From Bryobacter sp. CoA8 C33 (lineage in GTDB: Bacteria; Acidobacteriota; Terriglobia; Bryobacterales; Bryobacteraceae): 61,484 nucleotides of DNA. Numbering within the stretch: the stretch's first letter is position 1; every line of letters begins with the position of its first letter. The notes under the pieces were generated by a model. That model was not told the DNA's origin and did no database searches. It saw only the letters and a list, made by a program, of their open reading frames with translations. Shown here piece after piece: positions 1 to 61,484 of the stretch. The stretch covers positions 1-61,484 of the forward strand of contig JAINDK010000081.1 in assembly GCA_019931185.1 (NCBI GenBank), written 5' to 3'. The translations under genes were made by a program, and so were the position numbers.

Positions 1-29
1 CACCCCCTGCCCACGCCCCCTGCCCACGC

Positions 30-2447
30 CTACCAGGCCGCCTCCGGGTCCTTGCCCGCCTCATGCCGGCACGGCGCCCACACCAGCGCCGTAAACCCAA
101 CGCTGATGTTCATCTTCTTCGGCTTGATCGCCACCCGCTCCACGGCCGCGCTCGCCGCCTCCAGCCGCGCCGCCACCACCCCCACCTGCTTCTCGATCTC
201 GGCCTCCAACTCCGCCATCTGCGCCTGCACCGCCTCCACCGTATCCCCCGCCCGGCCCACGTCCTGGCTCTCCCGCATCACCTTGCCCGCCTGCTTCACC
301 GCCGTCGCCGCCTTGCCGATATTCGTCTTCGACAGCGCGCTGCCCCGCCCGAACATCGCCCCCAATACCCCGCCCAGCAGGCTCATCCCCGCGTTCAACA
401 TCTCGCTCGAGCGCTGTTCTTCCTGCACCTTCTTGGCAGCCTCCGCCTTCCGCAGCCGCTCCTCGAGCAGCGCCACCTTCGGCCGGTACTTCGTGCGAAT
501 CTTCTCGATTTCCGCATCCCGCTCCTCATGCATCTCATGCGCGATCCGCCCCCGAAAATCCGCCTCGCTCTCCCCGGGATGCGAAAACGCCTTCAACTCC
601 GGTGACAGAAACACCTCCAGCGTCTCCTGCCCGAATATGTGCCCCACCAGGTCCTTCTGCCAACCCCCGTAACTCTTCCCCTTCGTCGCCGCCCCGGCCA
701 GTTCCGCGTAGCCGATTCCTTCCTCCGGCGTCCCTTCCAATTCGTCCGGATGCAGGTCCACCACCTCGCTCTCGCTCCATTCCACCGGCGTATTGTCATC
801 CTTCACCGGCGTCATGTACACCCGGTCCACCGTTTCATCGATCCCGCTCTTCGTATCGGTAAATCGCACCTTCGCCGCCGCGCACAGATGCGGATAGTAC
901 ATCAGCCCCTCAACCCCGCCCCGCGCCGCCAAAAACTTCTGCACCACATCCGGCGGCAATACCGGCCGTGCCGCCGCCGGCGCCAGCGCCCGCACCTTGC
1001 CCCCCGCCTTCCCCTCGCCCGCCGGCGCGGCTTCCTCCTCGCGGCCCTTCAGCTTCTTCATCTGCTCCCGCGTCAGCGGCCCCCGCAGATAACTCAACGC
1101 CCACCGCGTCTGAAAGATCACCGGCGTATTCGTGTGCACGTTGTTCAGATAGAACACCCTCTTGCCCAGGCTCGACAGAATCTCGTCCGTCTTCCCCGCG
1201 TCAAACGCGATCCCCGCCTGCGCGCTCGCCCCGCTCAACCCCTCCATCAGCCGCGCCTTGTCCCGCTCCGTCTGCAGCCGCCCGATAAACCACGTCCCGC
1301 AATTCGCCAGTCCCTTGTAATCCAAATCCACAGGATTCTGCGTCGCCAGCACCACCCCCACTCCAAACGCCCGCGCCTGCTTGAGCAGCGTCAACAACGG
1401 CTTCTTCGTCGGCGGATTCCCCAGCGGCGGAAAGTAACCGAAAATCTCGTCCATGTACAGCAGCGCCCTCAGGCTCGACGTCCCCGACTGCGTCCTTACC
1501 CACCCCAAAAACTCGTTCAGCAGCAGCGCCACGAAAAACATCCGCTCCGCGTCGTTCAAATGCGCAATCGAGATCACCGAGATCTTCGGCTTGCCCTGCT
1601 CATTCCGGAGCAGCTTGCCGATCTCCATCCCCTCCCCTTCCATCCACGCCGCAAACCCCGGGCTCGCCAGCAGATTGTTCACCTGCATCGCCAGCGCAAA
1701 CCGCTCCTTGGCCGGAAAGAAGCTGTCCACATCGAGCACACCGATCTTCTTGAACGGCGGCGCCTGGATCTGCCCGATCAGCTCCGCCAGATTGAGGTCC
1801 TTTCCCTCCGTCCAGTTCGCCTGAAAAATCTGGCTCAGCAAAATATGCTCCCGGCTCTGCAGCGGATCGGCGTCAATTCCCAGCAGGCTCAGCACCGCCG
1901 TCGCCGCGTTCGCGATCCGGTCCATGAACATCTCCCGGTCTTCCCTCACTTCCTCGCCCGGCGCCCCGAAGCTCTTCAAGATCGACAACGGCCGCCCCAT
2001 CCGCGACCCCGGCGTGTAGATCTGAAACTCCGCCGCCTCACTCATCCGCCCGATCCGCTCCCCGTCCTGCCGCCAGTCCGCCAGCCCCTTGCGCCACAGC
2101 TCGGCCTGCTGCCGCCCATACTCCTCCGCGCTCACCTGCGCCTGCTGCGCTTCCTCCGCGTTCACCCACTCCGCGAAGTCCTCCGCGCGCAACTCCGGAA
2201 ACTGCAACAGCAGATTCCCCAAATCCCCCTTCGGATCAATCACGATCGCCGGAATCCCGTCCAGCGCCGCCTCCTCAAGCAGCGACACGCACAGCCCCGT
2301 CTTCCCGCTTCCCGTCATCCCCACGCACACCGCGTGCGTCACCAAGTGCTTGGATTCATACAGCACCAGGCTCCCCTTGCGCTTCTTCGCGCCTAGGTCA
2401 TATTCCTCACCGAGATAAAAGACTCCCAATCCCTCAATGTTTGCCAT
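30..2447 (-). CDS. HerA-like / DUF87-type ATP-binding protein
   Basis: An 805-residue P-loop ATPase of the HerA/FtsK-related group. Walker A is GMTGSGKT at residues 43-50 and a Walker B-like LLYMDEIFGY lies near residue 350. The N-terminal beta-barrel is short, and the motor domain contains VIDPKGDLGNLL, typical of DUF87 proteins. Residues about 640-790 are Glu/Lys/Ala-rich and probably coiled coil, with a Gly-rich hydrophobic patch (LLGGVLGAMFGRG) in the middle. Related proteins are motors acting on DNA or on membrane-associated substrates, but the substrate here is unknown. The gene is last of a three-gene minus-strand set and its start overlaps the MFS gene by 14 bp, suggesting translational coupling. 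No NurA-like nuclease is adjacent, so a HerA-NurA resection role is not supported. Confidence 0.85.
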   Translation of the reverse strand: MANIEGLGVFYLGEEYDLGAKKRKGSLVLYESKHLVTHAVCVGMTGSGKTGLCVSLLEEAALDGIPAIVIDPKGDLGNLLLQFPELRAEDFAEWVNAEEAQQAQVSAEEYGRQQAELWRKGLADWRQDGERIGRMSEAAEFQIYTPGSRMGRPLSILKSFGAPGEEVREDREMFMDRIANAATAVLSLLGIDADPLQSREHILLSQIFQANWTEGKDLNLAELIGQIQAPPFKKIGVLDVDSFFPAKERFALAMQVNNLLASPGFAAWMEGEGMEIGKLLRNEQGKPKISVISIAHLNDAERMFFVALLLNEFLGWVRTQSGTSSLRALLYMDEIFGYFPPLGNPPTKKPLLTLLKQARAFGVGVVLATQNPVDLDYKGLANCGTWFIGRLQTERDKARLMEGLSGASAQAGIAFDAGKTDEILSSLGKRVFYLNNVHTNTPVIFQTRWALSYLRGPLTREQMKKLKGREEEAAPAGEGKAGGKVRALAPAAARPVLPPDVVQKFLAARGGVEGLMYYPHLCAAAKVRFTDTKSGIDETVDRVYMTPVKDDNTPVEWSESEVVDLHPDELEGTPEEGIGYAELAGAATKGKSYGGWQKDLVGHIFGQETLEVFLSPELKAFSHPGESEADFRGRIAHEMHEERDAEIEKIRTKYRPKVALLEERLRKAEAAKKVQEEQRSSEMLNAGMSLLGGVLGAMFGRGSALSKTNIGKAATAVKQAGKVMRESQDVGRAGDTVEAVQAQMAELEAEIEKQVGVVAARLEAASAAVERVAIKPKKMNISVGFTALVWAPCRHEAGKDPEAAW

Positions 2448-3690
2448 CGCCGATAGTATCTCGTACCTGCCGCCCGATAATCACCCAGTTCAATACCGCC
2501 ATCCCATACAGCCCCACCATCACATACAGCGGCAAATTCCAGTCCCCATACGCCGTCACCAGCTTCGCCAGCACGATCGGGCTCAAAAACCCGCCCACCT
2601 GCCCCGCCGTGTTCATCGTCGCCGTCATCACCGCCGAGTTCTCCTTGCCAAATTCAATGCACAACGAAAACGCCGCCCCCAGCGTGAACATGCTCGAGCC
2701 ATAGCTCAGCGCGATCAGCGACGCCGCCGTCTGCGCCTCCGGCGCGTTCGCCGCGAAATACATCGCCGTCATCGACACGCAATACGCGCTCCCCGCCACC
2801 CCCGCCCGGCCCCACACCAGCCCCATCCGCTTCGCCACATAGTCCGTCGCCATTCCCCCGCACAACGACGCCAGCGCCGCGATAAACATCGGCAGCCCAG
2901 CGAATACTTCCATCTCCCCCTTCGTCATCCCCCGGATCTCAATCAGGTAAGTCGGCAGCCACGTAATCACAAAGTACGTGCCCCAACTGTTGGCGAAATG
3001 GATCAGACAGATCGGTATCACAATCGGCACCCCAAACGCCGCCTTCCAGTCACCGTGCCCCGCCCGGATCATCCCCCGCTCCCGCTCGATCTTGTCTACT
3101 TCTTCCCGGCTCGTTCCCTCCTTATCCCTTGGCTCATCCCGGAACCACCACCACCACATCGCCGCCCACACAAAACCCACCAGCCCAAACACCACAAACA
3201 CCCACCGCCACGGCATCTGCCCGCTCAACCATCCCACCAGCTTCGGCGTCAGTGCCCCTGCAATAAAGGCCCCCGAAAAAAATACCCCTTGCGCCTTACC
3301 CCGCTCCCCGGCCGGAATCCATCGCGAGAATACCCGCCCCACGCACGGCCACGCCCCCGCCTCCCCAATCCCGAACAGAAACCGGATCACCAGCAGCGAA
3401 GCATAGCTCCACGCCGCCGCCGTCGCCACCGTAAACGCGCTCCACCACGCCACGATCCGCGCGATCACTCCCCGGCACCCGATCCGGTCCGCCCACGCCG
3501 CCGTCGGGATCTCAAACACCGCATAAGCCACCGTGAACGCGCTGAACACATAGCTCATCTCCTCCAGCGATAAACCCAAATCCTTCCGGATCTGCGGCGC
3601 CACCACCCCAATCGCCACCCGGTCCAGATACGTCACCCCCGCCAGCATCACCGTCATCGCGACGACACGCGCCCGCATCGGTATCGCCAT
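2434..3690 (-). CDS. MFS transporter, ACS-like family
   Basis: A 418-residue integral membrane protein with about 12 predicted hydrophobic segments and the short N-terminus usual for MFS carriers. The segment LAGVTYLDRVAIGVVAPQI followed by DLGLSLEEMSYVFSAF matches the anion:cation symporter subfamily (hexuronate, glucarate and tartrate carriers). The R-x-x-x-G-x-x-E pattern of that family appears as RFLFGIGEAGAWP. It probably imports an organic acid anion with protons, but the substrate cannot be read from sequence. Its ATG overlaps the stop of the upstream secreted-protein gene (TAATG), and the downstream ATPase overlaps its end, so the three genes look co-transcribed. Confidence 0.85.
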   Translation of the reverse strand: MAIPMRARVVAMTVMLAGVTYLDRVAIGVVAPQIRKDLGLSLEEMSYVFSAFTVAYAVFEIPTAAWADRIGCRGVIARIVAWWSAFTVATAAAWSYASLLVIRFLFGIGEAGAWPCVGRVFSRWIPAGERGKAQGVFFSGAFIAGALTPKLVGWLSGQMPWRWVFVVFGLVGFVWAAMWWWWFRDEPRDKEGTSREEVDKIERERGMIRAGHGDWKAAFGVPIVIPICLIHFANSWGTYFVITWLPTYLIEIRGMTKGEMEVFAGLPMFIAALASLCGGMATDYVAKRMGLVWGRAGVAGSAYCVSMTAMYFAANAPEAQTAASLIALSYGSSMFTLGAAFSLCIEFGKENSAVMTATMNTAGQVGGFLSPIVLAKLVTAYGDWNLPLYVMVGLYGMAVLNWVIIGRQVRDTIGDGKH

Positions 3691-4487
3691 TACTTTTCCG
3701 CCTTCCTGTATCCCGCTGGTATCACAAATTCACTCGCGGCCAATGCCGCCGTCGAATATCCCCCCCATTCCGTCACCATCTCCATCAGATTCCCGCCCTG
3801 CATCCCCGCCATCGCCCGCTCGGCCATCTCCGCTTGCTTGCCCCCCATCTTCTTCATCTCTTCCATCTGCTTTTGCATTGCCTTCATCTGTTCATTCATC
3901 CCCCGGTCCATCTTCATGCGCGTGATCTGCAATACCGGCGCCCCGTTCACTTTTGCCATCTCCCGCTGCATGTCCGCCAGCATCTTCCGCGTCGGCCCGT
4001 CCGCCATCACCGGCCCGATCGCTTTATCCGCCATCCGCTTGGTCGCCACCCCCCATTCTTCCACCCCCGGCACTTCCCGGCTTACCCACATCTCGTTTTC
4101 CATCGTCAACGAACTCCGTCCCCCGGCCATCTCCATCGTCATCATCACCTGACGGCACTGGTAGTTCCCGATCTTCTTCACGGCCCCCGTTTCCTTCACG
4201 CTCGTCTTCAATTGCCCCGTACCCGTCTTCATCCCCACCGCCCCCTCTTCCATCACCCGCACCACGTACGTCTTCGCAGCCGGCCGCAGAACCGTCATCG
4301 TCCGCGCCTCCAGGTCCAGAATCGTGATGCTCCCCGCGCTCTCCATCCGCACCTTCATCCCCTTCATCTTGAAACGCGTCGTCGCTCCCACCGCCCCCCC
4401 GCGCTTCACCGTCGTCGCATAGCTGATATCCGCCCGCGCTGCCCCCACGCAACCCGCCGCCGCCAATAGCACTGCAATTTTCCTCAT
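3690..4487 (-). CDS. Secreted DUF4412-like protein
   Basis: A 265-residue protein with a clear Sec signal peptide (MRKIAVLLAAAGCVGAARA, predicted cut before DISY). The mature part begins like DUF4412/LolA-fold proteins, with beta-strand-rich ISYATTVKRGG and FKMKGMKVRMES, and has a Met/Lys/Glu-rich helical section (MKAMQKQMEEMKKMGGKQ) near residues 195-215. The Met-rich patch could bind metal, but that is speculation. It is first of a three-gene minus-strand run and lies divergent from the zinc-ribbon gene at 4530, so the promoter should sit in 4488-4529. Function unknown. Confidence 0.7.
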   Translation of the reverse strand: MRKIAVLLAAAGCVGAARADISYATTVKRGGAVGATTRFKMKGMKVRMESAGSITILDLEARTMTVLRPAAKTYVVRVMEEGAVGMKTGTGQLKTSVKETGAVKKIGNYQCRQVMMTMEMAGGRSSLTMENEMWVSREVPGVEEWGVATKRMADKAIGPVMADGPTRKMLADMQREMAKVNGAPVLQITRMKMDRGMNEQMKAMQKQMEEMKKMGGKQAEMAERAMAGMQGGNLMEMVTEWGGYSTAALAASEFVIPAGYRKAEK

Positions 4488-4529
4488 AAATCGTCAGGTC
4501 CGATTGTATACTGGCAACCTAAGGCAACC

Positions 4530-4724
4530 ATGTTCCCGACTGAATTTCGACTGGGCGACACCATCGACGACTTCTGCGTCAAATGCAAGCGCCTCACCAA
4601 CCACAACATCGTTTCCCTCAATGGCCCTGATCCCGCCAAAGTCCGCTGTTGCACCTGCTACAGCGATCACGACTACCTGCGCGAGATCGCCCCTCCCCCC
4701 AAGCCGCGAAAAGCCGCCAGCTAG
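4530..4724 (+). CDS. Small zinc-ribbon protein
   Basis: A 64-residue protein with two Cys pairs, C16-x2-C19 and C40/C41-x-C43, about 20 residues apart: the layout of a single treble-clef or zinc-ribbon fold. AAGG at 4521-4524 precedes the ATG by five bases and TATACT at 4507-4512 could be its -10 box. Small zinc ribbons with a DDFCVKCKR-like start are common as conserved hypotheticals in Acidobacteriota. Its TAG shares a CTAG palindrome with the stop of the converging permease gene, so the two genes end head-on with a 4-bp overlap. Function unknown; nucleic-acid or protein binding is the usual guess. Confidence 0.75.
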   Translation: MFPTEFRLGDTIDDFCVKCKRLTNHNIVSLNGPDPAKVRCCTCYSDHDYLREIAPPPKPRKAAS

Positions 4725-6961
4725 TGCTTGCTGATCTCCCGGTTCAGTTGCTCGACGATCTTTTCCTTCTCCGGACCGTCCAGTTCCCCGTCCAGCCGCC
4801 GCAACGCCATCCCCACCACATCCCGGTGATGCAGCCGGCTTCCCAGTTGCTCATTGCCCGAGAGCTTCAGCCAGATCTCATGCAACAGATCCACGTCCTC
4901 CGGCCATAGCCGCGGCGGATGCGGCCCCAGATTCACAAATACGCTCGCCCGCCCTTCCGCGATGATCTCGAGCGAAAACGGATGCTTCGGCTCCGGCAGC
5001 CGCTCCCACGCCAGCCCGATCCGCCGCGCCAGTTCCTCGCTCGCCATCTTCGCGCTCACCCCGCTCACCAGCCGTGACGCCTTCAGCTTATGCGCCGTCT
5101 GCACCATCGCGTCAAACGGGTCCACCGCCGGCACCACCAGCAAATCCACAGGCTTGCCTTCCTTCTCCGCCAGCGCCACCACGTGCGAGAACAACTCCTG
5201 CTCATAGCTCGTGAATAGTTGCTCGTCGGCCAGATCGTGCTCCCCCGTCCCGATCGCCACCGGCCTCACCGTCATCACCACAATGTCGTGCCGCCTCAGA
5301 TTCGTCTTCTCGAGCACCTTGCGCAAATGCTCCATCTGCCGCCAGCCCCGCACCGCCACCACCACACACCCCGGCCTCGCCTCCAGACAATCCCCCGTCA
5401 CCTCCACTTGATGCTCCAGGTTGAACTGCTCCAGTCCCTTGTCCTTCCGCTTCTGTCTCTGCCGGTTCACATACTCGCTCACCGTGAACAACGTGAACAA
5501 CACCACCGTGAACCCAATCCCGTATATCGTCGCCACCTTCTTCGAAATCAGGTTCGCGATCGCGATCAGAAACAGCGAAAACGTCATCGCCGCCAGCCCG
5601 AACGGAAACTCCTTGCCCGCGATCGTCAGATTGAATGGAAACTTATACTCCTGGTCATGCCGCTGAAAACGCAGCGCCAGCACTCCCAGCGCCTTCATAA
5701 AAAAGCTCCACACCACGCCGAACGCATACGCCTCGCCCAACAGATAAACATCCCCGCGCGAGCCCAGAATCGTCAGTATCTGCAACAGCGTGATCAGATG
5801 AATAATCCGCGCGCTCGTGCCGTACTTGTGGTGCGGCTTGCGAAACCACTTCAGCAGCACCCCATCCTCCGCCACCCGGTTCAACACCCCGTTGGCCCCG
5901 ATCATCGACGTGTTCACCGCCCCGCTTAAAATCATCGTCCCCACGATCACCACAAACACATGGAACCCATACTTCAGCAGCGCGTCCCCCTCCAGGTTCA
6001 TCGCCATGCCGCCAATCAGGTTGTCGTAATACTTCGGCCGGATTGAGTCCGGAATGATCATCACCGCCAGCAGCGAAATCAGCCCCGTCGAGACCACCGC
6101 GTAAATACAAACAATATTGCCCGTGATCTTCAGGTTCTTCATCTTCGGGTAGGCGATTTCCCGGTACACCTGCGCCAGCGTCTCAAATCCGCTCATCGCC
6201 AGCAGACTGTGCCCGAAGGCGATCAGCAGCCCCACCGCCGCGATGCTCGGCCAAAAGCTTCCTTCAAACCACCCCAACGAGTGCTCGTTAAACCGCAGGT
6301 TCTCGAGCACCGGCCCCGGCGGCAACTCCGCGTTCCCCCGCACCAGCAGCGTATAGCCGCTCCATAACAACAGCATCACCACCATCGCCGTCGTGATCTG
6401 CATGATCCGCAGCGCCTTCGTCGAACTCTCGTGGATCCCCTTGATGTTCTGCCACCAGAAATACATCGTCACCGCCATCCCGAATACCATCGCGAACGCC
6501 GGCGGATCCACATGATACGGCTGGTTCAGCTTTTCAAACGTCTCATTCAGCAAATGCCCCAGATACTGACCCGCCGACACCGACGAGATCGGCCCCGTCA
6601 GGATGTAATCCACGATCAGCGCACTCACACTGATCTTCGCCATCATCGGCCCCAGCGCGTCCCGCACCACCACATACACCCCGCCCCGCACAAACATGCT
6701 GCAGCTTTCCATGTACACGCTCCGCACCGCGAAGCTGTACAGCATCACACCCAGAATGAACCACGGCGCCGCTTTGCCGATCGCCTGCTCCGTGATGCCG
6801 CCGATATAGAACATCGTCGACGCCATGTCGCTCAACACAATCGCCGCCCCACGCCAGAAGCTGATAAAGGACAGCGCCACCGTCGTGGCAACAACAACTT
6901 TGGTAGTGGAGGATCCGGCCGGGGAGGAAGGAGAAGGGACGTCAGAGGAGGATGTGGACAT
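4721..6961 (-). CDS. APC-superfamily permease with C-terminal cytosolic domain
   Basis: A 746-residue protein. Residues about 20-500 form a 12-segment APC-type amino-acid/polyamine transporter, with SFISFWRGAAIVLSDMASTM at the first membrane helix. Residues about 510-746 are soluble, with a USP-like pattern (CVVVAVRG, DIVVMTVRP, DLLVVPAVDPFDAMV), as in several APC carriers with regulatory tails. The ATG at 6961 (MSTSSSDVPS) is preferred. The frame stays open to 7201, but that extension lacks transporter features and runs antisense through the start of cca. The gene is divergent from cca with a 51-bp gap. Substrate unknown. Confidence 0.85.
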   Translation of the reverse strand: MSTSSSDVPSPSSPAGSSTTKVVVATTVALSFISFWRGAAIVLSDMASTMFYIGGITEQAIGKAAPWFILGVMLYSFAVRSVYMESCSMFVRGGVYVVVRDALGPMMAKISVSALIVDYILTGPISSVSAGQYLGHLLNETFEKLNQPYHVDPPAFAMVFGMAVTMYFWWQNIKGIHESSTKALRIMQITTAMVVMLLLWSGYTLLVRGNAELPPGPVLENLRFNEHSLGWFEGSFWPSIAAVGLLIAFGHSLLAMSGFETLAQVYREIAYPKMKNLKITGNIVCIYAVVSTGLISLLAVMIIPDSIRPKYYDNLIGGMAMNLEGDALLKYGFHVFVVIVGTMILSGAVNTSMIGANGVLNRVAEDGVLLKWFRKPHHKYGTSARIIHLITLLQILTILGSRGDVYLLGEAYAFGVVWSFFMKALGVLALRFQRHDQEYKFPFNLTIAGKEFPFGLAAMTFSLFLIAIANLISKKVATIYGIGFTVVLFTLFTVSEYVNRQRQKRKDKGLEQFNLEHQVEVTGDCLEARPGCVVVAVRGWRQMEHLRKVLEKTNLRRHDIVVMTVRPVAIGTGEHDLADEQLFTSYEQELFSHVVALAEKEGKPVDLLVVPAVDPFDAMVQTAHKLKASRLVSGVSAKMASEELARRIGLAWERLPEPKHPFSLEIIAEGRASVFVNLGPHPPRLWPEDVDLLHEIWLKLSGNEQLGSRLHHRDVVGMALRRLDGELDGPEKEKIVEQLNREISKH

Positions 6962-7012
6962 AGTTTGCAATTCGCCGTAACAAATCGCAGCTTTTATTCT
7001 AGGCTGAAATCG

Positions 7013-8161
7013 ATGGCTCAGGAAGCCGCCCTCACCGCTCTCGCTACTCTCCACCAAGCCGGACACTCCGCTTGGCTCGTCGGCGGCTGCGTCCGCGACC
7101 TCCTCCTTGGCATCACCCCCAAGGACTTCGACATCGCCACCTCCGCTCTTCCCGAACAGATTTTTACTCTCTTCCCCCACGCCCAACTCGTCGGCGCGCA
7201 CTTCGGCGTCGTTCTCCTCTCAGCCCACCTCGAAGCCGCCACCTATCGCTCCGATCTCTCCTACCAGGATGGCCGCCGCCCCTCCGGCGTCGTCTTCCAC
7301 TCCGACCCCTCTCACGACGCCGCCCGCCGCGACTTCACCATCAACGCCCTCTACCTCGATCCCCTCTCCGGGCGCTCCCTCGATTTCCATGGCGGCCGCC
7401 ACGACCTCCAATCCGGCCTCATCCGCGCCATCGGCGACCCCGCCGCCCGCTTCGCCGAAGACCACCTCCGCCTCCTCCGCGCCATCCGCTTCGCCGCCCG
7501 CTTCGGCTTCACGATTGAGCCGGCTACCCTCGCCGCCCTCACCACCCACGCCCCCAGCATCCGCCGCATCGCCCCCGAACGCATCCACGACGAAATGCGC
7601 CGCATCCTCACCGGCCCCCGCCTCGACCTCGCCTGGCAACTCCTTTCCTCAACCGGCCTCTGGGCCGCCCTCGTCCCCGAAGCCCCCGCCGGCTCCACCC
7701 TCGCCCGCCTCACGCCCCCGGCCAGCCTCCCCCTCGCCTGGGCCGCCCTCCTCCAGGGCATCCCCTCCCCCCAAAACATTTTTCTCCGCTTCCGTTTTTC
7801 CGCCGCCGAACGCCGCGACACCCTCTTCCTCCTCCATAACCAGTCTTCTCTCCTCGCCTACTCCACCCTCTCCCTCCCCCAACAAAAACGCCTCCTCCGC
7901 CACCCCCTCTTCCCCAATCTCCTCGCCCTCCACCTCGCCACCCATGGCCCCGGCCCCACCGCCACCCACTGGCTCACTCAACAAACCCGCTGGTCCCACT
8001 CCGACCTCTGGCCCACTCCCCTGTTCAACGGCGACAGCCTCATCGCCCGCGGCCTCCCCCCAGGCCCCCATTTCCGCCAAATCCTCGCCCGCCTCGAAGA
8101 CCTCCAACTCACCAACCCCCACCTCACCCTCGCCGACGCCCTCACCATCCTCAAATTGTGA
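7013..8161 (+). CDS. cca: CCA-adding tRNA nucleotidyltransferase / poly(A) polymerase family
   Basis: A 382-residue class II nucleotidyltransferase that builds or repairs the tRNA 3' CCA end. The head domain has LVGGCVRDLLLG followed by the catalytic metal-binding DFD (residues 38-40). RRDFTINALYLDP and the DHLRLLRAIRFAARFGF neck motif follow in the expected order, with a helical body behind. The ATG at 7013 is taken because homology begins there, although the frame is open upstream. Family members can be CCA-adding, A-adding or poly(A) polymerases, and sequence alone does not settle which. It stands alone, divergent from the APC permease. Confidence 0.9.
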   Translation: MAQEAALTALATLHQAGHSAWLVGGCVRDLLLGITPKDFDIATSALPEQIFTLFPHAQLVGAHFGVVLLSAHLEAATYRSDLSYQDGRRPSGVVFHSDPSHDAARRDFTINALYLDPLSGRSLDFHGGRHDLQSGLIRAIGDPAARFAEDHLRLLRAIRFAARFGFTIEPATLAALTTHAPSIRRIAPERIHDEMRRILTGPRLDLAWQLLSSTGLWAALVPEAPAGSTLARLTPPASLPLAWAALLQGIPSPQNIFLRFRFSAAERRDTLFLLHNQSSLLAYSTLSLPQQKRLLRHPLFPNLLALHLATHGPGPTATHWLTQQTRWSHSDLWPTPLFNGDSLIARGLPPGPHFRQILARLEDLQLTNPHLTLADALTILKL

Positions 8162-8500
8162 ATCTCCCCATCCATCTGGACCGGAAATCAGATGGCCGCT
8201 CGATCGCCCCATCCCTCGCGTTGCCGGGTGTTCTCTGCCAACGCGCCACCCCCGAAGAACCTTTTTCCAATACCGAGCGCCTCGCCATCAAGGTAATTGC
8301 TCACAGCAAACTCCGGCCTTCCGCACCTGCTCTTTCTTTCCCCCTTCCCCATGAGCACTCGGCCGGACCCAACGATCTTGTTCCCACGCCCAACGCCGCC
8401 CAACCGCGCAATGCCGGTGACTTCGACGCTGCGATCATCGAATTACCCCCCCTCTAAGGGAATCGCTCATACCCTTCCTCTCGCTGAGTAAACAGCGCCC
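8162..8500. other. Convergent intergenic region with a short hairpin
   Basis: A 339-bp gap between the ends of cca and the SDR gene with no convincing gene. An inverted repeat with 7-bp perfect arms (CCATCTG at 8172-8178, CAGATGG at 8189-8195) lies 10 bp after the cca stop. It could stabilise or end the cca transcript, but no T-run follows. The rest has weaker C-bias than the flanking genes and shows no recognisable motif. Confidence 0.4.
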
Positions 8501-9226
8501 CTACTCCCGCAACGCCGCCGTCATGTCCATGCCATACGCCGACATCGCCCCATCCACCGGGATCACCGCCCCCGTCAAATAACTCGCTCCCTCCATCGCC
8601 AAAAACGCCGCCACCGCCGCAATCTCCTCCGGCCTCCCCATCCTCCCCAACGGCGTCCTCTCCTCGATCACTCGCATCGCCTTCCCGCTCTGCTGTATCT
8701 TCTCCGTCAACGCCGTCGCCACCCATCCCGGCGCAATCGCATTCACCCGGATCCCATCCTTAGCCCACTCCACCGCCAGATACCGCGCCAAATGCGCCAC
8801 CGCCGCCTTCGTCATCGCATACGCCGCGCTCGATCCCACCGACAACACCCCCGCTACGCTCCCAATATTCACCACACTCCCCCGCCCGCTCCGCTTCAGC
8901 CACGGATGCATCATCCGGCTCAACTCATGCATGCTCGTCGCATTCGTCGCCATCACCCGCTCATACTCCGCCAGCGTATACTCCACCGTCGGCTTCCTCA
9001 CATTCGTCCCCACATTATTCACCAGTACATCCACGGTCTCCCACGGCAGACTCGCGATCACCTGCTCCCGCCCCTCCGCCGTCGCCACATCGGCCACCAC
9101 TCCCTCCTCGAGCGACACACTCATCACCTCCGCCCCCAGCCGCCGGTACTCTTCCACAATCGCCCGCCCGATCCCTTGCGACCCGCCGGTCACCACCGCT
9201 CGATAGCCTTGCAAATTCCAATTCAT
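8501..9226 (-). CDS. SDR-family oxidoreductase
   Basis: A 241-residue short-chain dehydrogenase/reductase. It has the cofactor loop TGGSQGIG near residues 14-21, the NNVG motif, the catalytic Ser (VNIGSVAG) and the Y-x-x-x-K pair in AYAMTKAAV, then a classical C-terminal PEEIAAVAAFLAMEGASYLTG segment. Such enzymes reduce keto groups or oxidise alcohols with NAD(P)H; the substrate is unknown. The ATG at 9226 is chosen because GGAG lies six bases upstream and it forms an ATGA overlap with the stop of the PIG-L gene. This points to a two-gene operon, perhaps in sugar or glycoconjugate metabolism. Confidence 0.9.
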   Translation of the reverse strand: MNWNLQGYRAVVTGGSQGIGRAIVEEYRRLGAEVMSVSLEEGVVADVATAEGREQVIASLPWETVDVLVNNVGTNVRKPTVEYTLAEYERVMATNATSMHELSRMMHPWLKRSGRGSVVNIGSVAGVLSVGSSAAYAMTKAAVAHLARYLAVEWAKDGIRVNAIAPGWVATALTEKIQQSGKAMRVIEERTPLGRMGRPEEIAAVAAFLAMEGASYLTGAVIPVDGAMSAYGMDMTAALRE

Positions 9227-11643
9227 CTCTTTCTCCATTCTGCATCCGCCGCGCCCAGGCTCACCAGGTTCGCCACCAGCCGCGCCGCCCCCGGCACCGC
9301 ATACGGCAATTGCCGGTACCATGCCATCGAACAATAAACATACAACCCCTTGCCGTGCCGCGCCTCCAGCCACACCCCTCTCTGCGGCGCCTGCCCCTGA
9401 TCCTGCGTTTCTACCAGCGGCGTCCACTCCGGTGCCCACGTCGCAAAAAACTTCGATCCCCGCTGCTCCACCCACCCCGCGAAATCCTCCGCCTCGATCC
9501 GGTTCGGCGCACGAAACACCTCCCGGCCCGGCTCCAACACCTTCACCGGCGCATCCTCCTCGCTCGTCTCCTCCGCGCCCCGCCCCTGCGTGTACGCATA
9601 CGGCCCGAAGTTCCGGTCATACTCCTGCGTCTGATACTGCACCACCAACACCCCGCCCTGCTTCACATACTCGAGCAGCCGCGCGTTATACCGCTTCACA
9701 TCCTCCCGCGCCGCATACGCCCGAATCCCCAGCAGAATCGTCGAGTACCGGCTCAGATCCCCGCTCGCCAGCGCGCTCTCACTCAACATCTCCACCGGCG
9801 CCCCCAACTGCCGCAAACCCTCCGGCACTTCATCCCCGCTCCCCATCACATACCCCAACCGCAACCCGCTCCGGATCTTCACATCCACCGCCCGCAGCCG
9901 GTGCTCGGCCGCCTCGCTCCAATAAAGCGTCTCCAGTCCCGGTTGCGTAATCGCTTCAAAGCTCGCCCCCACTCCGTTCGCCTTCGCCCGGATCACATAC
10001 TCCTGGCTCGTCATCTCCTTCGGCAGCCGCAGCGTAAACTCAACCCGCGCCGTCTCCTTCTCCTTAGCCAAGTCAAACTCTTGCTCCCCCTTCACCGCCA
10101 CAAATCCCGGCGGCAGCTCGAGACTCACCACACCCTTTTGCCGTTGCCGCGTTAGATTTTTTATCACCACCGCCACCCCATACTCACTCTTGCCCAGCGG
10201 CGCCATCCCATACCGGCTCTCAAACTTCACGCTCAACGCCGGCCCCACCGCCAGCGGCTGCCGCTGCGCCCCCACCCGCGCCTCCACACTGCTCGTCTCA
10301 AATGGCCTCTCCAACGTCACCGTCGCCCCCCGATACTCAAAAATCACCCTCGCCACCACCGCCGCCTCCGGCCGCGGCTCGCCCAACTTCACTCCCGGCT
10401 TCAGTTGATACATCGCCTCCCGCACCGACCCCCGGCCCCACCCCGCCGCCGTCCACTTCGCCTTCTCCCCGATCGTCAACGGATACACCCCACTCGCTTC
10501 CGGCGACTCGATCGCCACATCCCCCTTCACCCCATACTGCACGTTCTCCACCTTCTCCGTCCCCCGCTCATGCAGCACCATCCTCACCCCGATCTTCTGC
10601 CCCGGCTGCGCCACCTCGAGCGTCTCGGCCGCCCGAAACATCGCCATCGGCCCCGTCACCGCCTGCTCCGGCTCCACCAGCGCCTCAAACTCCACGCCCA
10701 GCGCCAGTGCCAGTGCCTTGTCAATCAATTCCCGCCGCCCCGGCGCCTTCTTCCACGCCTCGGCCAGCGCCGGCGCGCACGCCTCCGGCCGCCCCCCGTC
10801 AAACGCTCGCACCGCCGCCGCAATACTCTCCTCCACCGGCCGCGGCGCCACTCGCTCCCAGATATCCTTCTCCTGGTCCGCCATCCCCACCCGCGACCCC
10901 TCCAGCTTCAAATTCGCCCACACCGGCCCCGGCCGCGGCACACTCCCCGCCATCCCCTGGCTCCGGTGCCACCGGTACCCCTCCCGCCCAATCTGCGCAT
11001 AGCTCCGCCCCAAAACCGCATCATAGGCCCCCGTGTTGATCCGCAACGTCACCGCCTCCCCCTCCCGCCAATTGCTCGTGTACAGCTTCAACGGCTGCCA
11101 GTCCCCTTCCCCCGCCTCGGCAAACAACCGCTTCGCCACCCGCCCCGCCGTCTGATGATGCCCGTGCCCGTCCCGCGCGCTCTCGTTAAACCGGCTGATA
11201 ATCACCTGCGGCTTCACCTCGCGCGCAATCGCGATCGCATCCTTCATCAACTCCTCTTCCTTCCACTGCCGCAACGCCTCCCCGATGTTCTTCGAAAACC
11301 CATAATCCACCGCCCGCGTAAACTTCACCTTCACCCCATAGTGCTGCGCCGCCTTCAACATCTCCCCCGTCCGCAACACCCCCAAGGCCTCAAAAAAATC
11401 TCCACTCACCACATTCGCTCCACCCTCACCCCGGTTCAGCACCAGCATCGTCACATCCAGCCCCAGCCCCCGGCTCAGATACGTCAACAACGCCGGATCC
11501 TCATCGTCCGGATGCGCCGTCACATACAGCACGCGCCCCTCCGTGCTCAATTGCTTCAGCACATGCCTCAGCCCCGCCGCGCCCCGGTCCTCCGGCAACA
11601 CATCCGCCCCCATCAGGGCCGCCATCAACAATAGTGCCTGCAT
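9223..11643 (-). CDS. Secreted PIG-L family deacetylase with C-terminal GATase-like domain
   Basis: An 806-residue exported protein beginning with a hydrophobic leader (MQALLLMAALMGADVLPEDR). The PIG-L/LmbE domain follows with its zinc signature VTAHPDDEDPAL and the distal RDGHGHHQTAG motif. This family hydrolyses N-acetyl groups on sugars such as GlcNAc conjugates. Residues about 250-600 look like beta-sandwich modules. The C-terminal 200 residues (LLGIRAYAAREDVKRYNARL, then VKQGGVLVVQYQ) resemble a ThuA/GATase1-like fold. The start at 11643 is chosen for the leader peptide. The frame continues far upstream to 13080, but only as the antisense of the cobalt transporter genes. Co-transcribed with the SDR gene. 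Confidence 0.85.
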   Translation of the reverse strand: MQALLLMAALMGADVLPEDRGAAGLRHVLKQLSTEGRVLYVTAHPDDEDPALLTYLSRGLGLDVTMLVLNRGEGGANVVSGDFFEALGVLRTGEMLKAAQHYGVKVKFTRAVDYGFSKNIGEALRQWKEEELMKDAIAIAREVKPQVIISRFNESARDGHGHHQTAGRVAKRLFAEAGEGDWQPLKLYTSNWREGEAVTLRINTGAYDAVLGRSYAQIGREGYRWHRSQGMAGSVPRPGPVWANLKLEGSRVGMADQEKDIWERVAPRPVEESIAAAVRAFDGGRPEACAPALAEAWKKAPGRRELIDKALALALGVEFEALVEPEQAVTGPMAMFRAAETLEVAQPGQKIGVRMVLHERGTEKVENVQYGVKGDVAIESPEASGVYPLTIGEKAKWTAAGWGRGSVREAMYQLKPGVKLGEPRPEAAVVARVIFEYRGATVTLERPFETSSVEARVGAQRQPLAVGPALSVKFESRYGMAPLGKSEYGVAVVIKNLTRQRQKGVVSLELPPGFVAVKGEQEFDLAKEKETARVEFTLRLPKEMTSQEYVIRAKANGVGASFEAITQPGLETLYWSEAAEHRLRAVDVKIRSGLRLGYVMGSGDEVPEGLRQLGAPVEMLSESALASGDLSRYSTILLGIRAYAAREDVKRYNARLLEYVKQGGVLVVQYQTQEYDRNFGPYAYTQGRGAEETSEEDAPVKVLEPGREVFRAPNRIEAEDFAGWVEQRGSKFFATWAPEWTPLVETQDQGQAPQRGVWLEARHGKGLYVYCSMAWYRQLPYAVPGAARLVANLVSLGAADAEWRKR

Positions 11644-11673
11644 GATCTGACATGTTACCGTTGAATTTGGTCC

Positions 11674-12555
11674 ATGCATATCCCGGACGGCATCCTCTCG
11701 GCTCCCATCCTCGGCGGATTCGGCCTCGCCAGCAGCCTCGGTGTCCTCATCTCCGCCAAGCGCGCTGAGTCCTCCACACAACCCCACCGTCTCCCCCTTC
11801 TCGGCGTCCTCGGCGCCTTCGTCTTCGCCGCTCAAATGGTCAACTTCCCCGTCGGCCCCGGTGCCAGCGGTCACCTCCTCGGCGGCGCTCTCCTCGCCGC
11901 CACCATCGGCCCCTGGGCCGCCAGCATCACCATGACCGCCATCCTCATCCTCCAGGCCCTCCTGTTCCAGGACGGTGGCGTCCTCGCCCTCGCCGCCAAT
12001 GTCTTCAACATGGCCTTCCTCGGCGTCTGGGCCGCCTGGCTCCCCTTCCGCTCCCTGTCCAATAAATCTCTCGGCCTCTTCCTCGGCGCCTTCCTCTCCG
12101 TCCTGCTCTCCGCCCTTCTCGCCCTCGCTCAAGTCTCCCTCTCGAGCGGCGTCCTGACCCGCGGCCTCTGGCTCTTCTGCCTTGCCCTGTTCACCATCAC
12201 CGGCCTCATCGAAGCCACCATCACCCTGGCCGCCTGGCAGGCCATCGAACGCCTCGCCGGCCGCTCCACCACCAATCCCAAACCCCTCCGCTACGCCCTC
12301 CTCTCCCTCTCCGTCGTCATTCTCTTCACCGGCGTCTTCTTCGCCTCCAGTGCCCCCGATGTCCTCGAATACTTCCAGCACCAGAGCGGCATCGCCCCCT
12401 CCTCGGCTCCCTTCCCCTCCCTCATGCCCGACTACGAATGGGCCCTCTTCGATCTCAACTGGCTGCGTAAATCCGCTGCCAGCCTCGCCGGCCTCCTCGC
12501 CGTCTTCGGCCTCAGCGTTCTCATTTCCCGCTTCGTCCCCCGCGGCCAGCAATAG
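11674..12555 (+). CDS. ECF-type cobalt/nickel transporter, fused CbiM-CbiN
   Basis: A 293-residue membrane protein. It opens with MHIPDGIL, the invariant N-terminal metal-binding Met-His signature of CbiM/NikM substrate-capture components. Residues 1-210 carry six to seven hydrophobic helices including ALAANVFNMAFLG. A C-terminal section from about residue 215, with one membrane helix, SSAPDVLEYF and a final hydrophobic helix, corresponds to the CbiN/PDGLE partner, so this looks like a natural M-N fusion. It starts 30 bp from the divergent PIG-L gene and is followed six bases later by cbiQ. No cobalamin riboswitch fits in that gap, so Co2+ versus Ni2+ cannot be decided from context. Confidence 0.88.
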   Translation: MHIPDGILSAPILGGFGLASSLGVLISAKRAESSTQPHRLPLLGVLGAFVFAAQMVNFPVGPGASGHLLGGALLAATIGPWAASITMTAILILQALLFQDGGVLALAANVFNMAFLGVWAAWLPFRSLSNKSLGLFLGAFLSVLLSALLALAQVSLSSGVLTRGLWLFCLALFTITGLIEATITLAAWQAIERLAGRSTTNPKPLRYALLSLSVVILFTGVFFASSAPDVLEYFQHQSGIAPSSAPFPSLMPDYEWALFDLNWLRKSAASLAGLLAVFGLSVLISRFVPRGQQ

Positions 12556-12561
12556 CCCCTC

Positions 12562-13209
12562 ATGTCCCTCGACCCCCGCTGCGCCCTCCTGCTCCTTCTC
12601 GCCTACCTCGCCGTTCTCTCCTCCGTCCCCACCGGCTCCCACCTCCTTCTCGCCTCCCTCTGCGCCCTCCCCCTGCTCGCTCTCTCCTTCAGCCCCCTCC
12701 CCAAATCCGAAATCCTCGCCCAGGCCGCCTACGTCCTCCCCTTTTCCTTCGCCCTCGCCGCCATCGCCCTCCTCCGCGGCAATCTCCCCCAAGCCCTCTT
12801 CCTCCTCGTCCGCGGTTACTTCTCCATCCTCGCCGCACTCCTCGTCACCCGCTGGCTCACCCCCCTCGAACTCCTCCGCGCCCTCGAGCGCCTCGGCGCA
12901 CCCCGCTTCCTCATCATCGTCACCGAATTCCTCCTCCGTTACCTCGACGTCCTCCGCAAAGAGGCAGACTCCCTCCGCCTCGCCGCCCTCTGCCGCGGCG
13001 GCGCCCACAGTCGCCTCATTGCCTCCTCCAGCCTCGCCATGCTCTTCGTCCGCAGCCTCGAGCGCTCCACAGCGATCCACAACTCCATGCTCGCCCGCGG
13101 CTTCCGCGGCCAGCTCCCCCGGCCCACTCCCCTCCTCTGGCGCCCCCTCGATTCCCTCTCCCTCCTCGCCGGCCTTTCCACTCTCGCCTCCCTCAGGTTT
13201 GCCCTATGA
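12562..13209 (+). CDS. ECF transporter transmembrane coupling protein, CbiQ type
   Basis: A 215-residue integral membrane protein matching the EcfT/CbiQ coupling subunit. Hydrophobic helices span residues about 5-110. Coupling helices contain two short Arg-Gly motifs, LCRGGAHSRL and MLARGFRG, which in this family contact the ATPase grooves. It transmits ATP hydrolysis by CbiO to the CbiM capture subunit. It lies 6 bp after cbiMN, and its TGA overlaps the ATG of cbiO (ATGA). Confidence 0.85.
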   Translation: MSLDPRCALLLLLAYLAVLSSVPTGSHLLLASLCALPLLALSFSPLPKSEILAQAAYVLPFSFALAAIALLRGNLPQALFLLVRGYFSILAALLVTRWLTPLELLRALERLGAPRFLIIVTEFLLRYLDVLRKEADSLRLAALCRGGAHSRLIASSSLAMLFVRSLERSTAIHNSMLARGFRGQLPRPTPLLWRPLDSLSLLAGLSTLASLRFAL

Positions 13210-13883
13210 TCCACGTCCGCGGCCTCCGCTACGAATACCCCGACTCCGGCCCCGTCCTCCACGGCATCGACTTCGATCTCAACCCGGGGGAAAGCGTCGC
13301 CCTCCTCGGCCCCAATGGCTCCGGCAAAACCACCTTCGCCCTCCACCTCAACGGCATCCTCCACGGCGCCGGCCTCGTCACCGTCGCCGGCATCACCGTC
13401 ACCCCTTACACCCTCGAAGCGGTCCGCCAAAAAGTCGGCTTCGTCTTCCAGTCCGCCGAAAACCAGCTCTTCCTCCCCACCGTCCTCGAAGACGTCATGT
13501 TCGGTCTCCTCAATCAGGGCATCCCTCCCGCCGAGGCCGAACGCGACGCCCGCGCCATGCTCGCCTCCCTCCACCTCGAACCCTTCGCCTCCCGCAACCC
13601 CTTCCATCTCTCCGCCGGCGAAAAACGCCGCGCCGCCCTCGCCGGCGTCCTCGTCATGCAGCCCGATCTCCTCATCCTCGACGAACCCACCACCTTCCTC
13701 GACCCCCCCGGCGTCCGCGAACTCGCCCTCCTGCTCAACCGCCAGTCCATGGCCCGCCTCATCATCACTCACGACTCCCGCTTCGCCCTCACCACCACCA
13801 CCCGCGCCGTCTTCTTCGAGCAAGGCCGCATCCTCGCCTCCGGCCCCACCGCCGAAATCATCGAACGCTTCGATTGGCTCTAG
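13206..13883 (+). CDS. ECF transporter ATPase, CbiO type
   Basis: A 225-residue ABC ATPase with all core motifs: Walker A GPNGSGKT near residue 36, a Q-loop (VFQSAENQLFLPTV), the signature LSAGEKRRAALAGVL, Walker B DLLILDEPTT and a switch His in LIITHDSRFA. The AENQLF stretch after the Q-loop is typical of ECF ATPases. It energises import of Co2+ or Ni2+ with the two upstream genes. Only one ATPase is present, so the complex would use a homodimer. Its 3' end overlaps the converging pdeM gene by 26 bp. Confidence 0.92.
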   Translation: MIHVRGLRYEYPDSGPVLHGIDFDLNPGESVALLGPNGSGKTTFALHLNGILHGAGLVTVAGITVTPYTLEAVRQKVGFVFQSAENQLFLPTVLEDVMFGLLNQGIPPAEAERDARAMLASLHLEPFASRNPFHLSAGEKRRAALAGVLVMQPDLLILDEPTTFLDPPGVRELALLLNRQSMARLIITHDSRFALTTTTRAVFFEQGRILASGPTAEIIERFDWL

Positions 13884-14565
13884 CCGGCAGCCGCACCACC
13901 CGCCGCCCCGTCGCCACCACCACCTCATGCCGCCCCAATAAGGCCTTCACCTCCCGCGGCAGCTTCCCCTCTTTCACATCAAATCCCGCCGCGAACGGCG
14001 AAAAGGCCGGCAGCACCGTCGCCCGCTCCCCCACTAGAAACGCCGGCGCCCGCCGCGCCACCCCCGCATCATCAGCCAGCTTCACCGCCGGATGCAGGTG
14101 CCCCAAAAGATAATGCTCCCCCTCCGGCAACTCCACATCCAAACGGTCCCCATGCAAGCCCACCAATCCCCCCTCCCCCCACACCCCGCTTACCGCAATC
14201 CCCAACCCCGCGAAGTCCCGCCCGAACGCCCGGTCATGATTGCCCGCCACCACCTTCACCTCCACCAACTCCATAAGCCCCCGCAACACACCCTCGATCA
14301 TCTCCCGCTCGAGCACACTCGGTCGCGGCGCATGCACCGTATCCCCCAAAAACACCAATTCCCGCGCCGCAAACTCCCGCACTACCCCGCGCAGCCGCTC
14401 CCCGATCCCCCCATCCGTCACCGGCCCCATCTGCCCCCGCCGCCTCTGTGCCCACCCATATCCCAAATGCGCGTCCGCCACCACCAGCGTCCCGCTCGTC
14501 TCCACATACAGCGCCCCGCTCGCATGCCCCACTCGCCCCGGGCCCAGGCTCAGTTGCTGTTCCAT
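13858..14565 (-). CDS. pdeM: Ligase-associated DNA damage response endonuclease PdeM
   Basis: A 235-residue calcineurin-like metallophosphoesterase. The metal-binding motifs come in the usual order: DAHLGYG (about 30), GDTVH (about 74), GNHDRAFG (about 107), HGD (about 140) and GHLHP (about 155). The match is to the PdeM family that accompanies bacterial ATP-dependent ligase clusters (TIGR04123 type). The ATG at 14565 overlaps the helicase gene by 16 bp. As last gene of the four-gene operon it is presumed to process damaged DNA ends before ligation; the phosphoesterase assignment is firm and the in vivo substrate is inferred. Confidence 0.92.
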   Translation of the reverse strand: MEQQLSLGPGRVGHASGALYVETSGTLVVADAHLGYGWAQRRRGQMGPVTDGGIGERLRGVVREFAARELVFLGDTVHAPRPSVLEREMIEGVLRGLMELVEVKVVAGNHDRAFGRDFAGLGIAVSGVWGEGGLVGLHGDRLDVELPEGEHYLLGHLHPAVKLADDAGVARRAPAFLVGERATVLPAFSPFAAGFDVKEGKLPREVKALLGRHEVVVATGRRVVRLPARANRSVR

Positions 14566-17078
14566 GTCTCGTACATCGCCGCCACAATCTCATCCAGCGC
14601 CCGCTCCGGGTCCTGCGCCACCAGCGTCTCCCGGTTAAACCCCGCGAACAACCCGATCGCGAACGGGCTCGGCCGGTCCAATTCCACGACCTCCCACCGC
14701 GCCCCGTGGATCCGCCCCGCCTGCCCCGCCGCCTTCTCGGCCTCCAACTCGTCCTCCAGCACCTCCCTCACCGCCTCCCGCAACAACGGATGTTCCGGCT
14801 CATACTTCCGAAACGTCTCATACAACAACCTCCCATTCCAGCTCGCGCTCCGCCGCTGCGCCCCCCCACTGCCCGCTCCCCGCCGCGGCAACAGTTGCCC
14901 CGTCTCACAAATCGGCCGGAACTTCGATCCCAACAACTCCGTCTTCCCCAGCGCCGCCTCCAGATCCCCCACAAAACCCTCCTCCCGAAATGCCTCCCGC
15001 AACCGCTCCTCGCTCGGCGCCCGCTTTGCCCCAAAACTCAGCAAGAACGCATGATCGTCATAGTTACCCGCCATCGAGCCGCACTCGGCCCCCAGCCGGT
15101 GACTCACCGCCCAGATCAACGACCGGTTCACTCCCCGTCCCGCCACCGAATGAAACAGGTACAGCAGCGATCTCTCCTGCCGGATCTTTTCCACCAACAC
15201 CGGCTCATCCACCGGCAGCGGCGCCGCCGCATACTGCCTTTCCACAAACGCCCCGGCCCGCTCCGCCACCTCCCCGCTCACCTTCCACCGCTGCTTCAAC
15301 TCCCGCACACACGCCTTGCGCCCCCCTTCCTCATACGCCCCCCGCAACGCCTTCCGCAACACCAACTCCTCCTCAGCCAGCCGCGCCGTCAGGCTCATCT
15401 TCCCCCCCATCCACCGCGGCGTTTTCACCCTCTCTCCCCGCGCTGCCTCCACCACCGCCACATTCCCATAGAGCCGCTTCACCACCACGCTCTGCCCCGC
15501 GATCACAAACGCCTCCCCCGGCTGCAAACTCGTTAGAAAACTCTCTTCCACATCCCCCAGCCGCCGCTGATTTCGCGTCACCACCCGCACCGCGTAATCA
15601 TCGCTGATCGTCCCGATGTTCTGATAATAGGCCCGCGCCACCCGCCGGCTTGCGACCCGCATCTTCCCCTCGGCGACCACGATCTTGCCGTAATCCCCGC
15701 TCCCCCCCAATACCTTTCCTCCCCCCGCCAGATACGCCAGCACCGCTTCATAATCCTCCCGCTTCAAATCCGCATACGGCCCCGCCCGCCTCACCAGTTC
15801 ATACACGCTCTCCACATCCCGCTCCCGTTCCACCACCATCCCCAACACCACCTGCGCCAGCACGTCGAGCGGCGCCCGCGGCGCCCGCAGCCGGTCCAGC
15901 CGCCCCGCCTCCACCGCCCCCCGCAGTGCAATGCACTCGAGCAGATCCGGCAAACTCAGCGGCACCAGCGCCCCCTCAGCCACACCCCCCAGCCGGTGCC
16001 CCGCCCGCCCCAGCCTCTGCATCGCCCGGCTCACCCCTCGCGGCGCCCCGATCAGTAACACCTGGTCCACCCCCGCGAAATCCACTCCCATCTCCAAACT
16101 CGACGAACACACCACCGCCCGCAGTGCCCCCGCCCCCAGTTGATCCTCCACCCACAGCCGCTTGTCCCGGTCGAGCGAAGCATGATGCACTTCGATCTGC
16201 TCATCCCATTCCGGCAACAATACCTTCAGCGCCAGCCCCAAGCGCTCCGCCGCGCTCCGCGTCTGCGTAAACACAAGCGAACACCGCTTCGCCGCCACCT
16301 TCTCGGCCACCACATGCGCCACCCAGTACGGGTTAAAGCCCGCCGCCGGCAACTCCGGCCCCTCCATCGCCGCCGCAATCTCCAGCCGGTGCGCCTTGCG
16401 CGCCTCGACGGCGGCCACCGCGCACGCCCGCGCCCCCACCAGCAGCCGCGCCACCTCCTCCCAGGGCGCCGCCGTCGCGCTCAATCCAATTCGTTGCAAC
16501 TCCAACGATCCCCGTTCCTGCAACCGCTCGAGCGTCACCGCCAGCAGGCTCCCCCGCTTCGTTTCGCAAAAACTGTGGATCTCATCAACAATCACCACCT
16601 CCGGCCGAAATCCCTCCGCCCACGGCTTCTGGCTCAACAAACTGCTCAAACTCTCCGGCGTCGTCAACAACAGATGCGGCCGCTCCCGGCTCATCCGCTG
16701 CCTCTCCTGCTGCCCCGTATCCCCCGTCCGGCTCTCCATCCTCACCCGCGCCCCCTCCGGCAGGCTCGCATTCACCGCCTCGAGCGGCCCCCGCAAATTC
16801 CTCTCAATATCCCGGTTCAGGCTCCGCAACGGCGACACATACACTACATGCACCGCATTGCCCAGCCTCCTCCCCGCCGCCATCTCCCCCAGCCGCGACA
16901 GCCCGCTCAGAAACGCCGCCAGCGTCTTGCCGCTCCCCGTCGGCGCCAGAATCAGCGTACTCTCCCCCGCCAGCGTATGCGGCAGCGCCTTTTTCTGCAC
17001 TTCGCTCCAGCCCGCGAACCGCCCCGCGAACCATTCCCCCAGCGGTCCATAAAGCTTGCTATGCCAACGATCGCGCAT
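14550..17078 (-). CDS. Ligase-associated DEXH-box helicase, Lhr-like
   Basis: An 842-residue superfamily 2 helicase. RecA1 carries the Q-motif region (WSEVQKKALPHTL), Walker A APTGSGKT, SPLRSLNRD and the DEIH box in VVIVDEIHSF. RecA2 has SLEMGVDFAGVDQVLLIGAP and the QRLGRAGHR motif VI. A winged-helix and Lhr-core region follows and fills the rest. Length and order fit the ligase-associated helicase family (TIGR04121 type), shorter than full Lhr. GGAGGAG lies five bases before the ATG at 17078, which decides the start against an open frame to 17204. The gene overlaps the ligase by 20 bp and pdeM by 16 bp. Confidence 0.93.
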   Translation of the reverse strand: MRDRWHSKLYGPLGEWFAGRFAGWSEVQKKALPHTLAGESTLILAPTGSGKTLAAFLSGLSRLGEMAAGRRLGNAVHVVYVSPLRSLNRDIERNLRGPLEAVNASLPEGARVRMESRTGDTGQQERQRMSRERPHLLLTTPESLSSLLSQKPWAEGFRPEVVIVDEIHSFCETKRGSLLAVTLERLQERGSLELQRIGLSATAAPWEEVARLLVGARACAVAAVEARKAHRLEIAAAMEGPELPAAGFNPYWVAHVVAEKVAAKRCSLVFTQTRSAAERLGLALKVLLPEWDEQIEVHHASLDRDKRLWVEDQLGAGALRAVVCSSSLEMGVDFAGVDQVLLIGAPRGVSRAMQRLGRAGHRLGGVAEGALVPLSLPDLLECIALRGAVEAGRLDRLRAPRAPLDVLAQVVLGMVVERERDVESVYELVRRAGPYADLKREDYEAVLAYLAGGGKVLGGSGDYGKIVVAEGKMRVASRRVARAYYQNIGTISDDYAVRVVTRNQRRLGDVEESFLTSLQPGEAFVIAGQSVVVKRLYGNVAVVEAARGERVKTPRWMGGKMSLTARLAEEELVLRKALRGAYEEGGRKACVRELKQRWKVSGEVAERAGAFVERQYAAAPLPVDEPVLVEKIRQERSLLYLFHSVAGRGVNRSLIWAVSHRLGAECGSMAGNYDDHAFLLSFGAKRAPSEERLREAFREEGFVGDLEAALGKTELLGSKFRPICETGQLLPRRGAGSGGAQRRSASWNGRLLYETFRKYEPEHPLLREAVREVLEDELEAEKAAGQAGRIHGARWEVVELDRPSPFAIGLFAGFNRETLVAQDPERALDEIVAAMYETWNSN

Positions 17079-18663
17079 ACAGCTCCTCCACCCGCTCAAT
17101 CCCATCAGCTTCCTCCGCGCTCTTGTCCCGCCGCCACCGCACAATCCGCGGAAATCGCAACGCATACCCGCTCTTGTGCCGCGGGCTCTTCTGCACCCCG
17201 TCAAACGCCACCTCGAGCACCACCCGCGGCTCCACCACCGTCACCCGTCCATATCGCTCCCGCGCTATCCCCCGGAACACCTTCGTCAACTCCCGGATCT
17301 CCTCGTCCGTCAATCCCGAATACGCCTTCCCCACATTCACAAACCGCTCCCCCTGCCGCACCGCGAACGTGTAGTCGCTCAACATCGTCGCCCGCCGCCC
17401 GCTGCCCTGCTCCGCCGCCGTCACCACCACATCCAGCGTCCCGTAGGCCCGCTTCACCTTCAGCCAGTCCCCGCTCCGCTTCCCCGCCTGATACACGCTC
17501 CCCTCCCGCTTCAACAACAACCCCTCATTGCCCCGGCCCCGCGCCGCCGCAAACAACTCCTCGATTTCCCCCACCGCCCCCAGCCGCCTCTGCGGCGACA
17601 CCCGCAAACCCATCTCCTCCAGCCGCCCCCGCCTCTCCCCGATCGCCCGGTCCAGCAACAACTCCCCATCCCGGTACAACAAGTCGTAGGCCACAAACAC
17701 CACCGGCACGCTCTCCCTCACCCCCGCGTCCACCTTCTTGCGCGCCAGCCGCTGCTGCAACACCGTGAAGTTCAGCGCTCTTTCATCACGCCACGCCAGC
17801 ACCTCCCCATCCACCACCCCGCGCCCCCCCACGCGCTCAAACTCCTCCACCAGTTCCGGAAACGCCGCCGTCGTGTCCTCCAATCCCCGCGTATAAATCC
17901 TCACCTTCCCCTGCTCAAAGTGCACCTGGCTGCGGATCCCGTCATACTTGTCCTCCACCAGCCACTGCCCCGCTTCCCCCACATCCCCCACTTCATCGAG
18001 TGGCTTCGCCAGCATGAATTCGAGCGGATGAAACAGCTTCGCCTCCACCTCGGCCAGCTCCCCCCGCCGCGCCGCCCGCGCCACCAGCCCCAAATCCCCG
18101 CTCCGGTTACTCGCCCCCTTCACCTCCTCGCCCGCCCTTCCCGTCGCCTTCGCTAGCGCCTCCTCCACCAACTTCTTCTGCAAACCCACACGAAAATTCC
18201 CCGTGATCACCTTCAAAAAATACTTCACCGCCAGCGGCCGCATCCGCCCCAACTCCCCAACCAGCAACTCCACCTTCCGCGCCGTCCGCCGCTCCTGAAA
18301 CAGCCGCAAATACGCCTGCTCCGCCTCCTCGAGCCTCACCTCTACCCCCGCGGCTCCCCCCTCCCGCAGCAACCCCACCGTCTCGCTCGAGTCCCCCACC
18401 TCCCGGTGACACATCCGGAACATCTCCACGCTCACCCCCGTCACCGCCACCGCCGCCTCCCGCACCACCGCATGCCCCACGCTCAGCTTCCGGTCCCCCG
18501 CTCCCGCCACCGGCTCCCCACTCAAAAAGCGCACTGCCCGCACCAGATCCGCTTCCCCCAGCCCCCGCATCCACTCCGCCAGCAATCCCACCTTGCGCTT
18601 CCGGCTCGACGTGTTCGCCACCCGCTCCAGCACTCCCGCCAGCCCGTCCATCGTCGCGCTCAT
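17059..18663 (-). CDS. ATP-dependent DNA ligase (ligase-associated cluster)
   Basis: A 534-residue ATP-dependent ligase. The nucleotidylation motif is EDKYDGIR, with the adenylated Lys about 240 residues in, followed by RGLEDTTAAFPE, VVDGEVLAW and the motif V region RSGDWLKVKR. Residues 1-210 form the helical DNA-binding domain seen in archaeal-like and LigB/LigC-type bacterial enzymes. It seals nicks using ATP, unlike the housekeeping NAD-dependent LigA, which is not in this window. Overlapping ATGA junction with the exonuclease gene upstream and a 20-bp overlap with the helicase downstream mark a tight operon. Confidence 0.94.
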   Translation of the reverse strand: MSATMDGLAGVLERVANTSSRKRKVGLLAEWMRGLGEADLVRAVRFLSGEPVAGAGDRKLSVGHAVVREAAVAVTGVSVEMFRMCHREVGDSSETVGLLREGGAAGVEVRLEEAEQAYLRLFQERRTARKVELLVGELGRMRPLAVKYFLKVITGNFRVGLQKKLVEEALAKATGRAGEEVKGASNRSGDLGLVARAARRGELAEVEAKLFHPLEFMLAKPLDEVGDVGEAGQWLVEDKYDGIRSQVHFEQGKVRIYTRGLEDTTAAFPELVEEFERVGGRGVVDGEVLAWRDERALNFTVLQQRLARKKVDAGVRESVPVVFVAYDLLYRDGELLLDRAIGERRGRLEEMGLRVSPQRRLGAVGEIEELFAAARGRGNEGLLLKREGSVYQAGKRSGDWLKVKRAYGTLDVVVTAAEQGSGRRATMLSDYTFAVRQGERFVNVGKAYSGLTDEEIRELTKVFRGIARERYGRVTVVEPRVVLEVAFDGVQKSPRHKSGYALRFPRIVRWRRDKSAEEADGIERVEELYARSLA

Positions 18664-19655
18664 TCCGCTTCTTCCTCGCTCGCCCGCCCCCGCGCCCCCG
18701 CCGGCGCCTCCGCCTCGATTCCCCGCTCCCGCAAAATCCCCGCGAACACCTCCGTGTACCCATGCACCACATCCACCCGCCGCGCCTTCGTCCCCTCCAC
18801 CAGCTCCAACAATTCGTCATAGCCCGCATGGTCGCTATACGCAATCAGCTTCTCGGCCCCCGCCCGCAACCGCGCATTTGCCACCCGCGCCCAGCCGCTC
18901 ACATACGCCACCCTCACATCCACCCCCGTCGCCTCCAATTGCCGCCTCATCCCCGGCACCACCACCAGCGCCTTCCCCTTCAGATCCCGCGCTTCATACG
19001 GCTCCCAGTCCCCAAATTCCACCCCCGCCCGCTCATACACCGGTATGTACTTCGCGATCGCCCCATGCACCGCCGTCCGGATCCCCGCCCCCGTTAATGC
19101 CCCCACGATCTCCTGCCCCCGCCCCAACGGATAGCCCAGAAACACCGGCGTCGCCCCCTCCTCCAGACACTCCCGCGCAAATCCCGCTATTTCCTCCCGC
19201 GCCTGCTCCCGCGTCAAAAACCGGTACACCGGCAGCCCAAACGTGCTCTCCACGATCAGATGGTCACACTCCACCACCTCCGTCTCCCGCCCGCACAACG
19301 GCGCCTTCTTCTTGATATCCCCCGTATAAACCAGCCTCTCCCCCCCATACTCGATCAGCAGTTGCGCCGCCCCCAAAATATGGCCCGCCGGAATGCAACG
19401 CAGCCGCGCCCCGCGCCACTCCATCTCCTCGCCATACTCGAGCACCCGCAGCTCCTGCCCCCACTCCTCCTTCGCCGGCCACCTCATCCTGTAAAGCTCC
19501 AAACTGATTCCCGTCCCAATCACCGTCCGCGAGTAATGCCGCGCATGATCGCTGTGCGCATGCGAAATCCATGCCGCCCCTTGCGAATTCTGCGGGTCCA
19601 GCCACAAATCAATCGCGGCAACGTAGATCCCTTCCCGGCTGTACTGAAGCTCCAT
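18660..19655 (-). CDS. Ligase-associated DNA exonuclease (metallo-beta-lactamase fold)
   Basis: A 331-residue MBL-fold nuclease with the zinc motif SHAHSDHARHY (HxHxDH) near residue 32, AGHILGAAQL around residue 120, and the beta-CASP/RMMBL-type C-terminal pattern AYSDHAGYDELLELV. It matches the mRNA 3'-end-processing-like family found with bacterial ATP-dependent ligases (TIGR04122 type). The ATG at 19655 (MELQYSREG) is chosen because homology begins there; the open frame to 19838 is non-homologous. First gene of the repair operon, divergent from the redox gene at 19760, leaving about 100 bp for both promoters. Confidence 0.9.
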   Translation of the reverse strand: MELQYSREGIYVAAIDLWLDPQNSQGAAWISHAHSDHARHYSRTVIGTGISLELYRMRWPAKEEWGQELRVLEYGEEMEWRGARLRCIPAGHILGAAQLLIEYGGERLVYTGDIKKKAPLCGRETEVVECDHLIVESTFGLPVYRFLTREQAREEIAGFARECLEEGATPVFLGYPLGRGQEIVGALTGAGIRTAVHGAIAKYIPVYERAGVEFGDWEPYEARDLKGKALVVVPGMRRQLEATGVDVRVAYVSGWARVANARLRAGAEKLIAYSDHAGYDELLELVEGTKARRVDVVHGYTEVFAGILRERGIEAEAPAGARGRASEEEAE

Positions 19656-19759
19656 TGCTGAAATTGAATGGATGCTCAACGCCACGGCAAGGGCTGAAAA
19701 TTGAACATCCTTTTGCTCCCCAAAACATCTCTCAATCACAGAGGGAGTTGCGGTCCAAC

Positions 19760-20713
19760 ATGCAAACACAAGCTTTTCCATCGTGGATGAAATTGGTTCT
19801 CGCCGCCGCCGGCTTTTACAACATCGTTTGGGGCGCACTCGTCATCTTCGCTCCCAACTTGTTCTTCGACCTCGCCGGCATGCCCCTGCCCAATTACCCC
19901 GAACTCTGGCAATGCATCGGCATGATCGTCGGCGTCTACGGCGTCGGTTACTGGATCGCCTCCGGTGATCCCTTCCGCCATTGGCCCATCGTTCTCGTCG
20001 GGCTCATGGGTAAGGTCTTCGGCCCCATCGGCATGGCGAAAGCCCTATGGATGGGCCGCTTCAAACCAGCCTTTGCCTGGACCATCCTCACCAACGACCT
20101 CATCTGGTGGGTCCCCTTCGGCCTCATCCTCTGGCATGCCGCCCGCGAAAACAACGAAAAGCAACGCGTTTACTCCCCCGAAATCCAGTCTTGGGCGATG
20201 CGCGCAAAATCCCAGTTCGGCATCAGCATTCTCGAGCATTCCAAACTCCGTCCGGTTCTTCTTGTCTTCCTCCGCCACGTCGGCTGCACCTTCTGCCGCG
20301 AAGCACTCGCTGATTTAAGCTCCCGCCGCGCCGATATCGAAGCCACCGGCACACAAATCGTCCTCGTCCACATGGGCCGCGAAGAGTCCGCCGAGGAGAT
20401 CCTCGGCCGCCACCAACTCGCCGACGTCCCCCGCGTCTGGGACCCGAAACTGAGCCTGTACCGCGCCTTCGGCCTCGAAAAAGGCGATCTCTCCCAACTT
20501 CTCGGCCCCAAGGTCTGGCTCCGCGGCTTCCGGGCCGGCTTCCTCGGCAAACACGGCATCGGCTCCGCGGAAGGAGATGTCACCCAAATGCCTGGCGTTT
20601 TCCTCGTTTTCCATGGCGAAATTCTTAAGTCCTACCGCCATCAAAGCGCGGCCGACCGCCCCGACTATGTTGCTCTCGTCCGCGAGTTGAACGACTCGCA
20701 AATGCAGTACTAA
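19760..20713 (+). CDS. Membrane-anchored SelL-like thioredoxin-fold redox protein
   Basis: A 317-residue fusion. Residues 10-130 form about four membrane helices (WMKLVLAAAGFYNIVWGALV through DLIWWVPFGLILW). Residues about 150-317 form a peroxiredoxin-like/AhpC-TSA thioredoxin domain with C176-T-F-C179 in the active-site position, as in SelL-related proteins where the first Cys may be selenocysteine. Here both positions are Cys. It may reduce peroxides or disulfides at the membrane; no substrate is known. The start is placed at ATG 19760, with GGAG unusually far upstream. The next gene begins at the base after its stop codon. Confidence 0.78.
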   Translation: MQTQAFPSWMKLVLAAAGFYNIVWGALVIFAPNLFFDLAGMPLPNYPELWQCIGMIVGVYGVGYWIASGDPFRHWPIVLVGLMGKVFGPIGMAKALWMGRFKPAFAWTILTNDLIWWVPFGLILWHAARENNEKQRVYSPEIQSWAMRAKSQFGISILEHSKLRPVLLVFLRHVGCTFCREALADLSSRRADIEATGTQIVLVHMGREESAEEILGRHQLADVPRVWDPKLSLYRAFGLEKGDLSQLLGPKVWLRGFRAGFLGKHGIGSAEGDVTQMPGVFLVFHGEILKSYRHQSAADRPDYVALVRELNDSQMQY

Positions 20714-21751
20714 ATGCTTTCCGCAACCTTCCCCTTTTTCCGCATCTCGGGTGTGGAAGTCCGCCTCCACTTCACCTTTGTCATCCTTGTTGCCTTGCTC
20801 GTCCTCTCCACCCGGCCCGAGGCCTGGACTCACCTCCTGCTCGCCACCGGCATCTTCGCCTCCGTCCTCCTCCACGAACTCGCCCACGCCTACGTCGCCC
20901 GTCGCTTTAAGATCCGCACACTCGACATCATCATGTACTTCCTCGGCGGCGTCGCCCGCCTCGAGCGCCAACCCGGCCTCCGCGAAGACCTCCTCATCGC
21001 CGCCGCCGGCCCGGCCGCCAACCTCTTGCTCGCCGCCGCCTTCCACTTCCTCCACTCGGCTAACCCCACCGTGGCCCACCTCGACGACCTCCGCCAAGCC
21101 AACCTCCTGCTCGCCTTCTTCAATCTCCTCCCCGCCCTCCCCCTCGATGGCGGCCGCATCCTCCGTTCTCTTCTCTCCTTCCGCATGCCCGAGTTGCGCG
21201 CCGCCCGCCTCACCAGCATCGCCGGGCAGGGCATCGCACTCTCCCTCGCCGCCTTCTCCCTTTGGCAGTCCCAATGGCTCTTCCTCGCCGCCGCCGGCTT
21301 CCTCTTCCTCACTGCCCGCAAAGAATATGAGGCGCAGCGCAGCGCCGTGCTCATGTCGGGCGCTCTCGTCCGCGAAGCCATGATCGAGCGCTTCGAAACC
21401 CTCGATCACGGCGACACCCTCCGCTACGCCGCTGAAATCCTTCTCACTTCCGCCCAGCAGGATTTCCCCGTCCTCCATGGCTCCCAGGTTGTTGGCTTGC
21501 TCACCCGCGACGAACTCGTCGAAGCCCTCTCCCAACATGGCCCCGATGCCTACGTCGCCGGCGCCATGGACCGTGACTTCCTCGCCCTCCCCCCCGACTC
21601 GAGCCTCCCGGCTCACTTCGCCCTTCTCGCACAAAACGATTTCCGCGCCCTCATCCTCTCCGACGGCCGCCTCATCGGCCTCCTCACCCTCGACAAAATC
21701 AACGAATTTCTCGTTCTCCGCAGCGTCGGCCTCCGCCGGGAGCTGGCGTGA
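20714..21751 (+). CDS. Site-2 protease family (M50) metalloprotease with CBS pair
   Basis: A 345-residue intramembrane protease. The zinc motif H54-E-L-A-H58 sits in a membrane helix (SVLLHELAHAYVARR) and the distal ligand motif is LPLDGGRILRS near residue 150. Residues about 215-335 contain two CBS repeats (DTLRYAAEILL, then VVGLLTRDELVEAL, and LIGLLTLDKINEFL) that probably bind an adenine nucleotide and tune activity. Layout matches the bacterial Rv0359/SpoIVFB-like CBS group. It begins directly after the TAA of the redox gene and its TGA overlaps a GTG start of the oxidoreductase, so translation is coupled. The cleaved substrate is unknown. Confidence 0.9.
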   Translation: MLSATFPFFRISGVEVRLHFTFVILVALLVLSTRPEAWTHLLLATGIFASVLLHELAHAYVARRFKIRTLDIIMYFLGGVARLERQPGLREDLLIAAAGPAANLLLAAAFHFLHSANPTVAHLDDLRQANLLLAFFNLLPALPLDGGRILRSLLSFRMPELRAARLTSIAGQGIALSLAAFSLWQSQWLFLAAAGFLFLTARKEYEAQRSAVLMSGALVREAMIERFETLDHGDTLRYAAEILLTSAQQDFPVLHGSQVVGLLTRDELVEALSQHGPDAYVAGAMDRDFLALPPDSSLPAHFALLAQNDFRALILSDGRLIGLLTLDKINEFLVLRSVGLRRELA

Positions 21752-22995
21752 ATTCTCATCCTGTCGCCATTGTTGGCGCGGGTCTGGCCGGCCTCGGTTG
21801 CGCTCTCGAACTCCAGCGCCGCAACATCCCCTTCCAACTCTTGGAAGCCTCCGACTCCCCCGGCGGCCGCGTCCGCACCGATTCCGTCGACGGCTTCCTG
21901 CTCGACCGCGGCTTCCAGGTCTACCTCACCGCCTACCCCGAAGGCCAGCAACTCCTCGATTACCCCAGCCTCCGCTTCGGCCGCTTCCTACCCGGCGCCA
22001 TGGTCCGCCTCGACGGCCGCTTCCACCGCGTCATGGACCCCTGGCGCGAACCCTTCGCCGCCCTCTCCCAAATCCTCAATCCCGTCGGCAGCATGGCCGA
22101 CAAACTCCTCGTCGCCCGCCTCCGTGCTTCTTCTCTCGCCGGCCGCCCCGAGGACATCCTCAAACGCCCCGAATCCTCCAGCCTCCAAGCACTCCGCCGC
22201 TACGGCTTCTCCCCCAACATGATCGACCGTTTCTTCCGCCCCTTCTTCGGCGGCATCATGCTCGATTCCTCCCTCGCCGTCAGTTCCCGCATGCTCGAAT
22301 ACACCTTCCGCATGATGGCCTCCGGCGACACCGTCCTCCCCGCCGGCGGCATGGGCGCCATCCCCGCCCAACTCGCCGCCCGCCTCCCTCAGTCCTCCCT
22401 TCACTTCCATTCCCCCGTCGCCTCCGTCAGCCCCAACTCCATCCGCCTTATCAACGGCGAAACCATCCCCGCCTCCGCCGTCGTCGTCGCCACCGAAGGC
22501 CAAAACGCCTGCCGCCTCCTCCCCGGCCAACTCCCTCCTCTCTCCGCCCGCTCGGTCATGGCCCTTTACTTCGCCCTCCCCGGCCCGCCCCCCGTACCCG
22601 ATCCCATCATCGTCCTCAACGGCAACCCCGACGGCCCCATTCAGAATTTCTGCCTGCCCAGCCTCGTCTCCCCTACCTACGCCCCTGCCGGCCAACACCT
22701 GCTCAGCGTCACCGTCCTTGGCAACCCCGACAGGCCCGACCTCACCGTCGAGTCCGAGGTCCGCTCCCAACTCAGCCGCTGGTTCAATGCCGATACCCGC
22801 CCCTGGCGCCTCCTGCGCTTGTATCGCATTCCCTGGGCCCACCCCGCCTCTCAACCCGATTCCCTGACCGAGCGCCCCTGCCTCCTTCCCAGCGGCGTCT
22901 TCATCTGCGGCGACCACCGCTTCCTGCCCAGCATCCAGGCCGCCCTCCTCAACGGCCGCCATGCCGCCGAATCCGTTGCCGCTCATGTCGCCTGA
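21748..22995 (+). CDS. FAD-dependent oxidoreductase (amine oxidase / phytoene desaturase-like)
   Basis: A 415-residue flavoprotein with an N-terminal Rossmann motif VAIVGAGLAGLGCALEL, then LLEASDSPGGRVRTD (the GG doublet motif of the amine oxidase/desaturase superfamily) and VDGFLLDRGFQVYL. A C-terminal FAD-contact motif GVFICGDHRFLPSIQAALLNG follows. It likely oxidises a hydrophobic amine, protoporphyrinogen-like or isoprenoid substrate; the exact reaction is unknown. The start is GTG at 21748 in a GTGA overlap, with GGGAG a few bases upstream. Part of the run from 19760. Confidence 0.87.
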   Translation: MNSHPVAIVGAGLAGLGCALELQRRNIPFQLLEASDSPGGRVRTDSVDGFLLDRGFQVYLTAYPEGQQLLDYPSLRFGRFLPGAMVRLDGRFHRVMDPWREPFAALSQILNPVGSMADKLLVARLRASSLAGRPEDILKRPESSSLQALRRYGFSPNMIDRFFRPFFGGIMLDSSLAVSSRMLEYTFRMMASGDTVLPAGGMGAIPAQLAARLPQSSLHFHSPVASVSPNSIRLINGETIPASAVVVATEGQNACRLLPGQLPPLSARSVMALYFALPGPPPVPDPIIVLNGNPDGPIQNFCLPSLVSPTYAPAGQHLLSVTVLGNPDRPDLTVESEVRSQLSRWFNADTRPWRLLRLYRIPWAHPASQPDSLTERPCLLPSGVFICGDHRFLPSIQAALLNGRHAAESVAAHVA

Positions 22996-23416
22996 CCGCC
23001 TCCTGCTCGCCAACCTCGCCCTCAGCCTCTACATGACCGGCCTCATCTGGTTCGTCCAAATCGTCCATTACCCCCTCTTCCTCGCCATCCCCCCCGAGAG
23101 CTTCCCCGCCTACGAACGCCGCCACCAATTCCTCACCGGCTTCGTCACCGCTCCCCCCATGGTCGCCGAACTCCTCGCTTCCCTCGCCCTCTGCCTCGCT
23201 CTCCCTCTCGTCCGCCTCTATTGGGCCACCACCGCCCTCACCCTCCTGCTCTGGGCCTCCACCTTCTTCCTCCAGGTCCCCCTCCACAACCGCCTCTCCA
23301 TCCACTTCGATCCCGCCACCGCCCAATCTCTCGTCTCCACCAACTGGCTCCGCACCGCCGCCTGGACCCTCCGCTCCACCCTCCTGCTCTGGGCCCTCCT
23401 CCGCCGCCCCGCCTGA
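22985..23416 (+). CDS. Small four-helix integral membrane protein
   Basis: A 143-residue hydrophobic protein with about four predicted membrane helices (LLLANLALSLYMTGLIWFVQ, the stretch around VAELLASLALCLALPLV, ATTALTLLLWASTFFLQVPL and the C-terminal LRSTLLLWALL). His/Gln residues near helix ends (IVHYPLF, VPLHNRL) recall DUF1772-like membrane families, but the assignment is weak. The ATG at 22985 overlaps the end of the oxidoreductase gene by 11 bp, so it is likely last in that operon. Function unknown. Confidence 0.7.
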   Translation: MSPDRLLLANLALSLYMTGLIWFVQIVHYPLFLAIPPESFPAYERRHQFLTGFVTAPPMVAELLASLALCLALPLVRLYWATTALTLLLWASTFFLQVPLHNRLSIHFDPATAQSLVSTNWLRTAAWTLRSTLLLWALLRRPA

Positions 23417-23425
23417 ATTCCCCCC

Positions 23426-24403
23426 TCAAACCGCCGGATCCACCATCTCCAATACCCGTGCCGCCCGCTTCCGGTTCGAGATCACCACCTGGCAGGTATG
23501 CTTCAATTTCCCGTTCAACTCCACCGACAGCGGCTTGCTTGCCAAATAGTCAAAAGTCAGAATATCCCCCACCTTCAGCTTCAGCATTTCACCCAAGATG
23601 ATCTGCGGCCCCCTCAGCCGGCAGTCCAATTCCACCTTCGCATTGCGGATCCGCTCATACACCCGCTTGAAATCGTCCTCCGTGCTCTCTGTCTTGCGAA
23701 TCGTCCACTGCTCGGCAAACTTGTGGCTCAACATCTTGATGATGATCGAGGGGATCCCGATGTTCATCATCCCGCTTAACTCCCCCAGCCGGATTTCGAT
23801 CGATACCGCCACAATCGCTTCGTTCGGCGCCAGTACCTGCATCAATTGCGGTTCCGTCTCGTAGTTCGAAATCTTGAAATTGATCTGCGCAATCCCTTTC
23901 CAGGCTTCCCTCAAGTCCCGCAACATCAGCCGAAAAACGCTGTCCAAAATCGACTGCTCGATTTCCGTCACTTCCCGGTCCACTTTCGTCAGGCTCCCCG
24001 CCGCCCCCCCCAGCAACATCTCAATCATCGGAAAGATGATCGTCGGATTCAACTCAAGCAGACAGTTGTTGTCAAACGGCGAGGCATCGATCGTCGCCAC
24101 CACCGTCGGCGACGGCAACACCTGCTGGAACTCCGTGAACGACAACTGCTCCACGCTCACCAGATTTACCGCTACATAGGCGCGCAAATAAGCCGATAAG
24201 CTGCTCGCCAGAGAGCGCGCGAATGATTCATGCATTACGTAAATCGATCGCAGTTGATCCTTCGCGATCCGGTCCGGCCGCCGAAAATTATACGGCTGCG
24301 CCCGCCGCGCCAACTCCGCCCGCCGTGCGTTTACGCTCGACTGTTGGAACATGTTATCGATTTCGTTTTGCGTCAATACACGCGTCGACATATCTCCTTT
24401 CAT
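23426..24403 (-). CDS. fliM: Flagellar motor switch protein FliM
   Basis: A 325-residue protein matching FliM throughout. The N-terminal CheY-P docking peptide is LTQNEIDNMF, followed by RRPDRIAKDQLRSIYVMHE, the middle-domain core FNNC-like ASPFDNNCLLELNP, the GGAAG turn, and a C-terminal SpoA domain (LRGPQIILGEMLKLKVGDIL). It forms the C-ring that switches rotation direction. The ATG at 24403 has GGAGGAGG nine bases upstream; an alternative ATG at 24391 has AAGGAG too close. No other flagellar gene is nearby, so it is an orphan in this window. It is divergent from mtaB. Confidence 0.95.
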   Translation of the reverse strand: MKGDMSTRVLTQNEIDNMFQQSSVNARRAELARRAQPYNFRRPDRIAKDQLRSIYVMHESFARSLASSLSAYLRAYVAVNLVSVEQLSFTEFQQVLPSPTVVATIDASPFDNNCLLELNPTIIFPMIEMLLGGAAGSLTKVDREVTEIEQSILDSVFRLMLRDLREAWKGIAQINFKISNYETEPQLMQVLAPNEAIVAVSIEIRLGELSGMMNIGIPSIIIKMLSHKFAEQWTIRKTESTEDDFKRVYERIRNAKVELDCRLRGPQIILGEMLKLKVGDILTFDYLASKPLSVELNGKLKHTCQVVISNRKRAARVLEMVDPAV

Positions 24404-24455
24404 CGCCTTTTTCCTCCTCCTTCTTCAGTACTCCACTTGATAAACTGGAGGTACT

Positions 24456-25757
24456 CTGAGCAGCTTTTTCGTCCAGAACTTCGGTTGCCGCGCCTCCCAG
24501 GCCGACGGCGCCTCGCTCGAGGCCAGCCTAACCGGCCAAGGCCTCTCCCCAGCCTCCATCCCCAGTGAGGCCTCCCTCGTCGTTCTCAACACCTGCACCG
24601 TCACGTCCTCGGCCGACCAGGACGTCCGCCAGATCATCCGCCGCCTCCAGCGCGACAACCCCACGGCCCGCATCCTCGTCACCGGCTGCTACGCCCAGCG
24701 TTCCCCGGAAGATCTTTCCCAAATCGAAGGCGTCTCCTGGGTCGTCGGCAACTCCCACAAAGGCCTCATCGGCGACATCGTCTCCGCCAACCCCACCCCC
24801 TACCACGCCGAAGTCCACGTCGGCGATATCTTCGCCCAAAGCGAATTCTTCAATGCCCCCGTCGAGGGCCCCGCTGGCGACCGTTCCCGCCCCAACCTCA
24901 AGATCCAGGACGGCTGCAACAATCGCTGCTCCTTTTGCATCATCCCCAGCGTCCGCGGCAAGTCCCGCTCCGCTGCCCCGGATTGGGTTATCGCCGAAAC
25001 CCAACGCCTCGCCACCGCCGGCTATCCCGAAATCGTTCTCACCGGTATCAACCTCGGCCGCTGGGGCCGCGAGTGGGGCTCCGGCCGCCAACTCCCCGAC
25101 CTCCTCCGCCGCCTGCTGGAGGAAACTTCCATCCCCCTCATCCGCCTGTCCAGCATCGAACCGATGGACTTTACCACCACCTTGCTCGAGCTAATGGCCG
25201 CCTCGCCCCGCATCGCCCGCCACGTTCACGCCCCCCTGCAGTCCGGCAGTGATTCCGTCCTCCGCCGCATGCACCGTAAGTACCGCCCCCGGCACTACGC
25301 CGAACGTATCCGGCTCGCTCGCGAGCTCATGCCCGAGGCCGCCCTCGGCGCCGATGTTATGGTCGGCTTCCCCGGTGAGACCGATGCCGAGTTCGCCGCC
25401 TCCCTCGATTTCATCGAAAGCCTCCCCCTCACCTACCTCCACGTCTTTACTTACTCCGAGCGCCCTGGCACCAAGGCTGTCGATCTCCCCCACCCCGTCC
25501 CCATCGAGGTCCGCCGCCAGCGCAACCGCATCCTCCAACAACTCTCCGACCGCAAAAACAAGCTCTTCCGCCAATCCCAGATCGGCCGCCGCCTTCCCGC
25601 CGTCACCATCAGCGACCTCGGCATCGCCCTCTCCACCAACTACATCCGCGTCGAACTCTCCCAGCCCACCCCCGCCCGCCAACTCATCGAAGTCGAACTC
25701 GGCCCCCTCTCCTCCCGCGGCATGCGCGAAGCCTCCCCCCTCCTCGTCCTAGACTAA
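24456..25757 (+). CDS. mtaB: tRNA t6A37 methylthiotransferase MtaB, probable CTG start
   Basis: A radical-SAM methylthiotransferase of about 433 residues. The N-terminal UPF0004 domain has FFVQNFGCRASQADG, VLNTCTVT and VTGCYAQ, supplying the first cluster's three Cys. The radical-SAM motif is CNNRCSFC, and HAPLQSGSDSVLRRM and HVFTYSERPGTKA are typical of MtaB rather than MiaB. A TRAM domain ends the protein. The frame is uninterrupted from 24444, yet no ATG, GTG or TTG occurs in frame until codon ATG 25164, which would remove the whole catalytic half. GGAGGT at 24447-24452 followed by CTG at 24456 is the only plausible initiation site. Product identity is firm; the CTG start is inferred. Confidence 0.88.
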   Translation: MSSFFVQNFGCRASQADGASLEASLTGQGLSPASIPSEASLVVLNTCTVTSSADQDVRQIIRRLQRDNPTARILVTGCYAQRSPEDLSQIEGVSWVVGNSHKGLIGDIVSANPTPYHAEVHVGDIFAQSEFFNAPVEGPAGDRSRPNLKIQDGCNNRCSFCIIPSVRGKSRSAAPDWVIAETQRLATAGYPEIVLTGINLGRWGREWGSGRQLPDLLRRLLEETSIPLIRLSSIEPMDFTTTLLELMAASPRIARHVHAPLQSGSDSVLRRMHRKYRPRHYAERIRLARELMPEAALGADVMVGFPGETDAEFAASLDFIESLPLTYLHVFTYSERPGTKAVDLPHPVPIEVRRQRNRILQQLSDRKNKLFRQSQIGRRLPAVTISDLGIALSTNYIRVELSQPTPARQLIEVELGPLSSRGMREASPLLVLD

Positions 25758-27412
25758 AAATCATCCCTCCATCGCCCTACTGCTAGCTTCGCCAGTTTTT
25801 TCTGGTAGCTCTCCATTTCCTCATAACCCCAACGTTCCCATCTGGATACAGTCTGTGCCAACGAATACCGGCTCCCGCTATAAATCAACCGCTTCTGCTC
25901 GAACGGCAACCGGGCACAACGTTTGTTTTGACTGCTTTCCAGTGGAATCAAGTTTCCCAACCGGTCTGTCCAATCCTGCTCCGAACTCTCCGGCTCAATA
26001 TGCTCTATCGTGAAGTCGGGATGAGAGGTATCCGGTCGCGTCCCCCCCTCTGCTTCCTCTAACTCGGCCACCAAGTAGCCCAATAACTTGCGGTTGGCCC
26101 CGTAATCAAACTTGACGATCGCAAAAGTGTTTCTGAACTGATCGTCGTCCGGATAAACATCCTTCAACGCGGCAAAAAATTCTCTCGCCCGGCGGATCTC
26201 CCCATCGCGAATTCGTTTCGCCAGCGCATTAAAAACTCCTTCTACCTGGTGGGTATTCGCCTTCAACGTCGCGTTATACCGTACTGCCTGGTTTACCGCG
26301 ATCTTCAATGTCCTGCTCATCTCCCCAGGCTCGAATGTATACATCGCGGAGAGCAAGGGAGGCATAACCTGCGTTGTCCCAATCATTCTCAAAACCTCAA
26401 CGCATCGGCGATCTTGAGGGTTCGTATTCCACTGCGGGTGGTCGGGATCCTGCAAAGCCGAGTATTTCCCTGCGGCCTCGGCGAGTGTGTGCAGAAACTG
26501 AAGCGCCGCCTGACTCCCGCTCACTTCCTTTCTCACCAGATCAAAAAGATCCTGGGCCCGGACCTGCTTCTTGAATTGACAGAAGTAATGGCGGAGAAAA
26601 ACAGTAAACTCCTCTGCACCCACATAACCTAGCGTCTCCTCCCAAACCCGTCCCACTTGATCCTGGTCACTGACGCTCTCAAATTGGAAGAAAATCCAGT
26701 TCTTGATGATGTCTGCCGGACTAAGGCGAAAACCCCGCGCATTCAGCGTTTCAACTACTCGATAGGCGCTCAGATCATCGGCAACTTGAATACCCACAAA
26801 CTGCAGCCGTCGCGAAACGGTTTCATCCACAAACTCGGCCAGCGCGGTCCCATCCTTGGAAAATCGGTCGTCACCTCGAAACCGCTCCCGGAAAAACTCG
26901 AACGCATTCCACAGTTGTCGGTTACTCCTCGGCTCCTTCCTCAAGTTTCCCGGCTGTCGAAACTGGATCAGGTGTCGTTGCAGAAAATCATCATTCAAAC
27001 GGTTCAACTGTAGCTTGCTCAAAGGTAAAAGTGACCCAGGCGCAACCGATGAAACGAATTGATTGCGAAAAATCTCCGCCCTCTCTTCGCCCTTGGGGTC
27101 GACTCCCGTCCCAGCCATTTCCTTCAACTGCTCGATGGCTGCGAGAATCAGCAGCAAACAGGTGGTCACTCGCTGCTGGCCGTCAATCAGTTCACTCGTT
27201 CGCGCATCCCCCATGGGCCGCAGCACAACCGAACCCATGAAGTGCACCGACTTGGTCTCGCGACGCAACACCATGAGGTCTTCCCACAATTCTTCCCAAT
27301 TTTCCTCCCCCCATGCGTAGTTGCGCTGGTACCGTGGCACGACCAACTTCCGTCCGTTTCCCAGCAAGCTGCTCAAGGTGTGGTTTTCAGCTATAAAGTC
27401 CAGTACCGCCAT
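25754..27412 (-). CDS. DUF262/DUF1524 (GmrSD-like) protein
   Basis: A 552-residue protein. Residues about 20-250 form a DUF262 ParB-like domain with VVPRYQRNYAWGEENWEELW and the nucleotide-pocket motif IDGQQRVTTCLLLI. Residues about 440-552 form a DUF1524 HNH-type nuclease domain (FTIEHIEPESSEQDW, LGNLIPLESSQN, then FEQKRLIYSGSRY). Fused S+D proteins of this kind are modification-dependent restriction or anti-phage nucleases. GGGAGG at the end of recR serves as its ribosome site, only 3 bp separate it from recR, and it ends tail-to-tail with mtaB. Its base composition is more balanced than its neighbours, suggesting acquisition. The target modification is unknown. Confidence 0.9.
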   Translation of the reverse strand: MAVLDFIAENHTLSSLLGNGRKLVVPRYQRNYAWGEENWEELWEDLMVLRRETKSVHFMGSVVLRPMGDARTSELIDGQQRVTTCLLLILAAIEQLKEMAGTGVDPKGEERAEIFRNQFVSSVAPGSLLPLSKLQLNRLNDDFLQRHLIQFRQPGNLRKEPRSNRQLWNAFEFFRERFRGDDRFSKDGTALAEFVDETVSRRLQFVGIQVADDLSAYRVVETLNARGFRLSPADIIKNWIFFQFESVSDQDQVGRVWEETLGYVGAEEFTVFLRHYFCQFKKQVRAQDLFDLVRKEVSGSQAALQFLHTLAEAAGKYSALQDPDHPQWNTNPQDRRCVEVLRMIGTTQVMPPLLSAMYTFEPGEMSRTLKIAVNQAVRYNATLKANTHQVEGVFNALAKRIRDGEIRRAREFFAALKDVYPDDDQFRNTFAIVKFDYGANRKLLGYLVAELEEAEGGTRPDTSHPDFTIEHIEPESSEQDWTDRLGNLIPLESSQNKRCARLPFEQKRLIYSGSRYSLAQTVSRWERWGYEEMESYQKKLAKLAVGRWRDDF

Positions 27413-27415
27413 GCC

Positions 27416-28015
27416 TCACACCTCCCGCCGGTTCTCCAAACTCTTCAACATCGTCACCTCATCAGCAAAATCCAGATCCGACCCCACCGGAATCCCCATC
27501 GCAATCCGCGTCACCTTCAGCCCCAACGGCTTCAACAATCGCCCCAGATACGCCGCCGTCGCCTCCCCCTCCACCGTCGGATTCGTGGCCAGAATAATCT
27601 CCTCCACCTCTCCATCCCCCAGCCGCTCGAGCAGACTCTTGATTCGCAACTGCTCCGGCCCAATCCCCTTCAACGGCGAAATCGCCCCATGCAACACATG
27701 GTACAAACCTTCAAAACTCCGCGTCGTCTCAATCGGCACGATGTTATGCGGATCCTCCACCACGCAAATCACCTTCCGCGACCTCCTCCCATCCCCACAA
27801 AACACACACAGTTCCCCGCTCGCGATGTTGTTGCACACCCCACACAGCGTCAATTGATCCTTCACATCAAGCAGCGCCTGGCTCAACCGCTGCGCGCTCT
27901 CCCGCGGCGCCCGCATCACATGAAACGCCAGCCGCTGCGCCGACTTCTGCCCGATCCCCGGCAGTCGGCGAAACTCGGCAATCAGCCTCTCCAGCGGCTC
28001 AGCGAAATCCGGCAT
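27416..28015 (-). CDS. recR: Recombination mediator protein RecR
   Basis: A 199-residue protein with the helix-hairpin-helix [16 protein letters not shown], the C4 zinc finger ([16 protein letters not shown]), and the Toprim domain ([14 protein letters not shown], then [15 protein letters not shown]). RecR loads RecA with RecF/RecO during gap repair. The ATG abuts the TAG of ybaB directly, which gives the common dnaX-ybaB-recR order. Confidence 0.97.
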
Positions 28016-28324
28016 CTAGAACAAGCCGGGCGGCAGCCCCATGCCCCCCAGCATCGCCCCCGTCTTCTTGCCCGTTTCCTCGTCCACCTTCCTGGCCGCT
28101 TCGTTAAACGCCGCCATCATCAGATCCTGCAGCATCTCCACATCCCCGGCCACTTCCGCGTCAATCTTCACCTCGAGCACCTTCTTCTGCCCGTCCATCT
28201 TCACGTTCACCATCCCCCCGCCCGCTCCCGCTTCCACGCGGATCGCCGCCACCTCCGCCTGCAGCCGCTCCTGCATCACTTGCGCCTGCTTCATCATCGC
28301 CTGCATATTTCCCGGTAGCTTCAT
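28016..28324 (-). CDS. YbaB/EbfC family nucleoid-associated protein
   Basis: A 102-residue protein with the Met/Gln-rich helix (MQAMMKQAQVMQERLQAEVA) and the central strand pattern GGGMVNVKMDGQKKVLEVKID of the YbaB/EbfC family, which forms tweezer-like dimers on DNA. It starts 8 bp after dnaX ends and abuts recR. Co-transcription with dnaX and recR is conserved widely and fits here. Confidence 0.95.
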   Translation of the reverse strand: MKLPGNMQAMMKQAQVMQERLQAEVAAIRVEAGAGGGMVNVKMDGQKKVLEVKIDAEVAGDVEMLQDLMMAAFNEAARKVDEETGKKTGAMLGGMGLPPGLF

Positions 28325-28332
28325 GGTTCTAT

Positions 28333-29967
28333 TTACTCCTGATTCGACAAGTCTCTCACGCCGCGCACCGTCGCATCGGCAAAGATCTCCCGGTACCGCC
28401 GCACCTGCTCATTGCCCAGCGCCCGCTCCCGCACCACCGCGTCGTCCTCGTTTCTCACCACCGCCGCCTTCGCCTCCACCAACGTATCGTCCTGCGTCAC
28501 CTCCACCCGCGCCATCCGCCCCAATACCGCTTGCAATGCCGCTGCAATCTCCCGGCTCTGTAACGGCCGCACAAATGCCTTCGGCGCCGCAAACCGCACC
28601 GCCCCACCGCTCTCTTCCACCCGCGACGCCCCCACCGCATCGGCCGAAAACTTCTTCTTGTTCTCCACCAGATACGCCACCAGCCGCTCCTTCAATTCCC
28701 CACCCACCACCTTCTCTGAAACCGTCTCCACCACCACCGCCGCCGCAACCACCTCCTCTACCGCTGCCGGCCCCGCCACGCGAAAATTCGCCCGCTCCCG
28801 CGGCGCTCCCCCCGCCGCGCTCAGTGCCACCGGCCTGCCCTGCGGCAGGGTCGCTAACACTTCCTCGATCGCCGTCAGCTTGCCCGCATGCACCATCCGG
28901 ATCAAACCCAACTCCAAATGCAGCCGCGGCTGCAAGGAATGCTGCAGCGCCTGAAACAAGTCCAGCGTTAACTGCAAATACCGCGTCAAATCCGCCTCGC
29001 TGAATTTCCCCGCCGTCTCCACAAACCGTCCAATCTCCGCCGGCGAGGCCGCAATCAGCCGAGTCTTCGGCCCCGTCACCTTCGCCACCAGCAGATTCCG
29101 GAAATACCGCGCCAACTCCCGGCAAAAATGCTGCAAACTCTGCCCGCTCCGCTCGAGCTCCATCACAATCTCCAGCATCCGCGCCCCATCCCCGCGCTCG
29201 AGCGCCTCCGCCACATCCCCCAGTACATCGATCCCAAAAATCCCCAATAACTGCCGTACTTCCCCCGCCACCAGCTTCGTGCCGCAACACGCGATCGCCT
29301 GATCGAGCGCCGAAAGCGAATCCCGCACGCTCCCCTCGCCCGTCTGCGCCAGCACCGCCAGCGCTTCCTCCTCTGCCTCAATCCCCTCTTCCGCGCAGAT
29401 GTACTTCATCCGCTCCATCAACTCGGCGAACTCCACGCTCCGGAAGCTGAACTGCTGACACCGGCTCGCTATCGTCACCGGGATCTTGTGGCTCTCCGTC
29501 GTGCACAAGATAAACACCGCCCACTCCGGCGGCTCCTCAAGCGTCTTCAACAACGCATTGAACGCCTCCGTCGTGATCTGGTGCGCCTCGTCGATGATGA
29601 ATACCTTATAGTGGTCCCGCGACGGCCGAAACCGCACATTCTCCCGCAACTCCCTCATCTCGTTGATGCCCCGGTTCGACGCCGCGTCGATCTCGATCAC
29701 GTCGATCGCATTCCCCTGCACCACTTCCCGGCACGACGCACACTCGCCGCACGGCGTCGCCGTCGGCCCCTCCACGCAATTCAGACACCGCGCCATAATG
29801 CGCGCCACCGTCGTCTTTCCCGTTCCCCGTTGCCCCGCGAAAATATAGCCGTGCGCTATCCGCTTCTGCGTGATCGCATTATCCAGCGTGCTCTTGACGT
29901 GCTCCTGCCCGATCAGCTCCTCAAAATCGCGCGGCCGGTATTTGCGGGCAATAACCTGGTAGGACAT
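28333..29967 (-). CDS. dnaX: DNA polymerase III subunit gamma/tau
   Basis: A 544-residue clamp-loader ATPase. It begins MSYQVIARKYRPRDFEELIG with Walker A GQRGTGKT, the zinc-binding CLNCVEGPTATPCGECASC, the DEAH-like box FIIDEAHQIT, the SRC sensor region (TIASRCQQFSFR) and a tau-like C-terminal extension. The start is placed at ATG 29967, matching the universal DnaX N-terminus. The open frame reaches 30021 but would lie inside the SRP RNA. No strong Shine-Dalgarno is visible. Whether a shorter gamma form is made by frameshifting cannot be judged; no obvious A-rich slippery run was noticed. Confidence 0.96.
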   Translation of the reverse strand: MSYQVIARKYRPRDFEELIGQEHVKSTLDNAITQKRIAHGYIFAGQRGTGKTTVARIMARCLNCVEGPTATPCGECASCREVVQGNAIDVIEIDAASNRGINEMRELRENVRFRPSRDHYKVFIIDEAHQITTEAFNALLKTLEEPPEWAVFILCTTESHKIPVTIASRCQQFSFRSVEFAELMERMKYICAEEGIEAEEEALAVLAQTGEGSVRDSLSALDQAIACCGTKLVAGEVRQLLGIFGIDVLGDVAEALERGDGARMLEIVMELERSGQSLQHFCRELARYFRNLLVAKVTGPKTRLIAASPAEIGRFVETAGKFSEADLTRYLQLTLDLFQALQHSLQPRLHLELGLIRMVHAGKLTAIEEVLATLPQGRPVALSAAGGAPRERANFRVAGPAAVEEVVAAAVVVETVSEKVVGGELKERLVAYLVENKKKFSADAVGASRVEESGGAVRFAAPKAFVRPLQSREIAAALQAVLGRMARVEVTQDDTLVEAKAAVVRNEDDAVVRERALGNEQVRRYREIFADATVRGVRDLSNQE

Positions 29968-29995
29968 ACAATCGGAAGGACTTATTGACTCGTTT

Positions 29996-30102
29996 GCCAG
30001 ACCTCGGGTGATCCGCGGCACACGGGCTAAACCACTACCGTTGCTTCCTTCCGGACCTGGCGGGGTTCGCAGCCGACCGTTGCACGGAGCCCAAGGCCTG
30101 AC
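29996..30102 (-). ncRNA. ffs: Signal recognition particle RNA, small bacterial type
   Basis: On the minus strand the conserved SRP core reads CCAGGTCCGGAAGGAAGCA, the GNAR-tetraloop/asymmetric loop helix 8 element bound by Ffh. The ends pair in a 13-bp stem (GTCAGGCCTTGGG with CCCGAGGTCTGGC, allowing G-U), giving a hairpin-rod of about 107 nt without an Alu domain. It lies just upstream of dnaX in the same direction, a synteny common in bacteria. Ends are set by the closing stem and may be off by a few bases. Confidence 0.93.
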
Positions 30103-30143
30103 GAACTTCAGTGTATCATTGGCTCCTGTAACGAGGATTCATT

Positions 30144-30803
30144 ATGGATGTATTAACAAAAGGTGTTCTCCGCTTCGAAACCGAAATTTACCCCCAGCGC
30201 AAGGACTTTTTCGATAAACTCATCGCCCGCCAGTTCCCCCGCGCCCTCTTCATCACCTGCTCGGACTCCCGCGTCGTCCCCAACATGATCACCGACTCTG
30301 AACCCGGTGACCTCTTCACCATCCGCAACGCCGGCAACATCGTGCCCCCCTATGGCGAGGCCATGGGCGGCGTTTCCGCCTCCATCGAATACGCCGTCAT
30401 GGTCCTCGGCATTAAACACATCATCATCTGCGGCCACACCCACTGCGGCGCCATGCATGCCGCCATGCACCCCGATTCCGTCGCCCAAATGCCCATCGTC
30501 CGCTCCTGGCTCAACCATGCCGAAAGCGCCCGCCGCATCGCCCTCGGCTACACCGATCTCTCCAGCGACCAGCGCGACATCATCATGGTCGAGGAAAACG
30601 TCCTCGCCCAACTCGACCACCTCCGTACCCACCCCAGCGTCGCCGCTGCTCTCGCCCGCCAGGAAATGGAACTCTACGGCTGGGTCTTCGATATCGCCCA
30701 CGGTACCGTCCTGTCCTACGACGGCGAACAGGGCGAGTTCGTCCCCATGTCCGAGCACCACATGCCCAAAGCCACCCCCCACCGCCGGAGACGCGCGCTG
30801 TGA
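30144..30803 (+). CDS. Beta-class carbonic anhydrase
   Basis: A 219-residue enzyme interconverting CO2 and bicarbonate. The zinc ligands are visible as C39-S-D41-S-R43, H98 and C101 in GHTHCGAM, the classical beta-CA set. GAGGA lies six bases before the ATG. Its TGA overlaps the GTG start of the SulP transporter gene, which implies a functional pair in bicarbonate handling. The upstream 40 bp are shared with the divergent SRP RNA promoter. Confidence 0.95.
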   Translation: MDVLTKGVLRFETEIYPQRKDFFDKLIARQFPRALFITCSDSRVVPNMITDSEPGDLFTIRNAGNIVPPYGEAMGGVSASIEYAVMVLGIKHIIICGHTHCGAMHAAMHPDSVAQMPIVRSWLNHAESARRIALGYTDLSSDQRDIIMVEENVLAQLDHLRTHPSVAAALARQEMELYGWVFDIAHGTVLSYDGEQGEFVPMSEHHMPKATPHRRRRAL

Positions 30804-32299
30804 AGCAATCCTTCGGCAAAGACTTCCTCGCCAGCTTCGTCGTCTTCCTCGTCGCTCTCCCACTCTGCCTTGGCGTTGCCATCGCCTCTGGCATGCCCCC
30901 CGCCGCCGGTCTCATCACCGGCATCATCGGCGGCCTCATCGTCGGCGCCCTCTCCGGCTCCCCCCTCCAGGTCTCCGGCCCCGCCGCTGGTCTCGTCGTT
31001 CTCGTTTTCGATCTCCACAAAGAGCACGGCTTCGGCGCCCTCGCCCTCATCGTCCTCATCGCCGGCATCATCCAGATCGGCTTCGGCCTCCTCAAGACCG
31101 GCCAGTGGTTCCGCGCCATCTCCCCCGCCGTCGTCTACGGCATGCTCGCCGGCATCGGCCTCCTCATCGTCGCCGCCCAGTTCCACGTCGTCGTCGACGA
31201 TTCCCCCAAGGGCTCCGGCATCAAAAACCTCCTCTCCATCCCCGAAGCCATCTTCAACGGCGTCTTCCCCCTCGATGGCAGCCCCCATGAAGTCGCCGCC
31301 CTCATCGGCCTCCTCACCATGGCCACCATCCTCCTCTGGAACCACTTCAAACCTCCCATCCTCAAATTCCTCCCCGGCCCCCTCATGGGCCTCCTCGCCG
31401 CTGCCCTCGCCAGCTACTTCTACAAACTCGAAATCAAGCACGTCAACGTCCCCGACAACCTCCTCGGCGACCTCTCCCTCGCTGGCATCTCCGATTTCTC
31501 CGGCCTCACGCATCTCAAGTACTGGGGCGAAGCCGCCGCCCTCGCCTTCATCGCCAGCGCCGAAACCCTCCTGTCCGCCGCCGCCGTCGACCGCATGGCC
31601 GCCGCCTCCGGCAAACACTCCCTCCGCACCAACTACGATCGCGAACTCTTCGCCCAGGGCATCGGCAATATCCTCTGTGGCCTCCTCGGCGCCCTACCCA
31701 TGACCGGCGTCATCGTTCGCTCCTCCGCCAATGTCCAGGCCGGCGCACAAACTCGCCTCTCCGCCATCCTCCACGGCGCCTGGCTCCTCCTCACCGTCGC
31801 CTTCTTCCCCCACATCCTCGAGCGCATCCCTACCTCCGCACTCGCCGCCGTCCTCGTCCTCACCGGCTGGAAACTCATCAGCATCGAACACATGCGCAAA
31901 CTCCGCGAATACGGCTGGATCCCCCTCACCATCTACTTCTCCACCATGCTCGGTATCGTCGCCTTCGACCTCCTCACCGGCGTCCTCATCGGCATCGCCC
32001 TCACCATCATCAAGATGATCTACAAGGCCTCCCGCCTCGAACTCAAACTCATCCCCCACGTCTCCGGCCGCTGCGACCTCTACCTCGAAGGCTCCGCCAC
32101 CTTCTTCCGCCTCCCCCTCCTCGCCGATACCCTCGACCGCGTGCCCCACGCTTCCACCCTCCACATCCACTTCGAAAAGCTCACCTACCTCGACCACTCC
32201 TGCCTCGACCTCATCCGCGAATGGTCCACTTCCCATCAGGACGCCGGCGGCTCCGTTCATGTCGATTGGCCCCGCCTCGTCGAACGCTTCACCCGCTAA
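30800..32299 (+). CDS. SulP-family anion transporter, likely bicarbonate
   Basis: A 499-residue SLC26/SulP carrier with about 12 to 14 membrane segments. It starts with FVVFLVALPLCLGVAIASGM and has the conserved SGPAAGLVVLV and the family pattern AETLLSAAAVDRMA. A short STAS-like domain (VPHASTLHIHFEKLTYLDHS) ends the protein. GTG at 30800 forms a GTGA overlap with the carbonic anhydrase gene. SulP carriers next to carbonic anhydrases are usually Na+/HCO3- importers (BicA-like), so bicarbonate is the best substrate guess; sulfate cannot be excluded. Confidence 0.9.
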   Translation: MKQSFGKDFLASFVVFLVALPLCLGVAIASGMPPAAGLITGIIGGLIVGALSGSPLQVSGPAAGLVVLVFDLHKEHGFGALALIVLIAGIIQIGFGLLKTGQWFRAISPAVVYGMLAGIGLLIVAAQFHVVVDDSPKGSGIKNLLSIPEAIFNGVFPLDGSPHEVAALIGLLTMATILLWNHFKPPILKFLPGPLMGLLAAALASYFYKLEIKHVNVPDNLLGDLSLAGISDFSGLTHLKYWGEAAALAFIASAETLLSAAAVDRMAAASGKHSLRTNYDRELFAQGIGNILCGLLGALPMTGVIVRSSANVQAGAQTRLSAILHGAWLLLTVAFFPHILERIPTSALAAVLVLTGWKLISIEHMRKLREYGWIPLTIYFSTMLGIVAFDLLTGVLIGIALTIIKMIYKASRLELKLIPHVSGRCDLYLEGSATFFRLPLLADTLDRVPHASTLHIHFEKLTYLDHSCLDLIREWSTSHQDAGGSVHVDWPRLVERFTR

Positions 32300-32300
32300 G

Positions 32301-33398
32301 CTACGGCCGCCCCACCACCACGCTGATCCCCGCCGGGATCGCCTGCACATCCAACACCTGACCCGTCTCCAGGTCCAGATGCACCGCCGACTGCCCCTGC
32401 CCGTCCCGCATCACCATCATCTCCCCCCCGGCCGTCACATCAAAACTCTGCGGCACAATCAGCCGCGGCAGACTCATCCGCCTCACCACCCTCCGGCCCT
32501 GCACATCAAACTCCTCCAGCCCAAACACCGGCCCCGCCGGCCAGTACAGCCGCCTCCCGTTCGGATGCGCCACCAACGCCTCCGGCGCATACGCCAGCCC
32601 GATCGCCGCCACCGCCGCCGTCCCCGTCAGCGTATCCACATAACTCAAACTCGGCGACACCGTGTTCAAATCATTCAACGTCGTCCCCCCCACGAATAAC
32701 AAACTCCCGTCCGCACTCATCGCCGCGCTCAACGGCCTCGTGCTCCCTAACCCAATCGTGCTCCGCACCACCCTCGTCACCGCATCCACCACCATCACCA
32801 CCCCCCGCTCCGCCGCCCCGTCCTCATTGCGCACCACCACATACGCCGTCCTCCCGTTCGGTGCAAAATTCAATCCCACCAGCACCGCCTGCGCATTCAG
32901 CCGCAACGCCACCGTCCCCGCCACCCGCTCCAGCCCCGGGTCCACCACCGTCAACTGGCTCACCGCCCCCCCATGCCCCACCCACACTTCCCCGCTCCCC
33001 GGCCGCGTCGCGATCAGCCGCGCCTGCCCCGGCACCACCACCGGCCGGCTCACGCTCAGCCCCCCCACGCTCAACATCCGCACCGTGTTCTCCGTACCCC
33101 CCGTCAATACCGCCACCCGCCCCTCGCTCTGCCCAAACGCCGCCAACTCCCGCGCCACCCCCACCGGCGAGGCCAACGGTAACTCCCGCTCCTGCAACTG
33201 CCGCCGCGTATACCCACCATTCACCCGCTGCGACGTCCACAACTGCACCCGCGAAAATCCGCTCACCCCCGGCATCAACGCCACCTCCACAAATTGCCCC
33301 GACCCATCCGCCCGGTCGCTCAACTGCATCCGGCTCGCCCGCCGCTGCCCCGGCCCCAGTAATTCCACCACCGCCATCACGACACAAATCAGCTTCAT
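32301..33398 (-). CDS. Secreted beta-propeller-like protein (YVTN type)
   Basis: A 365-residue protein with a short hydrophobic leader (MKLICVVMAVVELLG). Repeated blades such as NFAPNGRTAYVVVRNEDG, SADGSLLFVGGTTLNDL and AHPNGRRLYWPAG are typical of YVTN/NHL-like beta-propellers that act as extracellular binding scaffolds. The start at ATG 33398 overlaps the stop of the upstream gene (ATGA) with GGTGGTG as ribosome site. It is therefore translationally coupled to the TIGR03437-type protein. Ligand unknown. Confidence 0.75.
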   Translation of the reverse strand: MKLICVVMAVVELLGPGQRRASRMQLSDRADGSGQFVEVALMPGVSGFSRVQLWTSQRVNGGYTRRQLQERELPLASPVGVARELAAFGQSEGRVAVLTGGTENTVRMLSVGGLSVSRPVVVPGQARLIATRPGSGEVWVGHGGAVSQLTVVDPGLERVAGTVALRLNAQAVLVGLNFAPNGRTAYVVVRNEDGAAERGVVMVVDAVTRVVRSTIGLGSTRPLSAAMSADGSLLFVGGTTLNDLNTVSPSLSYVDTLTGTAAVAAIGLAYAPEALVAHPNGRRLYWPAGPVFGLEEFDVQGRRVVRRMSLPRLIVPQSFDVTAGGEMMVMRDGQGQSAVHLDLETGQVLDVQAIPAGISVVVGRP

Positions 33399-35041
33399 TG
33401 CAACACCACCGTCCTCGTCTGCCACTGCGTAAACAACAACAATCCCCGCTCCACCCCCGACCCGCTAAACGCCACCGCCCGCTCGAGCGGCGCCACCCCC
33501 AATCCCAACATCGCCAGCGACCCGTCCGGCCTCTCCGGCGTCTCCGGCAGATTCGCCATCAGCTCCGGCGAAAGCACAAACGTGTCCACCCCCGGCCCCG
33601 CCACGCACACCACCGCCGTCGTCGCATCCTGCAGCCCCGAATACCCCACCAGACTCAACAAACTCACTGCCCCAAAATCGTTCGGCGTAAACGCAATCCG
33701 CGTCGTCACACTCCGCCGGATCCGGTCCAGTTGCGCCCGCCCGCTCCACGCAAACAGATTCGTCGCGTTCGGCTTCACTTCCACCGTCCCATAGCTCACC
33801 GTCACCGTGTTCGGAAAATCCAGCCTCAATCCCCCCACCCCATCGTTCGCCCGCAAACTCCCGATCACCCCCGCATACCCCACCGCCGGCTGGTCGATCC
33901 GCCCCGCCTCCGTACTCCCGGCAAACGGCGTATCCACCCTCACCGCCCCTCCCACATCAATCGCCGCCCCCGCCGCCATCATCCCCCGCAACGGCGCCCC
34001 CCGAAACACATTCCCCGACGTCTGGTGCACCACACAACTACCCGGTGGCGGATACGAAAACAATGGGTCATAGGCAAACACCGATGCCGGCCGCTCCCAA
34101 AAATACGCCCGCAACGATTCCGTCGTGTTCTGCTCCGTCGTCGGCACAAATCCATCCAAATACCCCAGCGTCCGGTCCAGCCAAATCATCCCCTGCCGCC
34201 GCGTATTCCGCAACAGATTGCTGAACGGATTGAAATTGTCCACACACCCCTCCCCGCTCCGCTCCCCAATCGCCATCGTTACCGTATTCGATACCCCGCT
34301 GCCGCTCTTGATCCGCAACGGCACATAACACCCCAGCGGCGCATCCGCCGGCACCCGCACCACTATCTGATCCACCCCCGCGCAGCACGGGCTCCGCCCC
34401 GCATACAGCCGCACCGCATCCCGCTCCCCAATCGTAACCGTTACCGGCACTTCCAGATCCCGCGCCGTCGGCGCCTCATTGTCCGGAAACGGCGCCCGCC
34501 CCAGCCCCGTCGCCCAAATCGTGATCACCTGCCCCCGCGCCGCGCTCGCCCCCAACGAGTTCACCGGCTGCACCCCCTCGCTCACAAAGTTCTGCACCAC
34601 CCCCGGCCCAAACCCTCCCGAACTCACCGCGAAGATCCCCGGCCCGTTCTCCGCCACCTCCACCGCCACCCCCAGGCTCGTCCGCCCGTTATACGTCACC
34701 CGCAACGACGCCGTCCCCAACGGCGTATTCGACGGCATGATCGCATTGATCTGCCCCGCCGACACAAAAATCGGAATCGCCGACACACTGATCCCCCCTT
34801 GCGCCACCGATACACTCACCCCCTCAAACTGCGGCCCCAGCGGAAACGCACTCACCGTCGCCCCCACCGCCGGCCCCAGCCCCGTCCCAAACACACTGAA
34901 CACGCTCCCCCGCGCTATCCCCCCGTTCGGCAGCCCCGGCGGCGTCAAACTCGCCGCATTCAACACTCCCCGGTAGACCACCACCGGCTGGCCCTCCAGC
35001 GGCATCCCCGCCAGCGCCAACAACGCCAATTGAAGCTTCAT
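33395..35041 (-). CDS. Secreted TIGR03437-domain protein (Solibacter type)
   Basis: A 548-residue exported protein with leader MKLQLALLALAGMPLEG. Residues about 22-240 carry the Solibacter-expanded TIGR03437 domain: GVLNAASLTPP, IARGSVFSVFGTGLGP, FVSAGQINAIMPSNTPLG and WATGLGRAPFPDN. This domain is usually at the C-terminus of large secreted proteins; here it is N-terminal and followed by about 300 residues of unassigned, beta-rich sequence with Cys pairs (SPCCAGVD, GSCVVHQT). Probably cell-surface or secreted, role unknown. The start at 35041 is preferred over an upstream open frame without a leader. Strong taxonomic marker. Confidence 0.82.
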   Translation of the reverse strand: MKLQLALLALAGMPLEGQPVVVYRGVLNAASLTPPGLPNGGIARGSVFSVFGTGLGPAVGATVSAFPLGPQFEGVSVSVAQGGISVSAIPIFVSAGQINAIMPSNTPLGTASLRVTYNGRTSLGVAVEVAENGPGIFAVSSGGFGPGVVQNFVSEGVQPVNSLGASAARGQVITIWATGLGRAPFPDNEAPTARDLEVPVTVTIGERDAVRLYAGRSPCCAGVDQIVVRVPADAPLGCYVPLRIKSGSGVSNTVTMAIGERSGEGCVDNFNPFSNLLRNTRRQGMIWLDRTLGYLDGFVPTTEQNTTESLRAYFWERPASVFAYDPLFSYPPPGSCVVHQTSGNVFRGAPLRGMMAAGAAIDVGGAVRVDTPFAGSTEAGRIDQPAVGYAGVIGSLRANDGVGGLRLDFPNTVTVSYGTVEVKPNATNLFAWSGRAQLDRIRRSVTTRIAFTPNDFGAVSLLSLVGYSGLQDATTAVVCVAGPGVDTFVLSPELMANLPETPERPDGSLAMLGLGVAPLERAVAFSGSGVERGLLLFTQWQTRTVVLQ

Positions 35042-35084
35042 TATTCCCAATCTACACAACACGCTAAACTGTAGTTTCCCACTC

Positions 35085-36188
35085 ATGTTGCAAGCAGGCA
35101 TTGTTGGTCTCCCCAACGTAGGCAAAAGTACCCTCTTTAACGCCCTCACCAAATCCCGTAAGGCCATGGCCGCCAACTACCGGTTCTGTACCATCGAACC
35201 CAACGAAGGCATCGTCACCGTCCCCGATCCCCGCCTCGACGCCCTCGCCAAGCTCTCCTCCAGCGAAAAAACCGTCCCCGCCGTCTTCCAGTTCGTCGAC
35301 ATCGCCGGCCTCGTCGCAGGCGCCAGCAAGGGCGAAGGCCTCGGCAATCAGTTCCTCGCCCACATCCGCGAGGTCGACGCCATCGTCCAGGTCGTCCGCT
35401 GCTTCGAGAACTCCAACATCGAACACGTCTGCGACTCCGTCGACCCCATCCGCGACATCGAGATCATCAATACCGAGCTCCTCCTCGCCGACATGGACTC
35501 GCTCGAAAAACAAAAAGCCAAGCTCCAGAAGCAGGCCCGCGGCGGCGACAAAAAGTCGCAGGCCACCCTCGATCTCATCGCCCGCCTCGAACCCCATCTC
35601 TCCGCCGGCAAGTACGCCGTCACCCTCGACATGTCCCCCGAAGAGAAAGCTCTTGCCAAGCCCCTCTTCCTCCTCACCAATAAGCCCACCATCTACGCCT
35701 GCAATGTCGCCGAAGGCGACCTCGCCAACCCCGAATCAAACCCCTACGTCACCCGCGTCCGCCAACACGTCGCCTCTCACCACGACACCTCCGCCGTCGT
35801 CGTCTCGGCCGAAATCGAATCCGAACTCGTCCTGCTCTCCCAGGAAGAAGCCGACGAATACCTCTCCGGTCTCGGCGTCAGCGAATCCGGCGCCGGCAAT
35901 CTCATCCGCGAAGCCTACCACCTCCTCGGCCTCCGTACCTACCTCACCACCGGCCCCAAGGAATCCCGCGCCTGGACCATCCACGCCGGCTGGAAAGCCC
36001 CCCAGGCCGCCGGCGTCATCCACTCCGACTTCGAGAAAAGCTTCATCTCCGCCGAAACCATCGCCTTCGCTGACCTCATGGCCATCGGCTCCTTCGCCCG
36101 TGCCCGCGAGCTCGGCAAACTCCGCACCGAAGGCAAGGAATACATCGTCCAGGACGGCGACGTCATGGAATTCAAAACCTACGTCTAA
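35085..36188 (+). CDS. ychF: Redox-regulated ATPase/GTPase YchF
   Basis: A 367-residue Obg-family P-loop protein. G1 is GLPNVGKST, the NYRFCTIEPN switch and DIAGLVAGASKGEGLGNQFL (G3) follow, and the C-terminal TGS domain ends in QDGDVMEFKTYV. The G4 position reads NKPT instead of NKxD, as in YchF/OLA1 proteins, which prefer ATP. It associates with ribosomes and stress responses in other bacteria. It stands alone, divergent from the TIGR03437 gene. Confidence 0.96.
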   Translation: MLQAGIVGLPNVGKSTLFNALTKSRKAMAANYRFCTIEPNEGIVTVPDPRLDALAKLSSSEKTVPAVFQFVDIAGLVAGASKGEGLGNQFLAHIREVDAIVQVVRCFENSNIEHVCDSVDPIRDIEIINTELLLADMDSLEKQKAKLQKQARGGDKKSQATLDLIARLEPHLSAGKYAVTLDMSPEEKALAKPLFLLTNKPTIYACNVAEGDLANPESNPYVTRVRQHVASHHDTSAVVVSAEIESELVLLSQEEADEYLSGLGVSESGAGNLIREAYHLLGLRTYLTTGPKESRAWTIHAGWKAPQAAGVIHSDFEKSFISAETIAFADLMAIGSFARARELGKLRTEGKEYIVQDGDVMEFKTYV

Positions 36189-36301
36189 CCCTTCTCGCTC
36201 AAAGTACCTGTCAGGCTCCCCCGATCGCAGCGATACGGAAACCGCAATGGCGGTCTCTTGGAAGAGCGCAGAGGGACGTATTGGTGTTAGGCTTTGGACG
36301 T

Positions 36302-36532
36302 ATGGAGCTAGCGATTCAAGTGCGGATTGAGGAATTGCCCGAGGGGCTTTTTCTGGCCACCTCAGACGAATTGCCCGGCCTTGTCGCGCAAGGGCGGACG
36401 GTGGCCGAAGCTCTGGAAATCGCCCGCGATGTTGCCCGCAAGCTTCTGGAGGCGCGGCGCGAACGTGATGGCATGCCGAATCTTCCCAGCACAACCGAAC
36501 GGCGCGACTACACCATGGTTGTCGCGGCCTGA
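36302..36532 (+). CDS. hicB: HicB-family antitoxin
   Basis: A 76-residue protein with the partial RNase H-like fold of short HicB/DUF1902 antitoxins: IQVRIEELPEGLFLATSDEL, PGLVAQGRTVAEALEIARDV. The ATG at 36302 is chosen; the frame also has a TTG at 36281. HicB neutralises HicA and represses the operon. Antitoxin-first order is the less common arrangement. The + strand here is G-richer than C-richer, opposite to the surrounding core genome. Confidence 0.85.
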   Translation: MELAIQVRIEELPEGLFLATSDELPGLVAQGRTVAEALEIARDVARKLLEARRERDGMPNLPSTTERRDYTMVVAA

Positions 36533-36534
36533 AC

Positions 36535-36759
36535 ATGTGTCGGCTTGCTGGATTCCGCTACAGAGCCATCGTTCGAAAGTTGAAGGCACAGGGCTTCGAG
36601 TTCGACCGCCAAGCCGCCGGCAGTCACGATATCTGGTTCAATGCTTCGTCCCGCGGTTACACCACAATCCCCAACCATCCGGGCGACATGCCAGAAGGAA
36701 CACTTCGGGCGATTCCGCGGCAAGCTGGAATCGATGTCGAAGACTTCCTGGCTGCCTGA
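36535..36759 (+). CDS. hicA: HicA-family mRNA interferase toxin
   Basis: A 74-residue double-stranded-RNA-binding-fold toxin. The catalytic signature GSHDIWF carries the essential His, following IVRKLKAQGFEF, and GDMPEGTLRAIPRQAGI closes the family pattern. It cleaves mRNA when freed from HicB. It starts 2 bp after hicB ends. The catalytic His is intact, so the pair may be functional. Confidence 0.88.
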   Translation: MCRLAGFRYRAIVRKLKAQGFEFDRQAAGSHDIWFNASSRGYTTIPNHPGDMPEGTLRAIPRQAGIDVEDFLAA

Positions 36760-36814
36760 CTCAGCATTTCTGTTTGAATCAAGAGACCGGCCGCTGCCGT
36801 CCACCAGATCATTC

Positions 36815-37045
36815 TCACGGATTCAGAAGCCGGCTGATGCGCTTCGCAACTTCATCGTGATCGACAAGCTCGCCCCGGCCGGCCTGCGCAATGCCGTGAT
36901 TCACTCCGGCAACAAAGATGGCCTGGCGTTCGAGCATATCCACAACCTTGTCCTCGACCAGTTGCTCAGCATCCTTACCTTTGGCTTGCGCCACTTGCTG
37001 AAGCCGCGACTCAACTTCGGATCCCAGATCGTCGCCGGAACTTAG
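36815..37045 (-). pseudogene. Antitoxin relic, ribbon-helix-helix-like, lacking a normal start
   Basis: On the minus strand a frame reads SEVESRLQQVAQAKGKDAEQ, then LVEDKVVDMLERQ and GELVDHDEVAKRISRLLNP before TGA at 36815-36817. This is the usual pattern of small RelB/ParD/CopG-like antitoxins, including the C-terminal HDEV motif. There is no ATG, GTG or TTG between this region and the in-frame stop upstream, so the N-terminus appears lost at the junction near 37045 with the peptidase fragment; a CTG at 37027 would give 70 residues. No partner toxin is visible. Homology is judged by eye. Confidence 0.55.
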
Positions 37046-37059
37046 TTCAGGAAGGAGAG

Positions 37060-37440
37060 GTGGTCTCGCGTTTGTTCGAACAAGCTCTCCCGGAACGAGG
37101 AAACAGCGCTGCCAGATACGAAGGCCAAACGCTCATGCTGATCGACGAGCGAGCGGTCAGCCAATCCGAACACAGCGGACTGATGTACAGGGTCGCGAAC
37201 GGCACCCAGTTCGGTGGGCAGCCGACGACCGGCGCCAATGGCGACCTCACCGCCATGTTCGTGCCAGGAGGAATCTATGTCACATTCTCCGGTCATGACG
37301 TCCGTTGGCCGGATGGACAACAACTCCAGCGGATAGGATTGCAACCGGACTTTCCCGTTGCACCTACAATTCAAGGCCTTCGGGACGGACGTGACGAGGT
37401 TCTGGAGAAGGCGATTGCGGTGGTGCGCGGACGGCTTTGA
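37060..37440 (+). pseudogene. C-terminal fragment of an S41 (tail-specific) peptidase
   Basis: A 126-codon frame encoding ARYEGQTLMLIDERAVSQSE, then GTQFGGQPTTGANGDLTAMF, GHDVRWPDGQQLQRIGLQPD and APTIQGLRDGRDEVLEKAI. These are the catalytic Ser region and tail of S41/C-terminal processing peptidases common in Acidobacteriota. The PDZ and N-terminal domains that should precede it (several hundred residues) are absent; upstream lies the antisense antitoxin relic. It is a remnant left by a rearrangement. A GTG at 37060 with AAGGAG nearby could allow expression, but the fragment should be inactive. Confidence 0.7.
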
Positions 37441-37524
37441 CATCGGCACGCCGATAGATCCACGCTGACGGTGAAGGGATCCGGATCTCGTCGACAGGCG
37501 ACTCGGCTGGTATCCTGATATTCG

Positions 37525-37764
37525 ATGGCAATGAACTGGCGCGAACGCATTGCGGTGGACCCCAAGGTCCTTGTTGGCAAACCCGTCATCAAAGGCACTC
37601 GCCTCGCCGTCGAGTTCATCGTAGATCTTCTTGCCGCCGGGTGGACCCTCGAGCAGATCCTGGACAACTATCCGCACATCTGTCGGGAAGACATCCAAGC
37701 CTGTTTGGCCTATGCCGCCGAACTCCTGCACACTGAGCACATCGTCCCACTACAGCCTGCATGA
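37525..37764 (+). CDS. DUF433 antitoxin-like protein
   Basis: A 79-residue protein with the complete DUF433 pattern: WRERIAVDPKVLVGKPVIKG, TRLAVEFIVDLLAAGWTLEQ, ILDNYPHICREDIQACLAYA. DUF433 is a small winged-helix-like DNA-binding family frequently paired with PIN-like toxins. The ATG at 37525 is used, with an alternative ATG at 37531. Its TGA overlaps the ATG of the DUF5615 gene (ATGA), the standard arrangement for this toxin-antitoxin pair. Confidence 0.88.
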   Translation: MAMNWRERIAVDPKVLVGKPVIKGTRLAVEFIVDLLAAGWTLEQILDNYPHICREDIQACLAYAAELLHTEHIVPLQPA

Positions 37765-38132
37765 AGTTCGTCGCTGACGAGAACTTCCCGCGGAACGCTC
37801 TGCGCCTACTGCGGCAATCTGGATTCGACGTTGCCTCCATAGCCGAAACCAATCCCGGACTACCCGACACCGAAGTCCTCGGTATCGCATCGGCCGAGGG
37901 CCGAACGCTGCTCACCTTCGACAAGGACTTCGGTGATCTCGCTTTCCGTCAAAGCCTGCCGGCTTCGTGTGGAGTCATCCTGTTCCGAACTGGTTCGCTC
38001 ACACCGACGGAGACTGCCGGCCTCGCTATTGCCACGCTCCAGTCGGGCGTCGCTTGGGCTGGGCACTTCTGCGTGGTCAACGACCACAAGATCCGCGTCA
38101 CTCCCTTGCCGCCCCGGCCCAGCAGCGCGTAA
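37761..38132 (+). CDS. DUF5615 PIN-like toxin
   Basis: A 123-residue PIN-like nuclease of the DUF5615 (Mut7-C-like) family. Acidic active-site residues appear in FVADENFPRNALRLLRQ (D-E-N), GLPDTEVLGIA and LLTFDKDFGDLAF, where the FDKDFG motif is diagnostic. It presumably cleaves RNA and is held by the DUF433 partner. All expected acidic residues are present, so the module looks intact. Confidence 0.88.
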   Translation: MKFVADENFPRNALRLLRQSGFDVASIAETNPGLPDTEVLGIASAEGRTLLTFDKDFGDLAFRQSLPASCGVILFRTGSLTPTETAGLAIATLQSGVAWAGHFCVVNDHKIRVTPLPPRPSSA

Positions 38133-38220
38133 CTCCCTGATTTCATTGCGCTGAGGCCACGTCAAAGACGATAGCCCACGATAAACGGAGCAGCGTTTAC
38201 GAATCCTGTCCGATTGGTCG

Positions 38221-38244
38221 GCGATGCGTCAATTGACGCATCGC
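38221..38244. repeat. 24-bp perfect palindrome
   Basis: The sequence GCGATGCGTCAA is followed immediately by its exact reverse complement, giving a 24-bp palindrome with no spacer. It lies about 90 bp after the DUF5615 stop and 80 bp before the yefM relic. No T-run follows, so it is not an intrinsic terminator. It may be an operator, a resolution site or a recombination scar. Confidence 0.8.
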
Positions 38245-38289
38245 GTAACGCGGGGCAACAGAGCGGAGGCTGTAGCAGCGCCGAAACAC

Positions 38290-38306
38290 GTACAGGAAGA
38301 CTGTAC
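38290..38306. promoter_or_regulatory. YefM-type operator remnant
   Basis: Inverted repeat GTACAG-gaaga-CTGTAC, 20 bp upstream of the broken yefM start. It contains TGTACA at 38302-38307, the core hexamer of known YefM/YoeB operators. Position and core sequence fit autoregulation of the original module. The operator seems better preserved than the gene. Confidence 0.55.
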
Positions 38307-38325
38307 ACTCGAAAAGGAAAAGTTG

Positions 38326-38517
38326 ATGCCAGGACAAACAACATACTCGAGCCTCCGCGAGAATCTGGCCTCTGTGCTTGACGAGGTAGCCGACTAGCAG
38401 GAGACCGTGACGTGGCGCTGATTCCAGCCAGCGCACTCGCCGGACTTTTGGAAACGGCACACCTGCTGCGCTGCCCCAAAAATGCTCGACGGTTGCTCTC
38501 CGCGCTACGTCGGCCGC
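38326..38517 (+). pseudogene. Degenerate YefM/Phd-type antitoxin
   Basis: The first 23 codons from ATG 38326 read MPGQTTYSSLRENLASVLDE-VAD and end at TAG 38395-38397. Homology resumes in another frame at 38412 with VALIPASALAGLLETAHLLR and CPKNARRLLSALRRP, the typical YefM C-terminal half. The linking segment is deleted and the frame shifted, so no functional antitoxin can be made. No YoeB-type toxin follows; the converging VOC gene ends at 38534. Confidence 0.7.
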
Positions 38518-38533
38518 CCCTTCGTCCTCTGCC

Positions 38534-38914
38534 TCAATGCCTCGAGTTGAGACCGAACAGGTTGCCTTCGGTATCCTGGCACAGCGCGACCCAGCCGAAT
38601 TCTCCAATCGAGAACTTCTCACGCACGACAATACCGTTAGCGGAAGCAACCCGTGCTGAAGCGTTCGCGCAGTCGTCGACACTGAAGTACAGCAAGGTGC
38701 CGCCGCTGCCGGGACGCCCGTGTAGCGACTTCACCAGTGCTCCCGCAGCACCGTAGGTAGTCATATCGGCGGGAAAGGCACGCATGGCAGTCTCACCCGT
38801 TGGATCTGCAATAACCTGGAGCTTGAGTTCAAATACCGACTCATAGAATGCAGTAGCCCGCTCCAGATCCTCAACATAAAGATCGAACCATCCAATCGCG
38901 TTGGATCTATTCAT
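38534..38914 (-). CDS. VOC-family (glyoxalase/dioxygenase-fold) protein
   Basis: A 126-residue single-module vicinal-oxygen-chelate protein: AIGWFDLYVEDLERATAFYE, then ALVKSLHGRPGSGGTLLYFS and CQDTEGNLFGLNS. The E-G-N-L-F-G motif near the C-terminus is the usual distal strand with the metal-binding Glu. The start is the second of two in-frame ATGs: AGGAG directly touches the first (38920) but sits six bases from the one at 38914. It follows the AraC gene on the same strand and may be its regulatory target. Substrate unknown. Confidence 0.87.
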   Translation of the reverse strand: MNRSNAIGWFDLYVEDLERATAFYESVFELKLQVIADPTGETAMRAFPADMTTYGAAGALVKSLHGRPGSGGTLLYFSVDDCANASARVASANGIVVREKFSIGEFGWVALCQDTEGNLFGLNSRH

Positions 38915-38993
38915 ATTCATCTCCTGTGTAGTTTGCCTGTGTGGTGTGGCAGCTTCAGATTAGCCAGCAATGGCCGGTTCGGTCTTGTATAAA

Positions 38994-39734
38994 TCAGACA
39001 CCGAATTGTTTTTGATATTTCCTCGGTGTGTATCCGGTAGCCCGCCGGAATTCGTGGATGAAATGCGCCTGATCGGCATAGAGGTCAAGGTGGTGTTTCC
39101 GGAACGATTGCTGCACTCGCAGAACCTTGAGCAGGTTGTGTGGAGTGAATCCCGTCGCTCTCTTCAGGGTGCGCTGCAGATGGCGCGGCGACATGCCCGC
39201 AAGTTGAGCCATGTCCGCCACGGAACGTATGCTGTCGAGGCGCGCAAGGATGCGTGCCATTACCGCGTTGGGCCCAATGTAGCCATGGTCGATGCACCAT
39301 TGCACCAGTTCCACAAGCATTGGCGCCTGCTCACCCAAAGCAAGGCCAACCATGCGCTCGCTCGTTGCCACGAGCGGTAGCTTACCCCGATAGGGAGTTC
39401 CGACATACGAGTCGACAATTTCCTTACGATCTCCCTGCCAGACACCGGGAAGCAGTTGTACCCCGACGTAATGAAAAGACTTGCCAAGATTCAGCACCGT
39501 CGATGCGGTCGCGAGCGCCGTAATGCCCGCTATCTCGGTATCGGTCTGATTGAGAAGCAGATTCACGCAAGCGTCAGGTAACGCGTGGTAGCAAAAGTCC
39601 TCTGTCAGGGCCGCAAGCGTACGCAGCTCCCAGAAACAGTGGACCAGTCCAGCCAGATGCTTCGGCGGAGCAACTTCTGCGTAGTGGACCAACTCCGCAG
39701 AAACCGCGATTCCATCTTGAACTGGTTCGTACAT
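38994..39734 (-). CDS. AraC-family transcriptional regulator
   Basis: A 246-residue regulator. The N-terminal part (HLAGLVHCFWELRTL, HALPDACVNLLLN, GVQLLPGVW) matches the cupin-like sensor domain of the DUF6597 group. The C-terminal AraC DNA-binding domain has two helix-turn-helix units: SVADMAQLAGMSPRHLQRTL and ADQAHFIHEFRRATGYTPRK. The ATG at 39734 (MYEPVQDG) is preferred because upstream codons to 39863 lack homology. It lies 79 bp upstream of the VOC gene on the same strand. The inducer is unknown. Confidence 0.88.
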   Translation of the reverse strand: MYEPVQDGIAVSAELVHYAEVAPPKHLAGLVHCFWELRTLAALTEDFCYHALPDACVNLLLNQTDTEIAGITALATASTVLNLGKSFHYVGVQLLPGVWQGDRKEIVDSYVGTPYRGKLPLVATSERMVGLALGEQAPMLVELVQWCIDHGYIGPNAVMARILARLDSIRSVADMAQLAGMSPRHLQRTLKRATGFTPHNLLKVLRVQQSFRKHHLDLYADQAHFIHEFRRATGYTPRKYQKQFGV

Positions 39735-40169
39735 GGTGTTGGAATACCACAAATTCTGACAGTGGTACCGGGGGCAGCAGACATCCCGCCAGCCCGGCGT
39801 CCTCTTCGCTCGGGAACCCTCCCACCACTTGATTCTTGCCCCACTTGTGCCAAATGCGCGCAACCCGTCCGCACAATCGAATCAATCATCACGTCGACAC
39901 CTATGGCAACGCCCACGGCTCGACTCTTCATTCGCCCTTCGTGCCGCATCTTCATCAGCGGCGCATCCAGATATCACACCGGGTACACGCGCCATGACCG
40001 ACCACTCTCCCCCGTCTGTACCCCTCCGTAATCCGCACAGCGACCTCCACTTTTCAGCGCCCTGCGGCTCCCGCCATTGCGCGAGTTGCCGTTGCCTGCC
40101 AGCTCATCCTGCGTCTTCATACCCTTCTACGGCTTCGCCAGAACCTCGGGTTCTTGTGACCTTCCCCCG
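39735..40169. other. Intergenic region, no gene recognised
   Basis: About 435 bp between the AraC start and the RNase T2 stop. Several short open frames exist on both strands, but none shows a family motif, ribosome site or stable codon pattern. C-bias rises gradually towards the RNase T2 gene, so the right border of the accessory island probably falls here. Confidence 0.4.
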
Positions 40170-40859
40170 CTAGCGCTTCCGCCGCCCCGCCACCCTCACC
40201 TCAATGCCGTCCGGCGTCCCCGGCGTCAAACACGCCCCATAGCGAAACTGCTTGTCATAGCAAACAAACACCTCGCTGAACCGGTTCCCGCTCACCACCC
40301 TCACCTGCACATGCTCCGGCTTCATGCCGCTCCCCGCATTCGCGCTCACAATCCTCTTCCGGATCGCCCCCGCCGTCGTCACCCCACCCTCCAGCTCCGG
40401 TAGCCTTAGCCCCCGGTACAACCCCTCCACCCGCTCAAAATACGCCTTCGCCTCCCCCCACGCGCACGTCCCGTGCTTCACCCACTCATCCTGCATCAAC
40501 TGCGCCGACGGCATCACGCACAAGTACTTCCGCACCAACTCCCGCGGCAACATCTCCGGCGCCCGGCAGTTCCGCGGATGCTCGTCATGGTTCTTCGCCT
40601 TCGCCGACTGCGGCCACAACCCGTGCACCACAAACCCGAACGCATTCTCCTCACACTGCCACCGGTTCCGCTCCCCCTGACCCGCCGGCGAATTGCAAAA
40701 CTGCGGCGACCAGCTCAACGCCAGCGCATAGTAGTCCGTCGCCACCTCATTCCGGTAATCCACGCGCGTCGGCCGCGTCCGCGGCACATCCCCCGGCGCC
40801 ACGCACTGCTGCGCCCACGCTTCCCCCCAAATCATTGCTACCGCAACAATCGCCTTCAT
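40170..40859 (-). CDS. Secreted ribonuclease T2 family protein
   Basis: A 229-residue protein with a signal peptide ending AWA before QQC. Both catalytic segments are present: CAS-I FVVHGLWPQ with the first His, and CAS-II DEWVKHGTCA with the Glu/Lys/His set. YYALALSWSPQFC is the family's N-terminal strand. It should cleave RNA in the periplasm or outside the cell, for nutrient scavenging or defence. Six or more Cys residues suggest disulfides. The ATG overlaps the end of the phzF relic (ATGA). Confidence 0.93.
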   Translation of the reverse strand: MKAIVAVAMIWGEAWAQQCVAPGDVPRTRPTRVDYRNEVATDYYALALSWSPQFCNSPAGQGERNRWQCEENAFGFVVHGLWPQSAKAKNHDEHPRNCRAPEMLPRELVRKYLCVMPSAQLMQDEWVKHGTCAWGEAKAYFERVEGLYRGLRLPELEGGVTTAGAIRKRIVSANAGSGMKPEHVQVRVVSGNRFSEVFVCYDKQFRYGACLTPGTPDGIEVRVAGRRKR

Positions 40860-41716
40860 CTCTTTGCCACCACCTTTCCTTCGAGCACCAGCACACTCCT
40901 CCCCCCACTCTCACCTCGTCCACTTCCCCGCCCGCCCCCTTCACCGCGCTCAACAACAGCTCGCTCGGCCTCCCCATCAGATGCCCCTGCTCCACCTTCA
41001 CCACCTCCCCGCTCCTCACCACCCCATGCTTCACCAGATACGCCGCCGCGCACCCCGCCGCCGAGCCCGTCGCCGGATCCTCCCGCCGCGGCGTCAGCTT
41101 CCGTGCATGCACCGCATAGCCCGCCCCCAGCGTCTCCTCGGTCAACAGATAAATCCCCCGCTGCGCATCCCCGCCCGCAAAGTACGCCGTCAGCTTCCCC
41201 CAGTCCACCTTCACCTTCTTCATGGCCGCCATCGTCTTCAGCATCACAATCACATTCGGCCGCCCCGTCGACACATTCTCCACCGGGCCCACAATATCCC
41301 CCCGCCTCCACGCCCAGCATCGGCGCCATCACCCCCGCCTCATGCCGCTCCCGAAACTCCGGCTTCGCCTGCCGCATCATCCCCGTCTCCCCCTCAAAGT
41401 CCACCTCGATCGGCCCCTGCGGCGCCTCCACCACCACGCGGTTCCCTCCCCCGCTCTTCCTCCGCAACGCAAACGCAGTCCCCAACACCGGATGCCCCGC
41501 AAACGGCAACTCCTGCGTCGCCGTGAAAATCCTCACCTTCCCCGCCCCGTCCACAAACGTCGTCTCGGAATGATTCATCTCCCGCGTCAGTGCGTACATC
41601 TCCTCCACACGCAAACCCCGCGGCGCAAAAAACACCCCCAGCGGATTCCCCCCATATGCCTTCCCCGTAAACACATCCCACACCTCATAGCGCAGCTCGC
41701 GCTCCGCCATCTGCAT
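40856..41716 (-). pseudogene. PhzF-family protein split by two compensating frameshifts
   Basis: The N-terminal half reads YEVWDVFTGKAYGGNPLGVF and TATQELPFAGHPVLGTAFAL, with the catalytic Glu in MNHSETTFV, in one frame down to about 41298. There a run of six G carries one base too many, and homology continues in the next frame: GPVENVSTGRPNVIVML, then RREDPATGSAAGCAAAYLVK. At 40901-40906 another six-G run is one base short and the original frame returns (SVLVLEGKVVAKR). The intact product would be a PhzF epimerase/isomerase-fold enzyme of about 290 residues. Start placed at ATG 41716; GTG 41755 or ATG 41752 are alternatives coupled to the upstream gene. Could be sequencing error, decay or slippage. 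Confidence 0.8.
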
Positions 41717-41751
41717 CACCTCTCCCTCCACAAACCCCCGCCGCGTCTGCA

Positions 41752-43104
41752 TCACTCGCTCCCCTTCGCATACGCCGATAACATCACCCTCACCCCCGCC
41801 TTCGCCGGCTTCACAAACTCGAGCGACAATATGCCCCCCGCGTCCGTCCGCGCCTCTTCGATCTCCTGGTCATCCACCTCCACGTCATACACCGCATTCG
41901 CCCGCAATCCCACGATGTACCACGCCTCCCGGTCCGCCCCCGCCAGCTCAAATTGCACCGGCTTCAACAAATCCTGGCCCCCCACCAGAATCGTCGCTCC
42001 GCCCATCTCCACCGGCGGCGTCGCCGGCGACACCCGCAACAGCTTCCTCTTGCCGTCCTCAAATAACTGGATCTTCCCGTCGTAGTAACAAAGAAACCGC
42101 GACTCCTCCTCCCAGTTGTCCCGGATAAACAGCCGCCCATTCCGCCGGTCATGATACGAGTTCGGCAAATGATGGTACGTCAGCCCCGGCTGATACGGAT
42201 TCGCCCACAACAACTCATACGCAATCCCCTGCCCCGAGCGCAGCAGATAGCGGTCCTGCATTAGCCACCCCTGCAAGCTCTGCGCCAACTCCGCATTGTT
42301 GTCCAACGCTACCAGCGCCAGCTCCGCCGCCCGCATCATCGTCGCCAGCCCCAAATCCGGCTCCCCGTCCCCTTCAAAAAACATCACCCGAAACTCGTTC
42401 TCCTTGCCCGGATACGGCGCTGGATAATACCCCAGCATCTGCACCAGCGGCAAATCCAAAAAGTACCGCGCCGACTCCTGCCGCAAATCAATCTCCAGGT
42501 TGTCCCGCACCACATGCAATAGCTCCATCAGCGGATACAGATCCTCCGCCTTCACCGGCGTCGCCGCTCGCAACCCCGGCGCCACCGCCGCCCGGTATTG
42601 CCCCACCGTCTCCCGCATCACCCGCTCGGAAAAAGCCCCGTCATAATCCACCAGCGCCAGCCCCACAAACGCCCGGTCCCGCAAACTCGCAATCCCCCCC
42701 GCCGCCGGCAAACTCCGCTTCAATCCCTCCGCCAGCGCCTTCGCCTGCGCCGCCTCGATCTTGTCCCCACACCAGTCATACACCAGCGCCTGCTGGCGCA
42801 CATCCGTTTTCTTGTCCTTCGCCACCCACCTCGCCGCAATCCCGCAATACTGCTCCCCCGCCCCGATCCGCCCCGCCAGCGCCAGCGCAAACCCCATCTC
42901 CCCCATCGCCATCTGATTCGACAAATACCCCGCGAATTGCTGATACCGGATCGACTCCCGCTCCCGCTCCCGCGTCAACAGCCGCAGCCGCGCCCCCTTC
43001 AACAATAGCCGCGGCGCCTCCGTATACGCTTTGTAGCTCTCCTCCGGCGCGACCCCCTGCCCATTCAGGCTCAGACATGCCATCATCCAGATCCAGTACC
43101 GCAT
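41752..43104 (-). CDS. Secreted protein of unknown function, possible alpha-toroid fold
   Basis: A 450-residue protein with an N-terminal leader (MRYWIWMMACLSLNGQG). Residues about 25-300 are helix-rich with regularly spaced hydrophobic segments (GFALALAGRIGAGEQYCGIA, ELLHVVRDNLEIDLRQES). A beta-rich C-terminal third follows (RFLCYYDGKIQLFEDGKRKL). This helix-then-sheet plan resembles heparinase II/III or other polysaccharide lyases, but no catalytic motif is recognised. It lies upstream of phzF and RNase T2 on the same strand with touching junctions, and the stop overlaps a possible GTG start of phzF. Confidence 0.7.
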   Translation of the reverse strand: MRYWIWMMACLSLNGQGVAPEESYKAYTEAPRLLLKGARLRLLTRERERESIRYQQFAGYLSNQMAMGEMGFALALAGRIGAGEQYCGIAARWVAKDKKTDVRQQALVYDWCGDKIEAAQAKALAEGLKRSLPAAGGIASLRDRAFVGLALVDYDGAFSERVMRETVGQYRAAVAPGLRAATPVKAEDLYPLMELLHVVRDNLEIDLRQESARYFLDLPLVQMLGYYPAPYPGKENEFRVMFFEGDGEPDLGLATMMRAAELALVALDNNAELAQSLQGWLMQDRYLLRSGQGIAYELLWANPYQPGLTYHHLPNSYHDRRNGRLFIRDNWEEESRFLCYYDGKIQLFEDGKRKLLRVSPATPPVEMGGATILVGGQDLLKPVQFELAGADREAWYIVGLRANAVYDVEVDDQEIEEARTDAGGILSLEFVKPAKAGVRVMLSAYAKGSE

Positions 43105-43226
43105 CGTCCCCCCAGTGTGTCACACAGACCCGTATCTGTGTCCCCTTGCCCCCCTCGGTCCCCCTCCTCCATCAAAAACCCTATTGTTTTCAATCAAATC
43201 TTTTTCTCCCACTCTGGCCGATCATT

Positions 43227-43235
43227 TGCTATCTT
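43227..43235 (+). promoter_or_regulatory. Extended -10 promoter element of the small RNA
   Basis: TGCTATCTT, an extended -10 (TGn plus TATCTT). It lies about seven bases upstream of the first base of the structured RNA proposed at 43242. No good -35 hexamer is seen 16-18 bp upstream, which is tolerated by extended -10 promoters. Confidence 0.45.
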
Positions 43236-43241
43236 ATCTAG

Positions 43242-43415
43242 TGAATTGATGGAGTAATCTCCAAAACCTGCCCTCTGTTGCAACTGGCAGGCGGTTAAAG
43301 CGAGCGGGTCCCAAAGACTTGCGTGCTTGCGGGAGTCGGGATCGGAATTCTGAGAACCGCTCACTCATCCGTTTAACGGTTGCACCAGAGGGGATTTTTG
43401 TCCCCTCTTTCTTTT
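43242..43415 (+). ncRNA. Rod-shaped small RNA, 6S-like in shape
   Basis: A non-coding stretch that folds as a single long rod and ends at an intrinsic terminator. Stems by eye: 43271-43284 with 43379-43392 (14 positions, one mismatch: CCCTCTG/CAGAGGG then TGCAAC/GTTGCA); 43294-43299 with 43372-43377; 43302-43307 with 43357-43362; 43309-43312 with 43338-43341; 43316-43319 with 43334-43337. A large asymmetric loop (43342-43356) and a length of about 175 nt recall 6S RNA, which mimics an open promoter and binds RNA polymerase. No protein start or downstream + gene follows. RNA status is well supported; 6S identity is only a suggestion. Confidence 0.6.
43387..43415 (+). terminator. Intrinsic terminator of the small RNA
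   Basis: Perfect 8-bp stem AGAGGGGA (43387-43394) and TCCCCTCT (43401-43408) with a TTTTTG loop, followed by a T-rich tail. The left arm is shared with the 3' strand of the rod's closing stem, so the two structures are mutually exclusive. Confidence 0.88.
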
Positions 43416-43673
43416 ATTGATTTTTCTTAATCTGGAACACGGCGTGCTCCCAGCCTTCCTGAGCCCGGTCGCTTTACCCTTTTCCGGTAACAGTTCTCCC
43501 CGCTCACAGATCTCCTTATTTCCCAGTTTTTCCCCAATCGGAGTACCGGCTGTGCTGTCGCTGTTGGATGAAGATTTGACTTAGGACGCGGGTCTTTTTC
43601 CGGCAAGATGGCGGGAACCATTGCGCGATTCAGCCGCAGGCGCACCGATTGTTGCCCCAGCAGAACCGAGGGC

Positions 43674-43728
43674 GGACCGCATCGGAGAAGGTCGAGCTAA
43701 ACCTACCTGTCCAACTCCGATGCGGTCT
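43674..43728. repeat. Long inverted repeat with 13-bp perfect arms
   Basis: GACCGCATCGGAG (43675-43687) and CTCCGATGCGGTC (43715-43727) are perfectly complementary, with one extra G-T pair outside and a 27-base loop that itself holds AGGT/ACCT. No T-run on either side, so not a terminator. It may belong to a second structured RNA, possibly on the minus strand downstream of the promoter at 43800-43830. Confidence 0.7.
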
Positions 43729-43799
43729 ATCTTATGAGAAGCGCCCGTCGGTCTCGCGGCCAATTCCTCACGCCCTTGCGTGATTCATCGGCAAATTCA

Positions 43800-43830
43800 A
43801 TAATTACATTAGTTTAGACTCTAGTGTCAA
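43800..43830 (-). promoter_or_regulatory. Promoter with 19-bp spacer and dyad, MerR-type geometry
   Basis: On the minus strand, a perfect -35 TTGACA (43830-43825) is followed after 19 bases by AATTAT (43805-43800), a 4/6 match to the -10. An imperfect dyad ACACTAG-N8-CTAATGT sits between and over the -35. Over-long spacers with an internal dyad are the hallmark of MerR-regulated promoters. It points away from the Cys-rich gene, into the 43530-43800 region. No MerR gene is in the window. Confidence 0.45.
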
Positions 43831-43858
43831 GCGCCACCCCCGCCGCTTCCCCGTCCCG

Positions 43859-44083
43859 CTACCACGCCAGTGTCCCCGTCCGCGCTTCCTCTTCCGGGTT
43901 CGGCAGGTATACCGTCTTGCACTTCTCACACCGGTAGAGCTCCGCATTCTCCCCGTATTGCTTCTCCCAATCCGCGCCATAGTGATACCACCGCTTCAGG
44001 TGCCCCGCGCAGATCTTCCCCTTCTCGTTCTTCTCATTGCACGCCCGCTGCCGCGGCAATCGCGTCTTGATCGTGGTCTCCAA
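43859..44083 (-). CDS. Small Cys-rich protein, putative zinc binding
   Basis: A 74-residue protein with Cys at 15, 25, 52 and 55; the last pair lies in YRCEKCKTVYLPNPEEE, a zinc-ribbon half-site. The middle is rich in aromatic and charged residues (HLKRWYHYGADWEKQYGENA). The start at 44083 is a TTG with GGAGG immediately upstream, which is unusually close; no ATG or GTG is in frame. Small proteins of this style recur as conserved hypotheticals in Acidobacteriota. Function unknown. Confidence 0.6.
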   Translation of the reverse strand: METTIKTRLPRQRACNEKNEKGKICAGHLKRWYHYGADWEKQYGENAELYRCEKCKTVYLPNPEEEARTGTLAW

Positions 44084-44142
44084 ACCTCCATCCTATCCTG
44101 AGTCATTCCGCCTCACCGCCGCGTCCTTTTGCCACACCCCCC

Positions 44143-45255
44143 TTACTTTTTCTTGTACCCCTGCCACACCCACTCGAGCGCCAGCGGATAGGTCGCTTCC
44201 TTCACCGCCCGGTCGCAGTGCCCCGAATTCTTCGTGAAAACGAACTGGTACGGATACTTCTTCTTCGCCAATACATCCGCCATCCGCTCATTCGCCAGCA
44301 CCCAGTCATGATACGCATCCCGCGTAATCAGGTTGTCCCGGTCGCTCACATGCATCCAGATCCGCAACGGCTTCTTCGGGCTCTTCGGGATCAGCGTCTC
44401 GTGATAGTCCCACGCCCCATGCGGCGTCTCCGCATTGTACGGCCATTGCTGGTACACAAAGGTCCCGGAATAGCTCACCACCCGGTGATACAAATCCGGC
44501 CGGTACCACGCCATCGACATCGCCGCCGACCCGCCCGAGCTGCACCCCATCGTCGCCCGCCCGTCCGGATTCTTCGTCAGCTTTACCTTGTACTTCGCCT
44601 CCACCACCGGCAGCACTTCCTTTTCCACAAACTCGGCGTACAAGCCCGACATCGTGTCATACTCGAGCCCCCGCTGGCTCCCTTGCGCGTCCCCGCTCCC
44701 GTTGCCGATCGAGATCCCGATCATCACCGGAATCTTCTTGGCCGCAATCAAGCCGTCGAGCGCCGGAAACAACAGCCGGTCCGGCCCGTCCGCCCCCACG
44801 ATAAACGGCGCCTCCGTCCCCGGCACATACTGCTTCGGAATATAGACGGCCACCTTCCGCGTATACGGCTTCGGTCCGCTATTCACAATCAGCTTGCTTG
44901 CATCATTCGGGTCCGGCCGCAACATGCCATCCCGCGCAATCCCCGGATAAATCTTGCTCTCCGTTGACTCCATCGTGAACTCATGGACATCCCCCTTCGG
45001 CACCCCCTCCCCTGCCACCATCTCCGGCGCCGGCCGGTACGTCGGCCCAATGATGTAGTTGCCGTTCTTGTTGGCCGGCGGCAATTGTCCGTCCGGTAAT
45101 TCCTGCGCCTTCACATAGCCCGGCGTGTGCGGGTCCCGCGTCGGCGGCGGTGTCCGCACCGGCTTGGCCGGCGCCGCGGCCGGTGGCGTCTGCCCCGGCG
45201 CGTTCCCGCCAACCATCCCCATCAACAGTGCAAGCGTACAAATCGTTCGTTTCAT
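44143..45255 (-). CDS. Secreted esterase, enterochelin esterase/esterase D-like
   Basis: A 370-residue exported alpha/beta hydrolase. A signal peptide (MKRTICTLALLMGMVGG) and a Pro-rich linker (PPAAAPAKPVRTPPPTRDP) precede the domain. VYIPKQYVPGTEAPFIVGAD is the entry strand, GCSSGGSAAMSMAWYRPDLY is the nucleophile elbow with the catalytic Ser, and SGHCDRAVKEATYPLALEWV carries the likely catalytic His. Related enzymes hydrolyse siderophore or hydroxycinnamoyl esters; the substrate here is unknown. Stands alone, divergent from the DUF2809 gene. Confidence 0.87.
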   Translation of the reverse strand: MKRTICTLALLMGMVGGNAPGQTPPAAAPAKPVRTPPPTRDPHTPGYVKAQELPDGQLPPANKNGNYIIGPTYRPAPEMVAGEGVPKGDVHEFTMESTESKIYPGIARDGMLRPDPNDASKLIVNSGPKPYTRKVAVYIPKQYVPGTEAPFIVGADGPDRLLFPALDGLIAAKKIPVMIGISIGNGSGDAQGSQRGLEYDTMSGLYAEFVEKEVLPVVEAKYKVKLTKNPDGRATMGCSSGGSAAMSMAWYRPDLYHRVVSYSGTFVYQQWPYNAETPHGAWDYHETLIPKSPKKPLRIWMHVSDRDNLITRDAYHDWVLANERMADVLAKKKYPYQFVFTKNSGHCDRAVKEATYPLALEWVWQGYKKK

Positions 45256-45329
45256 GGCAACCCCGAAATCTTATCGCAATCCCCGCCCCCATCTCCACCA
45301 GACGCCGCCTCTCCCGCTACCATAACCTC

Positions 45330-45746
45330 ATGACCCGAGCCCGTGGCAAGGACGCCCCCTGGTTCGCCGCCCTCCTGCTCATCATCACCGCCGGCATCCT
45401 CTCCCGCGCCTTCCACTCCGGCCACCTCCTCCTCGATAAATATCTCGGCGATACCCTCTACGCCGCCATGGTCTGCGTCCTGCTCCGCCTCTCCAGCCGC
45501 ATCCGGAACATCCCCCTCGCCGCCGCCCTCATCCTCCTCGCCATCGAGTCCTTCCAACTCACCGGCATCCCCGCCGCCCTCTCCCGCAGCGATCATCTGC
45601 CCATCCGCCTCACCGCCCGCCTCCTCGGCACCCACTTCCACTGGGCCGACCTCCTCGCCTACGCCCTCGGCATCCTCCCCTTCACCTTCCTCCCGCCCAC
45701 CCCCAGGCCGATGCAAGAAAAATTCCCTCCCACAACACGCTCCTAA
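45330..45746 (+). CDS. DUF2809 family membrane protein
   Basis: A 138-residue protein with about four membrane helices: WFAALLLIITAGILSRAFHS, KYLGDTLYAAMVCVLLRLSS, LAAALILLAIESFQLTGIPA and a C-terminal ADLLAYALGILPFTFL. The LLDKYLGDTLYA and AIESFQLTGIP motifs match DUF2809. The ATG at 45330 is chosen since homology begins there. Function unknown. Confidence 0.83.
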   Translation: MTRARGKDAPWFAALLLIITAGILSRAFHSGHLLLDKYLGDTLYAAMVCVLLRLSSRIRNIPLAAALILLAIESFQLTGIPAALSRSDHLPIRLTARLLGTHFHWADLLAYALGILPFTFLPPTPRPMQEKFPPTTRS

Positions 45747-46055
45747 AACCCCCATTCGACAGCCCATGCCGCGCCGCCAACGCCGTCACACCCCAAATAC
45801 GAACTGAGCCAAATACGCAGCAGCCGCCACCCATAAGCTCCGGCATGATGGCCCCCGAATTAGAGTTGGCCCAAAACTTGGGCGCTCGATTTGTTAGGTC
45901 AGCGGTGCCTCGTCGTCAATTCACAAAAGCAGTCGTCGGAGGTCATCGGATCGAAACATGGCCCACTGTTGAAGCTCCTGATTCATTCCGACAGTTGCCA
46001 GTAGACCTGGTACAAGCCCGCAATTGGAAAGGCTCGTTTTCTCAGTTGCCTCGAT
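45747..46055. other. Intergenic region, no gene recognised
   Basis: From the DUF2809 stop to the truncated hypothetical. C-bias disappears from about 45840 onward, marking the left edge of a small accessory patch. A + strand frame begins at 45845 but has no recognisable features and runs antisense into the better-supported minus frame. Confidence 0.4.
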
Positions 46056-46412
46056 TTAGCTCAACTCGAAATCGGCGAAGCCGCCAGCATTGGCCCCCTC
46101 AAACTTCACGACACCTCGATCCTTGTCGTACAAAACCCCGGCGTGCCATGCAGCGTGACGGATGCGAGGATCGAGGCAATCGACCAGATCGGAATAGCCG
46201 CTTTTATGAATCAATTCCAAGCGCTTGTTCAAGCCCAGCGATCGATCGGGGTGTTCCTTTCCCTCTGCAGTGGCAACCGCTTCGCTTACCATCCTCAGTA
46301 ACGGCCGGATAGCCTCGGCGCATCGCCGATACAGCTCGATTAAACAGTCCAGACCGATACCTCCGTCCACCAACCCGTCCTTTGCCACCCGGCCGAATTT
46401 GTCCTTGTTCAC
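46056..46412 (-). CDS. Hypothetical protein, probably N-terminally truncated
   Basis: A 118-codon frame from GTG 46412. It reads like real protein (IGLDCLIELYRRCAEAIRPL, NKRLELIHKSGYSDLVDCLD, RIRHAAWHAGVLYDKDRGVV) and the text continues plausibly upstream (YLRFADLNDQSWKELSRKV) to an in-frame TGA near 46494, without an ATG. This suggests the 5' end has been lost. The RIRHAAWHAG stretch recalls all-helical hypothetical proteins in mobile regions, but no family is assigned. Composition lacks the genomic C-bias. Confidence 0.5.
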   Translation of the reverse strand: MNKDKFGRVAKDGLVDGGIGLDCLIELYRRCAEAIRPLLRMVSEAVATAEGKEHPDRSLGLNKRLELIHKSGYSDLVDCLDPRIRHAAWHAGVLYDKDRGVVKFEGANAGGFADFELS

Positions 46413-46594
46413 GGCAGCTTCACGAAGTACCTTCCGGGAGAGTTCCTTCCAGCTCTGGTCGTTGAGGTCTGCGAAGCGGAGGTAGTTTTTTCAAGCAATC
46501 GCTCAGCGGATCAAAGCTCCCCATTCCCCGCTCAATCCCCCACCATTTCCACACCCTAATTCCGAAATAAATCTAAAAAATATCGAAATAATTA

Positions 46595-46623
46595 TTGCAA
46601 TTTATTTCCGATTATTTTACATT
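46595..46623 (+). promoter_or_regulatory. AT-rich promoter of the phage-like cassette
   Basis: TTGCAA (46595-46600) and TACATT (46618-46623) are separated by exactly 17 bp, inside a strongly AT-rich block (46556-46668) unique in this GC-rich window. A short hairpin (AGAGG-ATTTA-CCTCT) lies in the leader, and AGGAG is seven bases before the ATG at 46669. Confidence 0.6.
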
Positions 46624-46668
46624 TGTTCCAGAGGATTTACCTCTAAATAACCCGCTAGGAGAATAATT

Positions 46669-47007
46669 ATGGCGATTAACCGTCATGTTCAAGTTTCCAT
46701 TGCTCCAGGATCTTTCGTCAGTGAAGGCTTTCAGCTCGACACTGGCAACCTCGTTGGTTTTCTCATGCCCGATTCCTTTTCCGGCAACAAAATGTCTTTC
46801 GAAATTATGCGCCCTTCTGATGGAGCATACTTGCCACATTTCGATTCATTAGGGCAAGAAATTGAGGTGATTGCCGGGCCCTCCCGCTCGATCGCCCTCG
46901 ACGGGATCATCCCCGGCTTGCCCACCCGTGGCTTCATGCGCGTACGCACGAATGCCCCCCAATCCCAGCCCACATCCCTGCTCGGCGTCATCACGGAGGA
47001 AGACTAA
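46669..47007 (+). CDS. Putative phage-like structural protein, first of pair
   Basis: A 112-residue protein with no leader peptide and a beta-rich pattern: RHVQVSIAPGSFVSEGFQLD, NLVGFLMPDSFSGNKMSFEI and GIIPGLPTRGFMRVRTNAPQ. Small virion or appendage proteins often look like this, but no family is recognised. AGGAG lies seven bases before the ATG. The first half of the gene is AT-richer than the second half, which takes on the genome's C-bias. The next gene starts 2 bp after its stop, so the two are one unit. Confidence 0.6.
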   Translation: MAINRHVQVSIAPGSFVSEGFQLDTGNLVGFLMPDSFSGNKMSFEIMRPSDGAYLPHFDSLGQEIEVIAGPSRSIALDGIIPGLPTRGFMRVRTNAPQSQPTSLLGVITEED

Positions 47008-47009
47008 CC

Positions 47010-48200
47010 ATGTCACTCACTCGCCCCGTTAAACTCATCCCCGAAGGCCCCATGCCTGCCGCGCGCAGCCTCTCGGTCACCTTCGCCTCCGACGCCCAGG
47101 GCCTCCCCGTTGCCATGTCCGGCAGCGGTGCCAAACCCAGCGCCCAAAGCGTCTCTATGACTCTAGCCTCCGACCACCCACCCCTGCCCGTCTCCCTGCC
47201 CCCCACCGGACAGCAGACCATGGCCGGCAGCCTCTCGGTCGCCATCGCCTCCAACCAGCCCGCCCTTGGCATCCTCGAGTCCGGCACCGGCATCACCACC
47301 GGCTCGATCACCGCCACCTCCCAGCGCATCGCCGCCCCGCTCACCCGCTTCAACGGCGCCTGCATCTACATCGCCGGAACCTACGCCGGCATCAACCTCT
47401 CCTTCGAGGCCAGCTACGATAACGGCACAACCTATATCGCCACCCAGGCTGTCGCCATCAACGGCGTCGCCCCCATCAGTACCACCGGCGCTCTCACCAA
47501 CACGAGCAACGCCTTCGAGATCTACTGCCCCGGCGCCACTCATGTCTCCGTCCGCTCCACTAGCTTTACCTCCGGCAACATGAGCGTCCGCATCGCTCCC
47601 TATGCCATCGCCGCCGACCCCAACCCCGTCATCACCGGCGCCCTTAGCGCCAACCAGTCCATTAACAACTCCCTCTGGGCTGGTTCCAATGCCCTCAATG
47701 GCGGCGCCGCCGGCTCGGTCGGCGTCGGTGGTCTCGCCGCCGATAGCGCCACCGTCTCCGGCAACCCCATCCTCACCGCCGGCCGCGTCCGCGCCGCCGT
47801 CGACTCCACCTTCGCCGCCAACGACGCCATGGCCCTCACCGGCACCACCGGCATGCAATTGCTCGTCAAACCCTACGGCCTGCCCGAAACCGACTGGCAA
47901 TTCTCCGCCGCCCTTACCACCAACGTCGCCACCGCCGCCCGCGCCGCCGGCGCCGCCGGCATCCGCAACTACACCACCGCCCTCCAGTACCAGAACACCT
48001 CGGCCGTCGCCTCCGAAATTCAGGTCCTCGATGGCACGACGATCCTCTGGCGCGGCCAAGCCCCCGCTAGCATGGCTCTTCCCGCTTCCATCCAGTGGCC
48101 CACCCCACTGCGTGGCGCCGCCGCCACCGCCCTCAACGTCCAGTTGATCACCACGGGCGCCAACACCCTCGTCAACCTTCAGGGCTACCAGGCCCCATAG
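47010..48200 (+). CDS. Repeat-containing phage-structural-like protein
   Basis: A 396-residue Ser/Thr/Ala/Gly-rich protein. It begins with three copies of an S-x-S-x-x-x-A-S-[DN] motif at residues 20, 47 and 74, exactly 27 apart: SLSVTFASDAQGLPV, SVSMTLASDHPPLPV and SLSVAIASNQPALGI. Similar repeats occur in phage virion and tail-fibre-like proteins. The remainder is beta-rich with Asn/Thr-rich strands (SFEASYDNGTTYIATQAVAI). No signal peptide. Co-transcribed with the 46669 gene. A role in a phage-derived particle or a surface array is possible; no tail, capsid or lysis gene is near. Confidence 0.6.
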   Translation: MSLTRPVKLIPEGPMPAARSLSVTFASDAQGLPVAMSGSGAKPSAQSVSMTLASDHPPLPVSLPPTGQQTMAGSLSVAIASNQPALGILESGTGITTGSITATSQRIAAPLTRFNGACIYIAGTYAGINLSFEASYDNGTTYIATQAVAINGVAPISTTGALTNTSNAFEIYCPGATHVSVRSTSFTSGNMSVRIAPYAIAADPNPVITGALSANQSINNSLWAGSNALNGGAAGSVGVGGLAADSATVSGNPILTAGRVRAAVDSTFAANDAMALTGTTGMQLLVKPYGLPETDWQFSAALTTNVATAARAAGAAGIRNYTTALQYQNTSAVASEIQVLDGTTILWRGQAPASMALPASIQWPTPLRGAAATALNVQLITTGANTLVNLQGYQAP

Positions 48201-48284
48201 ACCTTCCTGCGGGGGAAGAGACGGGCCGGTCCACGGCTCACCCCGCCCGGCCCGTCTTCAGCTTCTGTCATAAAATGTCCCCAT

Positions 48285-49109
48285 ATGACCAACCGGCGCT
48301 CCTTCCTGTCGGCCTCCGCCGCCGCCTCCTCCTCACTCGCTCTCGCTCAATCCCCCTCTCCCCCTCCCTCTCACCCCATCAAACTCGGCGTCGCCAGCTA
48401 CTCCCTCCGCGAATTCAGCCGCAACCTCGCCATCAAATCCACCAAACAACTCGGCGTCCAATTCATCAATATCAAGGAATTCCACCTCCCCTACATCGCC
48501 AAGCCCGACGACATCGACCGCGGCCGCAAACAGTTTGAAAACGCCGGCCTCACAATCCTCGGCGGCGGCACTGTCACCTTCCACAAGGAAGACGATAACG
48601 ACATCCGCGCCTACTTCGAATACGCCAAACGCGCCGGCATGCCCCTCATCGTCGCCGCCCCCACCCACAAAACCCTCCCCATGCTCGAAAAATTCGTCAA
48701 AGAGTACGACATCAAAATCGCCGTCCACAACCACGGCCCCGAAGACAAATACTTCCCCTCCAGCCGCGATGCCCTTGCCATGATGAAAAATATGGACCCC
48801 CGCATCGGCGTATGCTGCGACATCGGCCACGAATCCCGCGCCGGCATGGACATCCTCGAAACCCTCCAACTCGCCGGCCCCCGCCTCCTCGACATGCACG
48901 TCAAGGACCTCAAAAATCCCCTCGGCAAAGACTCCCAGTGCGACGTCGGCGACGGCATCCTCCCCATCGTCGCCATCTTCAAATACCTCAAGAAAATTCA
49001 CTACTCCGGCGGCGTCATGCTCGAATACGAAATCAACGGCGACAACCCCCTCACCGGCATGGCCAAGAGCTTCTCCTACATGCGCGGCGTCCTCGCCGCC
49101 CTCGCCTAA
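48285..49109 (+). CDS. Exported xylose isomerase-like TIM-barrel protein
   Basis: A 274-residue sugar phosphate isomerase/epimerase-fold protein with a Tat-type leader (NRRSFLSASAAASSSLALA). The barrel shows GVASYSLREF, the IAVHNHGPEDKYF metal-site strand, GVCCDIGHESRAG, LLDMHVKDLKNP and a final GGVMLEYEINGD. His, Asp and Glu metal ligands are in place. Such Tat-exported enzymes are abundant in Solibacter-like bacteria and act on sugars or inositols outside the cytoplasm. Substrate unknown. Confidence 0.88.
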   Translation: MTNRRSFLSASAAASSSLALAQSPSPPPSHPIKLGVASYSLREFSRNLAIKSTKQLGVQFINIKEFHLPYIAKPDDIDRGRKQFENAGLTILGGGTVTFHKEDDNDIRAYFEYAKRAGMPLIVAAPTHKTLPMLEKFVKEYDIKIAVHNHGPEDKYFPSSRDALAMMKNMDPRIGVCCDIGHESRAGMDILETLQLAGPRLLDMHVKDLKNPLGKDSQCDVGDGILPIVAIFKYLKKIHYSGGVMLEYEINGDNPLTGMAKSFSYMRGVLAALA

Positions 49110-49116
49110 TCCACCC

Positions 49117-50070
49117 CTAAACAAATCGCGGCAACGGCATCATTTCCTCGGCCGGCACCTGCTCCACGGGCAAGCCGGCCTTCTTCCATGCCTCTAACCC
49201 TCCCTCCACCACCCGCGCCTGATACCCCGCCTGCCCTAACACTTCCGCCAGCCGCTCACTCGTCTTCTCGTTCCTGCAACCGCAGTAAACATACACCTCC
49301 CGCCCCCGCCCCAGCCCATCCATCGCCTCCATCAGCCCCGCCGCATCCATCCGCACAGACCCCGGTATCCGCTCCGCCTTCGGATCGTAATACCCCCGGC
49401 TCCGCGCATCCGCAATCACAATATCCTCCCCCAACCGCCCCGCCAACTCCTCCACCGTCACCCGCTTCACCCCGCTCCGCCTCCGCGCCGCCCGCCAAAT
49501 CCGATACCCAAAATATGCCGCCAAACCGCTCGCCAATACCGCCGTTGCCATCCGTCCAAATGCCATCACCCACTCCACCACATTCCCAATTACCCCATCA
49601 AACATATACCCCAACACCAGATACGTCCCCACATACAACACCGTCCCCCCTAGGTTATACCGGCCAAACACCCACGGATTCATCTTCATGCTCCCCGCCA
49701 TCGGCGGCGCCATCGTGTTGATCCCAGGAAAGAACTTCGCAAACAACAACGCCGCCCTCCCACGCCGCTGAAAATACGCCGCACTCGCATGAACGCACGC
49801 CTCCGGATTCATCGATAACCGGCACAATATCCCTAACAGCCACCACCCCGTCTTCTGCCCCAACAAATACAGAATCCAATCCGCCGCCAACATCGCCCCC
49901 ATCGCCGCCCCCACCGCATCCCCAACCGGCAGATACCCCTTCGCCACCGCTGCCCCCCCTACCAACAACGCCGGCGCCGCAGGCACCGGAAACCCAAGCG
50001 CCTCCGTAAACACGATCCCCACCAACAACGTTACGTCGTACTTCTCCAGTACTGGCACCAATCCTTCCAT
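49117..50070 (-). CDS. DedA-family membrane protein fused to a rhodanese domain
   Basis: A 317-residue fusion. Residues 1-200 are DedA/SNARE-associated: FTEALGFPVPAAPALLVGGA, the re-entrant FAKFFPGINTMAPPMAGSM with the conserved F/G-R-x-x-P-like region, and several membrane helices. Residues about 205-317 form a rhodanese domain with the Cys loop VYVYCGCRNEKTS. The ATG at 50070 shares one base with the stop of the aldo-keto reductase gene (TGATG). DedA proteins flip lipids; the rhodanese part may sense or move sulfur. The fusion is known in some bacteria but its role is not. Confidence 0.87.
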   Translation of the reverse strand: MEGLVPVLEKYDVTLLVGIVFTEALGFPVPAAPALLVGGAAVAKGYLPVGDAVGAAMGAMLAADWILYLLGQKTGWWLLGILCRLSMNPEACVHASAAYFQRRGRAALLFAKFFPGINTMAPPMAGSMKMNPWVFGRYNLGGTVLYVGTYLVLGYMFDGVIGNVVEWVMAFGRMATAVLASGLAAYFGYRIWRAARRRSGVKRVTVEELAGRLGEDIVIADARSRGYYDPKAERIPGSVRMDAAGLMEAMDGLGRGREVYVYCGCRNEKTSERLAEVLGQAGYQARVVEGGLEAWKKAGLPVEQVPAEEMMPLPRFV

Positions 50071-51050
50071 CAATTGTGCCCCAACACCCCATGCGGCTCA
50101 TAGCTCTCCTCGAGCAGCCTTACTTCCCCCTCCTCCAAACGCAAACTCAGCGCCCCCTCCGCATCCTCCAAATGCTTCTCCCGGCTCGCTCCAATGATCG
50201 GCGCCGTCACCGCCTTCTTCCCCAGCAACCACGCCAGCGCCACCGTCGCCCGGCTCACGCCCCGCCCCCCAGCTACTTCCCCCACCCGGTCCGCGATCAC
50301 AAAATCACTCTCCCGCCCATACATCCGCCGTGCGATATCATCCGTCCGCGCCCTCTCACTCCCCAATCCCTCCCGCGTCACACTCCCCGTCAACAATCCC
50401 CGCGCCAGCGGACTCCACGGCAACACCCCCAGCCCCTGGTCCACGCAAAATGGAATCATCTCCCGCTCCTCTTCCCGGTAAGCCAGATTGTAGTGGTTCT
50501 GCATCGACACAAACCGCGCCCCGCCTGCCCGCTCCGCCGCATACTGCAATTTCCCCAACTGCCACGCATACATGCTCGACGCCCCCAAGTACAACGCCTG
50601 CCCCGCCCGCACCACCTGGTCCAATCCCTCCATCACCTCTTCCACCGGCGTCTCGTAGTCGAACCGGTGTATCTGGTACAAATCCACATAATCCATCCCC
50701 AGCCGCCTCAAACTCCCCTCCACCGCATGCCGCAGATGCTTCCGCCCCAGCCCTTTTTCGTTCGGCCCTTCCCCCATCGGGTTGTACAGCTTCGTCGCGA
50801 TCACCACTTGGTCCCGCCGGATCCCCAGCTTCCGGATTGCCCGCCCCAATATCTCCTCGCTCACCCCCAAAGAATACATATCCGCCGTGTCGAAAAAATT
50901 GATCCCCATCTCCCACGCCTTCCGGATCAGCGGCAGGCTCTCTTCCGCCTCCATCACCCACGGCCGCCACTGCTTCGTCCCATATGTCATCATCCCCAAA
51001 CACAGCCGCGACACCGTCATCCCCGTCCGCCCCAACTTTACGTATTCCAT
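50070..51050 (-). CDS. Aldo/keto reductase
   Basis: A 326-residue NADPH-dependent reductase. The catalytic tetrad is visible: Asp and Tyr in NFFDTADMYSLG, Lys in VVIATKLYNP, and His in VDLYQIHRFDY. Cofactor-binding segments PWSPLARGLLTG and PIIGASREKHLEDA follow. It belongs to the Tas/YajO-like subfamily. The gene starts 3 bp after the Sua5 gene in a five-gene minus-strand run. Natural substrate unknown. Confidence 0.92.
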   Translation of the reverse strand: MEYVKLGRTGMTVSRLCLGMMTYGTKQWRPWVMEAEESLPLIRKAWEMGINFFDTADMYSLGVSEEILGRAIRKLGIRRDQVVIATKLYNPMGEGPNEKGLGRKHLRHAVEGSLRRLGMDYVDLYQIHRFDYETPVEEVMEGLDQVVRAGQALYLGASSMYAWQLGKLQYAAERAGGARFVSMQNHYNLAYREEEREMIPFCVDQGLGVLPWSPLARGLLTGSVTREGLGSERARTDDIARRMYGRESDFVIADRVGEVAGGRGVSRATVALAWLLGKKAVTAPIIGASREKHLEDAEGALSLRLEEGEVRLLEESYEPHGVLGHN

Positions 51051-51053
51051 TTC

Positions 51054-51692
51054 TCAGTTGCCTTTCAAAACTTCCGCCAACTCCTTCTCCTCGATCGCCC
51101 CCTCCTTGATCACCCGCCAATACGGCTCCGTGATGTCGATCGTCGTCGCCCCAAGCCCCATGCACATCCCCCCGTCCAGCACCAGATCCACACTCCCGTC
51201 CATCGTCCCAAATACATCAATCCCCGCCCGGCACGTCGGCATCCCGCTCACATTCGCGCTCGTCGCAATCATTGGCATTCCAATCATTTCAAGCAGCGCA
51301 TTCCCCACCGCGCTCCGGCTCTGCCGCAACGCCAGCCGCCCCGTGTTCCCCGTCAGCTTCAACGGCACCTTCGCGCTCGCCGGCACGATGATCGTCAACG
51401 GCCCCGGCCAGAACCGCCTCGCCAACACCTGAAACCGCTTCGTTAACTCCGTCGTCAATTCCTCCACCATCAGCACATCGTTCACCATCAACGGCAGACT
51501 CCGCGTCGCTTCCCGCCCCTTGGCCGCGAATACCTTCCCCACCGCCGCCAGATTAAACGGATCCGCCACCAACACATACAATGAGTCCGACGGAATCGCC
51601 ACCACTCCTCCCCGCCGGATCACATCGGCGGCTCGGCGGATCGACTCCAGCTTCGGATTCTCTTGATCTACTTCAATTAAATCGGTGATCAC
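51054..51692 (-). CDS. L-threonylcarbamoyladenylate synthase (Sua5/YrdC)
   Basis: A 212-residue Sua5/YrdC/YciO-domain enzyme that makes threonylcarbamoyl-AMP for t6A37 of tRNA. Motifs: GGVVAIPSDSLYVLVAD, the ATP/threonine site AKGREATRSLPLMV, WPGPLTIIVPAS and TSANVSGMP. There is no C-terminal Sua5 domain, so it is a short YrdC-like form. The modification feeds the substrate later methylthiolated by MtaB, also in this window. Confidence 0.92.
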   Translation of the reverse strand: MITDLIEVDQENPKLESIRRAADVIRRGGVVAIPSDSLYVLVADPFNLAAVGKVFAAKGREATRSLPLMVNDVLMVEELTTELTKRFQVLARRFWPGPLTIIVPASAKVPLKLTGNTGRLALRQSRSAVGNALLEMIGMPMIATSANVSGMPTCRAGIDVFGTMDGSVDLVLDGGMCMGLGATTIDITEPYWRVIKEGAIEEKELAEVLKGN

Positions 51693-51710
51693 GTAATGTA
51701 ACTAAATATC

Positions 51711-52520
51711 CTACCAAGCCTGACACCGCCGACAATAAAACGTACTCCGCCCCCCCTGCACCATCCGCTCCACTCCCGTCCCACACCGCGAACACCTCTC
51801 TCCCTCCCGCCCATACACCTCCACCCCAAAACTCTCACTCTCCGCCATCTTCCCCGGCTGCGTATACTCCGCGTACGCGCTCCCCACCGCATGCTCCAAT
51901 ACCTTCCGGATCGCCCCGTGCAGCACCTTCACCTTCCCCGCCGCAACCTCACCCGCCGGCCGCCCCGGATGGATCCGCGCCCACCACAACGCCTCACTCG
52001 CGTATATATTCCCAATCCCCGCCACCCGCCTCTGATCCATTAACACCGGCTTCACCGGCGCCTTCACCCCCCGCAGAATCTCCCGCAACACCCCCACCGT
52101 GAATTCTTCCCCCAACGGCTCCGGCCCTAACTCCCGGTCCAACGCCTCAATCTCTTCCCACCCCACCACATGCACCCTTCCCAGCGCCCGCGGATCCTCA
52201 TAAATCATCACCCGCCCATCACTCAACCGCCACCAAACCCGCGCCCCCACCGGCCGCAGCCGCCAATCCGGCAAAACATACAAATTCCCCGTCATCCGCA
52301 AATGCACCCGCAAATACACCCCCCCGCTGAACTCCATCAGAATGTACTTCGCCCGCCTCCACACCCGCTCCATCCGCCTCCCCGCCACCACGCCAATCTC
52401 TTCCATCCCCTGCGGCGCCACCGTCCCCGCCCTCTCCACCACCACGCTCTCCACCCGCGCCTTCTCCGCCGCTTCCCGCAGCCTCCTCACCACCGCATCC
52501 ACTTCCGGTAACTCGGGCAT
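51711..52520 (-). CDS. mutM: Formamidopyrimidine-DNA glycosylase (Fpg/MutM)
   Basis: A 269-residue base-excision repair enzyme. It has the N-terminal catalytic PELPEV (Pro nucleophile), the middle helix-two-turn-helix region (DQRRVAGIGNIYASEALWWA), and a C-terminal zinc finger CSRCGTGVERMVQGGRSTFY with two further Cys. It removes oxidised purines such as 8-oxoG. It starts 5 bp after the SAM hydrolase gene. Confidence 0.94.
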   Translation of the reverse strand: MPELPEVDAVVRRLREAAEKARVESVVVERAGTVAPQGMEEIGVVAGRRMERVWRRAKYILMEFSGGVYLRVHLRMTGNLYVLPDWRLRPVGARVWWRLSDGRVMIYEDPRALGRVHVVGWEEIEALDRELGPEPLGEEFTVGVLREILRGVKAPVKPVLMDQRRVAGIGNIYASEALWWARIHPGRPAGEVAAGKVKVLHGAIRKVLEHAVGSAYAEYTQPGKMAESESFGVEVYGREGERCSRCGTGVERMVQGGRSTFYCRRCQAW

Positions 52521-52525
52521 CCTCT

Positions 52526-53299
52526 CTATCCTCCCACCGTCAACTCGAGCGGCGAGCCCGCCACCAGCCCCGTCCGCCCCGCCGCGCTCCCCTCCCGCAA
52601 CACCACCTCAAAATACCCGCACGATCCCCCCACCACGCATAACTCCCCCGGCGGACAGTACGCATACGTCCGCGCATACAACTCCACTTCCTCCAGCCCC
52701 ACCACCATCCGGAACCCCCGGTTCCTCACCTCCCCAAACTCACTCACCCGGAAGTTCGTAATCAGATTCCCAAACCGGTCCACATGCAGCACCGCCCCCG
52801 TCCACGCCCGCCTCGACAGCCTCACCGGCTCCAGTCCCGGGCTCCGCATCGCATCCTTCACCACCCTCCCCATCCGCGACGCCTTCACGCCCCGCGCCAA
52901 ATGCGCCGCCACCGGCGCAAAAACATCCCGCCCATGAAATGTTTCGCTCCGCTCCCCCAACCAGTACTCCTCCCGCTCCAACACCCTCACCTTCCCCGCC
53001 CCCAACACAAACGAAAACAACCCGTTGTCCGGCCCCACGAACAAATGCCCCTCCGCCTCCACCACAATCCCCCGCCGCTCCGACCCCACCCCCGGGTCCA
53101 CCACCCCCACATGCACCGTCCCCTTCGGAAAATAACGCCACGCCTGCTCGAGCAGAAACGCCCCCTCCCTCACTCCATACGCCGGCACTTCATGCGTAAT
53201 GTCCACCAACCCCACCCCCGGCGCAATCCCCGCCATCACCCCCTTCATCACTCCCACGAAGTGATCCGCCGTCCCAAAGTCCGTCAGCAGTGTAATCAT
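52526..53299 (-). CDS. SAM hydrolase (SAM-dependent chlorinase/fluorinase superfamily, DUF62)
   Basis: A 257-residue DUF62-family enzyme: ITLLTDFGTADHFVGVMKGV, VDITHEVPAYGVREGAFLL, HVGVVDPGVGSERRGIVVEA and VGPDNGLFSFVL, then the C-terminal VDRFGNLITNF. The D-R-H-type triad pattern found in hydroxide adenosyltransferases splits SAM to adenosine and methionine; true halogenases are rare. First gene of the minus run ending with DedA-rhodanese, divergent from metF with a 27-bp gap, a telling pairing since both act on methyl-cycle metabolites. Confidence 0.9.
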   Translation of the reverse strand: MITLLTDFGTADHFVGVMKGVMAGIAPGVGLVDITHEVPAYGVREGAFLLEQAWRYFPKGTVHVGVVDPGVGSERRGIVVEAEGHLFVGPDNGLFSFVLGAGKVRVLEREEYWLGERSETFHGRDVFAPVAAHLARGVKASRMGRVVKDAMRSPGLEPVRLSRRAWTGAVLHVDRFGNLITNFRVSEFGEVRNRGFRMVVGLEEVELYARTYAYCPPGELCVVGGSCGYFEVVLREGSAAGRTGLVAGSPLELTVGG

Positions 53300-53326
53300 C
53301 CCTATCCAGTAGAATAGTGCCTATTG

Positions 53327-54247
53327 ATGCACATTCGCGATATTCTGGCGGCCGATCAAACCACCCTCTCCTTTGAGTTCTTTCCCCCGAAGTCCGAAGC
53401 CGAGTCCCAAGCCCTCTTTGAGAACATCGCCTCCCTCGAAGCCCTCCAACCCTCCTTCGTCTCCGTTACCTACGGCGCCGGCGGCTCCACCCGCGAACTC
53501 ACCCACAACCTCGTCACCCGCATCCAGTCCACCACCACCCTCGACCCCATCCCACACCTCACCTGCGTCTGCCACCAGGCCTCCGACATCGAAGACATCC
53601 TTACCAAATACGCCGCCGCCGGCGTCTCCAACATCCTCGCCCTCGGCGGCGACCCCCCGCGCAACCTCCCCTCCTACAACAAAGCCGACGACGCCTTCCA
53701 GCACGCCGCCGATCTCGTCCGCTTCATCCGCCAGTTCAACGAACGCAAACTCCACCCCGACCCCCGCGGCTTCGGCATCGGTGTCGCCGGCTTTCCCGAA
53801 GGCCACCCCTCCACCCCCAACCGCCTCGACGAACTCGACTACCTCCGCGCCAAAGTCGCCGAAGGCGCCCACTACATCTGCACCCAGCTCTTCTTCGATA
53901 ACCGCGACTTCTTCGACTTCCGCGAACGCTGCGAACTCGCCGGCATCTCCGCCCCCATCATCGCCGGCATCATGCCCGTCACCTCCCTGGCCAGCATGAA
54001 GCGCATGGCCCAACTCGCCCTCGGCGCCCGCTTCCCCGCCAAACTCCTCCGCGCCCTCCACCGCTGCCAGGACTCTCCCGAGGCCGTCCGCAACGTCGGC
54101 ATCCATTGGGCCACCGAACAATGCCGCGACCTCCTCGACAACGGCGTCAAAGGCATCCACCTCTACACCCTCAACCGCTCCGATGCCACCCGCCAGATCT
54201 ACCAGAATCTCGGCCTCCGCGACTCCACCATCGTCCGCCGCCGCTAG
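53327..54247 (+). CDS. metF: Methylenetetrahydrofolate reductase
   Basis: A 306-residue flavin enzyme reducing methylene-THF to methyl-THF for methionine synthesis. It has the N-terminal TLSFEFFPPKSEAES, SVTYGAGGSTRE, HLTCVCHQ and LALGGDPPRN motifs in order, and FPEGHPSTPN further on. ATG 53327 is used; a TTG lies one codon upstream. Divergent from the SAM hydrolase gene. Confidence 0.95.
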   Translation: MHIRDILAADQTTLSFEFFPPKSEAESQALFENIASLEALQPSFVSVTYGAGGSTRELTHNLVTRIQSTTTLDPIPHLTCVCHQASDIEDILTKYAAAGVSNILALGGDPPRNLPSYNKADDAFQHAADLVRFIRQFNERKLHPDPRGFGIGVAGFPEGHPSTPNRLDELDYLRAKVAEGAHYICTQLFFDNRDFFDFRERCELAGISAPIIAGIMPVTSLASMKRMAQLALGARFPAKLLRALHRCQDSPEAVRNVGIHWATEQCRDLLDNGVKGIHLYTLNRSDATRQIYQNLGLRDSTIVRRR

Positions 54248-54265
54248 CCGCGCGATAATACTCTT

Positions 54266-55387
54266 GTGCGCGCGTATTTCGACTACAACGCCACAACTCC
54301 CGTCCACCCCACCGTCCTCTCCGCCATGACGGAGGCTTACTCGTCCCACTTCGGCAACGCCTCCTCCATTCATACCTTCGGCCAACAGTCCCGCCAGCAG
54401 CTCGAGTCCGCCCGCCGCTCCCTCGCCACACTCCTCGCCGCCAAACCCGAAGAGATCGTCTTCACCTCCGGCGGCACCGAATCGAATAACCTCGCCCTCT
54501 TCGGCGCCCTGCCCCCCGGCGCCCACATCATCACCTCCTCCATCGAACACCCCGCCGTCCTCAACGTCGCCGAACAACTCCACCGCCTCGGCCACCCCCT
54601 CACCGTCCTCCCCGTCTCCTCCTCCGGCATCATCGATCCCGATGACCTCCGCCGCGCGCTCCGCCCCGACACCCGCCTCGTCTCCCTCATGGCCGTCAAC
54701 AACGAAATCGGCACCCTCCAGCCCATCCGCGAAGTCTCCCGCATCACCCGCGAAGCAAACATCCTCCTCCACTGCGACGCCGTCCAGGCCCCCGGCCGCA
54801 TCCCCATCGACGTCAACGATTGGGGCGTCGACCTCCTCAGCCTCAGCGCCCACAAAATCTATGGCCCCAAGGGCATCGGCGCCCTCTACGTCCGCAAGGG
54901 CACACCCCTGTCCAAGCACACCTTCGGCGGCCACCACGAGCGCGACCGCCGCCCCGGCACCGAAAATGTCCCCGCCGCCGTCGGCTTCGGCCTCGCCGCC
55001 TCCCGCCTCTCTCTTCTCGCCCCCACCCTCCGCGACCACCTCGAACAATCCCTCCTCCAACTCATCCCCGGCGCCCGCTTGAACGGTCACCCCACCCTCC
55101 GCGCCCCCAACGTCTCCAACCTCTGCTTCCCCGGCATCGAGGGCGAAAGCCTCGTCATCGCCCTCGACCTCCGCGGCTTCGCCGTCTCCTCCGGCGCCGC
55201 CTGCTCCTCCGGCTCCGTCGAGCCCAGCCACGTCCTGCTCGCCCTCGGCCTGTCCCGCGCCGACGCCCGCTCTTCTCTCCGCTTCTCTCTCGGCGAGGAT
55301 TCCACTCCCCAACAGGTCGACGCCCTCATCCCCGCCGTCGTCGATTCCGTCGCCCGCCTCAGAAAGTTGTCCCCCGCCTATGCCTGA
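54266..55387 (+). CDS. Cysteine desulfurase (NifS/IscS class)
   Basis: A 373-residue PLP enzyme: YFDYNATTPVHPTVLSAM, FTSGGTESNNLALF, the PLP Lys in LSLSAHKIYGPKG and the catalytic Cys in SSGAACSSGSVEPSHVL, which has the short loop of group I (IscS/NifS) enzymes. The start is GTG at 54266. It overlaps mnmA by 8 bp, so it very likely supplies persulfide for tRNA 2-thiouridine formation as well as Fe-S clusters. Confidence 0.94.
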   Translation: MRAYFDYNATTPVHPTVLSAMTEAYSSHFGNASSIHTFGQQSRQQLESARRSLATLLAAKPEEIVFTSGGTESNNLALFGALPPGAHIITSSIEHPAVLNVAEQLHRLGHPLTVLPVSSSGIIDPDDLRRALRPDTRLVSLMAVNNEIGTLQPIREVSRITREANILLHCDAVQAPGRIPIDVNDWGVDLLSLSAHKIYGPKGIGALYVRKGTPLSKHTFGGHHERDRRPGTENVPAAVGFGLAASRLSLLAPTLRDHLEQSLLQLIPGARLNGHPTLRAPNVSNLCFPGIEGESLVIALDLRGFAVSSGAACSSGSVEPSHVLLALGLSRADARSSLRFSLGEDSTPQQVDALIPAVVDSVARLRKLSPAYA

Positions 55388-56498
55388 TTCCCTTCCCATC
55401 GCCGTCGCCATGAGCGGGGGCGTCGACTCGAGCGTCGTCGCCGGCCTGCTCAAATCCCAGGGCCAGCCCATCGTCGGCCTCACCATGCAGCTCTGGAACC
55501 AGCGCCGCCTCCCCGAGGTCGCCGCCTCAGGCCCCACCGGCCGCTGCTGCTCCCTCGACGATGTCTACGACGCCCGCTTCGTCGCCCAAACCCTCGGCAT
55601 CCCCTTCTACGTCGTCAACTTCGAACAACCCTTCGAGGACAACGTCGTCAAACCCTTCGTCGCCGATTACATCGCCGGCAAAACACCCATCCCCTGCACC
55701 CTCTGCAATAACTTCATCAAGTTCGACCAGTTCCTCGAAATGGCCGACGGCATCGGCGCCGATAAAATCGCCACCGGCCACTACGCCCAGATCCGCTTCC
55801 ACCCCTCCCTCAACCGCTACCAGCTCCTCCGCTCCGCCGACTCCTCCAAAGACCAGACCTACTTCCTCTGGGGCCTCACCCAGCCCCAACTCGCCCGCAC
55901 CCTCTTCCCCCTCGGCGCCATGGTCAAGTCCGAAGTCCGCCAACTCGCCCTCTCCCTCGGCCTCCCCGTCGCCGAAAAACCCGACAGCCAGGAAATCTGC
56001 TTCGTCCCCAATGGCGACTACGCCGCCTTCATCGCCGCTTACCTCAAGGAACAAGGCCTCACCCAGCCCCCCGCCGAAGGCCCCATCGTCGACTCCTCCG
56101 GCAAAAAACTCGGCGAACACTCCGGCGTCCACCACTTCACCGTCGGCCAGCGACGCGGCCTCAATGTCGCCGCCGGCCAACCCCTCTACGTCATCGAAAC
56201 CAACCCCGCCACCCGCCAGATCACCGTCGGCGCCGGCGATTCCCTTCTCAAATCCTCCTTCCGCGTCTCCGGCCTCAACTGGATCTCCCTCCCTCCCACT
56301 CCAGAGCCCATCCGCGCCCACGTCCGCATCCGCAATCGCCATAGCCCCGCCCCCGCCACCATCACCGCCACCGGCGACCTCACTACCGCCACCATCACCT
56401 TTGACCAGCCCCAGCGCGCCATCACCCCCGGTCAGGCCGCCGTCTTCTACCAGGACGAACTCGTCATCGGCGGCGGCTGGATCGAGCGCGAACCTTGA
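55380..56498 (+). CDS. mnmA: tRNA-specific 2-thiouridylase MnmA
   Basis: A 372-residue PP-loop enzyme: AMSGGVDSSVVAGLL, the catalytic Cys pair region PIPCTLCNNFIKF and KPDSQEICFVPNGDY, then the C-terminal beta-barrel. It adds sulfur to U34 of Glu, Gln and Lys tRNAs. The ATG sits inside the end of the cysteine desulfurase gene, giving a sulfur-relay operon. Its TGA overlaps the TTG start of the acyltransferase (TTGA). Confidence 0.95.
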   Translation: MPDSLPIAVAMSGGVDSSVVAGLLKSQGQPIVGLTMQLWNQRRLPEVAASGPTGRCCSLDDVYDARFVAQTLGIPFYVVNFEQPFEDNVVKPFVADYIAGKTPIPCTLCNNFIKFDQFLEMADGIGADKIATGHYAQIRFHPSLNRYQLLRSADSSKDQTYFLWGLTQPQLARTLFPLGAMVKSEVRQLALSLGLPVAEKPDSQEICFVPNGDYAAFIAAYLKEQGLTQPPAEGPIVDSSGKKLGEHSGVHHFTVGQRRGLNVAAGQPLYVIETNPATRQITVGAGDSLLKSSFRVSGLNWISLPPTPEPIRAHVRIRNRHSPAPATITATGDLTTATITFDQPQRAITPGQAAVFYQDELVIGGGWIEREP

Positions 56499-57376
56499 GC
56501 CGCACCCGACACCCCCTCCGCAACCAACTCGAATCCACCCTCCTCGAGATCCTCCTCGCCGCCGCCGCGCGCCTTCCCCTCTCCGCTTCCCTCGCCTTCG
56601 CCCATACCCTCCCTCGCCTCCTCCCTCGCCTCGAGTCTTCCGCCCGCCGCAACCTCGCCCTCGCCCTCCCCAACGACGATCACAACGCCATCCTCTCCGG
56701 CCTCTACACCAGCCTCGGCCGCCTCCTCTACTTCTTCTCCCGTTTCCCCACCCGCAACTCCACCAACATCCACGATTGGATCGAATACGAAGGCTTCGAA
56801 TACTACCGCGAAGCCAAAGCCCGCGGCCGCGGCGTCCTGTTCGCCACCGCCCACCTCGGCAATTGGGAACTCTCCGCCTTCGCCCATGCCCTCCTCACCG
56901 AACCCATGCACGTCGTCGTCCGCCCCCTCGATAACCCCCTCGTCGACGACCTTGTCAAACACTACCGTACCCTCTCCGGCAACACGATCCTCGACAAACA
57001 GGATTACCTCCGCGGCATCCTCCGCGCCCTCGCCGCCAATCAGGCCGTCGGCATCCTCATCGATCAAAATACCCTCCCCGAACACGGCTGCTTCGTCCCC
57101 TTCTTCGGTATCCCCGCCTCCACCGGCGTCACCTTCGCCAAGCTCGCCCACAAGTCCGGCGCCGCCGTTATCCCCGGCTACGCCCTCTGGTCCGACGCAA
57201 AGCAAAAATACATCCTCCACTTCGACTCCATCTTCCCCATCTCCGGCGACATCCCCGCCGATACCGCCCGCCTCACCGCCCACTTTGAATCCGTCATCCG
57301 CCGCCACCCCTCCCACTGGCTCTGGCTCCACCGCCGCTGGAAGTCCCGCCCCCCCGGTCAGCCCCCTCTCTACTAG
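56495..57376 (+). CDS. LpxL/HtrB-like lysophospholipid acyltransferase
   Basis: A 293-residue membrane-associated acyltransferase. The catalytic H-x4-E is in TAHLGNWELSAF, followed by VVRPLDNPLVDDLV, the glycine-rich ILIDQNTLPEHGCFVPFFG, and the HRRWKSRP C-terminal motif of lipid A acyltransferases. It probably adds a late acyl chain to lipid A or a related lipid. The start is TTG at 56495, overlapping mnmA by 4 bp; no better start is visible nearby. Confidence 0.88.
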   Translation: MSRTRHPLRNQLESTLLEILLAAAARLPLSASLAFAHTLPRLLPRLESSARRNLALALPNDDHNAILSGLYTSLGRLLYFFSRFPTRNSTNIHDWIEYEGFEYYREAKARGRGVLFATAHLGNWELSAFAHALLTEPMHVVVRPLDNPLVDDLVKHYRTLSGNTILDKQDYLRGILRALAANQAVGILIDQNTLPEHGCFVPFFGIPASTGVTFAKLAHKSGAAVIPGYALWSDAKQKYILHFDSIFPISGDIPADTARLTAHFESVIRRHPSHWLWLHRRWKSRPPGQPPLY

Positions 57377-57479
57377 TGCTTCTCAACCCCTTCATCAAAA
57401 TACTAGTACTCTTTAGCTGCCCCATCAGTACCCCAACTAACTTAATTGGTATAAAACTTTAGCGAAAATCTAGATACTT

Positions 57480-57602
57480 ATGGCATTTCACGATGTCCGT
57501 CTCGTCATTCGATTCACAAGACACTGGATTCATTATGGATGGCTTCTCCATATTCTCACCTGCACGCTCGTTGCCGGCCTCCAAGGACTTCTCCAGCCCT
57601 GA
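57480..57602 (+). CDS. Possible 40-residue hydrophobic small protein
   Basis: ATG 57480 to TGA 57602 encodes a basic N-terminal half (FHDVRLVIRFTRHWIHYG) and a hydrophobic C-terminal half (WLLHILTCTLVAGLQGLLQP), a possible single membrane helix. It lies in a low-GC stretch upstream of the histidine kinase, and TATAAA upstream could serve as -10. No clear ribosome site. It may be a leader peptide or chance. Confidence 0.3.
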   Translation: MAFHDVRLVIRFTRHWIHYGWLLHILTCTLVAGLQGLLQP

Positions 57603-57626
57603 TCACCCATAAAGATCTAAGGGTTT

Positions 57627-58763
57627 TTGCCGATCTCCCCTGTTATGGAGGAGATCCTCAACCTAGATCGGATCAAACACCACTTCCTCGCGGCCCTGAA
57701 CCATGAGGTCCGCACACCCTTGAGCGGCATCCTTGGCATGACCACACTGCTTGAGCAGTCCAATCTTAGCCCCGGTCAGCTCGAATACGTTCAATTAACC
57801 CGCGCCTGCGCGGAAGAACTTTATTCCTCCCTCTCCTCTGCTCTCGAATTCGCCGCCCTTGCCGCCGGCAATTGTCAGCTCGGCGAATCAGATTTCCTGC
57901 TCCTCGGAGCCATCGAATCCGTGGCCGCTCATTGGCTCGTAAAGGCCCGACAAAAGGGGCTCACCTTTCTTCTCGAGCTGGCAGAAGATGTCCCCGAATC
58001 CGCCTCGGGCGACGAGATCCGCCTCCGCAAGGTTCTTGACTATCTCCTCTCCAACGCCATCAAGTTCACCGACCGCGGCGAGGTCGAACTGAGCGTCCGC
58101 GTCTCCGGCACCGCTCACCTCGCGGCTCCCTTCCAACTTCATGTCTCTGTCAGGGATACTGGCATCGGGCTCGACAGCGATCAGATCACTCGCGTCTTCG
58201 AATCTTTCGAACAACTCGATTCCGGCCTCTCTCGCCGCTACTCCGGCCTCGGGCTTGGCCTCACCATCGCCCGCGGCCTCACACGCATTCTCGGCGGTGA
58301 GTTGCAAGTCTCCAGCACCCCAGGCAAAGGGAGTGTTTTTTCTTTTTCGATTCCTCTTCAGCATTCCTCCCTCGACGCCCCCGTTCTCGCGCTCAAGCAG
58401 CGGAAAATCCTCGTAGTCGACGATAACGATGCCGCCCGCAGGATCGCCGACGCCTACCTCAAGCGCGATGGCTTCCATGCCACCCTGGCCGCCTCCGGTT
58501 TCCAAGCCCTCGAATTTGCCTCCAAAAACCACTACGACCTCATCCTCATGGACCTCCAAATGCCCGGCTTGGACGGTATCGAAACCACAAGCAGGCTCCG
58601 CGGCCTCTCCGGTTACGAACACACTCCCGTTCTCGCCCTCACAGCCAGTTCCGGCGACGAGTGGCGTCAGCTCTGTCTCTCCAAGGGCATACAGGCTTAC
58701 CTCCCCAAGCCCGTCGACTCCGATCTCCTCCTCCGTACCATCCGCCAATTGCTCGATTCCTGA
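57627..58763 (+). CDS. Soluble hybrid histidine kinase (HisKA-HATPase-REC)
   Basis: A 378-residue protein. The phospho-His is at residue 26 in ALNHEVRTPLSGILGM (H-box). The HATPase domain has LLSNAIKFTDRGEVEL (N-box), VRDTGIGLD (G1) and RRYSGLGLGLTIARGLTRIL. A REC domain follows with ILVVDDNDAAR, the acceptor Asp in LILMDLQMPGLDG and the conserved Lys in YLPKPVD. There is no sensor, PAS or membrane domain, so it probably depends on a partner. The start may be TTG 57627 (AAGGG upstream) or ATG 57645. Balanced G/C suggests lateral origin. Confidence 0.9.
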   Translation: MPISPVMEEILNLDRIKHHFLAALNHEVRTPLSGILGMTTLLEQSNLSPGQLEYVQLTRACAEELYSSLSSALEFAALAAGNCQLGESDFLLLGAIESVAAHWLVKARQKGLTFLLELAEDVPESASGDEIRLRKVLDYLLSNAIKFTDRGEVELSVRVSGTAHLAAPFQLHVSVRDTGIGLDSDQITRVFESFEQLDSGLSRRYSGLGLGLTIARGLTRILGGELQVSSTPGKGSVFSFSIPLQHSSLDAPVLALKQRKILVVDDNDAARRIADAYLKRDGFHATLAASGFQALEFASKNHYDLILMDLQMPGLDGIETTSRLRGLSGYEHTPVLALTASSGDEWRQLCLSKGIQAYLPKPVDSDLLLRTIRQLLDS

Positions 58764-59056
58764 ACTTTCCATCGTTTGTCCAACTCCCTCCACCGGAGAA
58801 GCTGCGTTTGCCGCCCCAGCAGCGCCTCAACAGACCCCTTGCTCGGCAACTGCAATCCCTCGCTCACCCATTTCAATTCCCCCCTTGGGGCCTGAATCCG
58901 CAACCCAGGGACTTGGCCACCCAAGCATCCCCTCCCCGCTTCTCGCACAGCCGAATCACACAACCGCTTCCGCCATTGCCCTCCCCATCAAGACCCGCGC
59001 GCAAAGCCGGAAATCGATGCCCAGACCTGCTTGTTTTCAATCAATCTGCGACCCAC
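58764..59056. other. Intergenic region, no gene recognised
   Basis: About 290 bp between the kinase and the VanZ-like gene ends. Open frames on both strands are short and featureless. No inverted repeat or T-run was noticed that could end the kinase transcript. Confidence 0.4.
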
Positions 59057-59431
59057 CTAGCGCCGTTGCCTCGGCATGACCCTCGCGCCAGTCAGCACCG
59101 CGATCGCAAAACCCATAATCGTCGCGATGATATCGTTCCAATCGAAGAATAGACGCCGCGCCGACTGCTGCAGAAACTCCCAACCAATCAAACCAACACA
59201 TGCCCCCAACGCGGCGCCCAAGAACCATCGCCAAATTCGGCCTTCCGCTTCCCCCGGCCGCTCCTGCGGATAAATACTGATGAAGACGAATGGAATGATC
59301 ATCGCCGCCAGCGCGTTCGGTAACACCCCCAGCAGAAAATTTCCCGGCAACCCCGCCCGCAACTCTTGAACAATCGTCAGGCAGGCGAGCGCCGCCACGC
59401 CCACCAGACTGCACTTCAGCGATCGCCTCAC
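59057..59431 (-). CDS. VanZ-like membrane protein
   Basis: A 124-residue protein with three to four hydrophobic helices. The WEFLQQSARRLFFDWNDIIA motif with E, Q, R and D at conserved spacing is characteristic of VanZ-like proteins. The start is GTG at 59431 with GAGG five bases upstream. VanZ-like proteins give low-level teicoplanin resistance in one case but are mostly of unknown function. Confidence 0.75.
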   Translation of the reverse strand: MRRSLKCSLVGVAALACLTIVQELRAGLPGNFLLGVLPNALAAMIIPFVFISIYPQERPGEAEGRIWRWFLGAALGACVGLIGWEFLQQSARRLFFDWNDIIATIMGFAIAVLTGARVMPRQRR

Positions 59432-59492
59432 GCCAACCTCATGTCACCTTAAACCCGCATGCCGAATCATATTCAAATTTTACTCCGGCAAT

Positions 59493-59890
59493 CTGAACAA
59501 GAAGGCGGTCTACAACATCCGGTTCAACACCAGCGCGCCAACACTGCTCTCCATCGCCCGCGATCACAGACACCTCGGCGCGGACATCGGCTTCTTCTCT
59601 CTCCTGCACACCTGGGGCCAGAACCCGCGGCATCCTCCTCACTTGCACTGCATTGTTCCCGCTGGCGGCATCAGCCCGGACCAGCATCGCTGGATCCCGC
59701 TTCGCAAGAACTTCTTCCTCAGCATGCGCGTCCTCCCACGGCTCTTCCGCGCAGTCTTTCTCGCGCAACTCGACGCATCAAGTACCTGGGCCGGTGCAGC
59801 AAAAGGTCACGATCACCAACCACCGCTTGCTCAGCGCCAGCAACGGAGCAGCGAGCTTCCGCTACAAACACTACAGTTCAGCGGCCGTGA
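59493..59890 (+). mobile_element. IS91-family transposase relic
   Basis: Fragments of an IS91-type (Y2 rolling-circle) transposase. One frame reads AVYNIRFNTSAPTLLSIARD, HLGADIGFFSLLHTWGQNPR, HLHCIVPAGGISPDQHRW and MRVLPRLFRAVFLAQL. About 100 residues are then missing; IKYLGR appears in a second frame, and VTITNHRLLSASNGAASFRY in a third. The N-terminal zinc domain, the catalytic region and the C-terminus are lost, so it is dead. No IS ends were identified. Confidence 0.75.
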
Positions 59891-59899
59891 TCAGCAGCG

Positions 59900-60290
59900 C
59901 GGCTTCATCAAGGGCAAGCGCTGGTTGCCGTTAACGCGTTGGTTCCACCGCAACGGAAACAAATGGCAAATGCTCAATGAGTTGTTCCGGCATAACCGCG
60001 GATTCTTGAAGGCCTACCCGTGGAAGAAGAGCTTACACCGGCTGTGCACCTGCAAGCACGAAGCGGCGGAGCGACGTTACCTGAACCACTGGATCGACCA
60101 GTTGCAATAGCAGCGGCTCAAGCCTTTTGCGAGACTGGCGCGGCGGCTCCTGCGGCACGAGGAAGGGTTACTCAACTACTGCCGGATGAAGATTCCCTTT
60201 GGCGGGGTTATTGAGGCCGTCATCAGGATATTCAAAGCGCCCTAGCGGCATGGCCAGGGATACCGCACTTGGCCCAACCTGATATCATCA
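59900..60290 (+). mobile_element. ISL3-family transposase C-terminal relic
   Basis: Immediately after the IS91 relic a frame shows the tail of an ISL3 (DDE) transposase: KGKRWLPLTRWFHRNGNKWQ, LKAYPWKKSLHRLCTCKHEA, RRYLNHWIDQLQ. It then crosses an in-frame TAG at 60108-60110, where the family usually has Trp (TGG), and continues RLKPFARLARRLLRHEEGLL, NYCRMKIPFGGVIEAVIRIF to a second TAG near 60243. The N-terminal two-thirds is absent. The direct junction with IS91 sequence suggests one element inserted into or recombined with the other. Confidence 0.72.
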
Positions 60291-60327
60291 CGTTGCCTTA
60301 CTGTTGGCCCTCCCAGTGAACACAAGA

Positions 60328-61170
60328 ATGCGGCAACGCGGCTATCTGTACATACTTACTTCGGCAAACTCCGAACTTGTGAAGATCGGTGGCACAAACT
60401 ACCCGCCCATGAAGCGTATTCGAGAGATCAACGCCGCCGCGCCTTACCGGTCGCTGGGCCCCTGGACTCTGTTCGATTTCCGTGAGGTTTATGATTGGCG
60501 AACTGTCGAGTACGACTTGCACTACGCCTTTCGAAGCAAACAGGTAAGAACTCCGCCGGGCCAGAAGGAACTCTTTCGCTTACCACCTCAAATTGCCCGC
60601 GCACGACTGATGAACTTGAATCCCGAGCAGATCGTGAGTAAGCCAAGGATAGACCGAATGTTCCAAGACGAAGAGTTTGCGCGATTCTTAGCCCAGCTCT
60701 TCTCATTCACCGGAATCTTGAACTGGATCGATATTCAAGGCGCGTGGACCTTTACGCTCTTCCCCTCTACAGGGGGCGGGCGCTTCTATACGATTAACAT
60801 CGGGCCACACGAAGTAGCATTTGCCAGCTCGCCCACCGCCGCAAGCGAAGTGGTCTGCCACACCATCGTGATGGACCTCCTGATCCGTGATTTCTCCAAC
60901 GTTCGGCAGTGGCTGCACAAGCACGGCGGTTGTCTTCGCGAAAATACCTACGCGAGCGCCCTCCCGAGGTCCCTGTCCGTTGCCTTCAAGGGATCATTCG
61001 AGGCCGCGCTTGAATTCATCCATCTTGACGGTGTTCGCCGAGCCCTTCTTGCCTACTGGTGCGAAGGCCTGACCTTACTCAAGGAGAAAGGTCTAACCAG
61101 CTGCTACTCGCGGCATCACAACTGGAACGCCGTGGCAGCTCTCCGCATGCGGGTTCTTTCATGCTTGTAA
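60328..61170 (+). CDS. GIY-YIG / T5orf172-type nuclease-domain protein
   Basis: A 280-residue protein. Residues about 4-90 form a GIY-YIG-like T5orf172/Mug113 domain: GYLYILTSANSELVKIGGTN, RIREINAAAPYRSLGPWTLF and DWRTVEYDLHYAFRSKQV, with the Y-x-Y and K-I-G signatures and a likely catalytic Glu in VEYDLH. Residues 100-280 are unassigned and mixed alpha/beta. Such proteins occur in phages and mobile islands as nucleases. The ATG at 60328 is used because the domain starts there; TTG 60304 is possible. It is next to transposase relics and has balanced composition, fitting acquired DNA. Confidence 0.78.
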   Translation: MRQRGYLYILTSANSELVKIGGTNYPPMKRIREINAAAPYRSLGPWTLFDFREVYDWRTVEYDLHYAFRSKQVRTPPGQKELFRLPPQIARARLMNLNPEQIVSKPRIDRMFQDEEFARFLAQLFSFTGILNWIDIQGAWTFTLFPSTGGGRFYTINIGPHEVAFASSPTAASEVVCHTIVMDLLIRDFSNVRQWLHKHGGCLRENTYASALPRSLSVAFKGSFEAALEFIHLDGVRRALLAYWCEGLTLLKEKGLTSCYSRHHNWNAVAALRMRVLSCL

Positions 61171-61484
61171 AGCCATACTTGCTCGAGCCTGACCTGCCCC
61201 AATCTGCTGCTGCATCCTTCCTGTTCTGCTGGCTCCAATCGAATTCTCTCAAGCAAGCTTGATCCGGGAGGAGATTGCGCTCGCTCCTTGCCGCCGCGCC
61301 ATCGACGGGTGGCGCGTCTGCAAATAATCGACACACTCCAGGAACTGGTTAAACAAAAACAAAAAAATATCTCCCCTCCCCTCAATCACTTACGCCCCCA
61401 ACCCCGGCGCCCCCCTCCCCCCCCCGTGGCACTCCCTTTAATCCAGGCCCAAACCCCATCCCCATTCGGAAAGGAGTTTCCCCC
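61171..61484. other. Window end, no gene recognised
   Basis: About 310 bp after the GIY-YIG gene. An A-rich run (61353-61368) and the return of strong C-bias from about 61370 mark the probable right edge of the accessory segment. No promoter, repeat or gene could be supported. Confidence 0.4.

Follow-up and report, generated by a model that had tools for sequence, protein, structure and literature searches.

The window analysed here is a stretch of 61,484 nucleotides from Bryobacter sp. CoA8 C33 (Acidobacteriota, Bryobacteraceae). Between an ORF on its minus strand (41752–43104) and the next minus-strand ORF, from 43859, lies a gap that holds, on the plus strand, a gene for an RNA of about 160 nt with the shape of a rod. 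The observation of this gene is confirmed, and the RNA is indeed unannotated, as no Rfam family (Rfam 15) matches the locus at or above its gathering score. The only match of this search over the window lies elsewhere and is the bacterial small SRP RNA, at 29999–30096 on the minus strand (74.7 bits). The original prediction placed the RNA at 43227–43415. The rod lies there, and the extent has to be corrected: the start is predicted at G43241, from the promoter boxes described below, and the 3′ end at about 43399 (about 43415 if a second hairpin is counted). The covariance model of the RNA (R1) matches 43243–43399 with 148.3 bits.

Nearly all Bryobacteraceae genomes sampled have the RNA, which turned up in none of the others searched in the class and the phylum. 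With positions 43150–43450 as a blastn query, 40 of 101 genomes have matches (the window's own included), and 39 of these 40 have a single one. From all 30 loci fetched, the RNA could be excised by means of a single leader motif and a single closing motif, and 11 of the 30 excised loci served to build the covariance model. This model matches 51 of the 54 Bryobacteraceae genomes sampled, counting the window's genome (G000), a presence that argues against a chance structure. It matches none of the 196 other genomes of the class and 3 of 297 genomes in a sample of the phylum, G000 among them and all three Bryobacteraceae, in searches (as for all those of more than 40 genomes) whose stricter filters lose weak matches. 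An exact two-part pattern retrieves 110 stretches; among the 80 listed, 78 are titled within Acidobacteriota and the other two are labelled Arcobacter and Planctomycetota. The RNA is mostly present in a single copy per genome. Second, weaker copies were seen in G044 (C94:16520–16653) and G060 (C24:21493–21560).

The long rod of nested complementary segments is well supported in the window and in its homologues. The segment 43240–43411 folds with an energy of −71.2 kcal/mol (z = −4.26), and none of 200 shuffled sequences is equally stable; among 52 homologues, folded without recourse to an alignment, z averages −4.06 and is below −2 in 51. Covariation among relatives, suggested at the outset as a check, is strong when the 52 homologues are aligned to the model: 92.8% of the cells are paired, two-sided changes occur in 18 of 31 pairs, and the covariation score reaches 0.288; 500 shuffled alignments give 0.154, none of them reaching the observed value, and slid structures give no more than 0.061. 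All these counts come from an alignment made to fit the covariance model, and such a fit favours the structure of that model. On a plain MAFFT alignment, RNAalifold finds two-sided change in 1 of 18 pairs, in our view because MAFFT misaligned the variable middle of the RNA. Alignment A1 was made without L004, which is identical to L003 across the RNA.

The RNA opens with a leader of about 30 nt (43241–43270, starting GUGAAUUGAUGGAGU), in which GAAUUG is almost invariant and which is mostly unpaired in the predicted folds (mean unpaired probability of about 0.4–0.8 per position). The closing stem P1 follows, its 5′ strand being CCCUCUG-UU-GCAAC (43271–43284) and its 3′ strand, placed by the covariation alignment, GUUGCACCAGAGGG (43379–43392); the consensus is CCCUCUG-n-UGCAAC/GUUGCA-n-CAGAGGG, and over the 52 loci 99.7% of the cells are paired in helix 1 and 90.7% in helix 2. 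A variable, covarying middle separates P1 from stem P2, which pairs GAGCGG (43302–43307) with CCGCUC (43357–43362, from the same alignment), with 94.5% of cells paired and two-sided changes in five of its six pairs. The rod is capped by an apical hairpin (CGUGCUUGCGGGAGUCG, 43322–43338, loop GCGG) of near-invariant consensus CGUGCUUGCGGGAGyCG, whose four inner pairs are 97.1% paired. Predicted folds show a one-sided 3′ bulge in many homologues and two hairpins in others; L009, L012, L013, and L017 are among the relatives whose minimum-energy fold trades the upper rod for two hairpins (GCGAGC/GCUUGC). Because this competing fold is found in part of the family, the top of the RNA (43302–43362 in the window, and its homologues) may have two states.

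The homologues also bear on the idea that the transcript is simply the mRNA of a small protein. A closed frame of at least 15 codons is indeed present in 31 of the 52 copies, the longest having 38 codons, but the commonest start column is common to only seven of the 52, lengths vary by single bases, and the changes keep the pairs, which makes this reading hardly conceivable.

The closing stem CCCUCUG/CAGAGGG is followed directly by a T-run in 116 of the 119 distinct loci (43395–43399 in the window). With the T-run right behind it, the stem could serve as the hairpin of an intrinsic terminator, so that the rod probably ends its own transcription. A terminator had been predicted, and there is one, yet the usual one is this combination of closing stem and T-run and not the small hairpin downstream (GAGGGGATTTTTGTCCCCTC, 43388–43407), which has GAGGG in common with P1. 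A loose pattern for that extra hairpin is found in 5 of the 119 loci, and, on reading, only the window and G001 show it clearly. A switch between two folds, with the closing stem and the terminator competing for one strand, had also been put forward; given that the extra hairpin is not conserved, it is not upheld.

The gene has a promoter of its own, but not of the type first proposed. The element TGCTATC, read as an extended −10, is present, and comparison of the loci identifies it as the −12 half of a predicted sigma-54 promoter, TGGCCGATCATTTGCT (43215–43230, plus strand), with the −24 GG at 43216–43217 and the −12 GC at 43228–43229. These boxes place +1 at G43241, 24 nt after the −24 G. 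The arrangement GG-N10-GC is described as the sigma-54 signature in PMC6296734. Among the 119 distinct RNA cores, six lacked sufficient upstream DNA or the leader motif; in the other 113, GG-N10-GC lies between −32 and −22 of the leader GAATTG in 111 loci, compared with 283 of 2260 equally wide control windows. It begins at −27 in 88 loci, at −26 in 21, at −24 in one, and at −22 in one, so that 109 of the 113 have it at one of two adjacent positions; in the remaining two loci (L040 and L190) it was found by the box search made for the palindrome described below. When 111 upstream regions are aligned on the leader, TGG stands out at −28 to −26 and TGC at −16 to −14 relative to GAATTG, and no −35/−10 pair of equal conservation is seen in them. 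RpoN is encoded in the window's genome (190.9 bits).

Such a promoter sets the RNA apart from 6S RNA, with which it had been compared for its size, rod shape, and large asymmetric internal loop. 6S RNA has a central bubble that stays open and looks like an open promoter; it binds RNA polymerase and templates product RNAs. The resemblance in length and shape, together with the mostly single copy and the near ubiquity in Bryobacteraceae, would suit a 6S RNA of this family acting as regulator of the polymerase. The suggested search with the Rfam models for 6S RNA and for the acidobacterial RNAs Acido-1 and Acido-Lenti-1 gave no match at the locus, and for 6S RNA (RF00013) there is none in 43100–43500 at E values up to 10. 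Moreover, with a limit of E 0.001, RF00013 has matches in 39 of the 54 Bryobacteraceae genomes, and in 16 the match exceeds the Rfam cut-off. In 36 of the 54, the RNA and such a match lie at separate places; the 6S match is above the cut-off in 15 of these. Hence, the RNA cannot be the only 6S RNA of these genomes. G000 gives no match to RF00013 at E 0.001, but a divergent 6S gene is found in it by homology (C110:175218–175422, L116); its Rfam score of 23.9 bits is below the cut-off, so the identification rests on homology. Nine 6S genes compared have blocks such as TTGATCC and GGAGAAGCCT in common, and no relation to the RNA was found between the two sets (best blastn match of 17 nt, E = 0.03). 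That the RNA is the 6S RNA of Bryobacteraceae is thus very improbable. The members of the window's genus in the class sample (G000, G001, G002, and G006) are all without an RF00013 match.

Upstream of the promoter lies a putative enhancer. In the window it is a degenerate copy, TGTGTCACACAGACCCG (43116–43132), of the palindrome TGTGTC-N5-GACACA, with two mismatches to TGTGTCANNNNGACACA and 125 nt before the RNA start. A second half-site, TGTGTC, can be read at 43137–43142, spaced by two turns of the helix (21 bp) from the first, and a similar layout is read in relatives of the genus. In the family, with upstream regions aligned on the −24/−12 boxes, and thus presupposing these, the palindrome pattern is found in 78 of 113 loci (76 have exactly TGTGTC-N5-GACACA by reading), against 0.05 in shuffles; L050, L134, L136, L181, and L205 were unfit for this set, and one further locus had too little upstream DNA. 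By position, 52 of the 78 lie at −128 to −124, 20 at −118 to −115, three at −105, and three elsewhere. The main groups (near −126, −116, and −105) are spaced by one turn of the helix, which is what sites for an activator that has to face the polymerase would show. If up to two mismatches to TGTGTCANNNNGACACA are allowed, 112 of the 113 loci have a site (74 without any mismatch), always between −145 and −100, and none of the 113 has one in a single shuffle each.

The same 113 loci were used for two further counts. Between the palindrome and the promoter, the window has an IHF-like site, AATCAAATCTTTT (43192–43204, plus strand), with one mismatch to WATCAANNNNTTR, which we take to be the IHF consensus; sites with at most one mismatch occur between −100 and −36 in 48 loci, against about three in shuffles. 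TTGACA is present at −34/−35 in 30 loci, which suggests that a sigma-70 start may add to expression in some members. An additional sigma-70 start is reported for glmY (PMC6075780). The predicted promoter, the putative enhancer, and the gene for RpoN are sequence features of a sigma-54-dependent sRNA, which is a regulatory kind and not a homology family.

The ORF at 41752–43104, divergent from the RNA, codes for a protein of 450 amino acids that is probably secreted. It has no match in Pfam or NCBIfam. From its structural model (pLDDT 86.5), which is similar to heparinase II and alginate lyases (E = 2.9e-6 at best, with a TM of 0.45 normalized by query length), a heparinase II/alginate-lyase-like fold is predicted. 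The family of this protein has strong matches in 50 of the 54 Bryobacteraceae genomes, and weaker ones in two more and in six genomes of a sister family. The gene adjoins the RNA in 17 of 19 loci compared and in 42 of the 50 Bryobacteraceae genomes that have both, the two being on separate contigs in the other eight. On the downstream side, no plus-strand gene follows in the window, and no downstream gene is conserved in the 19 loci (of 21 sources; in L039 and L050 the RNA was not placed by the pattern). The argument first made against a simple attenuator is thus borne out, and regulation in cis of a downstream gene is rejected.

The close association with the divergent gene, with the palindrome lying near the start of that gene, and the strand common to rod and terminator in the window might still point to a cis-acting leader or attenuator, or to a regulator of the lyase-like gene. 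Such a role is improbable on the following grounds. No plus-strand gene downstream is conserved, and the leader shows no excess of complementarity to the 5′ region of its own divergent neighbour, its own pair being better than swapped pairs in 26 of 60 cases (p = 0.67, for the first 60 of the 113 loci). The RNA and the neighbour lie on different contigs in eight genomes, and in the two of these that were looked at (G048 and G039) the promoter and the exact palindrome remain with the RNA. Having their control region in common may suffice to hold the two genes together.

The reading we consider likely is that of a stand-alone regulatory sRNA, specific to Bryobacteraceae, transcribed from a sigma-54 promoter, switched on by an enhancer-binding protein, and acting in trans. 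From the conserved elements we infer the following course of events. An enhancer-binding protein would sit on the palindrome, about 105–128 bp upstream, IHF would bend the DNA between palindrome and promoter, and RNA polymerase with sigma-54 would make the RNA of about 160 nt. The leader would stay mostly single-stranded while the remainder zips into the rod, and the closing stem with its T-run would end transcription. The leader (GAAUUGAUGRAGU...AAACCUG) would then most likely pair with mRNAs in trans, helped by Hfq, which is encoded in the window's genome (92.6 bits), or by another RNA-binding protein. Alternatively, the near-invariant apical hairpin could hold a protein. Pairing by the leader is ranked first and a protein decoy second.

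Candidate targets were sought with the complement of the leader, CTTCATCAATTC (a seed 12-mer). In 14 genomes it has 34 matches, 14 being the RNA itself; the 20 others compare with five for the reversed control. Of these 20, 18 were read as loci, and no conserved match at a translation start is among them. Three homologous matches were rejected as antisense to one large ORF, presumably rpoB. A homologous pair in two genomes of one genus (L254 and L275) is in sense orientation but, by reading, inside coding sequence. One match precedes an ORF that we take to be urea-carboxylase-associated-like; a conserved stretch of coding sequence accounts for this match, which is lost in the window's genome. 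The remaining matches read have no context in common.

That the leader searches yielded no conserved mRNA target is one point in favour of a protein-sequestering decoy, in which hairpin and rod would bind a regulator and mRNA pairing would be secondary. Another is that CGUGCUUGCGGGAG is conserved beyond the need of pairing alone. CrcZ acts as a sequestering RNA and carries Hfq/Crc-binding repeats. Some known sigma-54 sRNAs act in the decoy manner, as described for GlmY in PMC6075780. In the RNA studied here no repeated binding motif was seen and no protein candidate has emerged, and the leader GAAUUG is about as conserved as the apical hairpin, which suggests pairing. We therefore regard a decoy as possible but doubtful.

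The preferred reading of a trans-acting, sigma-54-dependent sRNA has close parallels in proteobacteria as far as control is concerned. GlmY of Enterobacteriaceae is controlled by QseF/GlrR, IHF, and sigma-54, with upstream sites TGT-N12-ACA (PMC6075780). Here, too, an upstream site (TGT-N11-ACA), an IHF-like site, and a sigma-54 promoter would precede one sRNA. Unlike GlmY, which has three sites and an adjoining activator operon, the RNA as a rule has one palindrome and no adjoining activator, a GAFTGA-type motif being found in the DNA around it in only 2 of 119 loci. CrcZ and CrcY of Pseudomonas depend on CbrB, IHF, and sigma-54, with an IHF site between promoter and enhancer (PMC6296734), an arrangement matched here along with GG-N10-GC. 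The Qrr sRNAs of Vibrio are likewise driven by sigma-54 and enhancer-binding proteins (PMC10162802), but belong to another phylum and have no Rfam relation to the RNA. Neither GlmY nor GlmZ is among the three Rfam matches obtained at E up to 10. Hence, control resembles that of GlmY and CrcZ, and the RNA itself is without relation in Rfam. Sigma-54/enhancer control of a single sRNA is known from proteobacteria, and our results suggest that it also occurs, with an unrelated RNA, in a phylum far from these.

Soils are rich in Acidobacteriota, and, to our knowledge, little has been learned about the regulatory RNAs of this phylum. Among the matches listed in a search of titles and abstract beginnings of the Acidobacteriota literature, from which subscription journals were mostly outside the scope, no description of the RNA was found. 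Solibacter-1, Acido-1, and Acido-Lenti-1 are structured RNA candidates of Acidobacteria (PMC2864571). The latter two have Rfam numbers and do not match the RNA; Solibacter-1 has no Rfam number in the table of that paper and is known to us by description only, so that identity with the RNA is possible. As the RNA comes with its whole control region throughout Bryobacteraceae, a direct search for its activator, signal, and targets is possible.

The distribution of the palindrome gives some indication of how narrow this control may be. Across 16 genomes there are 17 exact copies of the palindrome, 11 at the RNA and six elsewhere, and nine genomes have theirs at the RNA locus alone; five genomes lack an exact copy there, and G054 has none at all. 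The reversed control pattern was found in only one of the 16 genomes. CbrB, by contrast, which recognizes subsites of the TGTTAC type, acts on at least 61 targets (PMC6296734). We tentatively suggest, as an idea with the odds against it, a dedicated relay in Bryobacteraceae, in which an enhancer-binding protein would have an operator nearly private to one sRNA and a regulon consisting essentially of that sRNA. The signal would be passed on by leader pairing, by a protein held at the hairpin, or by both, perhaps in the control of the envelope or of exopolysaccharides, as the lyase-like neighbour suggests.

No activator motif was found around the palindromes of G039 C125, G035 C40, and G000 C40. 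Four of the six palindromes away from the RNA belong to the genus of the window, in which the copy adjacent to the RNA is degenerate (two mismatches), and in G000 the sole exact palindrome lies away from the RNA. In three genomes of this genus (L230, L232, and L233, near position 1500), a homologous ORF has the exact palindrome at its start codons (M-C-R-F-D-T or similar), perhaps a coding coincidence; this ORF is divergent from a gene that we take to be FecR-like.
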